The position numbers and the translations under genes were made by a program. The notes under the pieces are model-generated. The model had not been told where the DNA came from. It made no database searches and saw nothing but the letters and a program-made list of their open reading frames with translations. DNA of 64,000 nucleotides from Urbifossiella limnaea. GTDB taxonomy: Bacteria > Planctomycetota > Planctomycetia > Gemmatales > Gemmataceae. Positions 1-64,000 of this stretch are shown here, piece by piece. The stretch lies in contig NZ_CP036273.1 of assembly GCF_007747215.1 (NCBI RefSeq), forward strand, positions 1,906,322 to 1,970,321. Reading direction: 5' to 3'. The number at the start of each line of letters is the position of its first letter. The first letter of the stretch is position 1.

Positions 1-1783
1 CGAGGAACTCGTAGGCGACGTTCGTCACCTCGGGGTCGATCTCCACCACGTCCATGCGGGTGCCGGGCACGAGCTTCATCGCGGCCCGGGGCAGGGTGTA
101 GCCGCCGCCGCCGATTAGAAGCGTCCGCGGGGCGTCGTTCCCCTTGCGGGCGGCCCGCAGGAACTCGATCTGAATCTCCTCGTGCTTGTAATAGATGTAC
201 GTCGGGCGGCGCACGTCCACGGTCGAGTGGAGGAGGTGGTCGAGGTTCAGGTTGTGGAGCACCTTGTACCCGGCGGTGTCGGGGTCGCCTTCCAGCACCG
301 GGTCGGGTTCGTCGCCGGCCGCCAGCGGCTCCAGCTTGGTCGTCACGCGGATCAGGTAGTAGTTGCTGTCGCGCTGCACCACGGTGTTCGGCTCGGCCGT
401 GCCCTCGCCCCACGTCAGGATCACGCCGCCGGTCACGCCGCCGAGCACGATGCTCAGCAGGTACAGCAGCGTGTTGTCCTTCCACACCGGGGCGACGGTC
501 AGGCTCACCAGCGCCAGCACGGCGGTGGCCACGATGATGGTGCGGTCGGTGCCGAGGCCCGAGATCAGCACGTAGCCGGTGGCGAAGGTGCCGGCGATGG
601 CCCCGGTGGTGCTCCAGGCGTAGACGCGCCCGGCAACGCGGCCGACGTGGGCGGCGTCCGGCACGGCCAGCCGGATGACCTGCGGCGAGATGGTGCCCAG
701 CACCGCCATCGGGGCGAAGAACAGCACGAACGACCACATCACGATCTGCGTGACGAGCCCGTCGGTGGCGAACGCCTCGCCGCGCTCCAGGATGGGGCGG
801 GTGACGAGGATGAGGATCGTCAGCCCGCCGGCGAGGACGAGCAGGCCGCCGAGCACCATCCGCGGGTTCCAGCCGCTGCCGGGGCGGTTCACCCGGTCGG
901 CGATGATGCCGCCGACGAAGTTGCCGACGCACGTCCCGGCGAGCATGACGCCGATCACGCCGGTCCACGAGAACAGGCTGACGCCGTGGTGCCGGGCGAT
1001 GTAGCGGCTGGCGGCCAGCTCCAGGGCCATGCCGCAGAAGCTGGCCAGGAACACGATGGCGTAGGCGTGCCGGATGTCGGCAAACGCGGCGAGGTTCGTG
1101 GTCGGAGGCGAGCCGGGGGCGTCAGCCCCCGGTTCCTGGGGTGCCGGCTCGTTCTCCCTCGGCGGGTCGAGTTGCAGCACCACCCACGAGGCGACGGCGG
1201 TGCCGGCGAGCAACCCCGCGGCCACGTACACCAGCGAGTTGATAGTGAACATCGGAACGAGGTAGAAGCCGGTGACGTAGTTGCCGATGAGGCACCCGAG
1301 CGTACTGAGCGCGAAGATCAGACCCGAGACGCGGCCGGTGCTCGACACGTCCGGCAGGCCGAGCTTGATCGACACCGGCGTCAGCAGGCTGAGGACGAAC
1401 CCGGCCGGCAGGCACAGGATCGCCGCCAGGATCGGGATGCGCGGCCCGAGCGGGATGGACGTGTGCGCCCCGCTGGCCGCGAGCAGCACCGGGAACACGG
1501 CCATCCACAGGGCCGCGAGCGCCCCGCCCATCAGGAGGCCGACGAGGGTGCGCGGGTGGGGGTACTTGTCGGCGATGCGGCCGCCGTAGGCGTTGCCGAG
1601 GGCGATGCCGGCGAGGAACACGCCGATGATGCCGGTCCAGGTGTACAGGTCGGACCCGATGAACGGGGCGAGGAGGCGACTGGCGACGAGCTGGAGGACG
1701 AGCAGCGCGGCGTTGGCCAGGAACACCACCAGCCCGATCCCGACGAGCCGGGCGAGCGGGAGCGGGGCGGACGGGGAACCCAT
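1..1783 (-). CDS. Fused MFS-type transporter / spermidine synthase-like protein (3' end beyond window)
   Basis: The minus-strand frame is open from the ATG at 1783 to the window edge, giving 594 visible residues. Two membrane halves of several hydrophobic helices each (about residues 10-215 and 235-440) precede a soluble domain. That domain carries a Gly-rich SAM-binding loop (LLIGGGGYTLP) followed by VVEIDPEV, the nucleotide-binding hallmarks of polyamine aminopropyltransferases. Families with this fused architecture are annotated as fused MFS/spermidine synthase and are common in Planctomycetes; the true substrate is unknown. The linker between the membrane halves contains a dispersed palindromic repeat translated as EPGADAPGS. 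The gene is divergent from the Hsp70-like gene, with 144 bp between the starts. The family call is firm; the function is inferred. Confidence 0.85.
   Translation of the reverse strand, partial: MGSPSAPLPLARLVGIGLVVFLANAALLVLQLVASRLLAPFIGSDLYTWTGIIGVFLAGIALGNAYGGRIADKYPHPRTLVGLLMGGALAALWMAVFPVLLAASGAHTSIPLGPRIPILAAILCLPAGFVLSLLTPVSIKLGLPDVSSTGRVSGLIFALSTLGCLIGNYVTGFYLVPMFTINSLVYVAAGLLAGTAVASWVVLQLDPPRENEPAPQEPGADAPGSPPTTNLAAFADIRHAYAIVFLASFCGMALELAASRYIARHHGVSLFSWTGVIGVMLAGTCVGNFVGGIIADRVNRPGSGWNPRMVLGGLLVLAGGLTILILVTRPILERGEAFATDGLVTQIVMWSFVLFFAPMAVLGTISPQVIRLAVPDAAHVGRVAGRVYAWSTTGAIAGTFATGYVLISGLGTDRTIIVATAVLALVSLTVAPVWKDNTLLYLLSIVLGGVTGGVILTWGEGTAEPNTVVQRDSNYYLIRVTTKLEPLAAGDEPDPVLEGDPDTAGYKVLHNLNLDHLLHSTVDVRRPTYIYYKHEEIQIEFLRAARKGNDAPRTLLIGGGGYTLPRAAMKLVPGTRMDVVEIDPEVTNVAYEFL
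1113..1132. repeat. Dispersed palindrome family B, copy 1 (inside a gene)
   Basis: An 8-bp perfect stem (CCGGGGGC / GCCCCCGG) encloses GTCA. It sits in the linker of the fused transporter/spermidine synthase gene. Related copies lie at 25513-25544 and 43240-43301. It is translated in frame. Confidence 0.7.
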
Positions 1784-1927
1784 GCGGCGGAACCTGGTGC
1801 GGGGACGGCGAGGGTGTTCGGGTAGTGGTATGCCCGGGGGCCGGGAACGGCCATCGACCCCCGGCGGGCGCTACAATGGCCGAAGTCTCGCCGCTAGCGG
1901 CGGTAGAGTCGCCCCCGGAGACGGTTC

Positions 1928-3763
<1,836 letters not shown>

Positions 3764-3787
3764 GGGTGCCCCCCGCGGGGTCGCGCG

Positions 3788-4225
3788 TTACTTTTCGCCC
3801 TGGCGGAGCAGCTTCATCACCGTCACGCCGGGGGTGTCGGTTTTGAAGTCGGTCGGGCGGTCGCTGCCGTTCTTCGTGAAAGCCAGCGTCAGCTCCAGGC
3901 CCGCCTTCGTCGCCTTCGTTTGGTAGATGCCCAGCACCGTCTTGTCCCCCTTCGGCGGTGAGATGTCGATGTGCCCCGGCGTCTTGGTCGGGTCGAGAGT
4001 GTACTTCGCGTCCTCGGCCTTCGCCTTGCCGCCCTCGCGGACCGTCACCGTGCCGTTCTTGAACTCGAACTCCACCTTGTCCGCGTCCTCCTTCGTCTTT
4101 CCGCCGAACGACGCCGACAGCACCTTGTAGGTGCCGTCGATCGACTTGGCCGGGGCGTCGCCCTGGGCGGTCCCCGCCCCCGCGACCACCAGCCCCGCCA
4201 CCACCGCCGCCAGCAACTGCTTCAT
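3788..4225 (-). CDS. TIGR03067 domain-containing secreted protein (copy 1)
   Basis: A 145-residue protein with an N-terminal signal peptide (MKQLLAAVVAGLVVAGAGTAQG) and a compact beta-rich domain. The pattern is 'IDGTYKVLSASFGGK...YTLDPTKTPGHIDI...KNGSDRPTDFK', which matches the planctomycete-enriched TIGR03067 family. The function is unknown. It lies directly downstream of a second copy on the same strand with a 19-bp gap, so the two are probably co-transcribed. The paired copies suggest local duplication followed by divergence. Confidence 0.85.
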   Translation of the reverse strand: MKQLLAAVVAGLVVAGAGTAQGDAPAKSIDGTYKVLSASFGGKTKEDADKVEFEFKNGTVTVREGGKAKAEDAKYTLDPTKTPGHIDISPPKGDKTVLGIYQTKATKAGLELTLAFTKNGSDRPTDFKTDTPGVTVMKLLRQGEK

Positions 4226-4244
4226 CGGTCGTCCTCGTGGGTTG

Positions 4245-4667
4245 CTACTTCCCGCCGTCGCGCTTCAGCCGCACCACCATCACGTCCTTGCCGCCGGCGA
4301 AGTCCGCCGGGCGGTCGGCCGTCTCGGTGAACGCCAGCACCACCTCGCCCTTCTCCAGCCGGACGATCCCGGGGAACGTCCGCCCCTTGTCCGGGCCGTC
4401 CTGCGGCGCCAGGTCGAGGTGCGCCGGCGTGCTCTTCGCGTCCAGCTTGAGCTTCGCCGGGTAGTCCTTCCCCTTGACCGAAAACGTCAGGTCGTCCTTC
4501 TCGATCTTCGCGGCGAAGCCGGCGAGTACGTCCGCCGGCACCGCCTTGCCGTGGTGCGACGCCGACACCGCCTTGTACGACCCGGCCAGGGCCGCGAGCG
4601 AAACGTCGTCGGCCGCGACGGTGGTGCCGATCAGGAAGGCGACGGCGGCGAGCGCGAACCGGGTCAT
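4245..4667 (-). CDS. TIGR03067 domain-containing secreted protein (copy 2)
   Basis: A 140-residue paralogue of the downstream gene, with a signal peptide (MTRFALAAVAFLIGTTVAADD) and the same domain layout: LAGSYKAVSASHHGK near the N-terminus, KSTPAHLDL in the middle, and ETADRPADFAGGKDVMVVRLKR at the end. It is the first gene of a two-gene unit. The function is unknown; by its signal peptide it is secreted. The start at 4667 is the only one that yields a signal peptide, and GGAGGT lies 6 bases upstream on the minus strand. Confidence 0.85.
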   Translation of the reverse strand: MTRFALAAVAFLIGTTVAADDVSLAALAGSYKAVSASHHGKAVPADVLAGFAAKIEKDDLTFSVKGKDYPAKLKLDAKSTPAHLDLAPQDGPDKGRTFPGIVRLEKGEVVLAFTETADRPADFAGGKDVMVVRLKRDGGK

Positions 4668-4782
4668 GCGAACCTCCGGGCGGGAAACCGGCCGTCAGTG
4701 TACCGGTGCCGCCCGCCGGCGGCACCCGCTTGCCCGCCGGCCGAAACCGGCGTACCCTCGGGACTTCCCCCGGGAGCCCGCC

Positions 4783-6201
4783 ATGACACGCCTCGCACTT
4801 CTCCTCGCCGCTGCGCTTCCCGCCCTCGCCGCCGACGCCCCGCCGCGGCCGCCCGGCATCATGGCCGGGGCGCACGCCCAGGACGTGACGCCCGAGCACT
4901 TCCCGATCTCCGTCAACGGCGGGTTCGCCGACCGGAAGGCGACGAGCGCCGCCGACAAGCTCCACGCCCGCTGCCTTGTCCTCGACGACGGCACGACGAA
5001 GGTGGCGCTGTGCGTCGTGGACAGTTGCATGATCCCGCGCGAGCTCGGCGACGCGGCCCGCGCCGCGGCGAGCAAGATGACCGGCATCCCGGCCGCGAAC
5101 ATCCTGATTTCCGCGACGCACACCCACAGCGCGCCGACGGTGACCGGCGTGTTCGGGAGCGACCCCGACGAGCGGTACGTCAAATTCCTCGCGGAGAAGA
5201 TCGCCGCCGGCATCATGGCGGCGCACGCGAAGCTGGCCCCCGCGAAGCTGGGCTGGGGCGCCGCCGACGAGCCGAACCACGTCTTCAATCGCCGCTGGCT
5301 GACGACGCCCGGGTTCGAGAACGCGAACCCGTTCGGCGACAAGACGGACAAAGTAAGGACGAACCCCGGCTACGGGAACAAGGCGCTCGACAAGCAGGCC
5401 GGCCCGGTGGACCCCGCCGTGAGCGTGCTGAGCGTCAGGGACAAGGACGGGGCGCCGCGGGCGCTGTTCGCCAACTACGGGCTGCACTACGTCGGCGACC
5501 GGCCGGCGCTGTCGGCCGACTACTTCGGCGTGTTCGCCGAGCGCGTCGGCCCGGTGCTCGGGGCGAAGGGCGACGGGTTCGTCGGCGTCCTGTCGAACGG
5601 CACGAGCGGCGACGTGAACAACATCAACTTCGCGGGCGCGGCCCCGCCGAAGCGCGAGCCCGGGGAGCGGTCGCGCGAGGTCGCCGAGGCGGTGGCGAAG
5701 GCCGCGAGGAAAGCCGCCGACGGCGCCAGCTACCGTAGCGACATCACGCTGTCCGTGGCGACGAAGGAGCTGACGCTGAAGGTCCGCAAGCCGACGGCGG
5801 CGGAGGTGGCGCGGGCGGAGGCGATTGTGGCGAAGGCTAAGGGGCCGGTGCTGAGCGGGAGCGAGGAGGTGTACGCCCGCGAGACGCTGCTGCTGGCCAA
5901 GTACCCGGACACGGTGCCCGTGCGAATTCAGGCCATCCGCATCGGCGAGTTGGGGATCGTGGCGATCCCGTGCGAGGTGTTCACGCAGATCGGGCTCGAC
6001 ATCAAGAAGCGGTCTTCGACGCAACAGACGTTCGTGGTGTCGCTGGCGAACGGGTACAACGGCTACCTGCCGACGGCGGCGCAGCACGCGCTCGGCGGGT
6101 ACGAGACGTGGCGGGCTCGGTCGAGCTACCTGGAGGTGGGGGCGGCGGACGCGATCACGACGACTGCCCTGGAACTGTTGGGGCAGGTGACCGGGAAATA
6201 G
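4783..6201 (+). CDS. Neutral/alkaline ceramidase-like secreted hydrolase
   Basis: A 472-residue protein from the ATG at 4783, chosen because it begins a signal peptide (MTRLALLLAAALPALAADAP). The frame stays open about 300 bp further upstream, but that stretch overlaps the opposite-strand TIGR03067 gene. The protein matches the N-terminal catalytic domain of neutral ceramidases: VVDSCMIPRE, the zinc-ligand segment SATHTHSAPTV, ANYGLHYVG and LSNGTSGDVNN. Neutral ceramidases hydrolyse N-acyl-sphingosine. Many bacterial relatives are annotated only as 'neutral/alkaline non-lysosomal ceramidase N-terminal domain' and lack demonstrated substrates. The C-terminal immunoglobulin-like domain of full ceramidases appears to be missing. 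The stop codon is followed at once by a perfect 28-bp hairpin. Confidence 0.82.
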   Translation: MTRLALLLAAALPALAADAPPRPPGIMAGAHAQDVTPEHFPISVNGGFADRKATSAADKLHARCLVLDDGTTKVALCVVDSCMIPRELGDAARAAASKMTGIPAANILISATHTHSAPTVTGVFGSDPDERYVKFLAEKIAAGIMAAHAKLAPAKLGWGAADEPNHVFNRRWLTTPGFENANPFGDKTDKVRTNPGYGNKALDKQAGPVDPAVSVLSVRDKDGAPRALFANYGLHYVGDRPALSADYFGVFAERVGPVLGAKGDGFVGVLSNGTSGDVNNINFAGAAPPKREPGERSREVAEAVAKAARKAADGASYRSDITLSVATKELTLKVRKPTAAEVARAEAIVAKAKGPVLSGSEEVYARETLLLAKYPDTVPVRIQAIRIGELGIVAIPCEVFTQIGLDIKKRSSTQQTFVVSLANGYNGYLPTAAQHALGGYETWRARSSYLEVGAADAITTTALELLGQVTGK

Positions 6202-6205
6202 GTAC

Positions 6206-6263
6206 GGGGGTGTCCGCTTGCGGCTTAGCGTCGGGCGACGCTAAGCCGCAAGCGGACACCCCC
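6206..6263. repeat. Palindrome family A, copy 1 (28-bp perfect stem, 2-nt loop)
   Basis: Positions 6206-6233 pair perfectly with 6236-6263 around a GG loop. The element sits 4 bp after the ceramidase-like stop and 12 bp from the stop of the convergent DUF1552 gene, so it may act as a bidirectional terminator or as a REP-like element. No T tract follows. The core CCGCTTGCGG...TAGCGTC recurs at 7645-7688, and a relative is at 54808-54855. Confidence 0.85.
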
Positions 6264-6275
6264 CGAACGTGATGA

Positions 6276-7613
6276 TCACATCAGGTTCGGCAGCGCCCCG
6301 GTGCTGTCGCCGAGGGTGTCCACCTTCACGCGCATCCGGTCCAGCAACCCCACCCACAGGTTGTTGAGCGGCGTCTCGCGGGCGTACTTCACGTGCCGGC
6401 CCGGCTTCAGCGTGCCGCACCCGCCGCCGGCCAGGAGGATCGGCAGGTTGTCATGGTTGTGGGCGTTGCCGTCGCTGTTGCCGCTGCCGTAGGCCACCAT
6501 GCAGTGGTCCAGCAGCGTGCCGTCGCCCTCGCGCACCGCCTTCAGCTTGCCGAGGAAGTACGCCAGCTGCGTCGTGTGGAACGTGTTGATGTCCCGAATC
6601 TTCTGCTTCTTCTCGGCCTTGTTCTCGTGGTGCGACAGGTCGTGGTGCCCCTCGGTCACCCCGGCGAACGGGTACGGCTTGTTGCTCCCCTCGTTCGCCA
6701 GCACGCACGTCACCACCCGCGTCACGTCGGCCTGGAACGCCAGCACCATCAGGTCGTACATCAGGCGGATGTGCTCGGGGTAGCTGCCCGGGATGCCGGT
6801 CGGGGCGGGCACGTCCGGCGTCCGCACCGGCGGCAGCGTCGCGGCGCGCTGGATGCGCTGCTCCACGTCGCGCACCGCCGACAGGTACTCGTCCAGCTTG
6901 CGGCGGTCGCCGGCGCCGAGGCGGTCGGTCAGCTCGCGGCTGTCCTCGCGCACGAAGTCGAGGACGCTGCGGCGGCGGGCGTCCTGGCGCTGGCGGACGT
7001 TGTCCGGCGTCGTCGAGAAGAGGCGCTCGAACACCAGCTTCGGGTTCACCTCCTTCGGCAGCGGCTGCGTCGCCGACCGCCACGACATCGTGGACGAGTA
7101 CACGCACGAGTAGCCGCTGTCGCAGTTGCCCGCCATCGCCCCGGCCTCGCAGCCGAGTTCCAGCGACGGCAACCGGGTCTGGTCGGCGAGCCGGCCCGCG
7201 GCCACCTGGTCGACGCTGACGCCGGCGCGGATGTCGGTGCCGTCGGTCTTGCGCGGCTGCGACCCGGTGAGGAACGCCCCGAGCGCCCGGGCGTGGTCGC
7301 CGCCGCCGTCGCCGTGGGGGCGGGCCTTGTCGGCGGTCAGGCCGGTGAGCACCATCAACTGGTCCTTCACCGGCTGAAGCGGGCGGAGGATGTGCGGCAG
7401 GTCGAAATCGGCGCCCTCCTTCTCGGGCGTCCAGTCGGCCATGTTCTTGCCGTTGGGCACGTACAGGACGCACAGCCGGTTGGGGGCCGGGTTGGCGGTG
7501 CCGGCGCCCTGCGCCCAGGCGGTCTGCGGTCCCATCGCTTCGAGCCAGGGGAGGGCGACGGACACGCCGAGCCCCTTCAGGGCGGTCCGGCGGCTGATCG
7601 GCGAACGCGGCAT
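6276..7613 (-). CDS. DUF1552 domain-containing protein, Tat-exported
   Basis: A 445-residue protein starting at MPRSPISRRTALKGLG, which contains a twin-arginine signal (SRRTALKG), so it is exported folded. The body matches the planctomycete DUF1552 family: LYVPNGKNMADWTPE, GGDHARALGAFLTG, YDLMVLAFQADVTRVVTCV and GSGNSDGNAHNHDNLP. The function is unestablished. The family nearly always sits beside a DUF1592-type protein, as here, where the upstream gene is on the same strand 78 bp away. A start at 7682 would extend the frame, but only by translating the palindrome at 7645-7688, so it was rejected. Confidence 0.9.
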   Translation of the reverse strand: MPRSPISRRTALKGLGVSVALPWLEAMGPQTAWAQGAGTANPAPNRLCVLYVPNGKNMADWTPEKEGADFDLPHILRPLQPVKDQLMVLTGLTADKARPHGDGGGDHARALGAFLTGSQPRKTDGTDIRAGVSVDQVAAGRLADQTRLPSLELGCEAGAMAGNCDSGYSCVYSSTMSWRSATQPLPKEVNPKLVFERLFSTTPDNVRQRQDARRRSVLDFVREDSRELTDRLGAGDRRKLDEYLSAVRDVEQRIQRAATLPPVRTPDVPAPTGIPGSYPEHIRLMYDLMVLAFQADVTRVVTCVLANEGSNKPYPFAGVTEGHHDLSHHENKAEKKQKIRDINTFHTTQLAYFLGKLKAVREGDGTLLDHCMVAYGSGNSDGNAHNHDNLPILLAGGGCGTLKPGRHVKYARETPLNNLWVGLLDRMRVKVDTLGDSTGALPNLM

Positions 7614-7644
7614 GACTGGGTTCCTCGGTAACGGCTCGGGGCTT

Positions 7645-7688
7645 CGCCGCTTGCGGCGTAGCGTCGCGACGCTACGCCGCAAGCGGCG
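7645..7688. repeat. Palindrome family A, copy 2 (44-bp perfect palindrome)
   Basis: A perfect 22-bp inverted repeat with no spacer, centred at 7666.5, lies between the DUF1592 stop and the DUF1552 start within one operon. Its inner sequence matches copy 1 at 6206-6263 almost base for base. In this position it could attenuate or stabilise the dicistronic message. Confidence 0.85.
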
Positions 7689-7691
7689 GTC

Positions 7692-10097
7692 TTACTGGGG
7701 CGCCCGCCCGCGGCGCAGGCGGAACGGGTCGGACTGCACGACTTCGGTCACCAGCGCCGAGAACTTGTAGTCCTGCCGGGCCAGCCCGGCGACGACCTTG
7801 TCCACGGCGCGCTTGTCGGTGAACTCCAGCCCGCGGCCCACCGCGTACGTCAGCAGCTTCTCCGCGAGGCAGCGGGCGAACAAGTCCTTCTTCGTCAGCA
7901 GAATCTTCTTCAGCTCGACCGGCCCGGCGAACTTCACGCCGCCCGGCAACTCGCCCGACGGGTCGATCGCCGCGTCGCCGTCCTTCGCGCGGAACGCCCC
8001 CACGGCGTCGAAGTTCTCCAGCCCGAAGCCGAGCGGGTCCATCTTGGCGTGACAGCTGGCACACGCCGCGTTCTTGCGGTGCTCCTCCATCCGCGCCCGC
8101 AGCGTCAGCGCCGTCGTCTTCTTCCCGGCTTCCTCCAGCTCGGGCACGTTCGGCGGCGGGGGCGGCGGCGGGGTGCCGAGCAGCTGTTCCAGCACCCACC
8201 GGCCGCGCTTCACCGGGCTGGTTCGCGTCGGGTTCGAGGTGACCGTCAGCACGCTGGCCTGCGTCAGCACGCCGCCGCGGTTCGTGCCGGCGAGCGCCAC
8301 CCGCACGAACTCTTCTTGTCGGCGCCCGCCGCGGGCCGCGTCCTTGAGGCCGTACAGCCGGGCGAGGTCGGCGTTCACGTAGGTAAAGTCGGCGTCCAGA
8401 ATGTCGAGGACGCTGCGGTCCTGCCGGACGATCTCGCCAAGGAACAGCTTCGTCTCCTGGAACATCGCCGCCCGCAGCCGGTCGTTGAACTGCGGGAACA
8501 GTTTGGCGTCCGGCTGGGCGTTCTTCAGCGGCTGGAGCTGGAGCCACTGCATGGCGAACGACTCGACCAGCGTGTTCGCCTTCGGGTCGGCGAGCATCCG
8601 CTTCACCTGCGCCGGCAGGTTCGGCGTCAGCTGGTTCTTCCCGGCCAGCTCGAAGAGTTCGGCGTCGGGCATCGACGCCCACAGGAAGTAGCTCAGGCGC
8701 GACGCCAGCTGGTACTCGCCGATCGGCCGCGCGTCCGGGCCTTCGGGGCGGTCGTCGAGCTCGACGCGGAACAGGAACTTGGGCGACACCAGCACCGCCG
8801 TCATGGCGAACTGCACGCCGGCCTCCCACGACTCGCCCGCCGCCGTGCGCGACTCGGCGAGCTTCACGAGCCGGGTCAGTTCGTCCGGCGTCACCGGCCG
8901 GCGGTAGGCGCGGGTGGCGAAGCGGCCGAGCACCTCGCGCGACTTGTCCGCGGCCGGCTTCGACTCGTCGCACTTGAGCAAGGCGCGGTGGGTGGCGGGG
9001 CGGGTGTCGAGCGGGCCTTGCAGGTACAGGTTCTGCACGAACAGGGTCGGCGCCGGCTCGCCCGCCTTGGGCTTGACCAGCGCCACCGCCATCCGCTTCA
9101 GGCCGATGTTCGCCGGAACCTTCGCCTCGATCACCTGCGGCGTCTTCTCGGTGCCGGTCACGTCCACCGTCTTGAGGATCACGAACGGCCGCAACCCCTT
9201 CACGGCCGCGCCGCTCAGTTTCTCGGCCTCCGCGTCGGAAGCGACGCCGGGGGCGGCCTTGTCGCACACCGCCAGCACCGCCACCCGCACCGGCTCCGAG
9301 CCCGTCGTCTCGGCGCGGACGCGGGCGCGAAAGATGTACTCGCCGTCCGTCGGCACCTGGTACTGCGTGTGAACGGGGCCGGTCTCCACGGCGTCGCCGC
9401 CGTCCTTGACCGACATGACGCGCCAGTTGTTCTTCAGCGGCACCTTCGCCGACGCGGGTTCGAGGTACTGCCCGCCCTGCCAGCGCTCCGGCGACTTGAC
9501 CGGCGTCACCTGAACGGCCCGGTCCATGATCGACTCGGCGGCCGCGAGGTAGCGCTCGAGCAAAACCGGCGGCAGCGTCAGCACGTCTCCGATGTTGTCG
9601 AAGCCGTGGCCCACGTCGTCGGAGGGGAAGTCGTCGGCCGGGGTGAAGTCGACGCCGACGAGGTCGCGGACGGTGTTGTTGTACTCCAGCCGGTTGAGCC
9701 GCCGCATGGTGACGCGGCCGGGGTCGGGCGGGGCCGTGCGGTCGTGGTGGTCGAAGACGCCGCCGACGGTCTTGAGGAAGGCGTCGTTCTCGGCGGTGGT
9801 CGGCCGCGGCCGCGACTCCGGCGGCATCTCGCCGGCGTGGATCACGTCCTGCACCCGCTGCCAGATCTTGCGGTCTTTCAGGATCGATTCGGCGGTCGCG
9901 TACCGGGTCAGCGACAGGTCGGCCTTGGGGCGGGTGTCGCCGTGGCAGCCGAGGCAGTGCTTCTTGAGGTACGCGACGCCGTCGGCCGCGAACGCCTTCG
10001 CCTCCGGCGCCGGCGGCTGAGCGGGACTGCGCGTGAGGCCGGCGACTGTGAACGCGGCCAGCGCAAGACCAACTGGCAACAGGCGGGGCAAGGGCAT
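7692..10097 (-). CDS. DUF1592 domain-containing planctomycete cytochrome-like protein
   Basis: An 801-residue secreted protein. A signal peptide is followed by a c-type haem-like motif, CLGCH (C48, C51, H52), in the PSCyt1 region. The DUF1587 segment (TMRRLNRLEYNNTVRDL), a carbohydrate-binding-like middle, DUF1595/DUF1592 (LSYFLWASMPDAELFELA), DUF1588 (GVLTQASVLTVTSNPTRTSP, with CASCHAKMDPLGFGLENFD) and DUF1585 (AEKLLTYAVGRGLEF) follow in the usual family order. The family is proposed to be involved in extracytoplasmic polymer or redox metabolism; no activity is proven. It is the upstream partner of the DUF1552 gene. Length and domain order are complete. Confidence 0.92.
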   Translation of the reverse strand: MPLPRLLPVGLALAAFTVAGLTRSPAQPPAPEAKAFAADGVAYLKKHCLGCHGDTRPKADLSLTRYATAESILKDRKIWQRVQDVIHAGEMPPESRPRPTTAENDAFLKTVGGVFDHHDRTAPPDPGRVTMRRLNRLEYNNTVRDLVGVDFTPADDFPSDDVGHGFDNIGDVLTLPPVLLERYLAAAESIMDRAVQVTPVKSPERWQGGQYLEPASAKVPLKNNWRVMSVKDGGDAVETGPVHTQYQVPTDGEYIFRARVRAETTGSEPVRVAVLAVCDKAAPGVASDAEAEKLSGAAVKGLRPFVILKTVDVTGTEKTPQVIEAKVPANIGLKRMAVALVKPKAGEPAPTLFVQNLYLQGPLDTRPATHRALLKCDESKPAADKSREVLGRFATRAYRRPVTPDELTRLVKLAESRTAAGESWEAGVQFAMTAVLVSPKFLFRVELDDRPEGPDARPIGEYQLASRLSYFLWASMPDAELFELAGKNQLTPNLPAQVKRMLADPKANTLVESFAMQWLQLQPLKNAQPDAKLFPQFNDRLRAAMFQETKLFLGEIVRQDRSVLDILDADFTYVNADLARLYGLKDAARGGRRQEEFVRVALAGTNRGGVLTQASVLTVTSNPTRTSPVKRGRWVLEQLLGTPPPPPPPNVPELEEAGKKTTALTLRARMEEHRKNAACASCHAKMDPLGFGLENFDAVGAFRAKDGDAAIDPSGELPGGVKFAGPVELKKILLTKKDLFARCLAEKLLTYAVGRGLEFTDKRAVDKVVAGLARQDYKFSALVTEVVQSDPFRLRRGRAPQ

Positions 10098-10271
10098 ATC
10101 CGGTCCGGCGGGCGGGAACGTGCAGCGGGGGCGGGAGTTACAGAATCTTACCCCGCACCCAGGCGGCGGGCCAGCGCAGGATTCCCATTCCGACGCTGAT
10201 CTTGATGAGTCGGTGACATGTTTCCGGGGATCGACCCCCCTCGGCCGGAAACAATGATTTCGACGAGAGGG

Positions 10272-10667
10272 TCAGCGGGCGGCGAGTAGGCGCCCGACGA
10301 CGGCGACTAGGTCGGCGGGCCGGTACGGCTTCGGAAGGACTGCCGTGGGCAGGTGTTGCGGCTCAGCGGCGGGCGTGTCGTCGATGGTGCTGCCGGTGGT
10401 GAGTACGACGCGGGCGTCCGGCCGGAGCCGCCGGAGTTCCGCCAGCACCTCCCAGCCGTTGAGCCCCGGGAGATTCAGGTCGAGCACGACGACCGCTATT
10501 TGGTCGTTGTCGCGGAACACGGCTACAGCGTCCGGGCCGCTGGCCGCGCCGAGGACGGCGTACCCGGCACGTTCCAGGACCATTCGGGCCATGACGATGA
10601 TTGTAGGTTCGTCTTCGACTACGAGCACGGTGGAGCGAACGGCTGGTGCGTCGGCAAGGTTGTTCAT
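10272..10667 (-). CDS. Single-domain response regulator (REC)
   Basis: A 131-residue stand-alone receiver domain. Acidic residues E18-D19-E20 (VVEDEP) bind Mg2+, D63 in VLDLNLPG is the phosphoacceptor, T90/T91 is the switch position, and K113 in LPKPY is the conserved lysine. No output domain is present, so it must signal by protein-protein interaction, as CheY- or Spo0F-like regulators do. No histidine kinase is adjacent. The call is certain at domain level; the partner is unknown. Confidence 0.93.
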   Translation of the reverse strand: MNNLADAPAVRSTVLVVEDEPTIIVMARMVLERAGYAVLGAASGPDAVAVFRDNDQIAVVVLDLNLPGLNGWEVLAELRRLRPDARVVLTTGSTIDDTPAAEPQHLPTAVLPKPYRPADLVAVVGRLLAAR

Positions 10668-10828
10668 TAGAATCTATTGAACGAGCGCGTGACGCGATCG
10701 GCCAGCCCCCGGGTCGGCGTACCCGGCCGGGCGGCAGCGCGGTACGCTGTGGGGGTCCGAACATGATGTGTCTGCGGACCGCGGGGCCGACCCGCGCCGC
10801 TCCGGTCGTCGGAGGGGGTGCAGCCGAG

Positions 10829-12175
10829 ATGACCGCCGCCGCCGCGTACCACGCCCTCCTCGCCGCCGACCCCGGCCTCGCCGCCGAGTCGGCCGCCGCA
10901 CTCCTCCACGGCCAGGACGCCCGCGGCCTCGTCTACGCCGGCCGCCCGGTGTGCGGCGTGCTGCGGCCGCGGTTCCTCACGCCCGGGCAGTTCCGCCGCC
11001 TCCACGACACCGCCAGCGGGCTGCTGCCGGCGCTGCGGGCGGCCCACACCCGCGCCGCGGCCGACCCGGCGTTCCGCCGCCAGTTCCGCCTCCGCGACTG
11101 GGAGGACGAGCTGTTCGCCCTCGACCCGGGCTTCCCCGAGCCGACGCCCGCCGGCCGGTTCGACGCCTTTTTCGCGTCCGAGTCGGAACTGGTCTTCACC
11201 GAGTTCAACACCGAGACGACGGCGGGCGCCGGCTACTCCGACTCGCTCGCCCGCCTGTTCCAGGGGCTGCCGGCGTTCCAGGAGTTCAGCCGCAAGTTCT
11301 TGTCGTGGCCGGTCATCGACCGGGCCGGCACCCTGCACGCCCTCGCCGACTCGTACCGCCGCTGGCGCGGCACGTCGACCGAGGCGCCGCGGGTGGCCAT
11401 CCTCGACTGGCGCGACGCCCCGACGTTCGCGGAGTTGGTGCTCTTCTACGACTACTTCCGGGCGATGGGCGTGGAGGCGCGGATCGTGGACCCGCGCGAC
11501 CTGGAGTACGACGGCGGCAAGCTCCGGGCCGGCGAGTTCCACGCGACGCTGGTGTACCGCCGCGTCGCGGCCGGCGAACTCGCCGCCCGGTGCGGGCTGG
11601 AGCACCCGCTGTTCCGTGCCGCCCGCGACCGTGCGGCCTGCGTGGTTAACCCGTTTCGCGGCCTGCTGCTCGGGAAGAAGGCCTCGCTCGCCGTCCTCAG
11701 CGACGAGCGGAACGCCGACCTGTTCACGGCCCGGCAGCGAGACCTGATCGCGGCGCACGTGCCGTGGACGCGCGTCGTCGAGGACCGCCGCACGACCGCC
11801 GACGGGGCCGGGGTCGAACTCGTGGCACACGTGCTGGCGAACCGCGACTCGCTGGTGCTGCGGCCGAACGACACGCTCGGCGCGGAGGGGACCGTGTCCG
11901 GCTGGCGGGTCGACCAGCCGGCGTGGGAGGCCGCGGTGCGGCGGGCGCTGGAGGAGCCGTTCGTGGTGCAGCGGCGGGTGGGCCTGCCGCGGGAGCCGTT
12001 CCCCGTGGCCGACGGTGGCCGTGTCGAGGTCCGGGACCTGTACGTGGAGACGAGCCCGTTCGTGGCGTTCGGCGAGTTCGTGAGCGGCTGCCTCACCCGG
12101 CTCGCGGCCGACGCGCCGGTTAACGTCGCCGCCGGCGGGTCGGTAGTGCCGACGTTCGTGGTCGAACCCCGCTGA
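10829..12175 (+). CDS. Circularly permuted ATP-grasp-like protein (uncharacterised)
   Basis: A 448-residue protein from the ATG at 10829, preferred because GGAGGGGG lies about 10 bases upstream. Earlier in-frame ATGs exist at 10763 and 10766. Features consistent with circularly permuted ATP-grasp / glutathionylspermidine-synthase-like folds are FTEFNTETTAG near residue 120, a nucleotide-binding-like VLRPNDTLGAEGT segment around residue 345, and EVRDLYVETSPFVAFGE near the C-terminus. Such enzymes form amide or peptide bonds with ATP. No substrate partner gene is adjacent, so the ligation target cannot be named. No signal peptide is seen. The fold assignment comes from motif reading only. Confidence 0.6.
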   Translation: MTAAAAYHALLAADPGLAAESAAALLHGQDARGLVYAGRPVCGVLRPRFLTPGQFRRLHDTASGLLPALRAAHTRAAADPAFRRQFRLRDWEDELFALDPGFPEPTPAGRFDAFFASESELVFTEFNTETTAGAGYSDSLARLFQGLPAFQEFSRKFLSWPVIDRAGTLHALADSYRRWRGTSTEAPRVAILDWRDAPTFAELVLFYDYFRAMGVEARIVDPRDLEYDGGKLRAGEFHATLVYRRVAAGELAARCGLEHPLFRAARDRAACVVNPFRGLLLGKKASLAVLSDERNADLFTARQRDLIAAHVPWTRVVEDRRTTADGAGVELVAHVLANRDSLVLRPNDTLGAEGTVSGWRVDQPAWEAAVRRALEEPFVVQRRVGLPREPFPVADGGRVEVRDLYVETSPFVAFGEFVSGCLTRLAADAPVNVAAGGSVVPTFVVEPR

Positions 12176-12252
12176 CAGTTTCGGGTTCAGTGTTTAGAGT
12201 TCACAGTGGACCAGCCGACGTCGAACACACCGCGTTAAACTCGAACCTCGAC

Positions 12253-12690
12253 ATGATCGACACCTTCGACCGCGACGGCATCCGCTTTCAGTACCCCGGC
12301 AACTGGCGGCCCGACCCCGACGCCGCGGACGACGACGGCGCCGGCTGGACGGTCGTGCTGCAAAGCCCCGGCACCGCGTTCCTGCTGGTGTCGCTACGGC
12401 CCGAGGCCGAGACGCCCGCGGAACTCGCGGACCAGACGCTCGCCGCACTCCGGGCCGAGTACAAGGAACTCGACGCCGACGACGCCGTCGAGACGCTCGC
12501 CGGCCGCGCGGCCATCGGCCACGACATCGACTTCCTGACGCTCGACACGTCGGTCGCCTGCCTCACCCGCTGCCTGGACACGCCCGGCGGCCCGCTGCTG
12601 CTGATGGGGCAGGTCGGCGAGTACGACCGGGCCGTGGCCGAACCCGTGTTCCGCGCCGTCTTCGCGTCGCTCGTCGTCGACGCCGAGTGA
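12253..12690 (+). CDS. Small hypothetical protein (PsbP/LpqN-like pattern)
   Basis: A 145-residue protein from the ATG at 12253 (MIDTFDRDG). The frame also opens at 12190, but the added residues look non-conserved. The order 'IRFQYPGNWRPD ... GWTVVLQSPGTAFLLVSLRP ... AGRAAIGHDIDF' resembles the PsbP/LpqN/DUF1795 type of small alpha-beta domain. There is no signal peptide. It lies 20 bp upstream of the sulfatase start and may be co-transcribed with it. The function is unknown. Confidence 0.7.
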   Translation: MIDTFDRDGIRFQYPGNWRPDPDAADDDGAGWTVVLQSPGTAFLLVSLRPEAETPAELADQTLAALRAEYKELDADDAVETLAGRAAIGHDIDFLTLDTSVACLTRCLDTPGGPLLLMGQVGEYDRAVAEPVFRAVFASLVVDAE

Positions 12691-12710
12691 ATCTCTCTCC
12701 CGGAGCCGCC

Positions 12711-14120
12711 ATGCGCTACCTCGTCACCGCCGTACTCCTCGCGGCCGGTTCGCCCGCGCTGGCCCAACCCCGCCCGAACATCGTCCTCATCGGCGCCGAG
12801 GACATCTCGCCGAGCCTCGGCTGCTACGGCGACCCCGACGCCGTCACCCCGAACCTGGACCGGTTCGCCACCCAGGGCGCCCGCTTCACGCGCGCGTTCA
12901 CCCACGCCCCGGTCTGCGCCCCGAGCCGCAGCGGTCTCATCACCGGCGTTTATCCCACCACGCTCGGCACGCACCACATGCGCTCCAAGCTCGCCCGCAC
13001 GCCGGACCTGTTCGTCGACTACCTCCGCAAGGCCGGCTACTTCGTCGCGTGGCCGGGCAAGACGGACTTCAACTTCGACCTGCCGAAGGCGTGGGTGGAT
13101 ACGACGCAGGACTGGACGAAGAACCCCGCCGTGCTGCCGACCGACCGGCCGTGGTTCGCTTACATCAACTACACGGTGACGCACGAAAGCCAGGTGCGGG
13201 CGACGCCGGAAGCGTACGCCCGCAACACGGCGCGGCTGAAGCCCGAGGAGAAGCGCGACCGCGGCCGGGTGGCGCTGCCGCCGTACTACCCCGACACGCC
13301 GGTCGTGCGCGAGTGCGTCGGCAAGTACCACGACAACATCACCGCCCTCGACTACCTCGTCGGCGACGTGCTCCGGTTGCTGGACGAGCGGCGGTGGGCG
13401 GAGAACACGATCGTGGTGTTCTTCGGCGACCACGGGTGGGGGCTGCCGCGCGGCAAGCGCTGGTGCTACGACAGCGGCACCCGCATCCCCCTGCTGGTGC
13501 GCTGGCCCGGGGTCGTCCGCCCCGGCACCGTCCGCGACGACCTGACGGCGTTCATCGATCTGGCGCCGACGTTCCTCACGATCGCGGGGGCCGCGGTGCC
13601 GCCGCACATGCAGGGGCGAGTGTTTGTCGGCCCGCGGACGGGGCCGGCGCCCGAATACGTGTTCAGCTGCCGCGACCGCATGGACGAGACGTACGACCGC
13701 ATCCGCAGCGCCCGCGGGCCGCACTTCCGGTACGTCCGCAACTTCCACCCGGAGTTGCCGTACGCCCAGTGGCTGAACTACCTGGACGAGATGCCGGTGA
13801 TGAAGGACTGGCGGCGGCTGGCGTTCGCCGGCACGCTCACCCCGACGCAGCGGCTGTTCTTCGCCCGGACCAAGCCGGCGGAAGAACTGTACGACACCCG
13901 CACCGACCCGCACGAGGTTCGCAACCTCGCCGCCGACCCGGCCCACGCCGACACCCTCCGCACGATGCGCGGGGCGCTCGACCGGTGGATGGCGGACACG
14001 AAAGACCTCGGGGCGACGCCCGAGCGCGAGTTGATCGCCAAGGGTCTGGTGCGCGACGTGTTGAGCACCGAGTACGAGGCCCGGCTGAAGCTCCACCCGA
14101 AGGGCCCGCCCGTGCCGTGA
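12711..14120 (+). CDS. Sulfatase (arylsulfatase-type), secreted
   Basis: A 469-residue protein. The ATG at 12711 starts a signal peptide (MRYLVTAVLLAAGSPALAQ) and follows GGAG. RPNIVLIGAED holds the metal-binding acidic residue(s), and CAPSRSG with C69 is the sulfatase signature whose cysteine is converted to formylglycine; R73 is retained. IVVFFGDHGWG supplies the later metal-binding Asp/His pair. It belongs to the large family by which planctomycetes cleave sulfate esters from glycans. A GTG at 12687 overlapping the previous stop is a possible but poorer start. No maturase gene is in the window. Confidence 0.93.
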   Translation: MRYLVTAVLLAAGSPALAQPRPNIVLIGAEDISPSLGCYGDPDAVTPNLDRFATQGARFTRAFTHAPVCAPSRSGLITGVYPTTLGTHHMRSKLARTPDLFVDYLRKAGYFVAWPGKTDFNFDLPKAWVDTTQDWTKNPAVLPTDRPWFAYINYTVTHESQVRATPEAYARNTARLKPEEKRDRGRVALPPYYPDTPVVRECVGKYHDNITALDYLVGDVLRLLDERRWAENTIVVFFGDHGWGLPRGKRWCYDSGTRIPLLVRWPGVVRPGTVRDDLTAFIDLAPTFLTIAGAAVPPHMQGRVFVGPRTGPAPEYVFSCRDRMDETYDRIRSARGPHFRYVRNFHPELPYAQWLNYLDEMPVMKDWRRLAFAGTLTPTQRLFFARTKPAEELYDTRTDPHEVRNLAADPAHADTLRTMRGALDRWMADTKDLGATPERELIAKGLVRDVLSTEYEARLKLHPKGPPVP

Positions 14121-14187
14121 CCGCCTCGTCAACCAGCGGCGGGAACTCGGGCTCGACCCCGACGCCGTCAGACGCTACGTCGCCGCC

Positions 14188-14844
14188 ATGCGCCTGTACG
14201 TGATCATCTTCGTCTGCGTCGCCCTGACGTTGATTCCCGTCTTCCTTTTCGACGACGAGATCGACGCCGCCTTCGCCGGCCCCGAAGGGCTGCGGCGCCT
14301 CCAGGAGTACGGCGGCTGGGCGTGGCTCGTCGGGGTCGGCCTCATCGTCGCCGACCTCGTCCTCCCCGTCCCCTCGACGGCCGTCATCGCCGGGCTCGGG
14401 ATGCTGTACGGGCCGCCCCTCGGTGGGCTCGTCGGCGGCGTCGGCTCCACCCTCGCCGGGCTCGTCGCCTACGCCGGCGGCCGCTGGCTCGGCCGACCCG
14501 CCATCCGCTTGTTCGCCGGCGATTCCGACCTGGAGAAACTCCGCCGCTTCTTCGCCAGGCACGGCCTGTGGGCGGTCGCCCTGTCGCGGTGGATGCCGCT
14601 GCTGCCCGAGGCGCTCTGCTGCCTCGCCGGGGCGGCGCGGATGCGGGTCGGGCCGTTCTCGGCGGCGCTGGCGTGCGGCAGCTTCGCGATGGGCTTCGCG
14701 TTCGGCGTCCTCGGCGAGCACTACCTCGACCGGCCGGCCGTCGGGCTCGTCGTCAGCGCCGCGATCCCGCTGCTGGTCTGGCCGCCGGTCCACTTCTACC
14801 TGAAGCGCCGGCCGGTGGTCGAAGCCGACTCACCCGTGGCGTAG
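14188..14844 (+). CDS. VTT-domain (DedA/TVP38-like) membrane protein
   Basis: A 218-residue protein with about five hydrophobic segments. The VTT core is seen as GLGMLYGPPLGGLVGGVGST followed by GRWLGRPAIRLF and an amphipathic stretch ending in SRWMPLLPEALCCLAGAARM. DedA/TVP38 proteins act in membrane lipid homeostasis, and some are undecaprenyl-phosphate or lipid flippases. Its end overlaps the end of the convergent TIGR00300 gene by 15 bp, so the two 3' ends are antisense to one another. Confidence 0.85.
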   Translation: MRLYVIIFVCVALTLIPVFLFDDEIDAAFAGPEGLRRLQEYGGWAWLVGVGLIVADLVLPVPSTAVIAGLGMLYGPPLGGLVGGVGSTLAGLVAYAGGRWLGRPAIRLFAGDSDLEKLRRFFARHGLWAVALSRWMPLLPEALCCLAGAARMRVGPFSAALACGSFAMGFAFGVLGEHYLDRPAVGLVVSAAIPLLVWPPVHFYLKRRPVVEADSPVA

Positions 14845-16047
14845 CTCGGCGTCGAGCGCCCGCAGGAACGGCTCGGCGTCCGACACAATCCCGACCGTCT
14901 GCGTGCTGCCGCGGTCCATCAGCTTCGTCACCGTCGCCGGGCTGATGTCCACGCACGCCACCTTCACCCACGCCGGCAGCAGGTTCCCCACCGCGATGCT
15001 GTGCAGCGTCGTCGCCACCATCAGGCAGAACCCCACGCCCGGCAGCAGCGCCCGCATCGCGTCCTGGGCCGCCAGCGAGTCCGTCACCACGTCCGGCAGC
15101 GGGCCGTCGTCGCGGATGCTGCCGGCGAGTACGAAGGGCACGTTGCCCTTCACGCACTCGTACATGATGCCGCTGGTCAGCGTGCCGGCCTCGACCGCGG
15201 CGCGGATGCTGCCGTGCCGGCGGACGGTGTTGATCGTCCGCAGGTGGTGCTCGTGCCCCTCGGCGGTCGGGATGCCCTTCTCCAGCGACACACCCAGGCT
15301 CGTCCCGTACAGCGCCTGCTCGATGTCGTGGGTGGCCAGCGCGTTCCCGGCGAACAGCACGTTGATGAACCCCTCGCGGACCATCCCCGCCACCAGGGCC
15401 GCGCCGCCCGTGTGGACCACGGCCGGGCCGAGCACCGCCAGCACCTGCTCGCCGGCGGCGCGGGTGCGGCGGATCGCGTGCGCGATCTCGCGGGTGCTCA
15501 CCCCCTTCGGCTTCTCGCTCGACACCGCGCTCGTCATGAACTCGAACAGCTCGTGCCGCTTCGCCGCCGCTTCCTCGGGGAGCACGCGGATGCCGGCGCG
15601 GCCGACCACCACGCGGTCGCCGCGCTTCACGCCCACCATCGGCACGCACCGCGGCGGGTCGAGCACGACGCCGCAGTCCATCTCCTGGCCGGCCACGTCC
15701 ACCCACTCGCCGCCGAGCCGGACCTGCGTGCGGAAGTTCGTGCTGCAATAGAAGCCGTCGGGGAACGCGCCGTCCAGGTCGGCGCCGACCGCGGCGCAGT
15801 CGGCGGGGTGCACCGGCGCGGCGCCGTGCGACAGGATTTCCGTCAGCACCGCGTCCAGCTGCTCGGCCGAGTCGGCGCGAATCTCCAGCCGCGCGTAGGA
15901 GGCGTCGCCCTGGGTGCGGCCGACGCGGAACTCCTGCACCTCGTACGTCGCCCCGCGGGTGACCACGGCGTCGAGCACCTTGGGCAGCAGCAGCGAATCG
16001 AGGATGTGGCCGGACAGCTCGACGTGTTCGACGTGCCGCGGCGTCAT
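14830..16047 (-). CDS. TIGR00300 family protein (LOR/SDH-type ornithine cyclodeaminase-like)
   Basis: A 405-residue protein of the TIGR00300 / LOR-SDH bifunctional conserved region family. The N-terminal segment (VELSGHILDSLLLPKVLDAV, YEVQEFRVG) and the Rossmann-like C-terminal part (AVLGPAVVHTGG, NVLFAGNALATHDIEQALYGTSLG) are intact. Archaeal members act as ornithine cyclodeaminases making proline from ornithine, and cyanobacterial ArgZ/AgrE carries this domain at its C-terminus. Here the domain stands alone without an arginine dihydrolase module. An AT-rich patch at about 16160-16195 could hold its promoter. Confidence 0.85.
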   Translation of the reverse strand: MTPRHVEHVELSGHILDSLLLPKVLDAVVTRGATYEVQEFRVGRTQGDASYARLEIRADSAEQLDAVLTEILSHGAAPVHPADCAAVGADLDGAFPDGFYCSTNFRTQVRLGGEWVDVAGQEMDCGVVLDPPRCVPMVGVKRGDRVVVGRAGIRVLPEEAAAKRHELFEFMTSAVSSEKPKGVSTREIAHAIRRTRAAGEQVLAVLGPAVVHTGGAALVAGMVREGFINVLFAGNALATHDIEQALYGTSLGVSLEKGIPTAEGHEHHLRTINTVRRHGSIRAAVEAGTLTSGIMYECVKGNVPFVLAGSIRDDGPLPDVVTDSLAAQDAMRALLPGVGFCLMVATTLHSIAVGNLLPAWVKVACVDISPATVTKLMDRGSTQTVGIVSDAEPFLRALDAELRHG

Positions 16048-16248
16048 GGCTCGGCCTCCGGGGGGAGCGGATACCCCATCCTACCCGTGAGCCACGGCGG
16101 GCGGCGTCGTTCGTACCGGGTCCATTGTGTGTCACCGACCCCCCCGGGGGGTCGAGGCACGAATTGAGTCCAATACACAAAAATATGTCGGTCCGTCGCC
16201 GCGGTGCGGTGAACGCCGTAACGTGTTACCGCGCCGGGGTGTGCGGCG

Positions 16249-17430
16249 CTATAACACCTCGCGCAGCACGGCCGCGAGGCGGTCCAGCTCCGATTCCGTC
16301 GTGAAGAACGGGTGGCTGACCCGCAACAGCAACCGGTCCGGCCGCTCGATCACCGGGATCTCTACACGACGGTCCCACAATGCCCGCCGTAGCGCCGCTG
16401 CGTCGGTACCCGCGGGCAACTCGAACGCCGTCATGGTGCCGCTCAGCCCCACGGGCGTGGCCGGCGGCAGGTCGATCACGCCGCGGGTGTACGCCCCGAG
16501 TTCGGCGGCGCGGCGGCGGACGTTGTCCCAGCCGAGGGCGTCCTGGAAGTCGAGCGCCGCGGGGACGGCGAGCCACGGGCACGGGTCGCGGGTCCCCTCG
16601 AACTCCAAAAAGCGGACGCGCGGCGTCGAGCCGAAGGCGTCGGGGGCGTCCGGGTGCGCGCTGCCGCGCGGGTCGCCGAGCGGATAGCTGTCCGGCTTGT
16701 AGCCCCAGCTGACGTGCAGCGGTTCGATCGCCTCGCAGTTCGTCCCGAGCGCCAGGAAGCCGGCCCCCGTCGGCGCCAGCACCCACTTGTGCAGGTTGCC
16801 GGCGTAGTAGTCGGCGCCGACCGCGTCGATGTCCAGCGGCAGCAGCCCGGGTGCGTGGGCGCCATCGACCACCGTGCGAATCCCCCACCGTCGCGCCGCC
16901 GCGCACAGCTCCGCGGCCGGCAGCACCAGCCCGGTCGGCGACAGGACGTGGCTGAAGAAGAACAGCCGGGTGCGGTCGCTGAAGGCGGCTTCCGCGGCGG
17001 CGACGATCTCGGCCGGGTCGGCGGCCATCGTCGGCAGCGGGAAGGTGCGGATGGTCAGGCCGCGGCGGGCGGCGAAGCGCTCCCACACCCACACCATGCA
17101 GCCGTATTCGTGGTCGGTGAGGAGCACCTCGCCGGGCTCGACGGCCGGCAGCCCGGACGCGACGAGGTTGATGGCCGCGGACACGTTCGACGTGAAGACG
17201 AACCGTTCCGGCCGGGTGCCGAGGAACGCGGCGGTGCGTTCGCGGGCGCCCCACAGGAGCGGCGGCACGGTGCGGACGAGGAAGTTGGTCGGCCCCTCGG
17301 CGAGCTGGCGGCGCAGCTCGGTGACGCGGTCGAACACGGCGTGCGGCACGGGTCCGAACGACCCGGCGTTGAGCATGGTGACGGCCGGGTCGAGCATGAC
17401 CGCGGCGCGGGCGGCGGACCAGTCGGGCAT
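16249..17430 (-). CDS. Class V aminotransferase-fold PLP enzyme (isopenicillin N epimerase-like)
   Basis: A 393-residue protein from MPDWSAARAAV. The frame stays open 108 bp upstream, but that extension is low-complexity. Residues FTSNVSAAINLV bind PLP phosphate, VVDGAHAPG carries D189 that contacts the pyridine nitrogen, and NLHKWVLAP holds Schiff-base K215. Substrate specificity in this group covers cysteine desulfuration, epimerisation and kynurenine-like reactions, and the sequence does not decide between them. It is transcribed away from the cassette island, so it is probably ancestral flanking DNA. Confidence 0.87.
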   Translation of the reverse strand: MPDWSAARAAVMLDPAVTMLNAGSFGPVPHAVFDRVTELRRQLAEGPTNFLVRTVPPLLWGARERTAAFLGTRPERFVFTSNVSAAINLVASGLPAVEPGEVLLTDHEYGCMVWVWERFAARRGLTIRTFPLPTMAADPAEIVAAAEAAFSDRTRLFFFSHVLSPTGLVLPAAELCAAARRWGIRTVVDGAHAPGLLPLDIDAVGADYYAGNLHKWVLAPTGAGFLALGTNCEAIEPLHVSWGYKPDSYPLGDPRGSAHPDAPDAFGSTPRVRFLEFEGTRDPCPWLAVPAALDFQDALGWDNVRRRAAELGAYTRGVIDLPPATPVGLSGTMTAFELPAGTDAAALRRALWDRRVEIPVIERPDRLLLRVSHPFFTTESELDRLAAVLREVL

Positions 17431-17836
17431 GGCGGAAGGGATGAAAGTTGTGGGATGAAGGATGAGGTGAGGATAGCGGGTCCGTGCTCGCGGACGTAGG
17501 CGCGTCGATTCGGCAGGGTTGGGAGCGTGGTTTGACACTCGCCCGCATGTCGGTTAGCCTGGCCAGCCGCGAGGCTGGCGCGGCGATACTGCGGTTTCGC
17601 CGGCGCGACAGGCTGCGCACGGCGTATTCGAATCACTTGTTCGTCGTCACCCCCGAGCCGGTGCGGCGCGGGGTGCGTTAGTGGGATAGGTCGCGCGGGC
17701 AGCCGTCGGAGGGTCGGCGGTAGTTTCCCTTGCGGCCAGTGGTTGCGGCCGATATTCTGGCGCCGGTCGGTGCATGTGATAGGCCGCGCCGGCGCGGGAT
17801 AACCAATGGTTCGGCTGCGCGAGAGGGGTATGCCGG
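17431..17836. other. Gene-free interval between aminotransferase and cassette island
   Basis: No credible coding sequence was seen. It contains a perfect hairpin at 17562-17579 and, at its right edge, GTTCGGC (17809-17815), the same heptamer that ends both attC-like sites downstream. The left boundary of the island therefore probably lies here. No attI site or integrase gene could be recognised. Confidence 0.5.
17562..17579. repeat. Palindrome family C: 7-bp stem with GCGA tetraloop
   Basis: GCCAGCC pairs perfectly with GGCTGGC around GCGA, a GNRA-type loop. It is intergenic. Only one copy was noticed in the window, so its status as a dispersed repeat is a guess. Confidence 0.5.
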
Positions 17837-18367
17837 ATGGGAAGGATCCACCGGGAACGGCTAACCGTGCGGGTCGAGGGGCCGTTCGTCGTTTTCCTAG
17901 TTGGGATGCGGATCAACAAGCCGTGGAAGATCCACAAGTGGCTACCGGTCTTGTGGGCCATGCGACGGATGCTCCGTGAGCTGGCCAGCCGGCCCGAGGC
18001 CGGGTGCCTGGGCTACTTCAGCTGCAGGACGACGGTGGTCCAGTACTGGCGGTCGTTCGTCCACCTTGAGGCATACGCCCGCAGCCGTGACAGCGAGCAC
18101 TGGCCGGCCTGGGTGGCGTTCAACCGGCGGATGGCCGGGTGCCGGGGGGACGTCGGGATCTGGCACGAGACGTATCTGGTCCCAGCGGGCGGCTACGAGG
18201 CGATCTACAGCGGAATGCCGCCGCACGGGCTGGGGCGGGTCGGCGAACTCGTGCCGGTCGCGGAGCGGACCGACGGAGCGCGGCTCCGGTTAGGCGGTGA
18301 GGGTAGGCCGGCCGAACTGTACGCGGCACCGGACCCGGCCCGCCTCAATATTTCTGGGACTTCATAG
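17837..18367 (+). CDS. DUF4188 domain-containing protein (putative cassette gene 1)
   Basis: A 176-residue protein with strong DUF4188 hallmarks: VVFLVGMRINKPWKIHKWLPV, FSCRTTVVQYWRSFVHLEAYAR, DVGIWHETY and YEAIYSGMPPHGLG. The family adopts a ferredoxin-like fold and is loosely labelled monooxygenase-like; its activity is unproven. GAGAGGGG at 17821-17828 serves as the ribosome site. The last 57 bases of the gene run into the 5' arm of an attC-like repeat, and its TAG stop (18365-18367) sits in that repeat's loop region, as is usual for integron cassette genes. Confidence 0.85.
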   Translation: MGRIHRERLTVRVEGPFVVFLVGMRINKPWKIHKWLPVLWAMRRMLRELASRPEAGCLGYFSCRTTVVQYWRSFVHLEAYARSRDSEHWPAWVAFNRRMAGCRGDVGIWHETYLVPAGGYEAIYSGMPPHGLGRVGELVPVAERTDGARLRLGGEGRPAELYAAPDPARLNISGTS

Positions 18368-18406
18368 CGTATTGGTGCGGGCCGGGCAGCTGAGCTTTCG
18401 TTCGGC
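18311..18406 (+). repeat. Integron attC-like recombination site 1
   Basis: A 96-bp imperfect palindrome. The outer heptamers GCCGAAC (18311-18317) and GTTCGGC (18400-18406) are exact complements. The inner arms CCCGGCCCGC (18334-18343) and GCGGGCCGGG (18377-18386) pair perfectly. AGCTGAGCTTTC between the inner arm and the last heptamer resembles the L-box/spacer side of attC sites. The terminal GTTCGGC fits the core GTTRRRY except at one position. It separates the DUF4188 and SUFU genes. Confidence 0.75.
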
Positions 18407-18421
18407 GGCGGAGGTGCGCAG

Positions 18422-18982
18422 GTGGCGGGAGCCGATGCGAGTGCGGTCGTCCGCCGGCACCTGCGGTGGTTCTTCGCCGGGCACGCCTACCGGGCGCGCC
18501 AGTGGACGCTCGGCCCGGCCGCCGAGGAGTTGCCCCGGCTGCGGGTGGCCGAGTTCGCCCCCGGCCCGCGGACCGGGCTGTGGGTGTACGCCACCGTCGG
18601 CGCGTGGGAGGCCCGCGACGACCCGCGGCTGGAGTTCCTGATCGCCGCCCCTGAGCGGGACCCGCGGCACGTCGAGCTGGTCACGATGGCCGCGTGGTAT
18701 CACGGGCGGCGCGGGCTGGGTGCCGGGCACACGCTCCCGATCGGGGAGCCGTGGCTCCCCGGGTCGTCCTGCGACTACTTCCTGGTGTCGCTGCCGTACC
18801 CGTTCGGCCCGGAGCTGGAGGTCTGCAACCTCCGCGACGGGCACCTCCACTTCCTCTGGCTGCTGCCGATCACCGCGGCCGAGCGGGAGTTCAAGGTACG
18901 GGAGGGGGTCGAGGCACTGGAGCAGCGATTCGATGCCAGCGCCCTGGAGTACTGGGTGCCGGATCGGGCCTCAGTCGTGTGA
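18422..18982 (+). CDS. Suppressor-of-fused (SUFU) domain protein (putative cassette gene 2)
   Basis: A 186-residue protein from the GTG at 18422, preceded by GGAGGT at 18410-18415. The body fits the bacterial SUFU family: LWVYATVGAWEARDDPRLEFL, ERDPRHVELVTMAAWYH, HTLPIGEPWLPGSSCDYFLVSLPYPFGP and HFLWLLPITAAEREF. Bacterial SUFU proteins are often immunity or accessory proteins in toxin and polymorphic systems, but no toxin is adjacent here. The gene is enclosed by two attC-like sites, which identifies it as a mobile cassette rather than part of a fixed operon. Confidence 0.87.
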   Translation: MAGADASAVVRRHLRWFFAGHAYRARQWTLGPAAEELPRLRVAEFAPGPRTGLWVYATVGAWEARDDPRLEFLIAAPERDPRHVELVTMAAWYHGRRGLGAGHTLPIGEPWLPGSSCDYFLVSLPYPFGPELEVCNLRDGHLHFLWLLPITAAEREFKVREGVEALEQRFDASALEYWVPDRASVV

Positions 18983-18985
18983 CCC

Positions 18986-19081
18986 GCCGAACCCCGCGCT
19001 GCAGCAGACGGCCCCCGCCTGTAGGTTTCTCGTGACCACAGCTCACACTGGCGGGTGCCGCTGCTGAGCTGGATGTTCGGC
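18986..19081 (+). repeat. Integron attC-like recombination site 2
   Basis: A 96-bp site of the same length as site 1. GCCGAAC (18986-18992) pairs with GTTCGGC (19075-19081). The arm CAGCAG-A-CGGCCCCCGCC (about 19002-19019) pairs with GGCGGGTGCCG-CTGCTG (about 19050-19066), with an unpaired A and one mismatch. Unpaired extrahelical bases are characteristic of folded attC sites. It begins 3 bp after the SUFU stop. Confidence 0.75.
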
Positions 19082-19100
19082 GGCGGAGGTAGACTGGAAG

Positions 19101-19493
19101 ATGAGCCGCGTTCCGACAGGGACAGAGTTGGTGCGTCCGTTCCTCCCCGCGAAGGATTTCGACCATTCCAAGCGCTTCTACGAGGCGCTTGGCTTCGAGA
19201 AGACCCTCGACGGCGAAGTCGCGATCTTTAACGCCGGCTCGGGCGGGTTCATCCTGCAGAGGTACTTCCACGAGGAGTGGGCGGCCAACTGCATGATGCA
19301 GCTGATGGTCGATGACCTCGCCGCGTGGTGGGAGCACATCGAATCACTTGAGCTGTCGGAGCGGTTCGGTGTGCCGCCGCCCAGGGCTCCGGCCATGCAG
19401 CCGTGGGGGCTGCTCATCGCGTATGTCGTCGATCCCGCAGGCGTCTTGTGGCACGTCGCACAGCGGCGTGACGGGGCAAAGCACGACCGCTGA
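19101..19493 (+). CDS. VOC/glyoxalase-fold protein (putative cassette gene 3)
   Basis: A 130-residue vicinal-oxygen-chelate protein. FLPAKDFDHSKRFYEALGFE is the first beta-alpha-beta unit and VVDPAGVLWHVAQ is the terminal strand with the metal-ligand or equivalent His. The family includes bleomycin-binding proteins, glyoxalases and dioxygenases, and the substrate here is unknown. VOC proteins are frequent integron cargo. GGAGG lies at 19084-19088, immediately after attC-like site 2. Confidence 0.83.
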   Translation: MSRVPTGTELVRPFLPAKDFDHSKRFYEALGFEKTLDGEVAIFNAGSGGFILQRYFHEEWAANCMMQLMVDDLAAWWEHIESLELSERFGVPPPRAPAMQPWGLLIAYVVDPAGVLWHVAQRRDGAKHDR

Positions 19494-19511
19494 AGGGACC
19501 GTGTTGCAGAC

Positions 19512-19545
19512 GCCGGACCCCGCGCTGCGGAGCTTTATGTCCGGC
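19512..19545 (+). repeat. Collapsed attC-like remnant
   Basis: GCCGGAC (19512-19518) and GTCCGGC (19539-19545) are complementary. Around them CCCCGCGCTGC and GAGCTTTAT match the 5' and 3' boxes of the two intact sites, but the central stem is deleted, leaving 34 bp. It lies 18 bp after the VOC stop, where a third attC would be expected. Confidence 0.55.
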
Positions 19546-19655
19546 GACCCGCGGCGGCCGTGTGCGCATTCCGCTTGCCGCGGAGTATGCTCCGGGTGGT
19601 CCGCGCGATCCGGTCGGCGTACCCCGTCGGGTTGATTCCCTCGTGGAGGTGTCGG

Positions 19656-20270
19656 ATGCGCGTGCTGAGCCTGTTCGTGCTGGGGTGCGTTTCGGTGCTG
19701 TCGGCCGCGGCACAGCCGGAATCCGACGCCCGCGCGCTCGTCGACCGGGCGGTCAAGGCCGTCGGCGGGGCGGACAAGCAACTCAAGCTGTTCCGCATCC
19801 GCGAGCGGCTCAACGTCAGCCCCGACCCCGACAAGAAGGGCGCTGAGCGCGTGTCGGTGCTGGAGCCGCCGACCGCGTGGTGGCTCGGCAAGCGCGAGCG
19901 GGTGAAGGAGGACAAGGAGCCGGCCACGTTCCTCGTGTGGGGCTGGACGCTGGGGGCGATCACCGACCCGAAGTCGAAGGTCGAGGCCATCCCCGGCGTG
20001 AAGGAAGGCGACAAGCCGGCCTTCGGCCTCCGCGTCAGCGGTACCGTCACCCCGCCGATGGACCTGTACTTCGACCAGGGCGACGCCCGCCTCGTCCGCA
20101 TCGACTGGCGGGCCGACACCCACCGGTTCAGCGCCTGGAAGGAGCACGACGGCGTGCGCTACCCGTCGAAGTGCGTCGGCACGAAGAAGGCGACCGGCGC
20201 GGCCTGGTACTTCACCGAGATTCTGGAGCTGGAGCGGCTGAAGGAGCTCCCGCCGGGGCTGAAGCGGTAG
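19656..20270 (+). CDS. Secreted hypothetical protein
   Basis: A 204-residue protein from the ATG at 19656, with GGAGGT 5 bases upstream and a signal peptide (MRVLSLFVLGCVSVLSAAAQ). The mature part begins ARALVDRAVKAVGGADKQLKLF, and the beta-rich remainder ends with RFSAWKEHDGVRYPSKCVGTKK. This is the layout of planctomycete proteins resembling outer-membrane lipoprotein-sorting domains. No enzymatic motif was seen. It marks the right edge of the cassette island, since its composition and signal peptide are like the host core genes. Confidence 0.75.
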   Translation: MRVLSLFVLGCVSVLSAAAQPESDARALVDRAVKAVGGADKQLKLFRIRERLNVSPDPDKKGAERVSVLEPPTAWWLGKRERVKEDKEPATFLVWGWTLGAITDPKSKVEAIPGVKEGDKPAFGLRVSGTVTPPMDLYFDQGDARLVRIDWRADTHRFSAWKEHDGVRYPSKCVGTKKATGAAWYFTEILELERLKELPPGLKR

Positions 20271-20326
20271 CCGCGTGCCGGCCGTTGGCCTTGACGGCGC
20301 CCGGCGGCGCCGTCACCCTGTCGGCC

Positions 20327-20989
20327 ATGGCGGATTTTCGCACCCACATCACCGTCTCCACCATCCTCGGCGTCGGCGTCGGGGCGGCGGCCGTGCAGCC
20401 GTTCGGGTTCCCCACCGAGACCGCGATTCTCGCCGCCGCCCTCACCGCCGTCGGCGGCATGCTCCCGGACCTCGACAGCGACAGCGGCGTCCCCGTCCGC
20501 GAGCTTTTCTCGCTCGCCGCCGTCATGGCGCCGCTCGTCATGATCCCGCGGCTCATCCAGATGGGCCTCACCCGCGAGGGCGTGCTGGCGAGCATGGTGT
20601 TCGGGTACGTCCTCATCCGGTACTGGGTGCGGGCCGTGTTCAAGCGGCTCACGGTCCACCGCGGCATGTTCCACAGCGTGCCGGCGATGCTCGTGTCCGG
20701 GCTCGTCGTGTACCTCGGCTACCACTCCGACCACCGGCCGACGCGGCTCCTGTTCGGGTTCGGCGTCATGGCCGGGTTCCTGTCGCACCTCGTCCTCGAC
20801 GAGCTGTACTCGGTGAACCTGAGCGGCCTCCGGGTGAAGCTGAACAAGTTCGCCGGCAGCGCCGTGAAGCTGTTCTCGCCGTCGCTGCCCGGCACCGCGA
20901 CCTGCTACGCCGTGCTCGGGGCGCTGCTGTACCTGGCGTACCTCGACTTCACCCAGCTCCAGGCGTCGTCCGAAGGCGTGGGGCGGTGA
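20327..20989 (+). CDS. YdjM-like (DUF457) membrane metal-dependent hydrolase-fold protein
   Basis: A 220-residue membrane protein from the ATG at 20327. Motifs of the YdjM/DUF457 group are present: FRTHITVSTILG with an early His, GGMLPDLDSDSG with clustered Asp, HRGMFHSVPAML with paired His, and SHLVLDELYSV. Several hydrophobic helices lie between them. In E. coli the relative YdjM is an SOS-regulated inner-membrane protein of unknown reaction. The call is at family level. Confidence 0.82.
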   Translation: MADFRTHITVSTILGVGVGAAAVQPFGFPTETAILAAALTAVGGMLPDLDSDSGVPVRELFSLAAVMAPLVMIPRLIQMGLTREGVLASMVFGYVLIRYWVRAVFKRLTVHRGMFHSVPAMLVSGLVVYLGYHSDHRPTRLLFGFGVMAGFLSHLVLDELYSVNLSGLRVKLNKFAGSAVKLFSPSLPGTATCYAVLGALLYLAYLDFTQLQASSEGVGR

Positions 20990-21135
20990 GCCGGGCCGCG
21001 TGAGCGCCGGTGGGCGCGGCTGTCACGGCACCCGGCCGCGGCCGCGGCCCGGCTCGCCGCCGGCCGCGTTGCCCGCCGGCGGCGGCGCTGGTATGGTGGG
21101 AGCGTCCGCGTCTCCCCCAACCGACGGTTCCGGTA

Positions 21136-22638
21136 ATGTCCACCTCTTTCGACGCCACCGGGATCGGGCAGTTCGCGGTCAAGCTCAACCTGGCGTCCGA
21201 GGCCCAGGTCCGCGACCTGCTGGCCGAGCTCGACGACCCCGGCGCCCCCGGCGAGGAGATGATCCGCCTCATGGAGCGGAAGGGCGTCATCACCCCGTGG
21301 CAGGGCGGCAAGGTCCGCAAGGGCGACACCGACGGGTACTACCTGGGCGGCTACCGCATCCTGTACAAGATCGCGTCCGGCAGCTTCGGCCGGGTGTACC
21401 GCGGCGACGACCCGCGCACCGGCCAGGTCGTGGCCGTGAAGGTGCTCCGCAACAAGTGGACGATGGACAAGCAGAAGGTGGACCTGTTCGTCCGCGAAGG
21501 CAAACTCGGGATGACGCTCCGCCACCAGAACGTGGTGAGCATGCTGGCCGTCGGCCAGGACCCGAAGACCGGCCAGTACTACCTCGTCATGGAGTTCGTC
21601 GAGGGCGGCAACCTCCGCGACCTGATCTCGATCCGCAAGAAGATCGGCGTCGACGAGTCGCTGCGGATCATGGAGGAGTGCGCCGCCGGCCTCGGCGGCG
21701 CGTTCGCCAAGGGGCTGACGCACCGCGACATCAAGCCGACCAACATCCTCATCGCGTCGCAGGGCGTCGCCAAGCTGGTGGACTTCGGGCTGGCCGAGAT
21801 CACCACCATGGGCGGGTCGGTCCAGCTCCAGAAGCAGTCGGACAAGGACGACGACGTGGCCGTGGACCGGACGGTGGACTACGCCGGGCTGGAGAAGGCC
21901 ACGGCGAGCAAGCCGGGCGACGTGCGGAGCGACATCTACTTCCTCGGCACCGTGCTGTACGAGATGGTGACGGGCGAGCCGCTGATGCCGGTGACGAAGG
22001 ACAAGCAGGCCCGGATGGCCGCCCGGCGGTACCAGCAGGTCGAGGACACGCTGGCCAACGGCGGCCCCGCCCACGGCATGCCGGCGGAGCTGCAACGGCT
22101 CATCGCCAAGATGGTGGCGTTCGACCCGATCCGCCGGTACCAGACGCCGGCCGAGCTGGTGAACGCCATCCAGGAGTGCCGGGCGAAGCTGGGGATCGGG
22201 TCCGTACTCGCGGTCCGGTCGCGGACGGCCGAGGGGCCGCACACGCTGTTCGTGGTCGAGGGGAACGCCAAGCTGCAGGACGCGTTCCGCGAGAAGTTCA
22301 AGGCCCACGGCTACCGGGTGCTCATGTCGATCGACCCGGGCCAGCCGCTGCGGCGGTTCCAGCAGCAGCCGTACCACGCCCTCATCGTGGACGCCGGCAC
22401 CGTCGGCGAGGACGGCGTCGAGGCGTACAGCCGGGTGCTGAAGGAGGCCGACACGATCGGCGTGGACCTGGCCGCGATCCTGATCCTGAACGAGGAGCAG
22501 GAGAGCCTGCGGCACCGCGCCCGGCAGCACAAGCACGGCGTGGTGCTCATCCGCCCGGTGACGATGAAGCAGTTGCTGGAGAAGCTGTACGAGCTGGCCC
22601 CGCCGCCGCAGGCGGCGAACACCGCCGAGGCCGGCTGA
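21136..22638 (+). CDS. Ser/Thr protein kinase with REC-like C-terminal domain
   Basis: A 500-residue protein with a helical N-terminal region (about 1-65), a Hanks-type kinase domain (about 72-355), and a C-terminal response-regulator-like domain (about 370-490). The kinase has the Gly loop GSFGRV, K102 (AVKVL), H196-R197-D198 (HRDIKPTN) and D216 (DFG), so it should be active. The C-terminal domain keeps the REC strand pattern (LFVVEGN, ALIVDAGT, VVLIRPVTMKQLLEKL), but the acidic pair is reduced and the conserved Lys position is Arg. No transmembrane helix is seen, so it is cytoplasmic. The ATG at 21136 matches the family start. Confidence 0.9.
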   Translation: MSTSFDATGIGQFAVKLNLASEAQVRDLLAELDDPGAPGEEMIRLMERKGVITPWQGGKVRKGDTDGYYLGGYRILYKIASGSFGRVYRGDDPRTGQVVAVKVLRNKWTMDKQKVDLFVREGKLGMTLRHQNVVSMLAVGQDPKTGQYYLVMEFVEGGNLRDLISIRKKIGVDESLRIMEECAAGLGGAFAKGLTHRDIKPTNILIASQGVAKLVDFGLAEITTMGGSVQLQKQSDKDDDVAVDRTVDYAGLEKATASKPGDVRSDIYFLGTVLYEMVTGEPLMPVTKDKQARMAARRYQQVEDTLANGGPAHGMPAELQRLIAKMVAFDPIRRYQTPAELVNAIQECRAKLGIGSVLAVRSRTAEGPHTLFVVEGNAKLQDAFREKFKAHGYRVLMSIDPGQPLRRFQQQPYHALIVDAGTVGEDGVEAYSRVLKEADTIGVDLAAILILNEEQESLRHRARQHKHGVVLIRPVTMKQLLEKLYELAPPPQAANTAEAG

Positions 22639-22655
22639 CCCCGGCCGGAGCCCCC

Positions 22656-23123
22656 ATGCCCGTCACCCTGCGCCGCGGCACCACCGCCGACGCCGCCGTC
22701 GTGTGCGAGTTCAACGCGGCCCTGGCCCGCGAGAGCGAAGGACGGGACCTCGACCCGGCGGTGCTCGCGGCCGGCGTGCGGGCGGCGCTGGCCGACCCCG
22801 CGAAGGGCGTGTACACGATCGCCGAGCGCGGCGGCGAGGTGGTCGGCCAGCTGATGCTGACCTACGAGTGGAGCGACTGGCGCAACGGCTGGTTCTGGTG
22901 GGTGCAGAGCGTCTACGTCCGCCCGGACGCCCGCCGCGGCGGCGTCTTCCGCGCCCTCTTCGCCGACGTGCTGACCCGCGCCGCGGCCGACCCCGGGGTG
23001 ATCGGCGTGCGGCTGTACATGGAGCACGCCAACGCCCGCGCCCGCGCCACGTACCAGTCCCTCGGCATGGTCGAGGCCGGGTACGAGGTGTTCGAGCTGT
23101 ACCCGCTGCCGGGTCGGGCGTAA
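22656..23123 (+). CDS. GNAT-family N-acetyltransferase
   Basis: A 155-residue single GNAT domain. VVGQLMLTYEWSD is the beta4 region, VQSVYVRPDARRGGVFRALF contains the acetyl-CoA pyrophosphate loop (RxGGVF), and YMEHANARARATYQSLGM is the typical beta5-alpha4 ending. It transfers an acyl group from acyl-CoA to an amine; the acceptor cannot be read from sequence. It begins 17 bp after the kinase stop on the same strand, so it is probably co-transcribed. Confidence 0.88.
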   Translation: MPVTLRRGTTADAAVVCEFNAALARESEGRDLDPAVLAAGVRAALADPAKGVYTIAERGGEVVGQLMLTYEWSDWRNGWFWWVQSVYVRPDARRGGVFRALFADVLTRAAADPGVIGVRLYMEHANARARATYQSLGMVEAGYEVFELYPLPGRA

Positions 23124-23197
23124 CGCCACTGTCACGGTCGCTCGACCGCCGGCCGCTCGGCCGCTACCCTCGGGCTGTTTCGCCCGGAGGTTCTACC

Positions 23198-24043
23198 GTG
23201 TTCGCCACACTCGTCGTCGCCGCCGGGCTGAGCCCGGCCCAGCCGCCGGCCCCACTCTCCGAGCGGTGGCTCCTCCAACTCGCCCCGGCCGACCTGCCGC
23301 GGCCGCCGAACAACCTCTACTCGCAGACGTGGTTCGATTCCTACCGCCCGCGCGCCCTCGGCGGCGCCTGGGAGCGCTGGGTGCAGTTCCGCCCCGGCTA
23401 CCTCGGCGGCCCGGCGACAGTGTCGATCACCAAGCTGAACGAGGTCGATCGGGTCGTTCCCGGCAAGGAGCCGGGGCCGGTTCACCGTTCGCTGCCGCTC
23501 GCGGTCCACGGGCCGCTCGTCGAGTTCGACCGCAAGCTGTACACGGCCGTGAGCCGGCCGTTCCGCGTCGGCAAGACGCCCGGCGTGACGCAGCAACTGC
23601 ACCTCGGCGCCGCGGTCGAGTTGAAGGACCACGTCTGGTACCAGGCCGGCACGCGCACCGACGCCGACGGGAAGACGGTGACCGTCGAGGAGTGGAAGCT
23701 GGAGTTTAACGACAACCCGCGCAAGGCCGACGCCGGCACCGTGACTGTCCGTAGCCACCGGCGGCCGCTCGCGCAGCGCGACGGCGAGGCGCTCAAGCTC
23801 GAAGTCCGCTTCACCGCGGAGGCGGCGAACGAAGCTACCCGCGTTCGCATCGTCCGTCTTCACGCGCCGGACGGGGCGAAGGTGTCGCCGCTGCCGTACC
23901 TCCAACTCGGCAACGGCCAGGGCGATCCGGACATCATCTGGACGGGCGGTTGGGACCGCCTCTCATTCACACCGGCTTCACGACCCGGGCCGGTAAGATT
24001 GGAGCCGGACACGCCCGGGCTGGTGCAGCCGCCGGTGAAATGA
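23198..24043 (+). CDS. Secreted hypothetical protein
   Basis: A 281-residue protein from the GTG at 23198, with GGAGG at 23186-23190 and a short signal-like start (FATLVVAAGLSPAQ). It is beta-rich, with motifs such as WVQFRPGYLGG, VSITKLNEVDRVVPG and HVWYQAGTRTDADGKTVTVEEW. No recognised domain. The GTG start is decided by the ribosome site, since no ATG lies suitably near. Confidence 0.65.
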   Translation: MFATLVVAAGLSPAQPPAPLSERWLLQLAPADLPRPPNNLYSQTWFDSYRPRALGGAWERWVQFRPGYLGGPATVSITKLNEVDRVVPGKEPGPVHRSLPLAVHGPLVEFDRKLYTAVSRPFRVGKTPGVTQQLHLGAAVELKDHVWYQAGTRTDADGKTVTVEEWKLEFNDNPRKADAGTVTVRSHRRPLAQRDGEALKLEVRFTAEAANEATRVRIVRLHAPDGAKVSPLPYLQLGNGQGDPDIIWTGGWDRLSFTPASRPGPVRLEPDTPGLVQPPVK

Positions 24044-24116
24044 CCGCCCGCCGCGGCCGTCCCCTCTGTGCGGCTCCCGTCACGCCACCGACGGCCGCGC
24101 TTCCGAGGGTCGTCCC

Positions 24117-25499
24117 ATGTCGTCCGAGCTTCCGCCCGCCCCGGCCGTGCCGGGCCGGGGCGTCGTGCGCTTCCTGTGGACCAGCAACCCGCTGTACGTC
24201 GTCAGCGCCGGGCTGTTCCTGTACGGCCTGCAAACGTCGTTCGCCGACCCCACCCGCGCCGACGACGCCACGGCCCTCACCGCCGGCCTCGGCGGGTACA
24301 CGCTGCTGCTCGCCGCCGCCGCCCTGTTCCTCGTCCGCTACGCCGGGTACTGGAACGACCTGCGCACCGTCCTGCTCCTCGTCGTGCTGATGTTCCTCGC
24401 CACGTCCGTCACGTTCGACGAACTCCTGGTCACGAGCCCGGACCGCGGCGCGCTGCTGAACGGCGCCGGGCTGGTGTTCGCGGTGGTCGTGAGCGAGGTG
24501 GTGCTGAACGGCATCCGGCTGCGGCTCCCGGCCGGGTTCCGCGGGCCGTACTACCTGACGCTCGCGCTGTTCTTCCTGTACCCGGTGGCGCTCACGCAGG
24601 CGGTCCGCGCCCCGCAGTCGGACGCGCTGCTGTGGGGCTTGTGGGGCTTCGCCCCGGCGGCGGGGCTGGTGTTCCTCCTGCTGCTGCCGGCGGCGCGGCG
24701 CGGGGCCGCGTACGCCCGGCGGAACGGCAGCCCGTGGCCGTGGCCGTTCTACCCGTGGTCGCTGTTCGTGTTCCTCGCCGTCGCCGTGTGCGGGCGGGCG
24801 TTCCTCCTGTGCTGGTCGTTCCACCTGCTCGACGGCGCCGGCGCCGCCGACCTCGTGTTCGCCCCGTACTTCCTGGCCCCGTTCGGGCTCGCGGTCGCCG
24901 CCGTGCTGCTGGAACTCGGCCTCGTCGCGCGGCACCGGCCCACACAGGTGGCGGCGCTCCTCGGAGCGCTGGCGCTGGTGCCGCTGTCGAGCGTCGGGGT
25001 CGGTGAGAACGCGGTCGCGGCCGACTTCCTCGGCCGCTACGCCGACCGCCTCGGCGGCACCCCGCTGTACGTCGCGCTGCTCGCGGCCGGCGGGTTCAGC
25101 CTGATCGCCTGGGTGCGGAAGGTGCCGCTCGCGGCCGACGCCGTGACGCTGGTGCTGCTCGGGCTGGCGGTGATCGGGCCGGACACGCTGCGACTGACGG
25201 CCCCCCGGCTTCCGCACGTCGGCTTCCTGGCGGCGGCGTGGGCGGTGCAGCTGGGCGTGGGGCTGTGGCGGCGCGAGGCGTGGCGGTGGGGGCTGGCCGG
25301 CGGGATGCCGGCGGTGTGGGTCGGGCTCGAAGGGTGGCGGCTGTACGCGGCCGCGCGGGCGGTGCTGGCCGGGCTCGACCAGCTGGTGGCGGGGCTGCTG
25401 CTGCTGCCGGTGGCGGTGCTGGTGAGCCTCGGGAAGGCGGGCGTGCTCGGCCGCTGGGTGCGGTCGTGGCGTGGCGAGCCGGACGACCTGCCGGCCTGA
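24117..25499 (+). CDS. Polytopic membrane protein, uncharacterised
   Basis: A 460-residue integral membrane protein with roughly 11-12 hydrophobic segments separated by short Arg-rich loops. It starts MSSELPPAPAVPGRG, then WTSNPLYVVSAGLFLYGL. No transporter signature is recognised. Similar proteins of this length are often annotated as hypothetical in Gemmataceae. It ends 13 bp before a family B palindrome that probably terminates or insulates it from the convergent FG-GAP gene. Confidence 0.75.
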   Translation: MSSELPPAPAVPGRGVVRFLWTSNPLYVVSAGLFLYGLQTSFADPTRADDATALTAGLGGYTLLLAAAALFLVRYAGYWNDLRTVLLLVVLMFLATSVTFDELLVTSPDRGALLNGAGLVFAVVVSEVVLNGIRLRLPAGFRGPYYLTLALFFLYPVALTQAVRAPQSDALLWGLWGFAPAAGLVFLLLLPAARRGAAYARRNGSPWPWPFYPWSLFVFLAVAVCGRAFLLCWSFHLLDGAGAADLVFAPYFLAPFGLAVAAVLLELGLVARHRPTQVAALLGALALVPLSSVGVGENAVAADFLGRYADRLGGTPLYVALLAAGGFSLIAWVRKVPLAADAVTLVLLGLAVIGPDTLRLTAPRLPHVGFLAAAWAVQLGVGLWRREAWRWGLAGGMPAVWVGLEGWRLYAAARAVLAGLDQLVAGLLLLPVAVLVSLGKAGVLGRWVRSWRGEPDDLPA

Positions 25500-25512
25500 G
25501 CCTCGTCTGCCC

Positions 25513-25544
25513 GGCGAGCCGGGGGCATCGGCCCCCGGCTCGCC
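25513..25544. repeat. Palindrome family B, copy 2 (14-bp perfect stem)
   Basis: GGCGAGCCGGGGGC (25513-25526) pairs with its exact complement at 25531-25544 around ATCG. It is intergenic, just 7 bp from the stop of the convergent FG-GAP gene. This is the cleanest copy of the family whose other copies lie inside or at the end of genes (1113-1132, 43240-43301). Confidence 0.85.
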
Positions 25545-25551
25545 TTCCGAC

Positions 25552-28500
25552 TCACCCCACGAACACGCCGCCGGGCAGGGCGCCGCCGCCGAACACGCCG
25601 AGGTCCTGGAACGTCGCCGGCTCGCCGCTGCCGACGAAGTCCTTGCCGAGGTACACTCGAACGTTCGCCGGCGACCCCTCGCCGCTCCCCACCGCCACGT
25701 CCGCCTTGCTGTCCCCGTCGGCGTCTGTCGCCGCCACCCGGACGCCGCCGCGGTCATTCACGTTCCCACCCACGAAGAAGTTCGCCACCGGCGTCGCCTG
25801 AGCCGCGTCCACCTGGCCGGCGCTGACGAGCGCGCCGCTGAGGATGAACACCCGCGGGGCGCCGCCGGGGCCGCCGCCGAAGATCAGGTCGGCGAACCCG
25901 TCGCCGGTCACGTCGCCGGCCGCCACGAAGCTGCCGTTGCGGAGGTTCACCGCGTCGGTGCCGGGGAACGCGAAGAAGTCGTTCACCAGCCGCGCCGGGC
26001 TCCCCGCCAGGACACTCGCCCCGGTGAAGATCGCCGTGCGGGGGCCGCCGCCGAACCCGGCGGCGACGACCACGTCGAGGGCGCCGTTGTTGTCCACGTC
26101 GCCGAGGGCGGCGCGGGCCCCGCCGCGGAAGCTGGCGTCGTCGATGCCGAGGAAGTTCGCGCGGACGGCGGTGGTCCCGTCCGGGTTGCGGGAGAACACG
26201 CTCACGCGCGGGCCGCCGCCCTGGTCGGGGGTGACGACGAACTCGTCCGTCCCGTCGCCGTCGAGGTCCCCGACCGCGACGTACCCGCCGCCGGTGAAGC
26301 CCCCGCCGAACGGGTCGAACGGGGCGACGAGGACCGTGGTGTCGTCGGCCCCGGACACCACCGCCACCCGGATCGGCACCCCCGGCCCGGTGACCAGGAT
26401 GCTGTCGGCGAACCCGTCCCCGTTCACGTCGCCGGCCGCCGCCCGAACGTTCGCGCCGTTGGCGCCGAACGGGGCGACGGTCGCGGCCGGGGAGGCCGGG
26501 TACGCACCTGCCGGGTTCGGGACGAAGACCGCCGCCGCGCCGTTCGCCGGGCCCGAGACGAGCAGCGGGAACGGCGGCTGCACCTCGACCGCGCCGATGT
26601 CCACGGCCGAACCGATGACGCGGAGGAACCCGCTGCCGCGCTGGTCGAACGGGGTGCCGGCGGGGACGGACGTGGTGCTGCCGGCGTTGATGAGCGGGCT
26701 GCCGGCGAGCGGGAGGCGGGTCTGGGTCGGGCCGCCGTTGGACTGGAGCGGCCCGAGCAGCGGGTCGGCCCCGACGACGTTGCCGTTCACGCCGTTGGCG
26801 AGGTTCGTGTTGGCGTCCACGAACGTGAGGAAGTTGGTTTTCGACCCGGCGGCCACGAACGTCCCGCGCACGTCGCGGGCCACGGCGTCGGCGGTCGTGT
26901 TGTTGGCGATCACGCTGTTCGCCAGCGTCACCGTGCCGACGGTGGCGCTCACGCCGCCGGACCGGCTCGCGGCCGCGCCGGTGTCCGTGTTGCTGGTAAT
27001 CGTGCTGTTCACGATCGACACCGTCCCTCCGGCGATGCTGAACCCGCCGCCGCCGGCCGAGGTGTTGTCGACCACGGTGGTATTGAGGATGTTCACCGTG
27101 CCGCTGAGGATCCGGAATCCGCCCCCGAACCCCGCCGCGGCCTGGTTCCCGGAAACCGTGACCCGGTTGATCGTGACCGTCCCCGCGCTCCGGAACTCCA
27201 GCCCCCCGCCGTTGATGGTGGTGGACTTGTTGCCGGTCACGTTCGTGTCGGTGATCGTGGCCGACCCGCCGAACACGTCGAGCGCGCCGCCGGACTGCGT
27301 GGACGTGTTCCCCGTCAGGTTGGACCCGAGGATGGTCACCACGGCGGTCCCGCCCGACTGTTCGATGCCGCCGCCGACGCCGGTCGTCGCGGTGTTGGCC
27401 GAGACGGTCGTGTTCGTGAGCGACAGGGTGGCGGTGTTGCCGATGCCGCCGCCGTCGCCCGACGCGATGTTGCCGGTGATCGTGCTGTTCTGGACGGTGA
27501 CGGTGCCGAGGCGGTTGAACACGCCGCCGCCGGTGCCCGAGCCGGCCCCGCCAGCCGCCGCCGTGCCGCCCGCGACGCCGCCGGTGCCGCCGGTCGCGGT
27601 GTTGGTGGAAATCGTGCTGCCGGTGATCGTGATGGTGCCGCCGTCGTTGAAGATCGCCCCGCCGAGCCCGGCCCCGCCGCCGCCGCCGCCGGAGCCGCGG
27701 GTGGCCAGGGTGGAACCGCCGGTGCCGCCGAACGTGCCGGCCGTGCCGCCAGTCTGCGCGGCGGAGCCGCCGTTCGCCGCACCGCCGCCGCCGCCGCCGA
27801 ACCCGCCGGCCCCGCCGCCGTTGTCCTCGCCGCCGCCGCCGCCGCCGCCGCCGAACCCGCCGGCCCCGCCGCGGTTCGCGTCATCGACGCCGTCGTCTTC
27901 GCCGCTGCCGCCGCCGCCGCCGCCGATCCCGCCCGCCCCGCCGGTGCCTTCGTCGCCGCCGCCGCCGCCGCCGCCGCCGATCCCGCCCGCCCCGCCGTTG
28001 ACCGCGGCGGCGCCGCCCGTGCCGCCGTTGGCCACCCCGCCGGCCGCACCGTTCGCGGTGGACGTGGTGCCGCCGCCGCCGCCGCCGACCGGCGCGGCCC
28101 CGCCGACGCCGTTGCCGGCGAACCCGCCGCCGCCCGCCCCGCCGTCGGTGCCGTTATCCGGCGTCGTACCGCCGTTGCCGCCCATGCCGCCGCCGCCGCC
28201 GCCGCCGCCCGCGTCGCTGCCGGCGTTGTTCGCACCCGCCCCGCCGTCGCCGCCGCGGGCGGTGTTCCCGCTCAGCGTGCTGCCCGTAATCGTGAGCGTG
28301 CCCTGGTTGTAGATCGCCCCGCCGGCCCCCAACCCGCCGCCGCCGCCGCCGCCGTCGTCGCCGAGGTTGGTGCCGCCGTTCCCGCCGCGCGCCAGGCCGT
28401 TCGACAGGGTCAGGTTGCTCAGCACGAGGTTGCCGGTCGGGGAGACGTAGATCAGCCGCAGGCTCTGGATCGTTTCGCGGCTGAGCGTTTCTCCGCTGCC

Positions 28501-28749
28501 GGTGATGGTAATGGGGGTCGTCACTTCCAGGGCGTTCGGCCCGAACTGGGTGCCGCCGGCGGTGCTGAGGAGGACGATGCCGCCGACCGCCGGGCCGGCG
28601 AACACGATGGTGTCGGCGTCCGGGGCGGCGTTCGCCAGGCCGACCGCGGCCCGCAGGGTGCCGGGGCCGGCGTCCGACAGATCGGTAACAGTGAAGGTGG
28701 CCGGGACGGTCCGGTCTTCCAGGGCTTCGGCGCGGAGTTGGACGGCCAT
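25552..28749 (-). CDS. Giant secreted protein: beta-helix with Gly-rich loop plus FG-GAP propeller (paralogue 1)
   Basis: A 1065-residue protein from MAVQLRAEALEDRTVPATF, the planctomycete 'LEDR' N-terminal motif. The order is a choice-of-anchor/right-handed beta-helix (repeated ITGSTLSGNTA-type rungs, about 75-640) interrupted by an extremely Gly-rich insert (about residues 121-365), followed by FG-GAP/VCBS-type repeats (GDVNGDGFADSILV, GDLDGDGTDEFVVTPD, GDVDNNGALDVVV) with Asp-rich calcium-binding loops. It ends FQDLGVFGGGALPGGVFVG. It is probably exported to the cell surface as an adhesin- or scaffold-like protein; the role is inferred. It is the last of four tandem paralogues in the direction of transcription. 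Confidence 0.87.
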   Translation of the reverse strand: MAVQLRAEALEDRTVPATFTVTDLSDAGPGTLRAAVGLANAAPDADTIVFAGPAVGGIVLLSTAGGTQFGPNALEVTTPITITGSGETLSRETIQSLRLIYVSPTGNLVLSNLTLSNGLARGGNGGTNLGDDGGGGGGGLGAGGAIYNQGTLTITGSTLSGNTARGGDGGAGANNAGSDAGGGGGGGGMGGNGGTTPDNGTDGGAGGGGFAGNGVGGAAPVGGGGGGTTSTANGAAGGVANGGTGGAAAVNGGAGGIGGGGGGGGDEGTGGAGGIGGGGGGSGEDDGVDDANRGGAGGFGGGGGGGGEDNGGGAGGFGGGGGGAANGGSAAQTGGTAGTFGGTGGSTLATRGSGGGGGGAGLGGAIFNDGGTITITGSTISTNTATGGTGGVAGGTAAAGGAGSGTGGGVFNRLGTVTVQNSTITGNIASGDGGGIGNTATLSLTNTTVSANTATTGVGGGIEQSGGTAVVTILGSNLTGNTSTQSGGALDVFGGSATITDTNVTGNKSTTINGGGLEFRSAGTVTINRVTVSGNQAAAGFGGGFRILSGTVNILNTTVVDNTSAGGGGFSIAGGTVSIVNSTITSNTDTGAAASRSGGVSATVGTVTLANSVIANNTTADAVARDVRGTFVAAGSKTNFLTFVDANTNLANGVNGNVVGADPLLGPLQSNGGPTQTRLPLAGSPLINAGSTTSVPAGTPFDQRGSGFLRVIGSAVDIGAVEVQPPFPLLVSGPANGAAAVFVPNPAGAYPASPAATVAPFGANGANVRAAAGDVNGDGFADSILVTGPGVPIRVAVVSGADDTTVLVAPFDPFGGGFTGGGYVAVGDLDGDGTDEFVVTPDQGGGPRVSVFSRNPDGTTAVRANFLGIDDASFRGGARAALGDVDNNGALDVVVAAGFGGGPRTAIFTGASVLAGSPARLVNDFFAFPGTDAVNLRNGSFVAAGDVTGDGFADLIFGGGPGGAPRVFILSGALVSAGQVDAAQATPVANFFVGGNVNDRGGVRVAATDADGDSKADVAVGSGEGSPANVRVYLGKDFVGSGEPATFQDLGVFGGGALPGGVFVG
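27660..28390. repeat. Low-complexity (GCC)n / GGN-codon expansion
   Basis: About 730 bp dominated by GCCGCC-type triplets on the plus strand, which read on the minus strand as Gly-Gly-X codons. It encodes a PE_PGRS-like glycine-rich segment inserted between rungs of the beta-helix of the paralogue 1 protein. It is prone to in-frame expansion and contraction and to assembly error. Confidence 0.85.
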
Positions 28750-28833
28750 CGGACGGCTCCGTTGTGTCGGTGTGTGGGCGCGACCCACGGTACTCGACAC
28801 AACGGCGGCGTCTGACACAATAAGTCCCGTCGG

Positions 28834-31676
28834 TCAGCCCACGAACACGCCGCCCGCCAGCGCCCCGCCGCCGAACACGCTCAGGTCCTGGAACGTAGCC
28901 GGCTCGCCGCTGCCGACGAAGTTCGTGCCGAGGTACACCCGCACCTTCGCCGGCGACCCCTCGCCGCTCCCCGCCGCCACGTCGGCCTTGTTGTCGCCGT
29001 CGGCGTCCTTTGCCGCCAGCCGCACCCCGCCGCGGTCGGTCGAGTTGTTGGCGACGAAGAAGTTGGCGACCGGCGTGGCCTGCGCCCCGGCCACGTTGCC
29101 GGCGGACACGAGCGCCCCGCTGAGGATGAACACCCGCGGGGCGCCGCCCGGGCCGCCGCCGAAGATGAGGTCGGCGAAGCCGTCGCCGTCCACGTCACCG
29201 GCCGCCACGAACACGCCGTTGCGGAGTGTCGTGGCGTCGGCCCCGGGGAAGGCGAAGAAGTCGTTCACCAGCCGGGTAGGGGCGCCGGACAGCGTGGTGC
29301 CGTCGAACACGGCCGTCCGCGGGCCGCCGAGGAAGCCGGCGCACACGATCAGGTCCGGGGTGCCGTCGGCGTTCACGTCGCCCAGCGCGGCGCGGGCGCC
29401 GCCGCGGAAGTTGGGGTCGTCGATGCCGAGGAAGTTCACCAGCCGGGTGGTCGTCGCGTCGGCGTTGCGGGTGAAGACGCTCACCCGCGGGCCGCCGCCC
29501 TCGTCGGGGGTGACCACGAACTCGGCCTTGCCGTCGCCGTCGATGTCGGCGGCGGCGGCGAACCCGCCGCCGGTGAAGTTGGGGTCCTGGAACGGGTCGA
29601 ACGCGGCGACGAGCACGGTGGCGTTGTCCACCCCGCTGACGACCGTCACCCGGACCGGCCCGCCCGGCCCGGTCACCAGGACGGTGTCGTTAGTCCCGTC
29701 CCCGTCCACGTCCGCGGTCGCGGTTCGGACGGTTCCGCCGAACCCACTCAGGCCGGACACGGTGGCCGGCGTCGTCCCGTACAGCCCGGCCGCGTCCGGC
29801 GTGTACAGCTGTGCCGTCCCGTCGGCCGGTCCGCTGACCGCGAGGACGGAGCTCGCAGTCGGTGCGTTGTTCACGGGGGTGACGGTGACGGACACGGTCG
29901 CGGTGGCGGACCCGCCGTTCCCGTCGGACACGGTGTAGGTGAACGAGTCGGACCCGCTGAAGTTCGCCGCCGGGGTGTACGTGACGCCGGTCGGGGTGAA
30001 CGTGACCGTGCCGTTCGTCCCCTGCGTGACCGCGGTGACGGTCAGCGGGTCGCCGTCCGCGTCCGTGTCGTTCCCGCGGGGGTCGATCGTGCCGGCCACC
30101 TCCTCGCTCGTGGTCAGCGTGTCCGCGACCGCGACGGGGGGGTGTTGGCCGGGGTCAGAACCACGTCGTTCCCGTCCCCGCCGACGTAGCTGATGGTGAA
30201 CGTCTGGCCGTTCGCCGTGAGCACCCCGCCTTCCGGCAGGCCGGCGAACGTCCCGGTGACGGGGTCGGCCCCGAGGTTGTCGATGAGCGTGACGGTCTGC
30301 CCCATCGGCACGAGGGGGCCGGTGCGGTTGAACGTCAGAACCCCGCCCGTCAGGTCGATCGTGTCGAGCGGGTCGGCCGGCTCGACCTGAAACACGCCGC
30401 CGGTGGCGATCGCGAACCCGCCGCCCCCCGGTGCCAGGTTCAGGTTCAGCGAAGCGACCTTCTCGGACGCGGTGGCGGTCACGTCCAGCAGCCCGTCGGC
30501 GTTGACCCGGATGCCCGCGGTGTCGGCGATCTCGGACGCGTTGACGAGGCGGAGGGCCGCCGACCTGGCGGCCCCGATGGCGTCGCCGACGGTGATGGCG
30601 CCAGACAGCGCGGCGTCGGTGGTGGTCGTGTTCAGGAGGAGCACGCCGTCCCGGACGAGCGTCGCGCCGGTGAGGGTGTTCGCGGCCGGCATGGCGAACT
30701 CGATCGTGCCCGTGCCCGTCTTGACGAGGGTCGCGGGAAAGTCCACCTGGGAGAGTGACGTTGAGACGAGGAGGTCCGTGGCCCCGGGGCCGTCGGCGAC
30801 GTCGAACCGGAAGAGCACACCCAGCGACGCCAGTTCCCCCGGCGCGTCGATGACCGACCCGGCCGCGCCGTTGCTGCTCACGATGCCGCCTGACTGAAGA
30901 TGGAAGGTGCCGGCGAGATTCAACCGGCCCCCGTCGACGTTGAGGGAGGTCAAACTGTCAATCGCCCCGCCCGGCACGTTCACCCGTCCGTCGCCGTTGA
31001 CCGTCAGCGTCGTGTCGCTCCGGAGCTCGAAGTTGTTGGTCGGCCCGAACTGGAGTACGGCGGTGCCCGCCGCCCCGACCCCGTCCCCGACGACGACGTT
31101 GCCCGACAGCCCCCGGTTGAGCGTGTCCGTCCGCAACTCCAACACGCCGTCGGCGACCGTCGTCGTCCCTCGGTAGGTGTTCCCGACCGTAGTTGAGAGG
31201 ATGATCGTGCCGGTGCCAGTCTTCGTGAACCCCCGTAGACCGGTGATCGGGGCCGAGACGAGCAGGAAGCCGGGGAAGCCGGGGTGATTGATGACGGCAT
31301 CCGCGTTCGTCAGCACCAGGCCGCCGGGGCCGGCGATCACGTTGGTGGAGGCCGTCGTGTCCTGGATGTTGACGGCCGCACCCGCCGCGTCGAGGGTCAG
31401 GTCGGTGTTGAGGACCAGGGTGACGTCGGAGCCGGCGTCGAACTGGATCCTCGCCACGTCCATCCCGGCGATGTCCATGACGACGTTGGGGTCCACGGTG
31501 TTGAACACGACGACGGTGTCCACGTCGGCCGCGGTCGGCGCCACGTCCCCGACCCAGTTGGCGCCGGTGCTCCAGTTGTCGTCCGCCCCGCCGCCGTCCC
31601 AGGTGAACGTGGACGGGTTGACGCGGGTCTCCAGCGGGGTGACCCCGAGGCGGGAGCGGCGGGAACGGGCAGACAT
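28834..31676 (-). pseudogene. Giant secreted protein paralogue 2 (PATR / cadherin-like / FG-GAP), frameshifted
   Basis: Two abutting frames belong to one gene. The 5' part (31676 to 30114, 520 aa; MSARSRRSRLGVTPLETRV start) holds autotransporter-associated beta-strand repeats (FTKTGTGTIILSTT, YRGTTTVADGVLELRT). It then runs into junk after NTPP and stops. The 3' part (to 28834) continues with a cadherin/VCBS-like domain (NDTDADGDPLTVTAV, DSFTYTVSDGNGGSATATVSV) and FG-GAP repeats ending GGALAGGVFVG. Adding one base to the run of seven G at 30136-30142 restores NTPPVAVADTLTTSEEVAG and a single 947-residue protein. Either a real mutation, phase variation or a base-call error. Confidence 0.85.
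30136..30142. other. Homopolymer G7 frameshift site
   Basis: A run of seven G (seven C in the coding strand) is where the reading frame of paralogue 2 breaks. Eight would restore it. The restored peptide reads through a conserved cadherin-like linker, so the site of the indel is well determined. Confidence 0.85.
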
Positions 31677-31856
31677 GGTTCGGCTCGTGGAAGCTGAACG
31701 GATTCCGGCTCACCGCCCCTCAGGATGGGCAATCTGGGCAGGAAAGTGAATCGGGCAGTATCGATGGTATTTCGGTCAAAACGGCACACCAAGGGGAATC
31801 CGCCGCCGCGCGGTAGAATCCCGCGCGGCGGCCCGGCAAAGTGGGAACGCGGCCGG

Positions 31857-34800
31857 TCAGCCGACGAACACGCCGCCCGCCAGCGCCCCGCCGCCGAGCA
31901 CGCTGAGGTCCTGGAACGTACCGGGCTCGCCGCCGCCGGTGAAGTTCGCCCCCAGGTACACCCGCACCTTCGCGGGCGAACCCTCGCCGCTCCCCGCCGC
32001 CACGTCCGCCCGCGCGTCGCCGTCGGCGTCCACGGCCGCCACCCGAACGCCGCCGCGGTCGTTCACGTTCCCCGCCACGAAGAAGTTCGCCACCGGCGCC
32101 GCCTGCGCCGCGTCCACCTGGCCGGCGCTGACGAGCGCGCCCGACAGGATGAACACCCGCGGCGCCCCGCCCGGGCCGCCGCCGAAGATCAGGTCGGCGA
32201 ACCCGTCGCCGGTCACGTCGGAGGACGCCACGAAGGTGCCGTTGCGGAGGTTCACCGCGTCGGTGCCGGGGAACGCGAAGAAGTCGTTGACGAGCCGCAC
32301 CGGTGCCCCCGCCAGCACGCTCTGGCCGGTGAAGATCGCCGTCCGCGGCCCGCCGCCGAACCCGGCCGACACGACCACGTCCGGCACCCCGTCGCCGTTC
32401 ACGTCGCCGAGCGCGGCGCGGGCGCCGCCGCGGAAGTTGGGGTCGTCGATGCCGAGGAAGTTGGCGCGGACCGTGGTGGTCCCGTCGGCGTTGCGGCCGA
32501 ACACCGACACCCGCGGGCCGCCGCCCTCGTCCGGGGTGACGACGAACTCGTCGGTGCCGTCGCCGTCCAGGTCGCGGGCGGCGACGAACCCGCCGCCGGT
32601 GAAGTTGCCGCCGAACGGGTCGAACGGCGCCACCAGCACGGTGCTGTTGTCCACGCCCGAAATCACCGCCAGCCGCAGCGCCGTGCCGGGGCCGGTGACG
32701 AGGACGGTGTCCGCCGTGCCGTCGCCGTTCACGTCGCCGCCCGCCACGCGGAGCGTTCCGGAAAATCCCGGGAACGGCTGGAGCGTCGCGGCCGGCGAGC
32801 CCGGGTACTGGCCGGAGGCGTTCGGCACGAACACCGCCGCCGCCCCGGATTGCTGGCCGATCACCAGATTCCGGCTCGGCGCCACCGGCGGCGTCGTGTC
32901 GGCGAGCGTCAGCGTGAACGCCGCCGGAGTGCCGACGATCACCCCGGGCCCGGTCGTGATGCCGAACACGGCCGTCTCGTTCCCCTCGATGAGCACGTCG
33001 GCGTCGGTGGGGACGGTGAACGTGGCGGTGTTCGAGCCGTCGGCGAACGTTCCGGTGACGGGGCCGGGGGCGTAGTCGACGCCAGCGGTCGCGGTCCCGC
33101 CGGTCGTGGTCACGGTCACCGTCAGCGGGCCGGTGGTGCTGGTGCGGGTCAGCGCCACGACGGGGGTGGTGCCCTCGGCGGCGGTCGCGGTCGTGGTCTG
33201 GAAGCGGACCGCGCCGGTCGGGGCGTCCCCCATCGTGAACGCCGAGATCGCCAGCGGGGTCGCGCCGAGGTCGGTCGCGGCGCCGGTCGCCAGGTCGATT
33301 CGGTAGAGGCGGGTGTTCCCGCCGACGACCAGCGAGGCGTACCCGGCCCCGACCGCGGGCGAGCCGCCCGGCGCGGGCGAGGTCACCGCCGCCGGGAGGT
33401 CGAAGCCGGCGACGCTGGAGAAGTCGAGGGGGGTGCCGTTCTGGGTGATCGGGCCGACGGCGGTGGTGAGGCTCGAGGCCGGGGCCTGGATCAGCAGCGA
33501 GTTCGAGGCCGCGTCCAGGACGTACAGCGTGGTCGGGCCGCCGACCCCGGGCGCCTGGCCGAAGCTGTTGGAGTACGCCGCCGCCACCGCCGCCGTGGCG
33601 GCCCCGTTGATCGCCGGGGCGGTGGCGGTCACGGCCCCGCTCGTGGGGCTGATGGCGAAGCTCTGCCCGGCGGACGTGACCACCCGGATCGCGTCGGCCG
33701 CCGGGTTGAAGTCGAACCCGTAGCTGGTCGTGGCCGGGCTCGGCAGGCCGCCGAGGATGGCCACGCCCCCGCTGGTGCCGACGACCGTGGCCGCCCCGGA
33801 CTGCGGGTTGATCTGGTACAGGGAGCCGGTGCCGCCGGCGTTCACGCCCAGGGCGTACAGCTGCCCGGTGTTCGGGCGGAAGTCGATCCCGACGAGCGTT
33901 TCGCCGCCGGCGATGCCGGTGACGAACGCCGAGGTTGAGGTGCCGGGCGTACTGGTGTTGAACCGGACGAGGATGGCGGTGCCGGCACTCACGCCGGCCA
34001 GGCCAAAGGCCGGAAAGCCGCCGAAGTCGTTCTGGACGGCCAGCCCGCTCACCGCCGCCCCGCTGCCGATCGTCCCGATCAGCGTCCCCGCACCGGTCAC
34101 CAGGTTGACGGTGTAAAGCCGCGACACGCCGCCGACGGTCAGCGCTGCGAAGCCGGCCCCGGACGTGACCGCCGTGCCCGACGTACCCACGTTGATGCCG
34201 GCCGGGATGTCGAACCCGTTGACCTCGGTGACGTCGCCGACGCCGAGCACCCCGACCAGGGTGCCGATCGGCGTGGCCGGACTCGAGATGAGGTAGAGCG
34301 AGTCGGCGGCCGAACCGATGGCGTAGAGGGTCGTGGCGATCGCGTTCGGCGTGTTGTTGGTGTAGCCGGCACCCGTGAGCCCCAACGACGTACTGGCGGG
34401 CGTCTGCTCCGCCAGCGTCGTCCCCGTGTTCGGGTTGATGGCGAAGTTGTCCCCGTCGGAGCCGACGACGCGGATGGCGTCCGCGGCCGGGTTGAAGTCG
34501 AAGACGTAGGCGGTGCCGGCGGTGGCGGGGTTCGTCAGGCCGCCGCCGTTGGTGACGGTGACGCCGCCGGTCGGCCCGACCGGCGTGGCCCGGCCGGTGC
34601 GGACGGAGATGTCGTAGAGGGTGCCGGTGTTGCTACCCGCGCTGGTGGTGGTCACGCCCAGCGCGTACAGGTGGCCATTCTGCGGGCGGAAGTCGATGCC
34701 GACGAGCCGCTCGTTGGCGGAGACGTTGGTGACCGCGACGGTGGTGGTGAGGTTCGGGCTGGCCGTGTCGAACCCGAGCAGCGTCGCGGTTCCGTTGCCG

Positions 34801-34889
34801 ACGCCGGTGAGGGCGTAGGCCACGACGGGGGTGACGCGGTCTTCGAGCGGCTCGCAGCGGAGAGCGGCCGGGCGGGAGGGGCGGGCCAT
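31857..34889 (-). CDS. Giant secreted protein: two DUF4394 modules, Calx-beta, FG-GAP (paralogue 3)
   Basis: A 1010-residue protein from MARPSRPAALRCEPLEDRVTP. Two DUF4394 units follow (VAYALTGVGNGTATLLGFD... near 20-290 and a second from about 300), each with the LVGIDFRP-x-LYALGV and FDFNPAADAIRVV motifs. A Calx-beta domain (TATAGVDYAPGPVTGTFADG) precedes the FG-GAP block, which ends FQDLSVLGGGALAGGVFVG. DUF4394 is predicted to form a beta-propeller-like fold. It is an extracellular modular protein; the ligand is unknown. The longer frame up to 35057 is rejected because the LEPLEDR motif sits at the N-terminus in all paralogues. Confidence 0.87.
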   Translation of the reverse strand: MARPSRPAALRCEPLEDRVTPVVAYALTGVGNGTATLLGFDTASPNLTTTVAVTNVSANERLVGIDFRPQNGHLYALGVTTTSAGSNTGTLYDISVRTGRATPVGPTGGVTVTNGGGLTNPATAGTAYVFDFNPAADAIRVVGSDGDNFAINPNTGTTLAEQTPASTSLGLTGAGYTNNTPNAIATTLYAIGSAADSLYLISSPATPIGTLVGVLGVGDVTEVNGFDIPAGINVGTSGTAVTSGAGFAALTVGGVSRLYTVNLVTGAGTLIGTIGSGAAVSGLAVQNDFGGFPAFGLAGVSAGTAILVRFNTSTPGTSTSAFVTGIAGGETLVGIDFRPNTGQLYALGVNAGGTGSLYQINPQSGAATVVGTSGGVAILGGLPSPATTSYGFDFNPAADAIRVVTSAGQSFAISPTSGAVTATAPAINGAATAAVAAAYSNSFGQAPGVGGPTTLYVLDAASNSLLIQAPASSLTTAVGPITQNGTPLDFSSVAGFDLPAAVTSPAPGGSPAVGAGYASLVVGGNTRLYRIDLATGAATDLGATPLAISAFTMGDAPTGAVRFQTTTATAAEGTTPVVALTRTSTTGPLTVTVTTTGGTATAGVDYAPGPVTGTFADGSNTATFTVPTDADVLIEGNETAVFGITTGPGVIVGTPAAFTLTLADTTPPVAPSRNLVIGQQSGAAAVFVPNASGQYPGSPAATLQPFPGFSGTLRVAGGDVNGDGTADTVLVTGPGTALRLAVISGVDNSTVLVAPFDPFGGNFTGGGFVAARDLDGDGTDEFVVTPDEGGGPRVSVFGRNADGTTTVRANFLGIDDPNFRGGARAALGDVNGDGVPDVVVSAGFGGGPRTAIFTGQSVLAGAPVRLVNDFFAFPGTDAVNLRNGTFVASSDVTGDGFADLIFGGGPGGAPRVFILSGALVSAGQVDAAQAAPVANFFVAGNVNDRGGVRVAAVDADGDARADVAAGSGEGSPAKVRVYLGANFTGGGEPGTFQDLSVLGGGALAGGVFVG

Positions 34890-35044
34890 CGGAACCTCGG
34901 GGGGGTGTTCGGGTGCCGGCTCCCGACCGGACACAGGTCGGGGCACGTCCAGAGTACCCACCCCCGAGGAGAAACTGTTCAAAGATCGGGCGAGAATAAT
35001 GCATGTCCAATCTGCCCAACCGCTACAACCGGCCCCCGGCACTG

Positions 35045-38000
35045 CTACCCCACCCACACGCCGCCAGGGACGCCGGCACTGAACGGGTCGAGCACCTGGT
35101 TCACGCCCGGCTCGGAGCTGGTGCCGAATGCCGCCGCCAGCGCCGGCCCGCTGTACACCCGCACCGACGACGCCTCGCCGGTGCCGCTACCGGTCACCAG
35201 GTCGGCCCGGCCGTCGGCGTCCAGGTCGACCACCGCCACCCTCAGCCCGCCGCGGCGGTTCAGGTCGCCGGCGAAGAAGTTGTTCAGCACCAGCCCGTTC
35301 GCCAGGTTCGCCGGGTCGTCCAGGTTCACGTCCAGGTTCGACAGGCCGAACAGCTTCGCCCCGCTCACGACCCGCACCCGCGGCCCGCCGCCCGGCCCGC
35401 CGCCGGCGATGACGTCCGCCACGCCGTCGCCGCTCACGTCGCCGGCGGCGATGAACGCCCCGCCGCGCTGCGAACTCTCGAACACGAACAGGTTGGCCAG
35501 CGGGGTCGTCGTCGGCTTGCCGCCGGCGGCGCCCGCGAACCCCGTCCCGTTCCAGATGGTGATGCGCGGGCCGCCGCCGTTCCCCGCGGCGATCAGCAGG
35601 TCGTTCCGGCCGTCGCCGTTCACGTCCGCGATCGCCGGCCGGCCGCCGAGCCGGGTGCCCTCGTTCTCGCCGCTCGCCCCCTGCAGGTCGGCCAGGCCGT
35701 TGAACGCCGCCAGGAGGGTGAACCCGGCCCCGCTGAACACCCGCACCGGCAACTCGCGGTTGGTCGGCCCGGTGAACGCGTCGGTCGCGTCCGGCGTGAC
35801 GGCGATGTCGTCCGTCCCGTCCCCGTCCAGGTCGCCGACGGCCACGAACAGCCCGCCGGCGTAGCCGTCGAACAGCGAAAACTGGGTGAGCACCGACTGG
35901 TCGGTCCCGCGGAGCACCTTCACCAGGCCCGCGCCGGCGCCGGTGGCCGCCACGATGTCGAGTACGCCGTCGCCGTCCAGGTCCCCCTGGGCGACGTGGA
36001 TTTCTCCCCCGAAGCCGGGGAACAACGACACCGACTGCGGGGACCCGTACTGCCCGCCGGTCGAAGTGAACCGCAGGCCGGTCCCGCCCCCCGGCCCGGT
36101 CACCACCAGCGGCGTCGGTGAGTCGACCGCGGTGGTGTCGGTCGCGGTGTTGTCGGCGGGGGTCGTGTCGAGGAGGTCGGCGGGCATCGGCGTCGCGGCG
36201 GACGCGACCGCGGTGATGATGCCGGTGAACGCGGGGTCGAGCGTCCCGGTCACGGTGTACGTCACCGTGCCGCCGGCCGCCAGGTTCACGGCCTGGGCGA
36301 TGTTCCCGGTCCCGCCCGCCGCCCCGCTCGACCCGGTGCCGGTGTACGCCGCCGTCCACGTCACGCCGGTCAGTTGGGTCGGGAACGTGGCGCTCGCCGC
36401 GATGCCGGTGATGCCGATCGGGGAGTTGTTCCGCACCACGACCGTGTACGTCACGGCGGACCCCACGGGCGTGGTCGTGAGGCCGTCGCTCGCGGTCACG
36501 GTCAGGAAGTTGAACAGGATCGGCGCCGGCTCGACCTGGGCGAAGGTCTGGGTCCCGCGGTTCGAGAACGTGATCCCTCCCATCAGCCCGCCGGCCGGGT
36601 CGGCGGCGATCGTGAAGAACGGGTCGGTCGCCCCGGTCAGGTCGTTGTTCAGCTCGTCGGTGCCGGGGCCGCCGTTCACGGTCACGGGGAACGCGGTCGG
36701 GACGATGTCGAACGTGTCGGCCCCGTCCTCACCCTGGAGCTCCGTCGGTAGCGCAGTCGACTGGACGATGAACGTGTCGGCGACCGGGCCGCCGATCACG
36801 AAAAGAAAACCCACCCCCGCGGCCTGCGTGAAGTTCAGGGTGACGGTGTTGCTACCCCCGCCGGCTTCGACTGCCACCACTTGCTTGCCCGCGACGTTCA
36901 CCGTCACGAACGTGGGGGTCGCCCCGCTGTTCACCTGCAACCGGCCGGCCGGCCCGTTCACCACGTTGATGGTGTCGGCGGCGGCCGTGGCGTTCACGAC
37001 GAAGCCGCCGTTGCCCGCCGTGTCCGTCACGGCGGCCAGGCCCGTGAAGGTGACGGTCTGCGTGCTCGGGCCGGCCTGGGTAAGGGTGCCGTCGGTGGCG
37101 CTCGTGGCGGTGAGGCTGCCGCCGGCGCTCGACCCGCCCGCGTTGACGAGGGTGTTGGCGGTGCCGGCCCCGCCGTGGAAGACGATGCCGCCGGTCGGGG
37201 CGAACATGTCGCCGACCGGGTTGTTGATCGTGAGCGTGTCGTCCCCGTTCCCGCCGAGGAAGCTGAACGACGTGATGCCGCTGAACGCGACCGGGGTGCC
37301 GCCGTTGAGCGTGTACGACCCGGAGTTCCCGTTCGTCGCGTTCACCACGAGGGTGTCGTTCCCGCCCGTCCCGCCGACGGTACGGCTCGTCAGGCTCGCG
37401 GTCAGGCTGAGGATGGCGGGGTTGCCGCCGATCGCGCCGACGGAGGTGAGCACCCCCGTCGTCAGGTTTACCGTGTACAGGTTGGTGGTGCCGGCCTGCC
37501 GCGCGGTGGCGAACGCGGTGGCCACGCCGCCCACCGAGACGATCTCCATCCCGTAGGCGAACTGTGCGATGAACCCGGTATCGCCGACATTGGTCACCTG
37601 GCCGCCGTTCGGGGACGGGGTGCCGTTCAGCCCGCCGACCGTGACCAGGTCATCGGTGCTGAAGTTCAACCCGAACAGGGTGGTCGTCTGGGCGAACCCG
37701 TCGTTGTTCGTGTACGCCACCCCGTTCAGGCCCGTGTTCGACGTGTTCGTGTCCGTGCCGACCAGCGCCCCGGTGACCGGGCTGACCCGGAAGTTCTGCC
37801 CGGAGTCGGCGATGACGCGGATCAGATCGACGTTCGGGTTGAAGTTGAACCCGCCGAATTGGGTGTCCAGGTATGTCGTCGTCCACGGCGTGCTGCCGAC
37901 CTGGGTGGCGGCGCCGGTCGTGGGGTTGAGGGTGTAGATTCGGGCGGTGCGGGTCGCCCCGTCGTCCACCAGCCCGAGGGCGTAGAGCTGGCCGGTCGCC

Positions 38001-38200
38001 GGGCGGACGTCGATGCCGACAATCAGCTCCCCCGCTTGCAGGCCGGTGATGGTGTCCGAGTCGGCGATCGTGCCGGGCGTGGCGCTGTCGAACGTGAGAA
38101 GGACGTTGGCGTTGGTCAGCCCGAACAGGGTGGCTGGAGTGACACGGTCTTCGAGCGGCTCGATGCGGCCGGACAGGGGGCGCGGGGCGGGGCGGCGCAT
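35045..38200 (-). CDS. Giant secreted protein: DUF4394, DUF11, FG-GAP (paralogue 4)
   Basis: A 1051-residue protein from MRRPAPRPLSGRIEPLEDRVTP. One DUF4394 module (about 20-270, with ELIVGIDVRPATGQLYALG and FNFNPNVDLIRVIAD) is followed by repetitive beta segments (FSFLGGNGDDTLTINNP), a DUF11-like domain (VTYTVVVRNNSPIGITGIA ... GTVTYTVTGTLDP) and FG-GAP repeats. The C-terminus (VLDPFSAGVPGGVWVG) is a diverged form of the GGVFVG ending. It is the first gene of the four-gene tandem array and the most divergent at its C-terminus. Confidence 0.87.
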   Translation of the reverse strand: MRRPAPRPLSGRIEPLEDRVTPATLFGLTNANVLLTFDSATPGTIADSDTITGLQAGELIVGIDVRPATGQLYALGLVDDGATRTARIYTLNPTTGAATQVGSTPWTTTYLDTQFGGFNFNPNVDLIRVIADSGQNFRVSPVTGALVGTDTNTSNTGLNGVAYTNNDGFAQTTTLFGLNFSTDDLVTVGGLNGTPSPNGGQVTNVGDTGFIAQFAYGMEIVSVGGVATAFATARQAGTTNLYTVNLTTGVLTSVGAIGGNPAILSLTASLTSRTVGGTGGNDTLVVNATNGNSGSYTLNGGTPVAFSGITSFSFLGGNGDDTLTINNPVGDMFAPTGGIVFHGGAGTANTLVNAGGSSAGGSLTATSATDGTLTQAGPSTQTVTFTGLAAVTDTAGNGGFVVNATAAADTINVVNGPAGRLQVNSGATPTFVTVNVAGKQVVAVEAGGGSNTVTLNFTQAAGVGFLFVIGGPVADTFIVQSTALPTELQGEDGADTFDIVPTAFPVTVNGGPGTDELNNDLTGATDPFFTIAADPAGGLMGGITFSNRGTQTFAQVEPAPILFNFLTVTASDGLTTTPVGSAVTYTVVVRNNSPIGITGIAASATFPTQLTGVTWTAAYTGTGSSGAAGGTGNIAQAVNLAAGGTVTYTVTGTLDPAFTGIITAVASAATPMPADLLDTTPADNTATDTTAVDSPTPLVVTGPGGGTGLRFTSTGGQYGSPQSVSLFPGFGGEIHVAQGDLDGDGVLDIVAATGAGAGLVKVLRGTDQSVLTQFSLFDGYAGGLFVAVGDLDGDGTDDIAVTPDATDAFTGPTNRELPVRVFSGAGFTLLAAFNGLADLQGASGENEGTRLGGRPAIADVNGDGRNDLLIAAGNGGGPRITIWNGTGFAGAAGGKPTTTPLANLFVFESSQRGGAFIAAGDVSGDGVADVIAGGGPGGGPRVRVVSGAKLFGLSNLDVNLDDPANLANGLVLNNFFAGDLNRRGGLRVAVVDLDADGRADLVTGSGTGEASSVRVYSGPALAAAFGTSSEPGVNQVLDPFSAGVPGGVWVG

Positions 38201-38342
38201 GAGCGGACTCCGGGGGGTCGGGAGAATGTAACACCCTCTGGTACAACGGACAACGACCCACCCGCCCGGATTGTCCGCCGCCGCCGCCACCCCGGCGGTA
38301 GAGTCGGACCCGCTCCCCGTGGCGGTCGGCGGGTCACCGCGG

Positions 38343-39551
38343 TCACGCCCCCGCCGGCTTTTCCGCCGTCGCCGCCGCGACCGCGGCCGACGACCCGCGG
38401 AGCTTCAGGTTGATGAACTCGATCGCCACCGCGAACGCCATGGCGAAGTAGATGTACCCCTTGTTGATGTGCTGGCCGAACCCCTCGGCCACGAGCATCA
38501 CGCCGATCAGGATGAGGAACGACAGCGCCAGCACCTTCACCGTCGGGTGGCGGTCCACGAAGTCGCTCACCGGGCCGGCGAACGCCAGCATCACGCCCAT
38601 CGCCAGGACCATCGCCACGATCATCACCGGCACGCTCTCCACCATGCCCACCGCGGTGATGACCGAGTCCAGCGAGAACACGATGTCGATCACCGCGATG
38701 GTGGCGATCGTGCTGGCGAAGCTGGCGTTCCCCTCGGTCGGCGGCGTGGTGCCGGCCGCGGCGTGGGCCTTCGCGTGCTCCAGCTTCTCGTGCATCTCGT
38801 AGACGCTCTTGCCGATCAGGAACAGCCCGCCGACCAGCAGGATCACGTCGCGCCACGACACCTCGCGGGCCTCCAGGTCGCGCATCAACGGAAGGTCCGG
38901 CAGGGTGAAGATCGGGGCCGTCAGCCCGAGGATGAACGACAGCGACAGCAACAGCAGGAGCCGGGTGCCGAGCGCCGCCGCGAGGCCGATCTTGCGGGCC
39001 TTCGGCTGCTCCGCCTTCGGCAGCCGGGCGGCCACGATCGCCAGGAAGATGATGTTGTCGACGCCGAGCACGATCTCCATCGCCGTCAGCGTCAGCAGCC
39101 CGATGAGCACGCCGAGCAGCGACAGGTGCTCGTCGCGGTCCACGCGCACCTCGCGGAGCTTCGCCTTCGGGTAGTCCGTCGCCTTGCCGTCGGCCTCGAC
39201 GGTGAACACGTCGGCGGTCACCCGGCCGCGGACGATCTCCTTGTCGGCCAGTTCCACCAGGTCTTGCGAGTTCCCGTTCGGGTCGCGCTGGAACGTCACC
39301 CGGCGGACGTGCTTCAGGTCGATGACGCGGGTGCCGGTGTCGGTCCGGAGCGGGATCGCCTGGAGCTTCAGCACGCCCTGGATGGTGGCGCTGCCGTCGT
39401 CGAGGTCGGCGTGGACCTTGGGGTAGTCCTGGGCCGGCACCGCGACGGTGATGGTGGCGTCCTTGCCGTTCTGGGCTGCGGCCCGGCCGGTGAGTGCGAG
39501 GGCGACGGCGACGAGGCCGACGGCGAGGGTGACGAGCGGGCGGCGGCGCAT
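38343..39551 (-). CDS. TerC family membrane protein with extracytoplasmic N-terminal domain
   Basis: A 402-residue protein. A signal peptide is followed by a ~120-residue soluble domain (KVHADLDDGSATIQGVLKLQ..., RRVTFQRD..., DLVELADKEIVRGRV) and then the TerC core with seven or so helices. The TerC core shows TAMEIVLGVDNIIFLAI and IDIVFSLDSVITAVG, the paired acidic-residue motifs conserved in TerC/Alx metal transporters. TerC relatives export or balance Mn2+ and confer tellurite tolerance. The appended N-terminal domain is not part of minimal TerC and may sense envelope conditions. Starts further upstream would overlap the acyltransferase gene. Confidence 0.87.
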   Translation of the reverse strand: MRRRPLVTLAVGLVAVALALTGRAAAQNGKDATITVAVPAQDYPKVHADLDDGSATIQGVLKLQAIPLRTDTGTRVIDLKHVRRVTFQRDPNGNSQDLVELADKEIVRGRVTADVFTVEADGKATDYPKAKLREVRVDRDEHLSLLGVLIGLLTLTAMEIVLGVDNIIFLAIVAARLPKAEQPKARKIGLAAALGTRLLLLLSLSFILGLTAPIFTLPDLPLMRDLEAREVSWRDVILLVGGLFLIGKSVYEMHEKLEHAKAHAAAGTTPPTEGNASFASTIATIAVIDIVFSLDSVITAVGMVESVPVMIVAMVLAMGVMLAFAGPVSDFVDRHPTVKVLALSFLILIGVMLVAEGFGQHINKGYIYFAMAFAVAIEFINLKLRGSSAAVAAATAEKPAGA

Positions 39552-39607
39552 GGACGGCTCCGGGGCGGGGTGGGCGGCCCGACCCGGATTATCTGTAGCG
39601 GGGCCGG

Positions 39608-40786
39608 TCAGGCGGCGGCAGGGGTCGGCAACAATTCCCGCGCGGGTTCGGCGGGCCGGGCGGCACCGGCGAACCGCTGCTCGACCAGTCGGCAAAAAGC
39701 GTACCCGACCGGCACCGACGCCAGCACCGCGGCCGGCAGCATGACGAACACCGTGACCGCCGGCGACGTGAGCCCGGCCCGCCAGAACAGCCACGCCACC
39801 GGTACCGCCACGAGCGGGTGAACGAGGTACAGGCTGTAGCACATCCGCCCGCAGAACCGCAGCGGCGCCGCCCACCGGGCCGACGAAAGCGCCGCGTCGT
39901 GCGGCGACAGCCGGCACGCCAGCACGGCGAACGCGCCGGCGACCCACGTCCACTTCGCCAGCGTTTTGCCGTGCCCGAGCGGGTCGGGGTCGAAGCGGAC
40001 GGCGGCGACCGTCGCGGCGAGCAGCAGCAGTTCGTAGAGCACGCCGGCGGTCGCGTCGGCGTGGTTGCGGCGGTAGTAGACGGCGACCCCGGCCGCGAAC
40101 GACAGCCACAGCCCTTCCGTGAACAGTCCGGGGACGTGAACCTGGTATCGTTCCGGGCCGGCGACGTTCAGCAGCACCAGCCCAGTGACGACCCACACCG
40201 CGGGGAAGAACCACCGCGGGCACGCGAGCAGCAGCAGGCCGACGACGAGGTAGAACTGCTCCTCGTAGCACAGCGTCCAGATTTGGCCGAGGAAGTAGTC
40301 CTTCTCGGGGCCGCCGAGCGCGGGCCGCCACTCCTCGATGAGCGTGAGGTTGCCGAGCCACTGAACGGGCGACAGGCCGGCGGGGTCGGCCATCGGCACG
40401 CGCTCGGCGGCGCCCTGACCGGGCCATGCGGTCCGCGCCAGCACCAGTGCCAGGACGACGCCGATGGCGGTCGCGGCCCACAGCGGCGGGTAGATGCGGC
40501 GGACGCGGCGGACGAAGAACCGGCCGACGCCGCCGGGCTTGCCGCGGGCCGCGTCGGCGCTCGCCGCGATGCAGTACCCGCTGACGACGAAGAAGACCGG
40601 CACCCCGAACCAGAACCGGCCGACGGCCGCGAGCAGATATTCGGCCGCGCTGCCCCCGTGGGCGCGGAGCTGTTCCTCGAAGGCGTCGGAGTGCGTGTAC
40701 ACGGCCGCGTGGTACGCCACGACCATGAGGCAGGCGACGCCCCGCCACACGTCGAGCGAGTCGTACCGGGGCTGGCGCGGCGGCAT
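39608..40786 (-). CDS. Acyltransferase 3 family membrane protein (OafA/YrhL-like)
   Basis: A 392-residue protein with about ten transmembrane helices. The first helix carries DVWRGVACLMVVAYHA, with the conserved Arg and the H of the catalytic-type motif, followed by FFVVSGYCIAAS and RRVRRIYPPLWAA. These are the hallmarks of acyltransferase 3 proteins, which O-acylate surface sugars. The acceptor is unknown. It precedes terC on the same strand by 56 bp and diverges from eda. Confidence 0.87.
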   Translation of the reverse strand: MPPRQPRYDSLDVWRGVACLMVVAYHAAVYTHSDAFEEQLRAHGGSAAEYLLAAVGRFWFGVPVFFVVSGYCIAASADAARGKPGGVGRFFVRRVRRIYPPLWAATAIGVVLALVLARTAWPGQGAAERVPMADPAGLSPVQWLGNLTLIEEWRPALGGPEKDYFLGQIWTLCYEEQFYLVVGLLLLACPRWFFPAVWVVTGLVLLNVAGPERYQVHVPGLFTEGLWLSFAAGVAVYYRRNHADATAGVLYELLLLAATVAAVRFDPDPLGHGKTLAKWTWVAGAFAVLACRLSPHDAALSSARWAAPLRFCGRMCYSLYLVHPLVAVPVAWLFWRAGLTSPAVTVFVMLPAAVLASVPVGYAFCRLVEQRFAGAARPAEPARELLPTPAAA

Positions 40787-40855
40787 GGGGCGGGTTCCGG
40801 GGGCGCCCAAGTGTAGCTCACGGGCCGGCGCCACGTCCGCCCGTACAATCCCGGC

Positions 40856-41512
40856 ATGAGTCGTGAACGGCACCTGCAGCGCGTCCTGGACTGCGGCATC
40901 GTCGCGGTCGTCCGCTACTCCGACCCCGGTCCGCTGGTCGAGGTGGTGCGCGCCCTCGCCGACGGCGGCGTGACCGTCGCCGAGGTGACGTTCACGGTGC
41001 CGAACGCGGTGGACGTGATCCGCGAGGCGAAGCGGCAACTCGGCGACCGCGTGCTGCTCGGCGCCGGCACCGTCCTCGACCCCGAGACGTGCCGGGCGGC
41101 GTTCCTCGCGGGGGCCGAGTTCGTGGTCTCGCCGGCGGTGAACGTGGACGTGATCCGCATGTGCCGGCGGTACGACAAGCTGGTGATGCCGGGGGCGTTC
41201 ACGCCGACCGAGGTGCTGACCGCGTGGGAGGCCGGGGCCGACATCGTGAAGGTGTTCCCGGCCGACGTGGTGGGGCCGGCGTTCTTCCGGGCGCTGCGCG
41301 GGCCGCTGCCGCAGGTGAAGCTGATGCCGACCGGCGGCGTGGACCTGACGACCGCGGTCGAGTTTCTGAAGGCGGGGGCCGTCTGCCTCGGCGTCGGCAG
41401 CCAGCTGGTGGAGCCGGCGGCGGTCGCGGCCGGCGACTTCGCCCGCATCACGGCGCTGGCGCGGGAGTACGCCGGCGTGGTGAAGGCGTTCCGGGGCGGG
41501 CGGCCGGCGTGA
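40856..41512 (+). CDS. eda: KDPG / KHG aldolase
   Basis: A 218-residue class I aldolase. GIVAVVR gives R20, AEVTFTVPNA gives catalytic E43, and DIVKVFPAD gives Schiff-base K132, the three key residues of Eda. LMPTGGVD is the phosphate-binding segment. It splits 2-keto-3-deoxy-6-phosphogluconate into pyruvate and glyceraldehyde 3-phosphate in the Entner-Doudoroff or uronate pathway. It is followed 13 bp later by a PfkB kinase that would supply the phosphorylated substrate. There is no dehydratase (Edd) in the window. Confidence 0.92.
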   Translation: MSRERHLQRVLDCGIVAVVRYSDPGPLVEVVRALADGGVTVAEVTFTVPNAVDVIREAKRQLGDRVLLGAGTVLDPETCRAAFLAGAEFVVSPAVNVDVIRMCRRYDKLVMPGAFTPTEVLTAWEAGADIVKVFPADVVGPAFFRALRGPLPQVKLMPTGGVDLTTAVEFLKAGAVCLGVGSQLVEPAAVAAGDFARITALAREYAGVVKAFRGGRPA

Positions 41513-41525
41513 GCCAGGGGATTCC

Positions 41526-42509
41526 ATGTCCGTTGACGTAGTCACGTTCGGCGAGGTGATGGTGCGGCTGGCACCGCCGCACTTCCAGCGGCTGGAGCAG
41601 GCCCGCAGCCTCGACCTGGAGGTCGGCGGTGCCGAGCTCAACACCGCCGTCGGACTGGTGCGCCTCGGCCGGTCCGCGGCGTGGGTGTCAGCCCTGCCGG
41701 AGAATTCGCTCGGTAAGCTCGTCGCCAACCGCGTGCGGGAAGCAGGCGTGTCCGACCGGCACGTCCGCTACACCGACGGCCGCTGTGGCTTGTACTTTCT
41801 GGAATTCGGCGCCGCCCCGCGGGCCAGCTCGGTGCTGTACGACCGCAAGGACTCCGCGATCAGCCGCGTGACCGCGGACACGTTCGACTGGCCGGCGCTG
41901 CTCGCGGGGGCACGCTGGTTCCACGTCTCCGGCATCACCGCGGCCCTGAGCCCCGGCGCGGCCGACGCCGTCGGCGCGGCGCTGAAGGCGGCGCGCGGGC
42001 TGGGCCTCGGCACGAGCATCGACCTGAACTACCGGGCGAAGCTGTGGAGCCGGGAGGACGCGGCGCGGGTCATGGGCGGGCTGCTGCGCGACTGCGAACT
42101 CGTGATCGCCAGCGAGGCCGACGCCGAGTTCCTGTTCGGCGTCACCGGCGCCGACTTCCCCGCGGTCGCGGAGGGGCTGATGGCGCGGTTCGGCGTGCAG
42201 GCCGTGGCCGGCACCCGCCGCGAGGCGCCGCTGGTGTGGCGGAACCGCTTCGCCGCCGTCGGCTACTCCGCGGGGAAGCTGTACGAGTCGGCGTGGTACG
42301 ACGTCGAGATCGTGGACCGCCTCGGCGCCGGCGACGCGCTCGCGGCCGGGCTCATCCACGGGATGCTCGACGGCGACCTGGGGAAGGGCGTGGACTACGG
42401 CGGGGCGCTGGGCGCGCTGAAGCACACGATCCCCGGCGACCTGCCGTGGCTGGACGCGGCCGAGGTGGAGGCGACGCTGCAGGGGCAGGGGCTGCGGGTC
42501 CGACGGTAA
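41526..42509 (+). CDS. kdgK: PfkB-family sugar kinase, probable 2-keto-3-deoxygluconate kinase
   Basis: A 327-residue PfkB kinase. [14 protein letters not shown] starts the fold, [17 protein letters not shown] is the N-terminal substrate signature, and [17 protein letters not shown] holds the catalytic Asp and anion hole (GAGD). The lid region and RDxxxxLY-like contacts fit KDG kinases. Pairing with eda supports phosphorylation of 2-keto-3-deoxygluconate from pectin or alginate breakdown. A related fructokinase-type specificity cannot be excluded from sequence alone. Confidence 0.83.
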
Positions 42510-42525
42510 CCGAACGGGGCGAGCG

Positions 42526-43281
42526 ATGGATCTGACACTCACCCGCGCCCAGGTGCGCGACCTCGACCGGCGGGCGGTCGAGGACTTCGGCATGCCCGGC
42601 GTGTGCCTCATGGAGAACGCCGGCCGCGGCGCCGCCGAGTTGTTCACGCGGCTGAACCCCGACAGGCTGCCGGCCGTGATCCTCTGCGGCCCCGGCAACA
42701 ACGGCGGCGACGGGTTCGTCCTCGCCCGCCACCTCGACAACCGCGGCTGGCCGGTCGTCGTGTGGCTGTTGCGGCCCGAGGCGGGGCAGTCGTTCGGCTT
42801 CGCCCGCGCCGCCGCGGCCGTGGACCGGAAGCTGTCGCCGGACTGCGCCGTGAACGCCGAGGTGTGGGCGCACGCCCGCGAGCTGAAGACGAACGTCGCC
42901 ACCGGCAACGCCTGGAAGGAGGCGCTCGTCGCCGACGTGAACGCCGCCGGGTGGGTGATCGACGCCCTGTTCGGCACCGGCCTGACGCGGCCGGTGACGG
43001 CGCCGTTCGACGAGCTAATCCCGTTCGTGAACGCCAGCGGCAAGCCGGTGCTGGCGGTGGACGTGCCGACCGGCCTGGACTGCGACACCGGCGAGCCGCT
43101 GGGGCATGCCGTGCGGGCGACGCACACGGCGACGTTCGTGGCGCCGAAGCGTGGCTTCGCCGCCGCGGCGGCGTGGACGGGCGTGGTTCACGTCGTGGAC
43201 ATCGGCGCGCCGCGAGCGCTCATCGAGAGCCTCCGCGGAGGCGAGCCGGGAGCGTCGGCCCCCGGATTCTTGCCGCGCTGA
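42526..43281 (+). CDS. nnrE: NAD(P)H-hydrate epimerase
   Basis: A 251-residue YjeF N-terminal-domain protein. [30 protein letters not shown] and VDALFGTGL-type motifs, plus [15 protein letters not shown] with the catalytic Asp, are intact. It interconverts R and S epimers of damaged NAD(P)HX. The C-terminal dehydratase domain of bifunctional Nnr is absent here. The last ~14 residues ([14 protein letters not shown]) are encoded by family B repeat DNA and are probably an accreted tail. It starts 16 bp after the kinase stop. Confidence 0.9.
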
Positions 43282-43301
43282 AATCGAGCCCCCGGCTCGC
43301 C
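43240..43301. repeat. Palindrome family B, copy 3 (composite, spans nnrE stop)
   Basis: Left part: GGCGAGCCGGGAGC-GTCG-GCCCCCGG (43240-43265). A further right arm, GAGCCCCCGGCTCGCC (43286-43301), lies after the stop, so two right arms face one left arm. The nnrE stop falls between them. It abuts the stop of the convergent amidase gene. Confidence 0.75.
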
Positions 43302-43302
43302 G

Positions 43303-44970
43303 CTATTTCTTCGGCTCCGCGTTCTCGGCCGTCACCTTCGTCATGTCCGGCCGCCGCAGGTGGTGGCCGGTCGCGTCCTGGTACGCCTTCGCCACCGCCA
43401 GCAGTTCTGCCTCGCCCCACAGCCGGCCCGTGAACGTCAGGCTCGTCGGCACCTCAACGCCGTCGGCGCCGCGGGCCAGGCCGTTCGGCAGGCACACCAC
43501 CGGGTGCCCCGTCAGATTCGTCAGCAGGCCGTTGTCCGGCGAGCCGACGTACACGTCCACGTCGGTCATCGCCGCGGCCATCTGCTTCATCAACTGCGTC
43601 CGCACCCGCTGGGCGCGGAGGTAGTCCACGGCCGGCACGAAGCGCCCGCGGCGGAACGTCGCCGGCCACGTGTTCAGCCCCTCGGTGACGCCGGCCCGCG
43701 TCAGGTCGTCGAACGCCGCGGACGCCTCCACGTCCAGGATCACCGACAGCGCCGCCACCGGCAGCCCGGCCGGCAGGCGGAACGGGACGAGCCGCACGCC
43801 CAGGTCGGTGAGCGCCTGTTTCACTGCGTCCGGCGTGCTCTCGAAGAAGCCGACGCGGATTTCCTTCAGTGGTCGTGGCGCGGGCCACGTGAACGGGTGC
43901 GTCACGGCCGTGGGGTCGAGCCCGTCGTGGCCGTGGACGACCGACAGAATCAGGGCGCAGTCCTCGACGGAGCGGGCGAGCGGACCGAGCTTGTCCATGC
44001 TCCAGCTCAGAGCCATGCACCCGTGCCGGCTGACGCGGCCGAACGTCGGCCGCAGGCCGGTCACACCGCAGCGCGTGCTCGGCGACGTGATGCTCCCCCA
44101 CGTTTCGCTGCCGATGCCGTAGCAGGCACACCCCGCGGCCACCGCCGAAGCACTACCCGCCGACGAGCCGCTAGACCCCTGGCGGACGTTCCACGGGTTG
44201 CGCGTCATGCCGCCGAACCAGCGGTCCCCCATCGCCAGGGCGCCGAGCGTCACCTTGGCCACCATCACCCCACCGGCGCGCTCAATGCGGTCGGCCACGG
44301 TCGCCTTGGCGTCGATCGTTTGCTCCCGAAACGGAGTAGCGCCCCACGTCGTCTTCGTGCCAGGGTAGGCGATCAAATCCTTCGCCACCCACGGCACGCC
44401 GTGGAGCAGGCCGCGCGGCGTGCCGGCGGCGAGTTCGCGGTCGGCCTCCGCGGCCTGCCGCAGCGCCAGCTCCTCCGTCAGGTTCACGACGCACTTCAGC
44501 GCCGGGTCGTACTTCTTGAGGCGGGCCAGGTACAACTTCGTGAGGTCGGTCGAACTCACCTTCTTCTCGCGGAGCAGGGCGGCGAGCTTCGTGAGCGGCA
44601 GGAACGCCAGGTCGTCGTCGGTTGCGGGGCGGTCGGCGGCGGGCGGCGTGAACGCGACGGTGCCGCGCGGCCCGACCGGCGGCCGGCCGGGGTCCGGGAG
44701 GAAGTGCAGGGCCGGCGGCACGTCGTTGCCGACCTTCGCCCGGTGCAGCGCCGCGGTGCCGCGCATCGCCTGCGTCAGCCCGGTGGCGACCTGGCGGCGC
44801 TGCTCGTCGGACAATTCCAATCCGGCGACCCACTCGGCGGCGCGGACCATGTCCGGCGTGACCGTTGTGACGAAGTCGGGGGCTTGGGCGGCGAGGGCGC
44901 GGTGGAACGTGGTGCTGCCGACGCCGAGGCTCGCGGCGGCGACGAACAGGTCGCGGCGGGTGGGGGTCAC
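43303..44970 (-). CDS. Amidase (amidase signature family), Tat-exported
   Basis: A 555-residue protein from the GTG at 44970, preceded by GGAG. The N-terminus [17 protein letters not shown] is a twin-arginine signal. The catalytic Ser-cisSer-Lys triad is seen in [13 protein letters not shown] (Lys), [16 protein letters not shown] (cis-Ser) and [14 protein letters not shown] (nucleophile region). It hydrolyses C-N bonds of unspecified amides, presumably outside the cytoplasm. A linker region (about 35-130) with Pro-rich sequence precedes the amidase core. Longer starts up to 45540 are unlikely. Confidence 0.9.
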
Positions 44971-45033
44971 GGTCGCTCCGGGTGGGGGCGGAGAGGCGGC
45001 CCGATTGTACCGCCGACCGACGCGGAGGGGAAC

Positions 45034-45171
45034 GTGCCGAAGCGCGAGTTGCCGACGAAGCTGTGCCCGGCGTGCGGCCGCCCGTTCGCCTGGCGGAAGA
45101 AGTGGGCGAAAGTGTGGGACCAGGTCCGCTACTGCTCCGAGCGCTGCCGGCGGGCGAAGGGAGCGAGATGA
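45034..45171 (+). CDS. DUF2256 small zinc-binding protein
   Basis: A 45-residue protein from the GTG at 45034, with GGAGGGG at 45024-45030. It matches the DUF2256 pattern: [22 protein letters not shown] followed by [14 protein letters not shown], with four cysteines in CPAC and CSERC that can hold one zinc. The function is unknown. Being so short it is easily missed. It diverges from the amidase, with 63 bp between starts. Confidence 0.85.
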
Positions 45172-45418
45172 CGCCGCGGCTGTACCTTCTGCCGGCGCGG
45201 ATTGTACCCTTTCCCTCAAGTCGCAGGACTTACAACCGGCAGAACCCGCCACGGGTCCGGGGCAAAGATTTCTCCGCGGCGGAAGTGCTGTTGCAGGCTG
45301 GGCTTTGCGTCGAACCGCCCGGAATCGGCACGGGCGACTTGCGGTACGGCACGGCCACTGCTTTGGTAGTCGATCGTACCCGACAGCAACACCAAAAACC
45401 CACCGGCAGGAGCCGCAA

Positions 45419-45610
45419 ATGACCCCGACCATCAACGCCACCAAGACCGCCCCGGTTGCCCGGACCGCCGAGGCCGAGCAGATTCTCCGCGACGCGGCGT
45501 TCGTGCTGAAGATGACCCGCCGGGTGAAGGCCGAGATCATCCGCGACGCCGCCCGCCCGCTGACCGCCCCGCAGGCCGCCGAGCGGGCCGGGACCGCCCT
45601 CGGGGTGTGA
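45419..45610 (+). CDS. Small hypothetical protein (63 aa)
   Basis: A 63-residue protein, MTPTINATKTAPVARTAEAE..., from the ATG at 45419 with AGGAG at 45408-45412. Predicted helical with a basic second half (KMTRRVKAEIIRDAAR). No known domain. The good ribosome site and GC-biased codons make it a plausible gene. About 250 bp of gene-free DNA precedes it. Confidence 0.6.
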   Translation: MTPTINATKTAPVARTAEAEQILRDAAFVLKMTRRVKAEIIRDAARPLTAPQAAERAGTALGV

Positions 45611-45696
45611 CCGGCGGTTGTCGCGCCGGTGCCGGGGTCATACGATCACCATTCGCGGTTGCGACCGACGCCAGCCAACGGACCCCCGGCGAAGCC

Positions 45697-45933
45697 ATGA
45701 GCATCGACAAGAGCCTGAAGCGCAAGGGCGGGATGAAGCGGACCCGGTGCGTGATGACCCGGGCCGAGCGGATCGAGAAGATGATGGAGAGCGGCTCGTT
45801 CAAGGCCGAGCAGAGCCCGTTCGGCATCCCGAAGACGATCGTGACGAAGGTCGTCCTCCGCAAGAAGGTGAAGAAGGAAGCCGCCGGCGACGCCGCGGCC
45901 GCCGACGACAAGAAGGACGCGAAGAAGAAGTAA
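45697..45933 (+). CDS. Small basic protein of the TIGR04137 type
   Basis: A 78-residue strongly basic protein: MSIDKSLKRKGGMKRTRCVMTRAERI..., then PFGIPKTIVTKVVLRKK and a Lys/Ala/Asp tail. It fits the TIGR04137 'small basic protein' of Planctomycetes, Verrucomicrobia and Chlamydiae, which is suggested to associate with ribosomes or RNA; no experimental role is established. The acidic-basic KKDAKKK tail is low complexity. It ends 12 bp before folK. Confidence 0.85.
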   Translation: MSIDKSLKRKGGMKRTRCVMTRAERIEKMMESGSFKAEQSPFGIPKTIVTKVVLRKKVKKEAAGDAAAADDKKDAKKK

Positions 45934-45945
45934 CGGCGGCCCGCC

Positions 45946-47172
45946 ATGCCCGTCGCGTACATCGGCCTCGGGAGCAACCTCGGCGACCGGCGGGCGACGC
46001 TCGACGCCGCCGTCCGCCGCCTTGAAGCCGAGCCGGGGCTGCGCTTCCTCCGCGTCTCGGGATACTACGAGACGGCACCGGTTGACTGCCCGCCCGCGAG
46101 CGGCGACTACCTCAACGCCGCCGCCGCTGTCGAGACGGACCGCGACCCAAAAGACATCCTCCGACTACTCCAGCAGATCGAACGGCAGTTCGGCCGCGTT
46201 CGTACCGGCGTCAACTCGCCGCGCACCGTGGACCTCGACATCCTACTCTACGGCGACCGGGTGATCGACACTCCGGATCTCGTCGTGCCGCACCCGCGGA
46301 TGCACGAGCGGGCGTTCGTCATCGAGCCGTTGCTCGACATCGCCGCCGACACGGTTCACCCCGTCCTCGGTAAGACCATCCGCGAACTTCGGGGGAACGT
46401 GCCGCCCGAGAATGTGCGCCCGATTCCATGCCCCGTACCGCCCGCGACCGACACACTGCGTGGCATGTCAGCCCTGGTGACGGGTTCGACGCGCGGGATC
46501 GGGCGTGCGATCTGCTCGGCGATGAGCACGGCCGGTGCGTTCGTCCTGACGCACGGCCGCCGAGAGCCACCCCCTCCACCCCAGTGGGCTCATCTGGCCG
46601 CGGACCTGAGCGACCCGGAAGCGTGCGACCGACTGGCCGATGCGGCCTGGGAAAAGGTCCGCGGCCTCGACATCGTGGTCCTGAACGCCGGGGCCGACAC
46701 GCTCACCGGCGACGCCGCGAGCTGGTCGTTCGACCAGAAGCTCGACGCCCTCCTCGCTGTCGACCTGAAGGCGACGATGCGGCTCGGCCGCAACCTCGGC
46801 GCCCGCATGAAGGCGCGCGGCCGCGGCGTCATCCTCACCGTCGGCTGGGACCAGGCCGAGACCGGCATGGAGGGCGACAGCGGCGAACTCTTCGCCGCGG
46901 TGAAGGGGGCGGTGATGTGCTTCACCCGGTCGCTGGCGCTGAGCCTGGCGCCGGAGGTGCGCGTGAACTGCCTCGCGCCCGGGTGGATTCGCACGGCGTG
47001 GGGCGAGTCGGCGTCGCCGACCTGGCAGGAGCGGGTGCGGCGCGAAACGCCGCTCGGCGTCTGGGGGCTGCCCGAGGACGTGGCCGCGGCCGCGGTGTGG
47101 CTGGCGTCGCCGGCGGCGGGCTTCGTGACGGGCCAGACGTACCGCGTGAACGGCGGGGCGGTGCGGGCGTAG
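45946..47172 (+). CDS. folK: FolK-SDR fusion: HPPK domain plus short-chain dehydrogenase domain
   Basis: A 408-residue two-domain protein without any stop between the domains. Residues 1-160 are 6-hydroxymethyl-7,8-dihydropterin pyrophosphokinase: GLGSNLGDR, YYETAPVDCPPASGDYLN and SPRTVDLDILLYGD, the ATP- and pterin-binding signatures. Residues 174-408 are an SDR: TGSTRGIG (179-186), LNAGA (246-250), and a C-terminal LAPGWIRTAWGE. K320 of YxxxK is kept, but Tyr is F316, and the usual Ser position (about 300) is Gly in ILTVGW. The second domain could therefore be inactive or unusual. HPPK makes the folate precursor; the SDR may be pterin-related by context only. Confidence 0.88.
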   Translation: MPVAYIGLGSNLGDRRATLDAAVRRLEAEPGLRFLRVSGYYETAPVDCPPASGDYLNAAAAVETDRDPKDILRLLQQIERQFGRVRTGVNSPRTVDLDILLYGDRVIDTPDLVVPHPRMHERAFVIEPLLDIAADTVHPVLGKTIRELRGNVPPENVRPIPCPVPPATDTLRGMSALVTGSTRGIGRAICSAMSTAGAFVLTHGRREPPPPPQWAHLAADLSDPEACDRLADAAWEKVRGLDIVVLNAGADTLTGDAASWSFDQKLDALLAVDLKATMRLGRNLGARMKARGRGVILTVGWDQAETGMEGDSGELFAAVKGAVMCFTRSLALSLAPEVRVNCLAPGWIRTAWGESASPTWQERVRRETPLGVWGLPEDVAAAAVWLASPAAGFVTGQTYRVNGGAVRA

Positions 47173-47177
47173 TCCGG

Positions 47178-47918
47178 TCACCGCTCGCGGAACCACTGCG
47201 GGAAGCGGGTGTCGTTCGCCAGGTCGAGCTCCAACCGGGTCGGCGGGGTTTGGCCGTCTTTCACTTCGACCCCGAGGGTGAAGCCGCCGTACGCGACGAT
47301 GGTTTCCGTAGCGACGCCGGACCCGACGGCCAGGCGCCGTTCGGACGCGCGGAACGTGTCGTGCAGGTACAGGATCGCTTCCGCGGCAGGTTGGCCGGTG
47401 GCCTGCCGCGACACCCGGACGACGAACTGACACAACTCGCCGGGGAGCGGCTTGATGCCGCCGACTTCGACCGTCCAGCCGTTGGCCGTAGGGCTACCGC
47501 CGAACTGCCCTTTGTTGCGGTCGTTGGGATCGACCGAGCGTCCGCCGACCGCCGCGAGCGGGTCGCCGACGGGCGGCCCAGCGGGTACGGCGCCGGCCGG
47601 CTTGCCGCCCACCTCGCCGGACACGATTTTGCGGTTCGCCTGGGCCAACTGGTAGGCCTGTCGGGCGAGCTTCGCGGTCACCCCGTCCTTGCCGACCGAG
47701 AACTCTGTGACGCGCTCCAGCATCAGCACGAGCCCGGCGGCGGCGAGGAAGTACAGCACCTTCTCGTCGGCCTTAGTCACGCCCGCGACGCGGGCCACGC
47801 CGAGGCACACGAGCGCCAGCGCGAGAGCGACGAACGCCCCGCGGCGGACCCACTGCCAGCGCGGCTCCTCCTCGGCCACCACGACCACGTCGCCGTCCGG
47901 CGTTGGTGCATCAGACAC
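47178..47918 (-). CDS. Membrane protein with C-terminal YEATS-like (pYEATS) domain
   Basis: A 246-residue protein with two helices (about 27-45 and 53-70), a flexible linker, and a C-terminal domain (about 150-240). The domain pattern FVVRVSRQATGQPAAEAILYLHDTF ... VAYGGFTLGVEVKDG ... RLELDLANDT resembles bacterial pYEATS domains, which are immunoglobulin-like and of unclear function. The domain is probably cytoplasmic. It is convergent with the FolK-SDR gene, with only 5 bp between the stop codons. The assignment is by motif reading. Confidence 0.6.
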   Translation of the reverse strand: MSDAPTPDGDVVVVAEEEPRWQWVRRGAFVALALALVCLGVARVAGVTKADEKVLYFLAAAGLVLMLERVTEFSVGKDGVTAKLARQAYQLAQANRKIVSGEVGGKPAGAVPAGPPVGDPLAAVGGRSVDPNDRNKGQFGGSPTANGWTVEVGGIKPLPGELCQFVVRVSRQATGQPAAEAILYLHDTFRASERRLAVGSGVATETIVAYGGFTLGVEVKDGQTPPTRLELDLANDTRFPQWFRER

Positions 47919-48026
47919 GGTACAACCTTCTGGCGGGTGTCAAGTCCGGAGTGTAACCCCGCGCCGGGAGGGTGTCAAAGGGCGCCGCCCGAAAGGTGGA
48001 ACCGTGCACCCCTGCGAGCGGCAGCA

Positions 48027-50051
48027 TCAATCCACGTACGGGTCGGCGCCGATGTCCTGGAGCATCTCCTGCCGGTGCTTGTCGTAGTTCATCAGGTCGA
48101 GCCGCTGCCGGTAGTGCTTCCGCTCGATCCGCTGCTGCGCGAGGCGGAACAGCGGCGCGTACTGGTTCCAGTCGCGGTTGCCGCCCGCCTTCCCCAGCTC
48201 GTTCAGCTCGCGCTGCTTCGCGGACCCGAGCCCCTCCAGCAGCTGGTCCTCCAGCGACAGCATGAACTGCGCGCTGCCGGGGTCGCCCTGGCGGCCGGCG
48301 CGGCCCTGGAGCTGGCGGTCGATCCGCTCGGCCTCGTGCCGCTCGGTGCCGATCACGTGCAGCCCGCCGGCCTCGGCCACGCCCTCGCCGAGCTTGATGT
48401 CGGTGCCGCGGCCGGCCATGTTCGTCGCCACCGTCACGGTGTCGGGCTGGCCGGCGGCGGCCACCACCTCGGCCTCGCCCTCGTTCTGCTCGGCGTTCAG
48501 GACGCGGTGCCGCACCCCCACCGCCGTCAGCTTCGCGCTCAGCTTCTTCGACGCCTCCACGGTGCGCGTGCCGATCAGTACCGGGCGGTGCGTCTTCAGC
48601 ATCTCCTGGGTCTTCCGCACCACCGCGTCGAACTTGGCGTCCTCCGTCGGGTACACCTGGTCCGGGATCACCTGGCGCATCGTCGGCCGGTTCGTCGGCA
48701 CCTTGCTCGTCCAGCGGCGGTACACCTTCCGCAACTCCCAGAAGTTCGGCAGCAGGGTGCCGCTCATGCCCGCGAGCTTCGTGTACAGCCGGTAGAAGTT
48801 CTGGAAGGTGATCTGCGCCGCGTGGTCGCTCGGCATGTTGATCTGCACTTTTTCCTTCGCCTCGACCGCCTGGTGCAGCCCGTCGCGCCAGTGGCGGTCG
48901 GGCATCGGCCGGCCGGTCCCCTCGTCGATGATGACGATCTTGCCGTCCTTCGGGTTGACCATGTAGTGCTGGTCGCGGGCGAACCGGTAGTAGGCGTGCA
49001 GCCCCTTCTCGACGGACTCCAGCAGCTTGTCCATCGCCTTGGCGTTCTTGCCCGTCGGCGGGTTCGAGTACCGCACCAGCTGCCGGCCCTCGTCGGTGAT
49101 CTCGATCTTGTCCTTCTTCAGGTTGAGCGTGAAGTGCTGGTCGCGGCGCATCTCGCGGGCCACGTTGTCGGCCCACACGAACACCACCTGCTCCTCGGGC
49201 TCGGCCGGCCGCGTCGGGTTGGCGATGATGAGCGGCGTCTTGGCCTCGTCGATGAAGATGCTGTCGGCCTCGTCCACGATGGCGTAGTGGAGCTCGCGCT
49301 GGACGCGCGGGTCGGTCTTGGCCTGGCCGCTCGCCCCGGGCATGAACGGCGCCCAGAACGGGGCCGTCGCCGCCTGCCCGCCGCGGAGCTTCAACCGGTC
49401 GCGCAAGAAATCGAACCCGAACTCGGCGGCGGTGCCGTAGGTGATGTCCGCCTTGTACGCGGCGACGCGGACGGCGTCGTCCATCTTCTGCTGGAGCACG
49501 CCGACGGTCAGGCCGAGCTTCTCGTACACCGGCCCGATCCACTCGGCGTCGCGCTTGGCGAGGTAGTCGTTCACCGTGGTGACGTGGCACCCCTTGCCGA
49601 GCAGCGCGTTCAGGAACGCCGGCGAACTGGCGCTGACGGTCTTGCCCTCGCCGGTGGCCAGTTCGACGAGCCCGCCGAAGTGCATGACGACGCCGGCGGC
49701 CAGTTGCACGTCGAACGGGCGGATGTTGAGCACCCGCTGGATGGCGACGGAGCAGAGGCCGAACGCCTCGGGGAGGAGCTTGTCGAGGCTGACCTTGCCG
49801 CGGGCCTTGCCGCGGAGGGCCATGCTGACGCCCTTCAGGTCGTCGTCGTTGAGCTTGAGGTGGACCCGCTCCCAGTGGCGGATCGCCGGCACCATCAGCG
49901 CCGCGCGGGACAGGCGCCGCTGCCACGGCATCCCGGCGGCGGACATCACCCGGTTGACGGGTACGGTGCCGAGCCGGCCGGGGACGTTCTCGATGGTGCG
50001 GTGCGGGTGCGAAACGCGCTCGCTCGGCGGCTCCACGACAAGCTGACTCAT
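48027..50051 (-). CDS. secA: Short SecA-like translocase ATPase
   Basis: A 674-residue SecA homologue from MSQLVVEPPSERV, the start that drops a non-conserved 51-residue extension. Motifs: ATGEGKT (Walker A), VDEADSIFIDEAKTPLII (Walker B/DEAD), AGMSGTLLPNFWELRKVYRR, GTRTVEASKKLS, TNMAGRGTDIKLG and GRAGRQGDPGSAQFMLSLED. Standard SecA is about 800-900+ residues. This one ends shortly after motor domain 2 and so lacks most of the helical wing/C-terminal linker, as in some divergent or accessory SecA forms. It powers export through SecYEG, or a specialised subset. Divergent promoters for it and the next gene lie in 132 bp. Confidence 0.87.
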   Translation of the reverse strand: MSQLVVEPPSERVSHPHRTIENVPGRLGTVPVNRVMSAAGMPWQRRLSRAALMVPAIRHWERVHLKLNDDDLKGVSMALRGKARGKVSLDKLLPEAFGLCSVAIQRVLNIRPFDVQLAAGVVMHFGGLVELATGEGKTVSASSPAFLNALLGKGCHVTTVNDYLAKRDAEWIGPVYEKLGLTVGVLQQKMDDAVRVAAYKADITYGTAAEFGFDFLRDRLKLRGGQAATAPFWAPFMPGASGQAKTDPRVQRELHYAIVDEADSIFIDEAKTPLIIANPTRPAEPEEQVVFVWADNVAREMRRDQHFTLNLKKDKIEITDEGRQLVRYSNPPTGKNAKAMDKLLESVEKGLHAYYRFARDQHYMVNPKDGKIVIIDEGTGRPMPDRHWRDGLHQAVEAKEKVQINMPSDHAAQITFQNFYRLYTKLAGMSGTLLPNFWELRKVYRRWTSKVPTNRPTMRQVIPDQVYPTEDAKFDAVVRKTQEMLKTHRPVLIGTRTVEASKKLSAKLTAVGVRHRVLNAEQNEGEAEVVAAAGQPDTVTVATNMAGRGTDIKLGEGVAEAGGLHVIGTERHEAERIDRQLQGRAGRQGDPGSAQFMLSLEDQLLEGLGSAKQRELNELGKAGGNRDWNQYAPLFRLAQQRIERKHYRQRLDLMNYDKHRQEMLQDIGADPYVD

Positions 50052-50182
50052 CGACGCAGACCTCGGCGGAAGGGCTCCCAGAAGGATACGCCACGAGCCC
50101 CCCCGCGGGAAAGACTTCCTCGCGGGCCCGGCGGGGGTGCTATCCTTCGGGCGGCGACCCGTGCCTCCGACCCCCGGCCCCC

Positions 50183-51382
50183 ATGACACCACCGCCCGCG
50201 CCACCGCGGACCCCCGGCGCCGACGGGGTGCGGGCGTTCGCCTGCTTGCTCGTGCTGTTCCACCACCTGAGTATGGAATCGCTCACGCACCTGCCGAATG
50301 CTGCCCGCCTCGCGTTGCAGAACGGCCTGATCGGCGTGGCCGTCTTCTTCGTACTCAGTGGGATGCTCTTGTCCCTGCCGTTCTGGCGGGCGTACCTCGG
50401 GGCCGGGCCGATGCCCGACATCCGGGCGTACGCGCGGAAGCGGCTCGCACGGATCGTCCCCGGCTACTACGCCTGCCTGCTCACCCTGGCGGTCGTGCAG
50501 TGGGCCGAGAGGGGCAACATCACCGGCGCCGACCTGACGCGCCTCGTGAGCAGCCTGACGTTCACCAACTCGTTCCACTGGAGGACGTACTTCCCGACCG
50601 AGTTGAGCCCCCCGACGTGGTCCATCGGCGTCGAGGCCGTGTTCTACGCGCTGCTGCCGGTTTGGGCCGTGGGGCTGTTTCGCACCCGCGGCCGGGTGCT
50701 TCCGGTGGTGTACACGCTGGCGTGGATGGGGGGGATCGCGTTCGGGCAGTGGGTGCTGGTGAGTCGGTGGCCCGAATGCGCCATCGCGGCGGACGAGCCG
50801 GCAGACCGGCTCCAGCGCATCGCCGCCTGGTGGCTGCCGCGGCACAACCCGATCGGCCTCTTCACGCACTTCCTGTTCGGCGTGCTGGCCGGGTACGCGA
50901 TCGTGCGCGGCGGTGCCCGGGCCGGTGCCGGCCGGGTAAACTGGTACGACGGGCTGGCGCTCCTCCTCCTCGCGGTGACCGCCGCCGACTTCGCCCTGGC
51001 CGTCGTCGAGCAGCACGAGGTGCTCCCGCCGGCCGCCCGCGTGCTGGAGTACCGGACCGTCGCGTTCATTCCCGACCGTTGGCCGGTCTTCCCGGCGCTC
51101 GTCGCCGCCGTGCTGGTCGCCCTGAGCCGCTCGCGCCTGCTCGGGGCGCTGGCCGACTGCCGGTTCGCGGCCGTCACGGCCACCCTGTCGTTCGGCATCT
51201 ACCTCTGGCACATGCCCGTGATCGCGTTCACCCGCCGGGCCTGGCCGGGGCTGACCGGCGGCGACCCCGGCCGCGAGTGGGCGTTTGCGATCGTCGTGGT
51301 GGCACTTTCGTACCTCGCGGCCGCCGCGTCGTACCGGCTGATCGAGCGGCCCTTCCTTCGGTCGGCGCACCGGCGTGCGTAG
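50183..51382 (+). CDS. Acyltransferase 3 family membrane protein
   Basis: A 399-residue integral membrane acyltransferase 3 protein. TPGADGVRAFACLLVLFHHLS has the conserved Arg and His-His pair; LIGVAVFFVLSGMLLSLPFWRAY and RKRLARIVPGYYACLL follow; PPTWSIGVEAVFYALLPV is the mid-protein signature. It probably O-acylates cell-surface polysaccharide. It is only distantly related to the other acyltransferase in this window (39608-40786). It ends 35 bp before the LOG gene and may be co-transcribed with it. Confidence 0.87.
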   Translation: MTPPPAPPRTPGADGVRAFACLLVLFHHLSMESLTHLPNAARLALQNGLIGVAVFFVLSGMLLSLPFWRAYLGAGPMPDIRAYARKRLARIVPGYYACLLTLAVVQWAERGNITGADLTRLVSSLTFTNSFHWRTYFPTELSPPTWSIGVEAVFYALLPVWAVGLFRTRGRVLPVVYTLAWMGGIAFGQWVLVSRWPECAIAADEPADRLQRIAAWWLPRHNPIGLFTHFLFGVLAGYAIVRGGARAGAGRVNWYDGLALLLLAVTAADFALAVVEQHEVLPPAARVLEYRTVAFIPDRWPVFPALVAAVLVALSRSRLLGALADCRFAAVTATLSFGIYLWHMPVIAFTRRAWPGLTGGDPGREWAFAIVVVALSYLAAAASYRLIERPFLRSAHRRA

Positions 51383-51417
51383 ACTGGAGGAAGCCCACTC
51401 CCCTCCCGGAGGTGCTG

Positions 51418-52461
51418 ATGCCGCCGCCCGACCCGGCCCCCAAAACTCCGTTCGACGCGCTCAGCGAGCCCGACCAGCCGACGCCGGAGCGGCCGTACGC
51501 CGAGCCGGGCCCGGACGAGTACGTGGCGCAGATCAAGGAGACGGCCGACAAACTCCTCCGCGACCGGGCCGCCCGCGCCGACGTGAAGCTCCTGGCGACG
51601 GCGATGCGCGAGCTGCGCTACTGCCTGAAGGTGTTCGCCGGCTACCGCGACCGCCGCAAGGTGACGGTGTTCGGCTCCGCCCGCACGCGGCCCGACCACC
51701 CGGCGTACCGCGCCGCCGAGGAGTTCGGCCGGCGGATCGTGGCCGAGGGGTGGATGGTCATCACCGGCGCCGGCAACGGCATCATGGAGGCGGGCCACGT
51801 CGGGGCCGGGCGGGAGAACAGCTTCGGGCTGAACATCCTGCTGCCGTTCGAGCAGTCGGCCAACCCGGTGGTCCACGGCGACCCGAAGCTGATGACCCTG
51901 CGGTACTTCTTCACCCGCAAGCTGATGTTCATCAAGGAGTCCGAGGCGATCGTGTTGTTCCCCGGCGGGTTCGGCACCCACGACGAGGGGTTCGAGGCGC
52001 TGACGCTCATCCAGACCGGCAAGAGCCACCTGTTCCCGCTGGTAATGGTGGACGAGCCCGGCGGCACGTACTGGGCGGCGTGGGACCGCTTCATCCGCGA
52101 GCAGTTGTTCGACCGCGGCTACATCTCGCCGGCGGACACGGCGCTGTACAAGATCACCGACTCGGTGGACGAGGCGGTCGCCGAGGTGACGCAGTTCTAC
52201 CGGGTGTACCACAGCATGCGGTACGTCCGCGGCCACCTCGTGCTGCGGCTCCAGAAGCAACTGACGGACGCGGTGCTGGACGGCGTCCGTCGCGACTTCG
52301 GCGACATCCTGGCGGGGGGGAGTTTCGAGCAGGTGGCGGCGCTGCCGGAGGAGTCAAACGAGCCAGCGCTGAGCGAACTGCCGCGGCTGCGGTTCCGGTT
52401 CAGCCGGCACAAAATTGGCCGGCTGCGGGAACTCGTGGACCGCATCAACGCGGAGGGGTGA
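51418..52461 (+). CDS. LOG-family / TIGR00730 Rossmann-fold nucleotide-binding protein
   Basis: A 347-residue protein from the ATG at 51418, with GGAGG at 51408-51412. The core shows VTVFGSARTRPDHPAY and VITGAGNGIMEAGHVGAG, and the signature PGGFGTHDE, which matches PGGxGTxxE of lysine-decarboxylase-like / LOG enzymes. LOG enzymes cleave cytokinin riboside monophosphates, and bacterial relatives act as nucleotide phosphoribohydrolases. The extra ~100 C-terminal residues are characteristic of the longer TIGR00730 group. The precise substrate is unknown. Confidence 0.87.
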   Translation: MPPPDPAPKTPFDALSEPDQPTPERPYAEPGPDEYVAQIKETADKLLRDRAARADVKLLATAMRELRYCLKVFAGYRDRRKVTVFGSARTRPDHPAYRAAEEFGRRIVAEGWMVITGAGNGIMEAGHVGAGRENSFGLNILLPFEQSANPVVHGDPKLMTLRYFFTRKLMFIKESEAIVLFPGGFGTHDEGFEALTLIQTGKSHLFPLVMVDEPGGTYWAAWDRFIREQLFDRGYISPADTALYKITDSVDEAVAEVTQFYRVYHSMRYVRGHLVLRLQKQLTDAVLDGVRRDFGDILAGGSFEQVAALPEESNEPALSELPRLRFRFSRHKIGRLRELVDRINAEG

Positions 52462-52597
52462 TGGGCTGGTTCAGCCCTCGGCTCGGGCTCAAATCTGAGC
52501 CAGTCGCTTCGCTTGCTCGCCCCGGAACGGTCGCGTAAACTGAACCCGGTCGGACCCCGCCAGACCCCGCTTCCCGCCCGCCCGTCGAGAGACCTCC

Positions 52598-54802
52598 ATG
52601 CGCTGGTTCGCCGTCGCGTTCGTCGTCGGTGCGGTCACGCCGTCGGTCCGGGCCGAGCCCGCGCCGTCGTTCCTGAACGAGGTCGTACCGATCCTCACGC
52701 GGTCGGGCTGCAACCAGGGCGGGTGCCACGGCAAGGGGAACGGCCAGAACGGCTTCCGGCTATCGCTCCGCGGCTACGCCCCCGAGCAGGACCACCGCTA
52801 CCTGACGCGCGAGTTCGACGGCCGCCGCATCGACCCGGCCAAGCCGGAAGCGAGCCTGCTGCTGCAAAAGGCGGTCGGCGCCGTGCCGCACGAGGGCGGC
52901 CGGCTGTTCGGCGTCGGCAGCCGCGAGTACGCCACGCTGCTGGCGTGGGTGAAGGCCGGCGCCCCCGGGCCGAACAAGAGCGACCCCGCCCTCAGCCGCC
53001 TCAGCATCACGCCGAACAGCAAGGTGGTGAAGCCCGGCGACACGACGCCGCTCGTCGCCACCGCCACGTTCGCGGACGGCTCCAAGAAGGACGTGACGTG
53101 GCTGACCAAGTTCGACGCCAACGACGCCGGCACGGTGTCGGTGTCGCCGACGGGCGAGGCGAAGGCGGTGCGGGCCGGGTCGGCCGCGGTGCGGGCCATG
53201 TTCCAGACCGACGTGGCCGTCGCCGTCTTCACCATCCCGCACGACCGGCCCGTCGATGACACGCGCTTCAAGGCGCGGAACAACCTGGTCGACGACCACG
53301 TCTTCGCCCGCCTCCGCGAGCTGCGGATCGAGCCGTCCGACGACTGCACCGACGCCGAGTACGTCCGCCGGGCGTTCCTCGACAGCTGCGGCCTCCTGCC
53401 GACGCCCGCGGAGGTGACCGCGTTCCTCGCCGACCGCGACCCCAAGAAGCGCGAGAAGCTCGTTGATTCGCTGCTGAGTCGGCCCGAGTTCAGCGACTAC
53501 TGGGCGCTGCAACTCGGCGACATCTTCCAGAACCGCAAGGAACGCGACCACGACGTGCGCGGCGTGAAGGGCGTGCGCTCGTTCCACCTGTGGCTGCGCG
53601 AGCAGGTGGCCGCGAACCGGCCGTGGGACGAACTCGCCCGCGACGTGCTCACCGCATCCGGGGGCGTCACCAGCAACCCCGCAGTCGGCTACTTCATCGT
53701 CACCGTCGGCGAGCAGCGGCACGGCGAGAAGTCGGAGGCGCCCGAGAGCGTGGCGCAGGCGCTGCTCGGCACCCGCATCGGCTGCGCCCGCTGCCACAAC
53801 CACCCGCTGGAGCGGTTCACGCAGGACGACTTCTACCACTTCGCCGCGTACTTCAGCCGCGTGAGCCTCGACCGCCGCGAGGCCCGGTGGGGACTGACCA
53901 CGCTACTGATCTCGCACCCCGACCAGAACCAGAACAAGAACCCCGTCGGCGTGACGCAGCCGCGGACGGGGCAGTTCATGAAGGCCCGCCCACTCGACCG
54001 CACCGCCGCCGACGCCGCGCCGACCGACGACCCGCGGCAGGCGCTGGCGAAGTGGGTGACCGACGCGAAGAACGAGGCGTTCGCCGGGGCGATGGTCAAC
54101 CGCGTGTGGCGGCACTACCTCGGCGTCGGGCTCGTCGAGCCGGTCGACGACCTGCGGGCGACGAACCCGCCGACGAACCCGCTGCTGTGGGCGGCGCTGA
54201 AGGCCGAGTTCGTGGCGAAGAAGTACGACCTGCGGGCGCTGATGCGGCTGATCCTGACGAGCCGCGCGTACCAGCTCTCGGCCGCGACGCGCGCCGGGAA
54301 CGCCACCGACGACCGCTACTACTCGCACTACTACGCCCGCCGTCTGCCGGCCGAGGTGCTGCTCGACGCGATCACCGACGTGACCGGCGTGCCCGAACGG
54401 TTCGACGGCTACCCACTCGGCACGCGGGCGGTGCAGGTGCCGGACCCGGGGACGGCGTCGGATTTTCTTCGCATGTTCGGCCGCTCCGACCGCGTGACCG
54501 CGTGTGCCTGCGAGAGGTCCGGCGACGTGACGCTCCCGGCGGTGCTCCACATCCTCGGCGGCAGCACGACCGTCGGGAAGGTGCAAAACGCGAGCGGCTG
54601 GCTGGCGCGGTCGCTGGCCGCCGAGAAGGACGACGCGAAGTTGCTCGATGCGGTGTTCCTGCGGACGCTCGGCCGGCTGCCGGCCGCGGACGAGCGAGGC
54701 GTGATATCGGCCCACCGGGCAGGGGCAGCCGACCGCGCGGCGTTCTACCAGGACGTGTTCTGGGCGTTGCTGAACAGCAAGGAGTTTCTGTTCAACCGGT
54801 AG
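52598..54802 (+). CDS. DUF1549/DUF1553-type planctomycete protein
   Basis: A 734-residue secreted protein with a signal peptide, a haem-like CNQGGCH (C38, C43, H44) in the PSCyt2 region, a BIG2-like Ig domain (about 130-225, SITPNSKVVKPGDTTPLVATATF), a DUF1549 domain (DDHVFARLRELRIEPSDDCTDAEYVRRAF...), and a DUF1553 domain with a second CARCHNHPLERFTQDDFYHFAAYF motif and MVNRVWRHYLGVGLVEPVDD. It is a complete member of the family typical of Planctomycetes; the reaction is unknown. No DUF1501 partner follows, unlike most such loci. Confidence 0.92.
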   Translation: MRWFAVAFVVGAVTPSVRAEPAPSFLNEVVPILTRSGCNQGGCHGKGNGQNGFRLSLRGYAPEQDHRYLTREFDGRRIDPAKPEASLLLQKAVGAVPHEGGRLFGVGSREYATLLAWVKAGAPGPNKSDPALSRLSITPNSKVVKPGDTTPLVATATFADGSKKDVTWLTKFDANDAGTVSVSPTGEAKAVRAGSAAVRAMFQTDVAVAVFTIPHDRPVDDTRFKARNNLVDDHVFARLRELRIEPSDDCTDAEYVRRAFLDSCGLLPTPAEVTAFLADRDPKKREKLVDSLLSRPEFSDYWALQLGDIFQNRKERDHDVRGVKGVRSFHLWLREQVAANRPWDELARDVLTASGGVTSNPAVGYFIVTVGEQRHGEKSEAPESVAQALLGTRIGCARCHNHPLERFTQDDFYHFAAYFSRVSLDRREARWGLTTLLISHPDQNQNKNPVGVTQPRTGQFMKARPLDRTAADAAPTDDPRQALAKWVTDAKNEAFAGAMVNRVWRHYLGVGLVEPVDDLRATNPPTNPLLWAALKAEFVAKKYDLRALMRLILTSRAYQLSAATRAGNATDDRYYSHYYARRLPAEVLLDAITDVTGVPERFDGYPLGTRAVQVPDPGTASDFLRMFGRSDRVTACACERSGDVTLPAVLHILGGSTTVGKVQNASGWLARSLAAEKDDAKLLDAVFLRTLGRLPAADERGVISAHRAGAADRAAFYQDVFWALLNSKEFLFNR

Positions 54803-54807
54803 GACAT

Positions 54808-54855
54808 CGCCGCTCGCGGCGTAGCGGCTCGTGGGCCGCTACGCCGCGAGCGGCG
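54808..54855. repeat. Palindrome family A relative, copy 3 (21-bp stem)
   Basis: Positions 54808-54828 pair perfectly with 54835-54855 around TCGTGG. It lies between the convergent stops of the DUF1549 and FecR-like genes and carries the same CGCCGCT[C/T]GCGGCGTAGC core as copy 2. Confidence 0.85.
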
Positions 54856-54862
54856 GAAGCGA

Positions 54863-56956
54863 TCACTTCTTCGCCGGCGGCCGCTTCTTGATCTCCTCGA
54901 CGCGCGCCCGCCACGCCCGCACGAATCGCTCGTGCATCATCCCGCTCCCCATCCCCACGTCCTGAACCAGCCCCGGCACCCGCGCCGCGGCGGGGTCGGC
55001 GAGCGTGATCAGGTTCCACAGCGCCAGCTCTCGCACCGCCACCGACGGGTGCCCTAGCTGATCGACGAGCCGGTCCAGTTCCACCGGCTCCGGCGCGGCC
55101 GGGGTCACCGCCCCGCGCAGCAGCCGCAACACCAGGTCCGCGACGCCGTCGGCGGGTATCTTCATGTCGAGCACGGCCCCGAGCGCCGCGGTGTTGTCGG
55201 CCGACCGCGCCAGCCACGCCGCCAGCGCCGTCGCCGCCGCGATGCGTTGCGGGCCGCGCGTCTCGTCGGTGAGCACGTCCACGAGCGTCTTGAGGTCGTC
55301 GGCCGACGACGCCACCGCGGCCAGGCCGTAGATGCCGATGACGCCCTGGAAGTACTGCCCCATCATCGGCGGCTGCGTCACCAGCTCGGTCATCAGGATT
55401 TGCGCCCGGTCGTTGTCGGCGAGCCGGCCGGTCACGTCGGAGAGCGCCTTCTGCACCGCCTTCCCCTGCTCCGACGGCACGAGCGGGAACTTGTCGAAGT
55501 ACGTGTTCGCCTTGTCGACCGGGGCCGGGGCCGTCGGCTTGCCGCCGGCCTTGCTGTCCCACGACAGCTGGGCCGGGGCGTCGATCTTGGCGTGCGTCAC
55601 GCCGCGCGCCGGGACCGCGACGCCCGCCGACCCGCGCAACACCGCCACCTTCAACTCGGCCCGCGGGGCCGGGCCGGCGGTGCGGAGGAACATCGCCCCC
55701 GGCTCGTGCGCCACCGTCAGCTCGACGGCCACCTCCGCCCGCTCCGGCAGGGTGAAGTCGTAGACCTCGCCGGCGGCGCGGACGCGGACGCGCTCGCTCC
55801 CCTTCGTCGGCGTCAGGTACACGCGGCCGGCGATGAGCGTCAGGTCGGCGTCGTGCTCGAACCCGCCGCCGTCCTTCGCGGTCGGGGCGTGGAACCGCAC
55901 CCGCGACTCCAGCAGCCGGGCCGGCACCAGATCCGGCACGTTCCCCCACAGGGACACCGTCACGCCCGTGTCGAGCTTCACCTCCGCCTTGTAGCCGGGG
56001 AGGCTCACCACCTCGTCGTTCGACGACACCACGCCGTCGGTGCCGGGGTCGAGCCGCGTCCACTTGGCGTCCGGGGCCGGGCGCGTCACCAGCAGCACGT
56101 TCGGCAGCGTCGCCTTGCCGACGGCCAGCCGGTCGGCCCGCGGCGCGGCGATTTCGGGCGGCCCCTTCTTGCCCGGCTCCTTCACCATGTCCGGCGGCGT
56201 CGGCATCGGCGTGACCGGCGGCGTCGGCATCGGCGTGACCGGCGGCGTCGGCTCCGGGTCGGGCGGCTTCGGCGCGGGAACCGGCCGCGGCGCGGGAACG
56301 GCCGACGCCACCTCGGGCGGCGCCGTCGCGGGCACTTCGGGGTGCCGGCCCGGGATCGCCATGTAGACGGCGACCGCCAGCAGCGCCGCGATGCCGGCGC
56401 CGACCGCGGCCATGCCGGCCCGCCGACCGGCCGACCCGGCGCCGAAGCGGTTCATGCCGAGGAGCAGGGCCGCGTCGGCGTCTTCGGCGTCGGGCTTTTC
56501 GGCGGCCGCGGCCCCGCCGATGACGGGGAGGTTCGGCCGCGTGCGGGCCTTCCGCGACCCGCCCGGCGGCGGCACGAGTTTGTACATCCGCTCCCGCGCC
56601 GACGGCGGCACCCGCACCGGCTCGGCCAGTACGACCGTCAAAATCTGGTGGCACGCGGCGACTTCCGCGAGGTACACGTCGGAGTCGAGGCACGCCTGTT
56701 CGAGCCGCTGCACCTGGTCGGCGTCGAGGGTGTTGCTGAGGTACTCGGCGACGGTGTTGGGGTCGGAGATGTCCTCCGCGTCGCCGACGGCGTCGGGCGT
56801 CTGGAGGCGGCGGCGGCGGGTGATCTTCTTGATCCGCTCGACGAGTTCGCGGGCCACGTCGCTCTCGGCGACCTTCTTGCCGAGTTCGCGCGCCACGTTC
56901 GCTTCGAGGGTGTCGTCGAGGTACGCGAGTAGGGTTCGGAGCGTGAGCTGGGCCAC
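54863..56956 (-). CDS. FecR-like membrane protein, putative anti-sigma/regulator
   Basis: A 697-residue protein from the GTG at 56956 (GAGGTG upstream). A helical zinc-finger-like or death-like N-terminal region (about 1-120) is followed by a linker, one transmembrane helix (about 180-203), a Pro-rich stretch with a repeated PTPPVTPM, and a large extracytoplasmic region with FecR-like beta segments (DTGVTVSLWGNVPDLVPARL, LIAGRVYLTP). C-terminal HEAT-like helices (VAVRELALWNLITL) follow. The layout fits a transmembrane signal transducer or anti-sigma factor. It is divergent from the STAS gene, suggesting a shared sigma pathway; this is inference. Confidence 0.65.
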   Translation of the reverse strand: MAQLTLRTLLAYLDDTLEANVARELGKKVAESDVARELVERIKKITRRRRLQTPDAVGDAEDISDPNTVAEYLSNTLDADQVQRLEQACLDSDVYLAEVAACHQILTVVLAEPVRVPPSARERMYKLVPPPGGSRKARTRPNLPVIGGAAAAEKPDAEDADAALLLGMNRFGAGSAGRRAGMAAVGAGIAALLAVAVYMAIPGRHPEVPATAPPEVASAVPAPRPVPAPKPPDPEPTPPVTPMPTPPVTPMPTPPDMVKEPGKKGPPEIAAPRADRLAVGKATLPNVLLVTRPAPDAKWTRLDPGTDGVVSSNDEVVSLPGYKAEVKLDTGVTVSLWGNVPDLVPARLLESRVRFHAPTAKDGGGFEHDADLTLIAGRVYLTPTKGSERVRVRAAGEVYDFTLPERAEVAVELTVAHEPGAMFLRTAGPAPRAELKVAVLRGSAGVAVPARGVTHAKIDAPAQLSWDSKAGGKPTAPAPVDKANTYFDKFPLVPSEQGKAVQKALSDVTGRLADNDRAQILMTELVTQPPMMGQYFQGVIGIYGLAAVASSADDLKTLVDVLTDETRGPQRIAAATALAAWLARSADNTAALGAVLDMKIPADGVADLVLRLLRGAVTPAAPEPVELDRLVDQLGHPSVAVRELALWNLITLADPAAARVPGLVQDVGMGSGMMHERFVRAWRARVEEIKKRPPAKK
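56193..56252. repeat. 24-bp tandem repeat (2.5 copies) in the Pro-rich linker
   Basis: GGCGGCGTCGGCATCGGC plus 6 bases repeats at 56193-56216 and 56217-56240, then partially to 56252. It encodes the PTPPVTPM repeat of the FecR-like protein. This is a length-variable linker. Confidence 0.9.
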
Positions 56957-57110
56957 GGCGGCACCTCGGGGGCGGGCGTTTCCCCTGTTAGTGCCGCCGG
57001 CCGCGCCGCGTCGTGCAAGAAAAGAAAAATTCCTGAGCCCGTGTCGAGGAACCGCCCCCCCGCTCGTCTACCTGGCACAGTCGCCGCGAGCTACACCACG
57101 AGGATCAACG

Positions 57111-57392
57111 ATGTCCGTTCACGCGATCCGCATCCGGACCCTGACGGCCAGCGATGCCGAGGCACTCGACCGCGAACTGGCCGGAATCCGGGCCGCAGGC
57201 GACCCCGGCCTCGCGCTCGACCTCTCGGCGGTCGCGTTCCTGACGAGCGTGGCGCTGTCGCGGTTCGTCGCGCTCGACCGCGAACTGAAGGCGGCCGGCG
57301 GCCGGTTGACCCTGCTGAACGTCCGCCCCGACGTCCGCCGGGTCTTCGCGGTCTCCCGGCTGGACGCCTTGCTCGGCGGGTGCGCGGCCTGA
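57111..57392 (+). CDS. STAS-domain protein (anti-sigma-factor antagonist type)
   Basis: A 93-residue single STAS domain. LALDLSAVAFLTSVALSRFVAL contains the Ser-bearing helix start (the LTS motif), where anti-anti-sigma factors are phosphorylated, and GGRLTLLNVRPDVRRVFAVSRLD completes the fold. It presumably binds a kinase/anti-sigma partner. It is divergent from the FecR-like gene, 154 bp between starts. Only 12 bp separate its stop from that of the convergent DUF1254 gene. Confidence 0.85.
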   Translation: MSVHAIRIRTLTASDAEALDRELAGIRAAGDPGLALDLSAVAFLTSVALSRFVALDRELKAAGGRLTLLNVRPDVRRVFAVSRLDALLGGCAA

Positions 57393-57404
57393 CGGCTCAC
57401 CCGC

Positions 57405-58826
57405 TCACCGCACGACCCGGACCGGCGGGACCTTCCAGGTGCCGTCGAGAATCGACGGGGCCGTCGCCTTCGGGTAGTACAGTCGCATCATCAGGACGAA
57501 CTCGCCCCGCGGGGCCGGGAGCCAGTTCGACTCCTTGCCCGCCCCCGGCGACTCGTGCTGGATGTAGAGGTCCAGCGACCCGTCCGGGTTGTACTTCAGG
57601 TCGTTCCGGGGGCTGACCGTGTACCGGTTGAGCGGGTTGTTCACGAAGAAGTAGTGCGCGTCGTACATCGTCACCGACCAGAAGGCGTTGACCGGCGGCG
57701 CCTCTCCCTTCCCGAAGTGCAGCACGTACCTGTTCGCCCCGGTGTACTTCTTCCCGTCCGCGTCCACCTCCGAGGTCGGGTACACGGCGTCCTGGGGCCG
57801 GTTCGCCCCGAGCCCGATGGCGGTGATGAACGCCCGCTGGAGGTACGCGGTGCCGTACACGCCGGCCTTCGTCGTGAACGTCCACCCGTTCTCGAGGGTG
57901 CCGGCGTCCTTGAAGTGCCGCGTGATGCGCTCGACACCCGCCTTCGGTGCCTGTGCCACCGCCGCCGCAACCGCGGGGGCGAGCTTGGCGGCGTCGAAGG
58001 CCTGGCCGGGGGCCACGCCGAGCCGCGCGAGTTTGGCAACCATCGGGCCGTCCGCCGCGGCCGGCGGGTTGTCCTTCATCAGCCGGGCGAGGAGGCCGAA
58101 GTACGCCGCCCCGTCGAGCTTGTTCACCTGCTCGCGGACCGCCGTCTTCGTGTCGACGGCAGGGTCCACCGTCCCCGGCGGCGGGGTGTACGCCTTGCCG
58201 TAGGCACTCAGGGGCCGGAGGTCGTACCGGTCCATGACCGCGTGACACGCCTTGTAGTCCTCCGCGGTGCCGGTGCAATACGTCCGGCCGAGAACCCAGA
58301 CCAGGTTCGTGGGCGCCTTGAGTTCCTTGAGCCCCGCGGGGATGGTGCCCTTCCAGCCCGGCCCGGTGATCGCGTAGGCCTGGGCCTTGTTCCCCGTCGT
58401 GCGGGTGCCGGGCACCTCGAACACGTTGGTCCACCCGTCGAGCATCGGCATGAGAAAGTACCGGTCGCCCATGTCCGGCAGGGACAGGACGTAGGGCTCC
58501 TTGCCGAGGTCGAGCCACGCGGTCGAGTAGAGGGTGTCGGCGTTCGGAGCGGTCACGTCGCGGAACTTGGCGTCCGGGTAGGCCCGCATCCGCACGAACT
58601 GTCCCATCGGGGCGTGCGTGCCCTTCGGCTCGGCCGTGTTGGTCATGACCCGGCGGGTGTACTCCATCGTGAGCAGCGGGTAGCCGTAGACGTAGGCGTC
58701 GGTGGCCAGCTGCGCCGCCTCGGCCTCGGCCGGCGGGGCGGTCTGGGCATCGACGGGGGCGTGGGCCGCCCCGACGGCGAGCAGCCCACCCGCACAGAGG
58801 GTCACGAACGCGAACCGGGGAACCAT
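57405..58826 (-). CDS. DUF1254/DUF1214 secreted protein
   Basis: A 473-residue protein with a signal peptide (MVPRFAFVTLCAGGLLAVGAAHA). It matches the DUF1254 domain (AYVYGYPLLTMEYTRRVM, VTAPNADTLYSTAWLDLGKEPYVLSLPD, RYFLMPMLDGWTNVFEVPG) followed by DUF1214 (FWSVTMYDAHYFFVNNPLNRYTV, LPAPRGEFVLMMRLYYPK). Members are widespread and poorly characterised; some are called lipoproteins or membrane-associated carbohydrate-binding proteins. GGAG lies 8 bases before the ATG. Confidence 0.9.
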   Translation of the reverse strand: MVPRFAFVTLCAGGLLAVGAAHAPVDAQTAPPAEAEAAQLATDAYVYGYPLLTMEYTRRVMTNTAEPKGTHAPMGQFVRMRAYPDAKFRDVTAPNADTLYSTAWLDLGKEPYVLSLPDMGDRYFLMPMLDGWTNVFEVPGTRTTGNKAQAYAITGPGWKGTIPAGLKELKAPTNLVWVLGRTYCTGTAEDYKACHAVMDRYDLRPLSAYGKAYTPPPGTVDPAVDTKTAVREQVNKLDGAAYFGLLARLMKDNPPAAADGPMVAKLARLGVAPGQAFDAAKLAPAVAAAVAQAPKAGVERITRHFKDAGTLENGWTFTTKAGVYGTAYLQRAFITAIGLGANRPQDAVYPTSEVDADGKKYTGANRYVLHFGKGEAPPVNAFWSVTMYDAHYFFVNNPLNRYTVSPRNDLKYNPDGSLDLYIQHESPGAGKESNWLPAPRGEFVLMMRLYYPKATAPSILDGTWKVPPVRVVR

Positions 58827-59033
58827 GATGATCTCCAGGATGTGCGGGAACTCGCCCGAGCCCGGCCCGGCACCGTTCTGACGCCTGGTGACGATGGGCA
58901 GTTTCAGACCAACGGCATTGTATTTCTAACTTGATGGCTAGCCGTCATTCGCCCGTCGGATCCCGCTCGAGCTCTTTCCACCTTGACCCGACTGACGCCT
59001 CGCGCTCGCCAAGCCAGTTCACAGCCACGGCTC

Positions 59034-59062
59034 TTGCACGGGCTGTCGCTTTGCGATATAAA
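59034..59062 (+). promoter_or_regulatory. Sigma-70-like promoter
   Basis: TTGCAC (-35, 59034-59039) and TATAAA (-10, 59057-59062) are separated by 17 bp. They stand upstream of a strong AGGAG (59080-59084) and the small gene at 59091, giving a leader of about 20 nt. Such a clear consensus is rare in this GC-rich window. Confidence 0.65.
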
Positions 59063-59090
59063 GTTATTGGCCGGGCGACAGGAGACAAAC

Positions 59091-59333
59091 ATGACCGCGA
59101 CCATACGGGTGACCTGCCCCACCGCCGGCGACATCCCGCCCGCCTACCAACTCCGCGCGTGGGCGACGGACGACCGGCACGTCGTCCTCCAACTCCCGCC
59201 CGCGGCACTCGCCGGCCCAGGCGCGAAGACGCTCGTCGTGGCTCGGCTCGCCGCTGCGATGCCAGAGTTCCGCGTATCGGATGGTGGTGGGGACCCCACG
59301 CACGAGCTTGTCACCGTGACCCGTTTGGCGTAG
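59091..59333 (+). CDS. Small hypothetical protein (80 aa)
   Basis: An 80-residue protein with AGGAG 6 bases before the ATG and a good upstream promoter. The sequence (TPAGDIPPAY-like start, DDRHVVLQLPPAAL, DGGGDPTHELVTVTRLA) shows no known domain. The clean signals suggest a genuine, expressed gene. Confidence 0.6.
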   Translation: MTATIRVTCPTAGDIPPAYQLRAWATDDRHVVLQLPPAALAGPGAKTLVVARLAAAMPEFRVSDGGGDPTHELVTVTRLA

Positions 59334-59418
59334 CCCCAGGTGGAAGAGTTCGGTTGCGTCCACGAACGACGAGGCTTTGCAGTGCCTGGTGCAGCGACGA
59401 GCAGGTAGGTGGAACGGT

Positions 59419-60090
59419 TTAGACGTGAAGCGGTTCGAGGCACGCCACGTCATCGTTCCGCGGCGAGTTGATCCGGGTGGTGAGCGCCACCGCCGTCATC
59501 TCGTCCGCCGGGTACGGGTGTAGCAGCGACCGCACCTCGGCGGTGCCTGCGTCGGGGTCGAGCCACCGGCCGAAGTCGTCCGGCCGCAGGATCACCGGCA
59601 TCCGATCGTGCAACTGCTTCAGGAGCTCGTTCGGGTCCGTCGTCAGGATGCAGAAACTGAGAATCGGCTTCCCGCCGGCCGGCGGGTGCCACACGTCCCA
59701 CAGCCCGGCGAACGCGAACGGCTCGTTGGACTTCAGCCCGAACAGGTGCGGGTCTTTCCCGGGGTGGTCCTTCCGCCACTCCACGAACCCGTCGGCGACC
59801 ACGAGGCAGCGGCGGCTTTCGAGCAGGTCGGAGAACGTCGGCCGGGTGTCCGCCGTCTCGGCGCGGGCGTTCACCAGCGGCGCCCCCTTCAGGTGCCGCT
59901 CCTCGCGCACCAGCCCCCAGCGGATTTGGATGAGCCCGCGCGTCACCCCGTCCGGCTTCAGCCCGACCACCGCGGCCTGCTGCGTCGGCGCGATGTTGTA
60001 CCGCGGCGCCAGTTCCGGCGGGGGCTCGGCCAGCTCGAACAGCCGGGCGACTTCCTTGACGGTCTTCGTCCGGGTGAAGCGGCCGCACAT
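59419..60090 (-). CDS. SOS response-associated peptidase (SRAP/YedK/HMCES family)
   Basis: A 223-residue SRAP domain. C2 (MCGRFTR), N74 (VNARAET), E104 (GFVEWRK) and H161 (HDRMPVIL) are the complete active-site set. The family crosslinks its N-terminal Cys to abasic sites in single-stranded DNA, shielding them during replication. It is the last gene of the minus-strand SOS-like operon with a Y-family polymerase, 23 bp after the unknown middle gene. Transcription is probably LexA-controlled from 61815-61826. Confidence 0.93.
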   Translation of the reverse strand: MCGRFTRTKTVKEVARLFELAEPPPELAPRYNIAPTQQAAVVGLKPDGVTRGLIQIRWGLVREERHLKGAPLVNARAETADTRPTFSDLLESRRCLVVADGFVEWRKDHPGKDPHLFGLKSNEPFAFAGLWDVWHPPAGGKPILSFCILTTDPNELLKQLHDRMPVILRPDDFGRWLDPDAGTAEVRSLLHPYPADEMTAVALTTRINSPRNDDVACLEPLHV

Positions 60091-60113
60091 ACCGGCGTCA
60101 TCGGCCCGGCCGG

Positions 60114-60566
60114 TCAGACGACTTGATTCTCGAACACCGGCATCATCGGCTCCTGCCCCGACAGGTTCCGGTAGTAGTTGGTGGACGGGCGCACGAGGAC
60201 GTACACGACCGGCTCACCCCGCACGGCCGGCAGAACTACCCCGCGCACCCCCACGTCGATCAGCAGCCACCGCCCGTTGATGTGGCCGAGGTTCGCCGGC
60301 ACCAGCGCCAGCTCCGGCCGCGCCCCGGCGACCGCCTCCACGGCTTCCTCGGTCAGCCACCCGCCGAGCGGCAGGCGGGAGCGCCGGTCCTTGCACCCCC
60401 ACCGCAGCAGCCGCAGCGCCCCGTCCCACCGGACCGGTAGAACGGCCGGCTCTTGCCACCAGTGGAACTGCACCTCGTCGGCCCCGCCCCGCCGGTGGAC
60501 GCGCGCCGCCACGCCGTCGAGCAGCGCCGCGGGTAACTCGGCGGTGGTGAGCGCGAACCCGGTCAC
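60114..60566 (-). CDS. Unknown protein in the SOS-like operon
   Basis: A 150-residue protein between a translesion polymerase and SRAP, with 9 and 23 bp gaps. Notable segments are DEVQFHWWQEPAVLPVRWDG, LRLLRWGCKDRRSRLPLGGW and VVYVLVRPSTNYYRNLSGQEP. The RWG and WW segments recall the SRAP fold only loosely. No signal peptide or membrane helix. By position it is likely a DNA-damage tolerance partner. Confidence 0.72.
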   Translation of the reverse strand: MTGFALTTAELPAALLDGVAARVHRRGGADEVQFHWWQEPAVLPVRWDGALRLLRWGCKDRRSRLPLGGWLTEEAVEAVAGARPELALVPANLGHINGRWLLIDVGVRGVVLPAVRGEPVVYVLVRPSTNYYRNLSGQEPMMPVFENQVV

Positions 60567-60575
60567 GACGGCCCC

Positions 60576-61796
60576 TCAGAAGCAGAACTTCCCCCGGATG
60601 TCGCAGACGTCGAAGTCGTTGGCCGGGTCGAGATAGAAGTCGTTGGCGAACAGCGTGGCCCCCGACCGCAGCGTGAACCGCCCGAACCGCTCGTTCACCT
60701 CCCGCTTCACCCGGGCGACGGCGTCGGCCCGCGGGTCGGGCGCGTCGAACAAGCTTTGTTGCCACCCCGGCGGCCGGACCAGCCGCGACGCGATGAGGTG
60801 CATGTGCGTCGCCGACTCGCCCCGCCGCCACGCCTTCCGCAGCCCGACCTTCGCCGCCTCCAACAACTCGTCGAACCGGTCGGACGGGACGTTGAGGTTG
60901 ACCGACCCGCCGGCCCCCGGGGCGTCGTGGTAGCTCACGTACACGGTGAGCACCCGCGGCCGGACGACGTGGTAGTGCAGTTCCTCGATCAGCCGTTCCA
61001 CGTTGCGGACGAGCCACCCGTACAGGCTGAGGGCGTCGCGGACGCGGCCGGCGAGCGACCCGCCGCGGGAGATGTTCTTGTGCGGCGTGCGCTCCGGGCG
61101 GATCGGGTCGGCCGGTGCGCCGTTGCACTCCCGCCACAGGTCGTGCCCGCGGATCGTGAGGAGTTGGCGGATCAGGTGCCCGGGTGCCTTCCGGAAGTCG
61201 AGGCAGGTGCGGATGCCGTACTTTTCGAGCTTCGCCGCCCGGCGGGCGCCGATGCCGGCGATCTCGGTGACGGGGAGCCGGGCGAGCAGCGCGGTCTCGT
61301 GGTCGGGGTCGGTTACGGCGATTGCGCCGTTCGGCTTGGACGTGTCGGCGAAGAGCTTCGCCAGGGTGCGGCTACGGGCGTAGGCGACCGTCATCGGCAC
61401 GCCGACGCGGGCGCGGACGTGCGCCCGGACGGCCTCGGCGGTCTGCTGCCAGGTCCGGCCGGACTCGGGGACGGCTCGCCAGAAACACTCGTCGATCGAG
61501 TAGTACTCGACGGTCGGGGAGAACGTCCCGAGCTCGCGCTGGATCTTGCGGCTCAGTTCCTCGTACCAGCGGAAGTCGCGCTTGAGGTAGATGCCGTCGG
61601 GGCACTTCACGACGGCATCCCAGATCGGCTCGCCGACCTTCACGCCGCGTGACTTCATCTCGTAGGACCGGGCGATGACGCACGCCCCCTGGTTGCCGAG
61701 GACGCCAACCGGCATCCCGCGCAGCCACGGGCGGCGGACGACCTCGGCGCTGGCGTAGAAGGCGTCGGCGTCGCCGAACCCGACGAGGGCACCCAT
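60576..61796 (-). CDS. Y-family DNA polymerase (UmuC/DinB-like)
   Basis: A 406-residue translesion polymerase. D9 (GDADAFYASAE) and D102-E103 (YSIDECFW) are the catalytic metal ligands. The finger/palm segments VIARSYEMKSRGVKVGEPIW and TVAYARSRTLAKLFADTSKP match UmuC-type enzymes. GIGARRAAKLEKYGI is the thumb helix-hairpin-helix. The C-terminus (NDFYLDPANDFDVCDIRGKFCF) is intact. The usual UmuC subunit partner UmuD is not present. It is the first gene of the operon, 19 bp from a LexA-type box. Confidence 0.92.
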   Translation of the reverse strand: MGALVGFGDADAFYASAEVVRRPWLRGMPVGVLGNQGACVIARSYEMKSRGVKVGEPIWDAVVKCPDGIYLKRDFRWYEELSRKIQRELGTFSPTVEYYSIDECFWRAVPESGRTWQQTAEAVRAHVRARVGVPMTVAYARSRTLAKLFADTSKPNGAIAVTDPDHETALLARLPVTEIAGIGARRAAKLEKYGIRTCLDFRKAPGHLIRQLLTIRGHDLWRECNGAPADPIRPERTPHKNISRGGSLAGRVRDALSLYGWLVRNVERLIEELHYHVVRPRVLTVYVSYHDAPGAGGSVNLNVPSDRFDELLEAAKVGLRKAWRRGESATHMHLIASRLVRPPGWQQSLFDAPDPRADAVARVKREVNERFGRFTLRSGATLFANDFYLDPANDFDVCDIRGKFCF

Positions 61797-61814
61797 GCCT
61801 CAGGTGTAGATTGT

Positions 61815-61826
61815 GAACGGGTGTTC
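61815..61826 (-). promoter_or_regulatory. LexA-type operator (SOS box) GAAC-N4-GTTC
   Basis: GAACGGGTGTTC fits the Gram-positive/actinobacterial-type LexA palindrome (GAAC-N4-GTTC) exactly. It lies 19-30 bp upstream of the polymerase ATG at 61796, where it would overlap the promoter. Repression of the three-gene operon by LexA is inferred; lexA itself is not in the window. Confidence 0.7.
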
Positions 61827-61945
61827 AGTCAAGACGGGTCGGCCGAATTCGGCAAGAATCGGGTCCACGATTGGTGCTGGGTGATGAGCTCAGAGCGCCC
61901 CACGCGTCCGTCATAGATAGTGACGGTCGCGGGAAGCCCACAGCT

Positions 61946-62116
61946 ATGACGGGGATAACGAGCGAGGCGGCAGGCCGTGGGCAACATTCCGCCGAGGGAT
62001 TCGCCGCCGAACTGGCGGCTGGGAGGAGTGTCCGCGACGCGGCCAACGCCGCCGGAGTCGCCAAGCAGACCGCGTTCTGGCGGCTCACCGATCCGTGCTA
62101 CGGGCCAGTATCGTAG
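61946..62116 (+). CDS. Orphan helix-turn-helix ORF (56 aa), probable remnant
   Basis: A 56-residue frame MTGITSEAAGRGQ... whose C-terminal half (GFAAELAAGRSVRDAANAAG, then VAKQTAFWRLTDP) is a homeodomain-like helix-turn-helix pattern as in phage/transposase-associated regulators. It ends abruptly. It could be a remnant of a longer gene or a small regulator. The ribosome site is weak. Confidence 0.4.
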   Translation: MTGITSEAAGRGQHSAEGFAAELAAGRSVRDAANAAGVAKQTAFWRLTDPCYGPVS

Positions 62117-62385
62117 CTCCACGGGGGAGGATGACGGCAGCGGCCGGCCGACAGGCAACGGTATACCGACCGCCGTTGACGTGCTCCGGACTACCCCTTC
62201 GCCCGGCCCGCATTGACGGGGCGAAAAGCACAGTCCCGGATGATGACGGGGTGCGTCGGACGGCATGTGGCGGAACCACCTGACAATCTTTGAGTTGTCG
62301 TAGGGGTTGCGGGCGACGCGCCGGAAACGCTGGAAATGGAAGGGGCCGGCGCCTCTCGGCACCGGCCCGCACCGATCTGCTTCAG

Positions 62386-62427
62386 TGCCCCCTCTCGGGC
62401 TCGAACCGAGGACCCGCTGATTACGAG
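62386..62427 (-). pseudogene. 3' half of a tRNA-Thr(CGU) gene, putative integration scar
   Basis: On the minus strand, CTCGTAA (anticodon loop, CGU), the anticodon 3' strand TCAGC, the variable region GGGTC, the T arm CTCGG-TTCGAGC-CCGAG and the acceptor 3' strand AGGGGGC plus A follow in perfect tRNA order. The 5' half is missing; the preceding bases cannot pair with TCAGC. Such 3' fragments are left when an element integrates in a tRNA anticodon loop. Confidence 0.75.
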
Positions 62428-62567
62428 GCACGGGGCGTCGGTTGCGTGATTCCCTAAGAAATCAAGGAAGCCATACGTTTCGCAGGCGATTCACAGAGGT
62501 CCGAGTTCTCGCTATTTCCCGCGTTTTCCCGCCACTTCCCGAAATCGTGTGGCGATGGTGTGGCGGT

Positions 62568-63215
62568 TCAGCCCGTTGCTTTCCACAGCAGCGCTCCCCG
62601 CTCCTTCCCGCACTTCCGGCAGTGCCAGCCCGTCATCCGCTTCGGCCTGCGGTGCCTGTCGTGCTCCCGTCCACACCCTCCACAGGTCGCCCGCCACCGC
62701 CCCTTCGGCATCTCGACTTCCTCGCCGTAGCACCGCTCCGGCCGCGCCCCTACCTCGACGCACTTCGCCCTCCAGACCTCGTCGTGACCGTGACCGTGGC
62801 CGACGAGGGCGTGGGCAATCTCGTGCAGGATGGTGTCGCGGACCTCGGACTCGGGGTTGCGGAGGACGTAGTGCTTGGAGAGTTCGATGCGACCCGGCCG
62901 GCCACGAACAGGATAGCGGCAGACGCCCGCCCGGCGCTTGTTCGTGTTGAAGGCGAACTGCCAGTTCGTGAGCCCGTGCTGAGTCATCACCGCGGCGGCG
63001 AGTTCCTTCGCCCTGGTGAGCAGGGAGGCCGGAGGACGTTCGTCGGGGTGCTCGCGCAGCGAGACGCCGGCCTGTCGAAGGGCGGTCGCCCGGGCGAGCA
63101 CAGTCCACCGCGGTACGGGGCGCGGCGACCCGTCCGACACGCCGCTGACGACCGCGGCCAGCGACCCGGCGGCGTTCCACAGGATGGTGAAGTCGGAGTC
63201 GGTGACGGCGGTCAT
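62568..63215 (-). CDS. SprT-like zinc metalloprotein
   Basis: A 215-residue protein from MTAVTDSDFTILW. The HEIAH motif (131-135) with a following GHGHDEVWRAKCVEVG fits SprT-like domain proteases, and C178/C181 and C199/C202 form a zinc ribbon near the C-terminus, as in SprT/SPRTN relatives. SPRTN cleaves DNA-protein crosslinks, while bacterial SprT-like proteins are mostly uncharacterised. Its stop lies 141 bp from the half tRNA, so it may belong to the inserted element. It diverges from the PQQ-propeller gene. Confidence 0.82.
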   Translation of the reverse strand: MTAVTDSDFTILWNAAGSLAAVVSGVSDGSPRPVPRWTVLARATALRQAGVSLREHPDERPPASLLTRAKELAAAVMTQHGLTNWQFAFNTNKRRAGVCRYPVRGRPGRIELSKHYVLRNPESEVRDTILHEIAHALVGHGHGHDEVWRAKCVEVGARPERCYGEEVEMPKGRWRATCGGCGREHDRHRRPKRMTGWHCRKCGKERGALLWKATG

Positions 63216-63326
63216 ACGGCACGGGGCTCCGGGCACTCCTCCCAGATTCGGCCCGACCTGACGACCCGTCAAGTTCACTCCCGAGCGGTACACTGACCCG
63301 AACCGGCCCGCCTACTCGGGACTCCC

Positions 63327-64000
63327 ATGACCCGCCTCCTCTTGCCCGCACTCCTGCTCGCCGCCACGCTGCCCGCCCTCCGGGCCGACGCCCCGCCCGA
63401 CCGCTGGCCCGCGTTCCGCGGCACCGGCGACAGCCTCACATCCGCGAAGGCGCTGCCGCTGAAGTGGTCTCCGACGGAGAACATCGCGTGGACGGTCGAA
63501 CTGCCGGGGTACGGCCAGTCGAGCCCGGTGGTGTGGAAGGACCGGGTGTTCGTGACCAGCGCCGAGGGCGAGTTCAAGGACACGCTCCACGTCATCCGCC
63601 TCGACCTCGCCACGGGGAAGGAGGCGTGGAAGAAGTCGTTCCGCAACACCCAGCGGGTGAAGGCCACCGACTACGTCAGCAAGTGCGCCCCCACGCCGGT
63701 GGTGACAGCCGACCGGGTCTTCGCCCTGTTCGAGAGCGGCGACCTGCTCGCCCTCGACCACGCCGGCAAGGAGGTGTGGCGGCGCAACCTGGAGGCGGAC
63801 TTCGGCCCGCTCCGGGGGAACCACGGCCTCGGCACGTCCCCCGTCCTGGCCGGGAACACCCTGCTGGTACTCGTCGCGCAGGGGAGCTCGTACCTGCTCG
63901 CGGTGGACGCCGCGACCGGCAAGGACTTGTGGAAGGCCGACCACCCGTTCGGCGGGTCGTGGACCTCCCCGGCCGTCGTGACGGTCGAGGGGAAGCCGGC
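63327..64000 (+). CDS. PQQ-binding-like beta-propeller protein (5' part, runs off window)
   Basis: 224 codons are visible. A signal peptide (MTRLLLPALLLAATLPALRA) is followed by DRWPAFRGTGDS and PQQ-type blades such as LHVIRLDLATGKEAWKKSF, LALDHAGKEVWRRNLEADFG and LLAVDAATGKDLWKADHPFGG. It is an outer-membrane-assembly BamB-like or quinoprotein-like fold, typical of Planctomycetes. Its role is unknown because the C-terminus is missing. Confidence 0.9.
   Translation, partial: MTRLLLPALLLAATLPALRADAPPDRWPAFRGTGDSLTSAKALPLKWSPTENIAWTVELPGYGQSSPVVWKDRVFVTSAEGEFKDTLHVIRLDLATGKEAWKKSFRNTQRVKATDYVSKCAPTPVVTADRVFALFESGDLLALDHAGKEVWRRNLEADFGPLRGNHGLGTSPVLAGNTLLVLVAQGSSYLLAVDAATGKDLWKADHPFGGSWTSPAVVTVEGKP

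Follow-up and report, generated by a model that had tools for sequence, protein, structure and literature searches.

A probable LexA-controlled operon uniting a translesion polymerase, a compact SRAP-fold protein and a complete SRAP protein in Urbifossiella limnaea

A row of three minus-strand genes on the 7.8 Mb chromosome of Urbifossiella limnaea raises the question of what is encoded by the open reading frame between a translesion polymerase gene and a SRAP gene, and whether the three genes stand together under LexA control. The row lies in the window, i.e. the whole 64,000-nucleotide stretch that was analysed (contig NZ_CP036273.1, positions 1,906,322 to 1,970,321; family Gemmataceae, which also includes the Gemmata and Limnoglobus loci). 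Gene content, fold, pairing of the genes, conservation of the operator box and active-site residues were all computed in this analysis (Table 1). The first-pass annotation had described a polymerase gene followed at 9 bp by a 150-aa ORF and, after another 23 bp, by a complete SRAP gene; ORF coordinates and Pfam matches agreed with this description, and the short gaps support operon-like spacing. No tRNA gene was found near the operon.

Table 1. Coordinates of the operon features in the window
Feature	Position	Strand	Details
Y-family translesion polymerase, UmuC/DinB-type	60576..61796	-	406 aa; ATG at 61796; Pfam IMS, IMS_C, IMS_HHH
Compact SRAP-fold protein (middle gene)	60114..60566	-	150 aa; GTG start; Cys2 absent; AlphaFold, VIA-align, family alignment
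Complete SRAP (YedK/HMCES family)	59419..60090	-	223 aa; C2, N74, E104, H161; Pfam SRAP
LexA-type operator GAAC-ACCC-GTTC, palindrome	61815..61826	-	exact match; extended TGAAC-N4-GTTCA 61814-61827
-35-like TTGACT, directly before operator	61827..61832	-	sequence; TTGAC-box arrangement recurs in relatives
Putative sliding-clamp-binding-type motif QQSLF, residues 346-350	60747..60761	-	Q-x-x-L-F-like in most homologues
RecA-NT-like segment AVARVKREVNERFGRF, residues 359-374	60675..60722	-	K364, N368, G372, F374 conserved
Polymerase C-terminal tail, about residues 383-406, ..NDFDVCDIRGKFCF	60579..60650	-	very conserved

The third gene encodes a complete SRAP protein, as had been claimed. It matched Pfam SRAP with an E-value of 1.3e-61 (208 bits, cut-off 27.1), and its matches in the PDB were BT_1218, HMCES and YedK. 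The Met-Cys start and the Asn, Glu and His residues of the SRAP active site are all present, and these four positions are invariant columns in a 15-member alignment headed by the window protein.

The product of the first gene matched the Pfam domains IMS (5.7e-33) and IMS_C (7.5e-12) as well as a DNA polymerase family of the PHROGs (7.7e-68). Besides these Y-family domains it has the catalytic acids D9, D11, D102 and E103, which are conserved in 64 distinct homologues; judged from these residues, the polymerase is catalytically complete. Its C-terminal part contains a motif predicted to bind the sliding clamp and a segment that looks like the RecA-NT motif described in PMC6511836. The tail (consensus among homologues ..NDYDICDVRGKxCF) is very conserved: D390, C398, D399, G402, K403, C405 and F406 are each conserved in at least 93% of the 64 homologues, and the corresponding tail of UmuC is the binding site of UmuD' (PMC6511836). 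By analogy, the tail may bind the product of the neighbouring gene.

The middle ORF had been called unknown. This was correct insofar as no match was found in Pfam (including the SRAP family PF02586), NCBIfam or PHROGs at E-values up to 1. Similarly, a PDB profile search gave no link to SRAP, and hhalign aligned only an RMPV motif. The picture changed when predicted structures were compared. With the AlphaFold model of the window copy (pLDDT 93.6), VIA-align found only SRAP structures (Z 8.8-10.6 over 128-142 residues), the next unrelated chain scoring 3.4. An Aquisphaera-type member of the family (pLDDT 94) likewise had SRAP structures as its sole clear matches (Z 8.9-10.7; next unrelated chain 2.3), Foldseek being concordant. 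Thus, the sequence searches failed, and it is from the fold comparison of these two models that the middle protein is recognised as having the SRAP fold in a shortened form of about 150 residues. When 28 members were aligned jointly with 15 SRAPs, in an alignment whose middle part is uncertain, the family was seen to retain Trp-Gly, a Gly and MP in the SRAP order, and no conserved counterpart of the SRAP Asn, Glu and His was found. Most members begin with Met-Cys-x-Gly-Ile-Ala. The window copy starts with GTG-ACC, its GTG being aligned with the Cys codon of its relatives, and therefore lacks Cys2. Because of this absence and of the missing Asn, Glu and His counterparts, the middle protein was not classed as a SRAP. 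No structure in a viral library matched it convincingly, and no relative was found on viral contigs at the search sensitivity used.

The family of small SRAP-fold proteins was found in 94 of the 297 genomes of the class, and 69 loci, mostly from Planctomycetota, were named; beyond this phylum, some loci carry the labels Candidatus Peribacteria and Peregrinibacteria. A polymerase of the same kind lies directly beside the small gene in nearly all 69 loci, either co-directionally or divergently, the latter in some Isosphaeraceae (Singulisphaera, Paludisphaera; L107, L110, L111, L114, L119, L120). Among the loci studied, about ten have a full SRAP gene next to the small gene, and most neighbourhoods seen lack one. 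The order polymerase, small protein, SRAP recurs in L002, L003/L148 and L066; in L071, L126, L129, L150, L151 and L154 a SRAP gene lies close by in a different orientation. The first-pass annotation took the gene order to unite lesion bypass with abasic-site protection; the constant partner of the polymerase is the small protein, and the full SRAP is an occasional one.

The perfect GAAC-N4-GTTC palindrome reported upstream of the polymerase gene is exact: it reads GAACGGGTGTTC at 61815-61826, and GAACACCCGTTC on the coding strand. Its distance from the ATG is 18 bp and not 19 bp as first given. The operator would fall in the promoter spacer, after the -35-like TTGACT. A strict sigma-70 promoter scan yielded no site at the operon, and the -10 is for this reason probably weak or unusual. 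In orthologous promoters the order of TTGAC, box and a weak to good -10 recurs; placed between TTGAC and a putative -10, the box is in the classic position of a repressor site. In L151 such a box occupies the short gap between divergent SRAP and polymerase genes.

GAAC-N4-GTTC is the LexA box of Gram-positive bacteria (PMC3323433). For planctomycetes the literature consulted gives no motif, beyond the statement that their LexA does not recognise the box of E. coli (PMC3108266). The lexA gene is present in 87 of 95 Gemmataceae genomes, and its promoters have a strong common motif, typically TGTGTACGAnCGTnTAATATACT. A first model of this motif drifted onto the -10 region and was replaced by one whose sites were fixed at a distance of 17 nt ahead of the -10. 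The half-sites and spacing of the polymerase operator are those of the Gram-positive box and of the related cyanobacterial box. Unlike these, the lexA promoters of the family mostly read GTAC-N4-GT or GAAC-N4-GT, their second half being degenerate, directly before TATACT. GAAC replaces GTAC in several Gemmata and same-genus genomes, and the lexA promoter of a same-genus genome (L161, TTGTGAACGGGTGTGGATTATACT) has GTGAACGGGTGT in common with the operator. The polymerase operator is a more symmetrical version of the lexA box of the family. The annotation had named a box near lexA and recA as the test of its claim, and this test was passed only in part, because the lexA promoter of the window genome itself, whose lexA gene lies at G000:C1:2643525-2644139, contains a variant box, CTGTACAAGTGTGGATTAGACT, without the exact palindrome, and inspection of recA promoters of the family by eye revealed no LexA-type box. 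In this family recA may be controlled without LexA. The upstream regions of recA in L180, L182, L183, L186, L187, L189 and L192 have a common CTGACCTTCA-like element. A second box, about GTGGACnGGTGTAGC, was seen downstream of the -10 in lexA promoters of this genus and Gemmata (19/47; L158-L176).

The palindrome could have arisen by chance, leaving the operon outside LexA control. The genome holds 144 copies of the bare pattern and the window three (1.03 expected from shuffles), and this view is also favoured by the presence of only a variant box at lexA and the lack of a box at recA. The longer form TGWAC-N4-GTWCA occurs six times in the 7.8 Mb genome. Of these six perfect extended boxes the polymerase operator is the sole one that precedes a recognisable repair gene, and the other five, none of which does so, count against the LexA reading. 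A 14-column matrix derived from the lexA promoters of 46 other Gemmataceae genomes, with the lexA of the window genome excluded, placed 61813-61826 first among 127,974 window positions, and this site still ranked first when the whole genus was left out of the matrix. With column-permuted matrices the best site fell into the polymerase promoter in 2 of 400 trials. The box also recurs in relatives. A search for G(A/T)AC-N4-GT(A/T)C in the 100 bp before each of 62 distinct orthologous polymerase genes gave an exact match in nine (0.23 expected; maximum of 300 simulations, 3) and a match with at most one mismatch in 30 (5.4 expected; maximum in simulations, 13); about half of the orthologous promoters have no good box by this pattern. 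The operator is therefore above chance, since it matches the lexA promoters of relatives and recurs at orthologous operons, and a coincidental palindrome is very improbable. As to the proposal that a planctomycete uses the Gram-positive type of box, matrix rank and enrichment support it, with the reservation that the exact palindrome is not the usual box of the family.

The role of the small protein also admits different explanations. It could be, in most species, an abasic-site cross-linker that acts through Cys2 and is recruited by the polymerase, the window copy being an exception whose task was taken over by the full SRAP. In 25 of the 28 members aligned, and in the majority of a wider set, a Cys codon (TGC/TGT) follows the start codon, which fits this idea, as does the superposition of residue 2 of the Aquisphaera-type model on residue 2 of SRAP structures. 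However, Glu105 and His160 of YedK drive the ring opening of the abasic site and Schiff-base formation (PMC9436759), and the family has no conserved equivalents; moreover, several lineages have lost Cys2, including some without an adjoining full SRAP. On these grounds a general cross-linking role is rather unlikely. Loss of Cys2 had no clear association with an adjoining SRAP (roughly 4/10 versus 13/58, hand count). A partnership of the small protein with the full SRAP instead of the polymerase, in which it might for instance serve as a regulatory pseudo-enzyme, would agree with their common fold and with their adjacency in about ten loci, but it is hard to reconcile with a polymerase beside the small gene in nearly all loci and the rarity of SRAP in these neighbourhoods, and can be given little credence. 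It is also suggested, tentatively, that the SRAP-fold subunit of the polymerase captures or senses abasic sites through Cys2 without the classical Glu/His pair in the many species that have this residue, and that in the window lineage it became a Cys-less pseudo-enzyme, the chemistry being left to the full SRAP encoded in the same LexA operon.

The locus is probably a LexA-repressed translesion operon coding for a polymerase, its SRAP-fold subunit and a separate abasic-site cross-linker. LexA bound to the palindrome next to the -35 would block the polymerase promoter; after DNA damage, RecA filaments would trigger self-cleavage of LexA, and the three proteins would be made together from what we infer to be a single transcript. 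The UmuC-like polymerase would contribute the clamp- and RecA-contacting motifs and the conserved tail, and the small subunit would form a complex with it, taking the place of UmuD' in Pol V. The full SRAP would cross-link abasic sites in single-stranded DNA and shield them from breakage. Since the window copy lacks the Cys2 nucleophile, the small subunit most likely acts by binding; in this genome the predicted division of labour is that it binds the polymerase, and perhaps DNA, and that the downstream SRAP does the chemistry.

A link between UmuC-like polymerase and SRAP-related proteins, with supportive complex models, was described recently (PMC12926913, Nucleic Acids Res. 2026), and the small SRAP-related protein was proposed to be a polymerase-binding regulatory subunit. 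As here, a UmuC-type polymerase with a RecA-NT motif is accompanied by a gene-linked small SRAP-related protein. The main text of that paper gives no taxa, operator or cysteine pattern for this link, and because taxa are missing there, the present family belongs probably, not certainly, to that group. The present analysis adds the operator, the motif of the lexA promoters in the family, the range of taxa and the Met-Cys pattern with its repeated losses, as well as a case in which one operon encodes both a Cys-less SRAP-fold subunit and a full SRAP. Operons that join SRAP genes to DinB, UmuC(D) and ImuB or ImuAB-DnaE2 have been known since 2013 (PMC3765255); these too combine SRAP and a translesion polymerase, but here a second, compact SRAP-fold protein without the SRAP catalytic residues stands between both genes as the constant partner. 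A Y-family polymerase with a conserved C-terminal tail is likewise joined to a small partner in the damage-inducible-type operons of E. coli Pol V (UmuC-UmuD') and B. subtilis YqjW-YqjX/YolD (PMC6511836). In contrast to these systems, the partner here has the SRAP fold and not that of UmuD' or YolD, and hence is not the UmuD homologue expected of a Pol V-type system. Compared with YedK and HMCES, whose four active-site residues all recur in the third gene, the middle protein has the same fold, is about 70 residues shorter and lacks Asn, Glu and His, the window copy lacking Cys2 as well.

Should the operon function in the proposed way, a single operator would govern both lesion bypass and abasic-site shielding, which bears on the cellular balance between mutagenic bypass and protection. 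The LexA regulon of this phylum receives hardly any description in the literature consulted, and the locus supplies components of an SOS mutagenesis system that can be put to the test. A family without database matches becomes a SRAP-fold neighbour of a translesion polymerase. This raises the questions of whether Cys2 reacts with abasic DNA and why some lineages drop it.

The same genome contains the small SRAP-fold gene a second time (L177, about 2960-3425; G000:C1:3033966-3034418), with no polymerase in the 3 kb examined to each side. A plasmid of Methylophaga pinxianii (NZ_CP095734.1; L212, 4983-5396) encodes a distant relative (33% identity over 72%), which adjoins a type I restriction gene and ssb and has no polymerase among its annotated neighbours. 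In the window, a SprT-like metalloprotease with a zinc ribbon (62568-63293, minus strand) is encoded on the same strand as the operon and upstream of it. SPRTN, a eukaryotic relative of this protease, removes HMCES cross-links. The SprT-like protein was considered as a member of the system and rejected, as its gene does not adjoin the pair of polymerase and small gene in the relatives examined. The N-terminal part of the SprT-like protein, about 65 residues long, is repeated at other places in the genome and also close to further copies of the gene for the small SRAP-fold protein (L177, 391-582; L129, 5494-5658).
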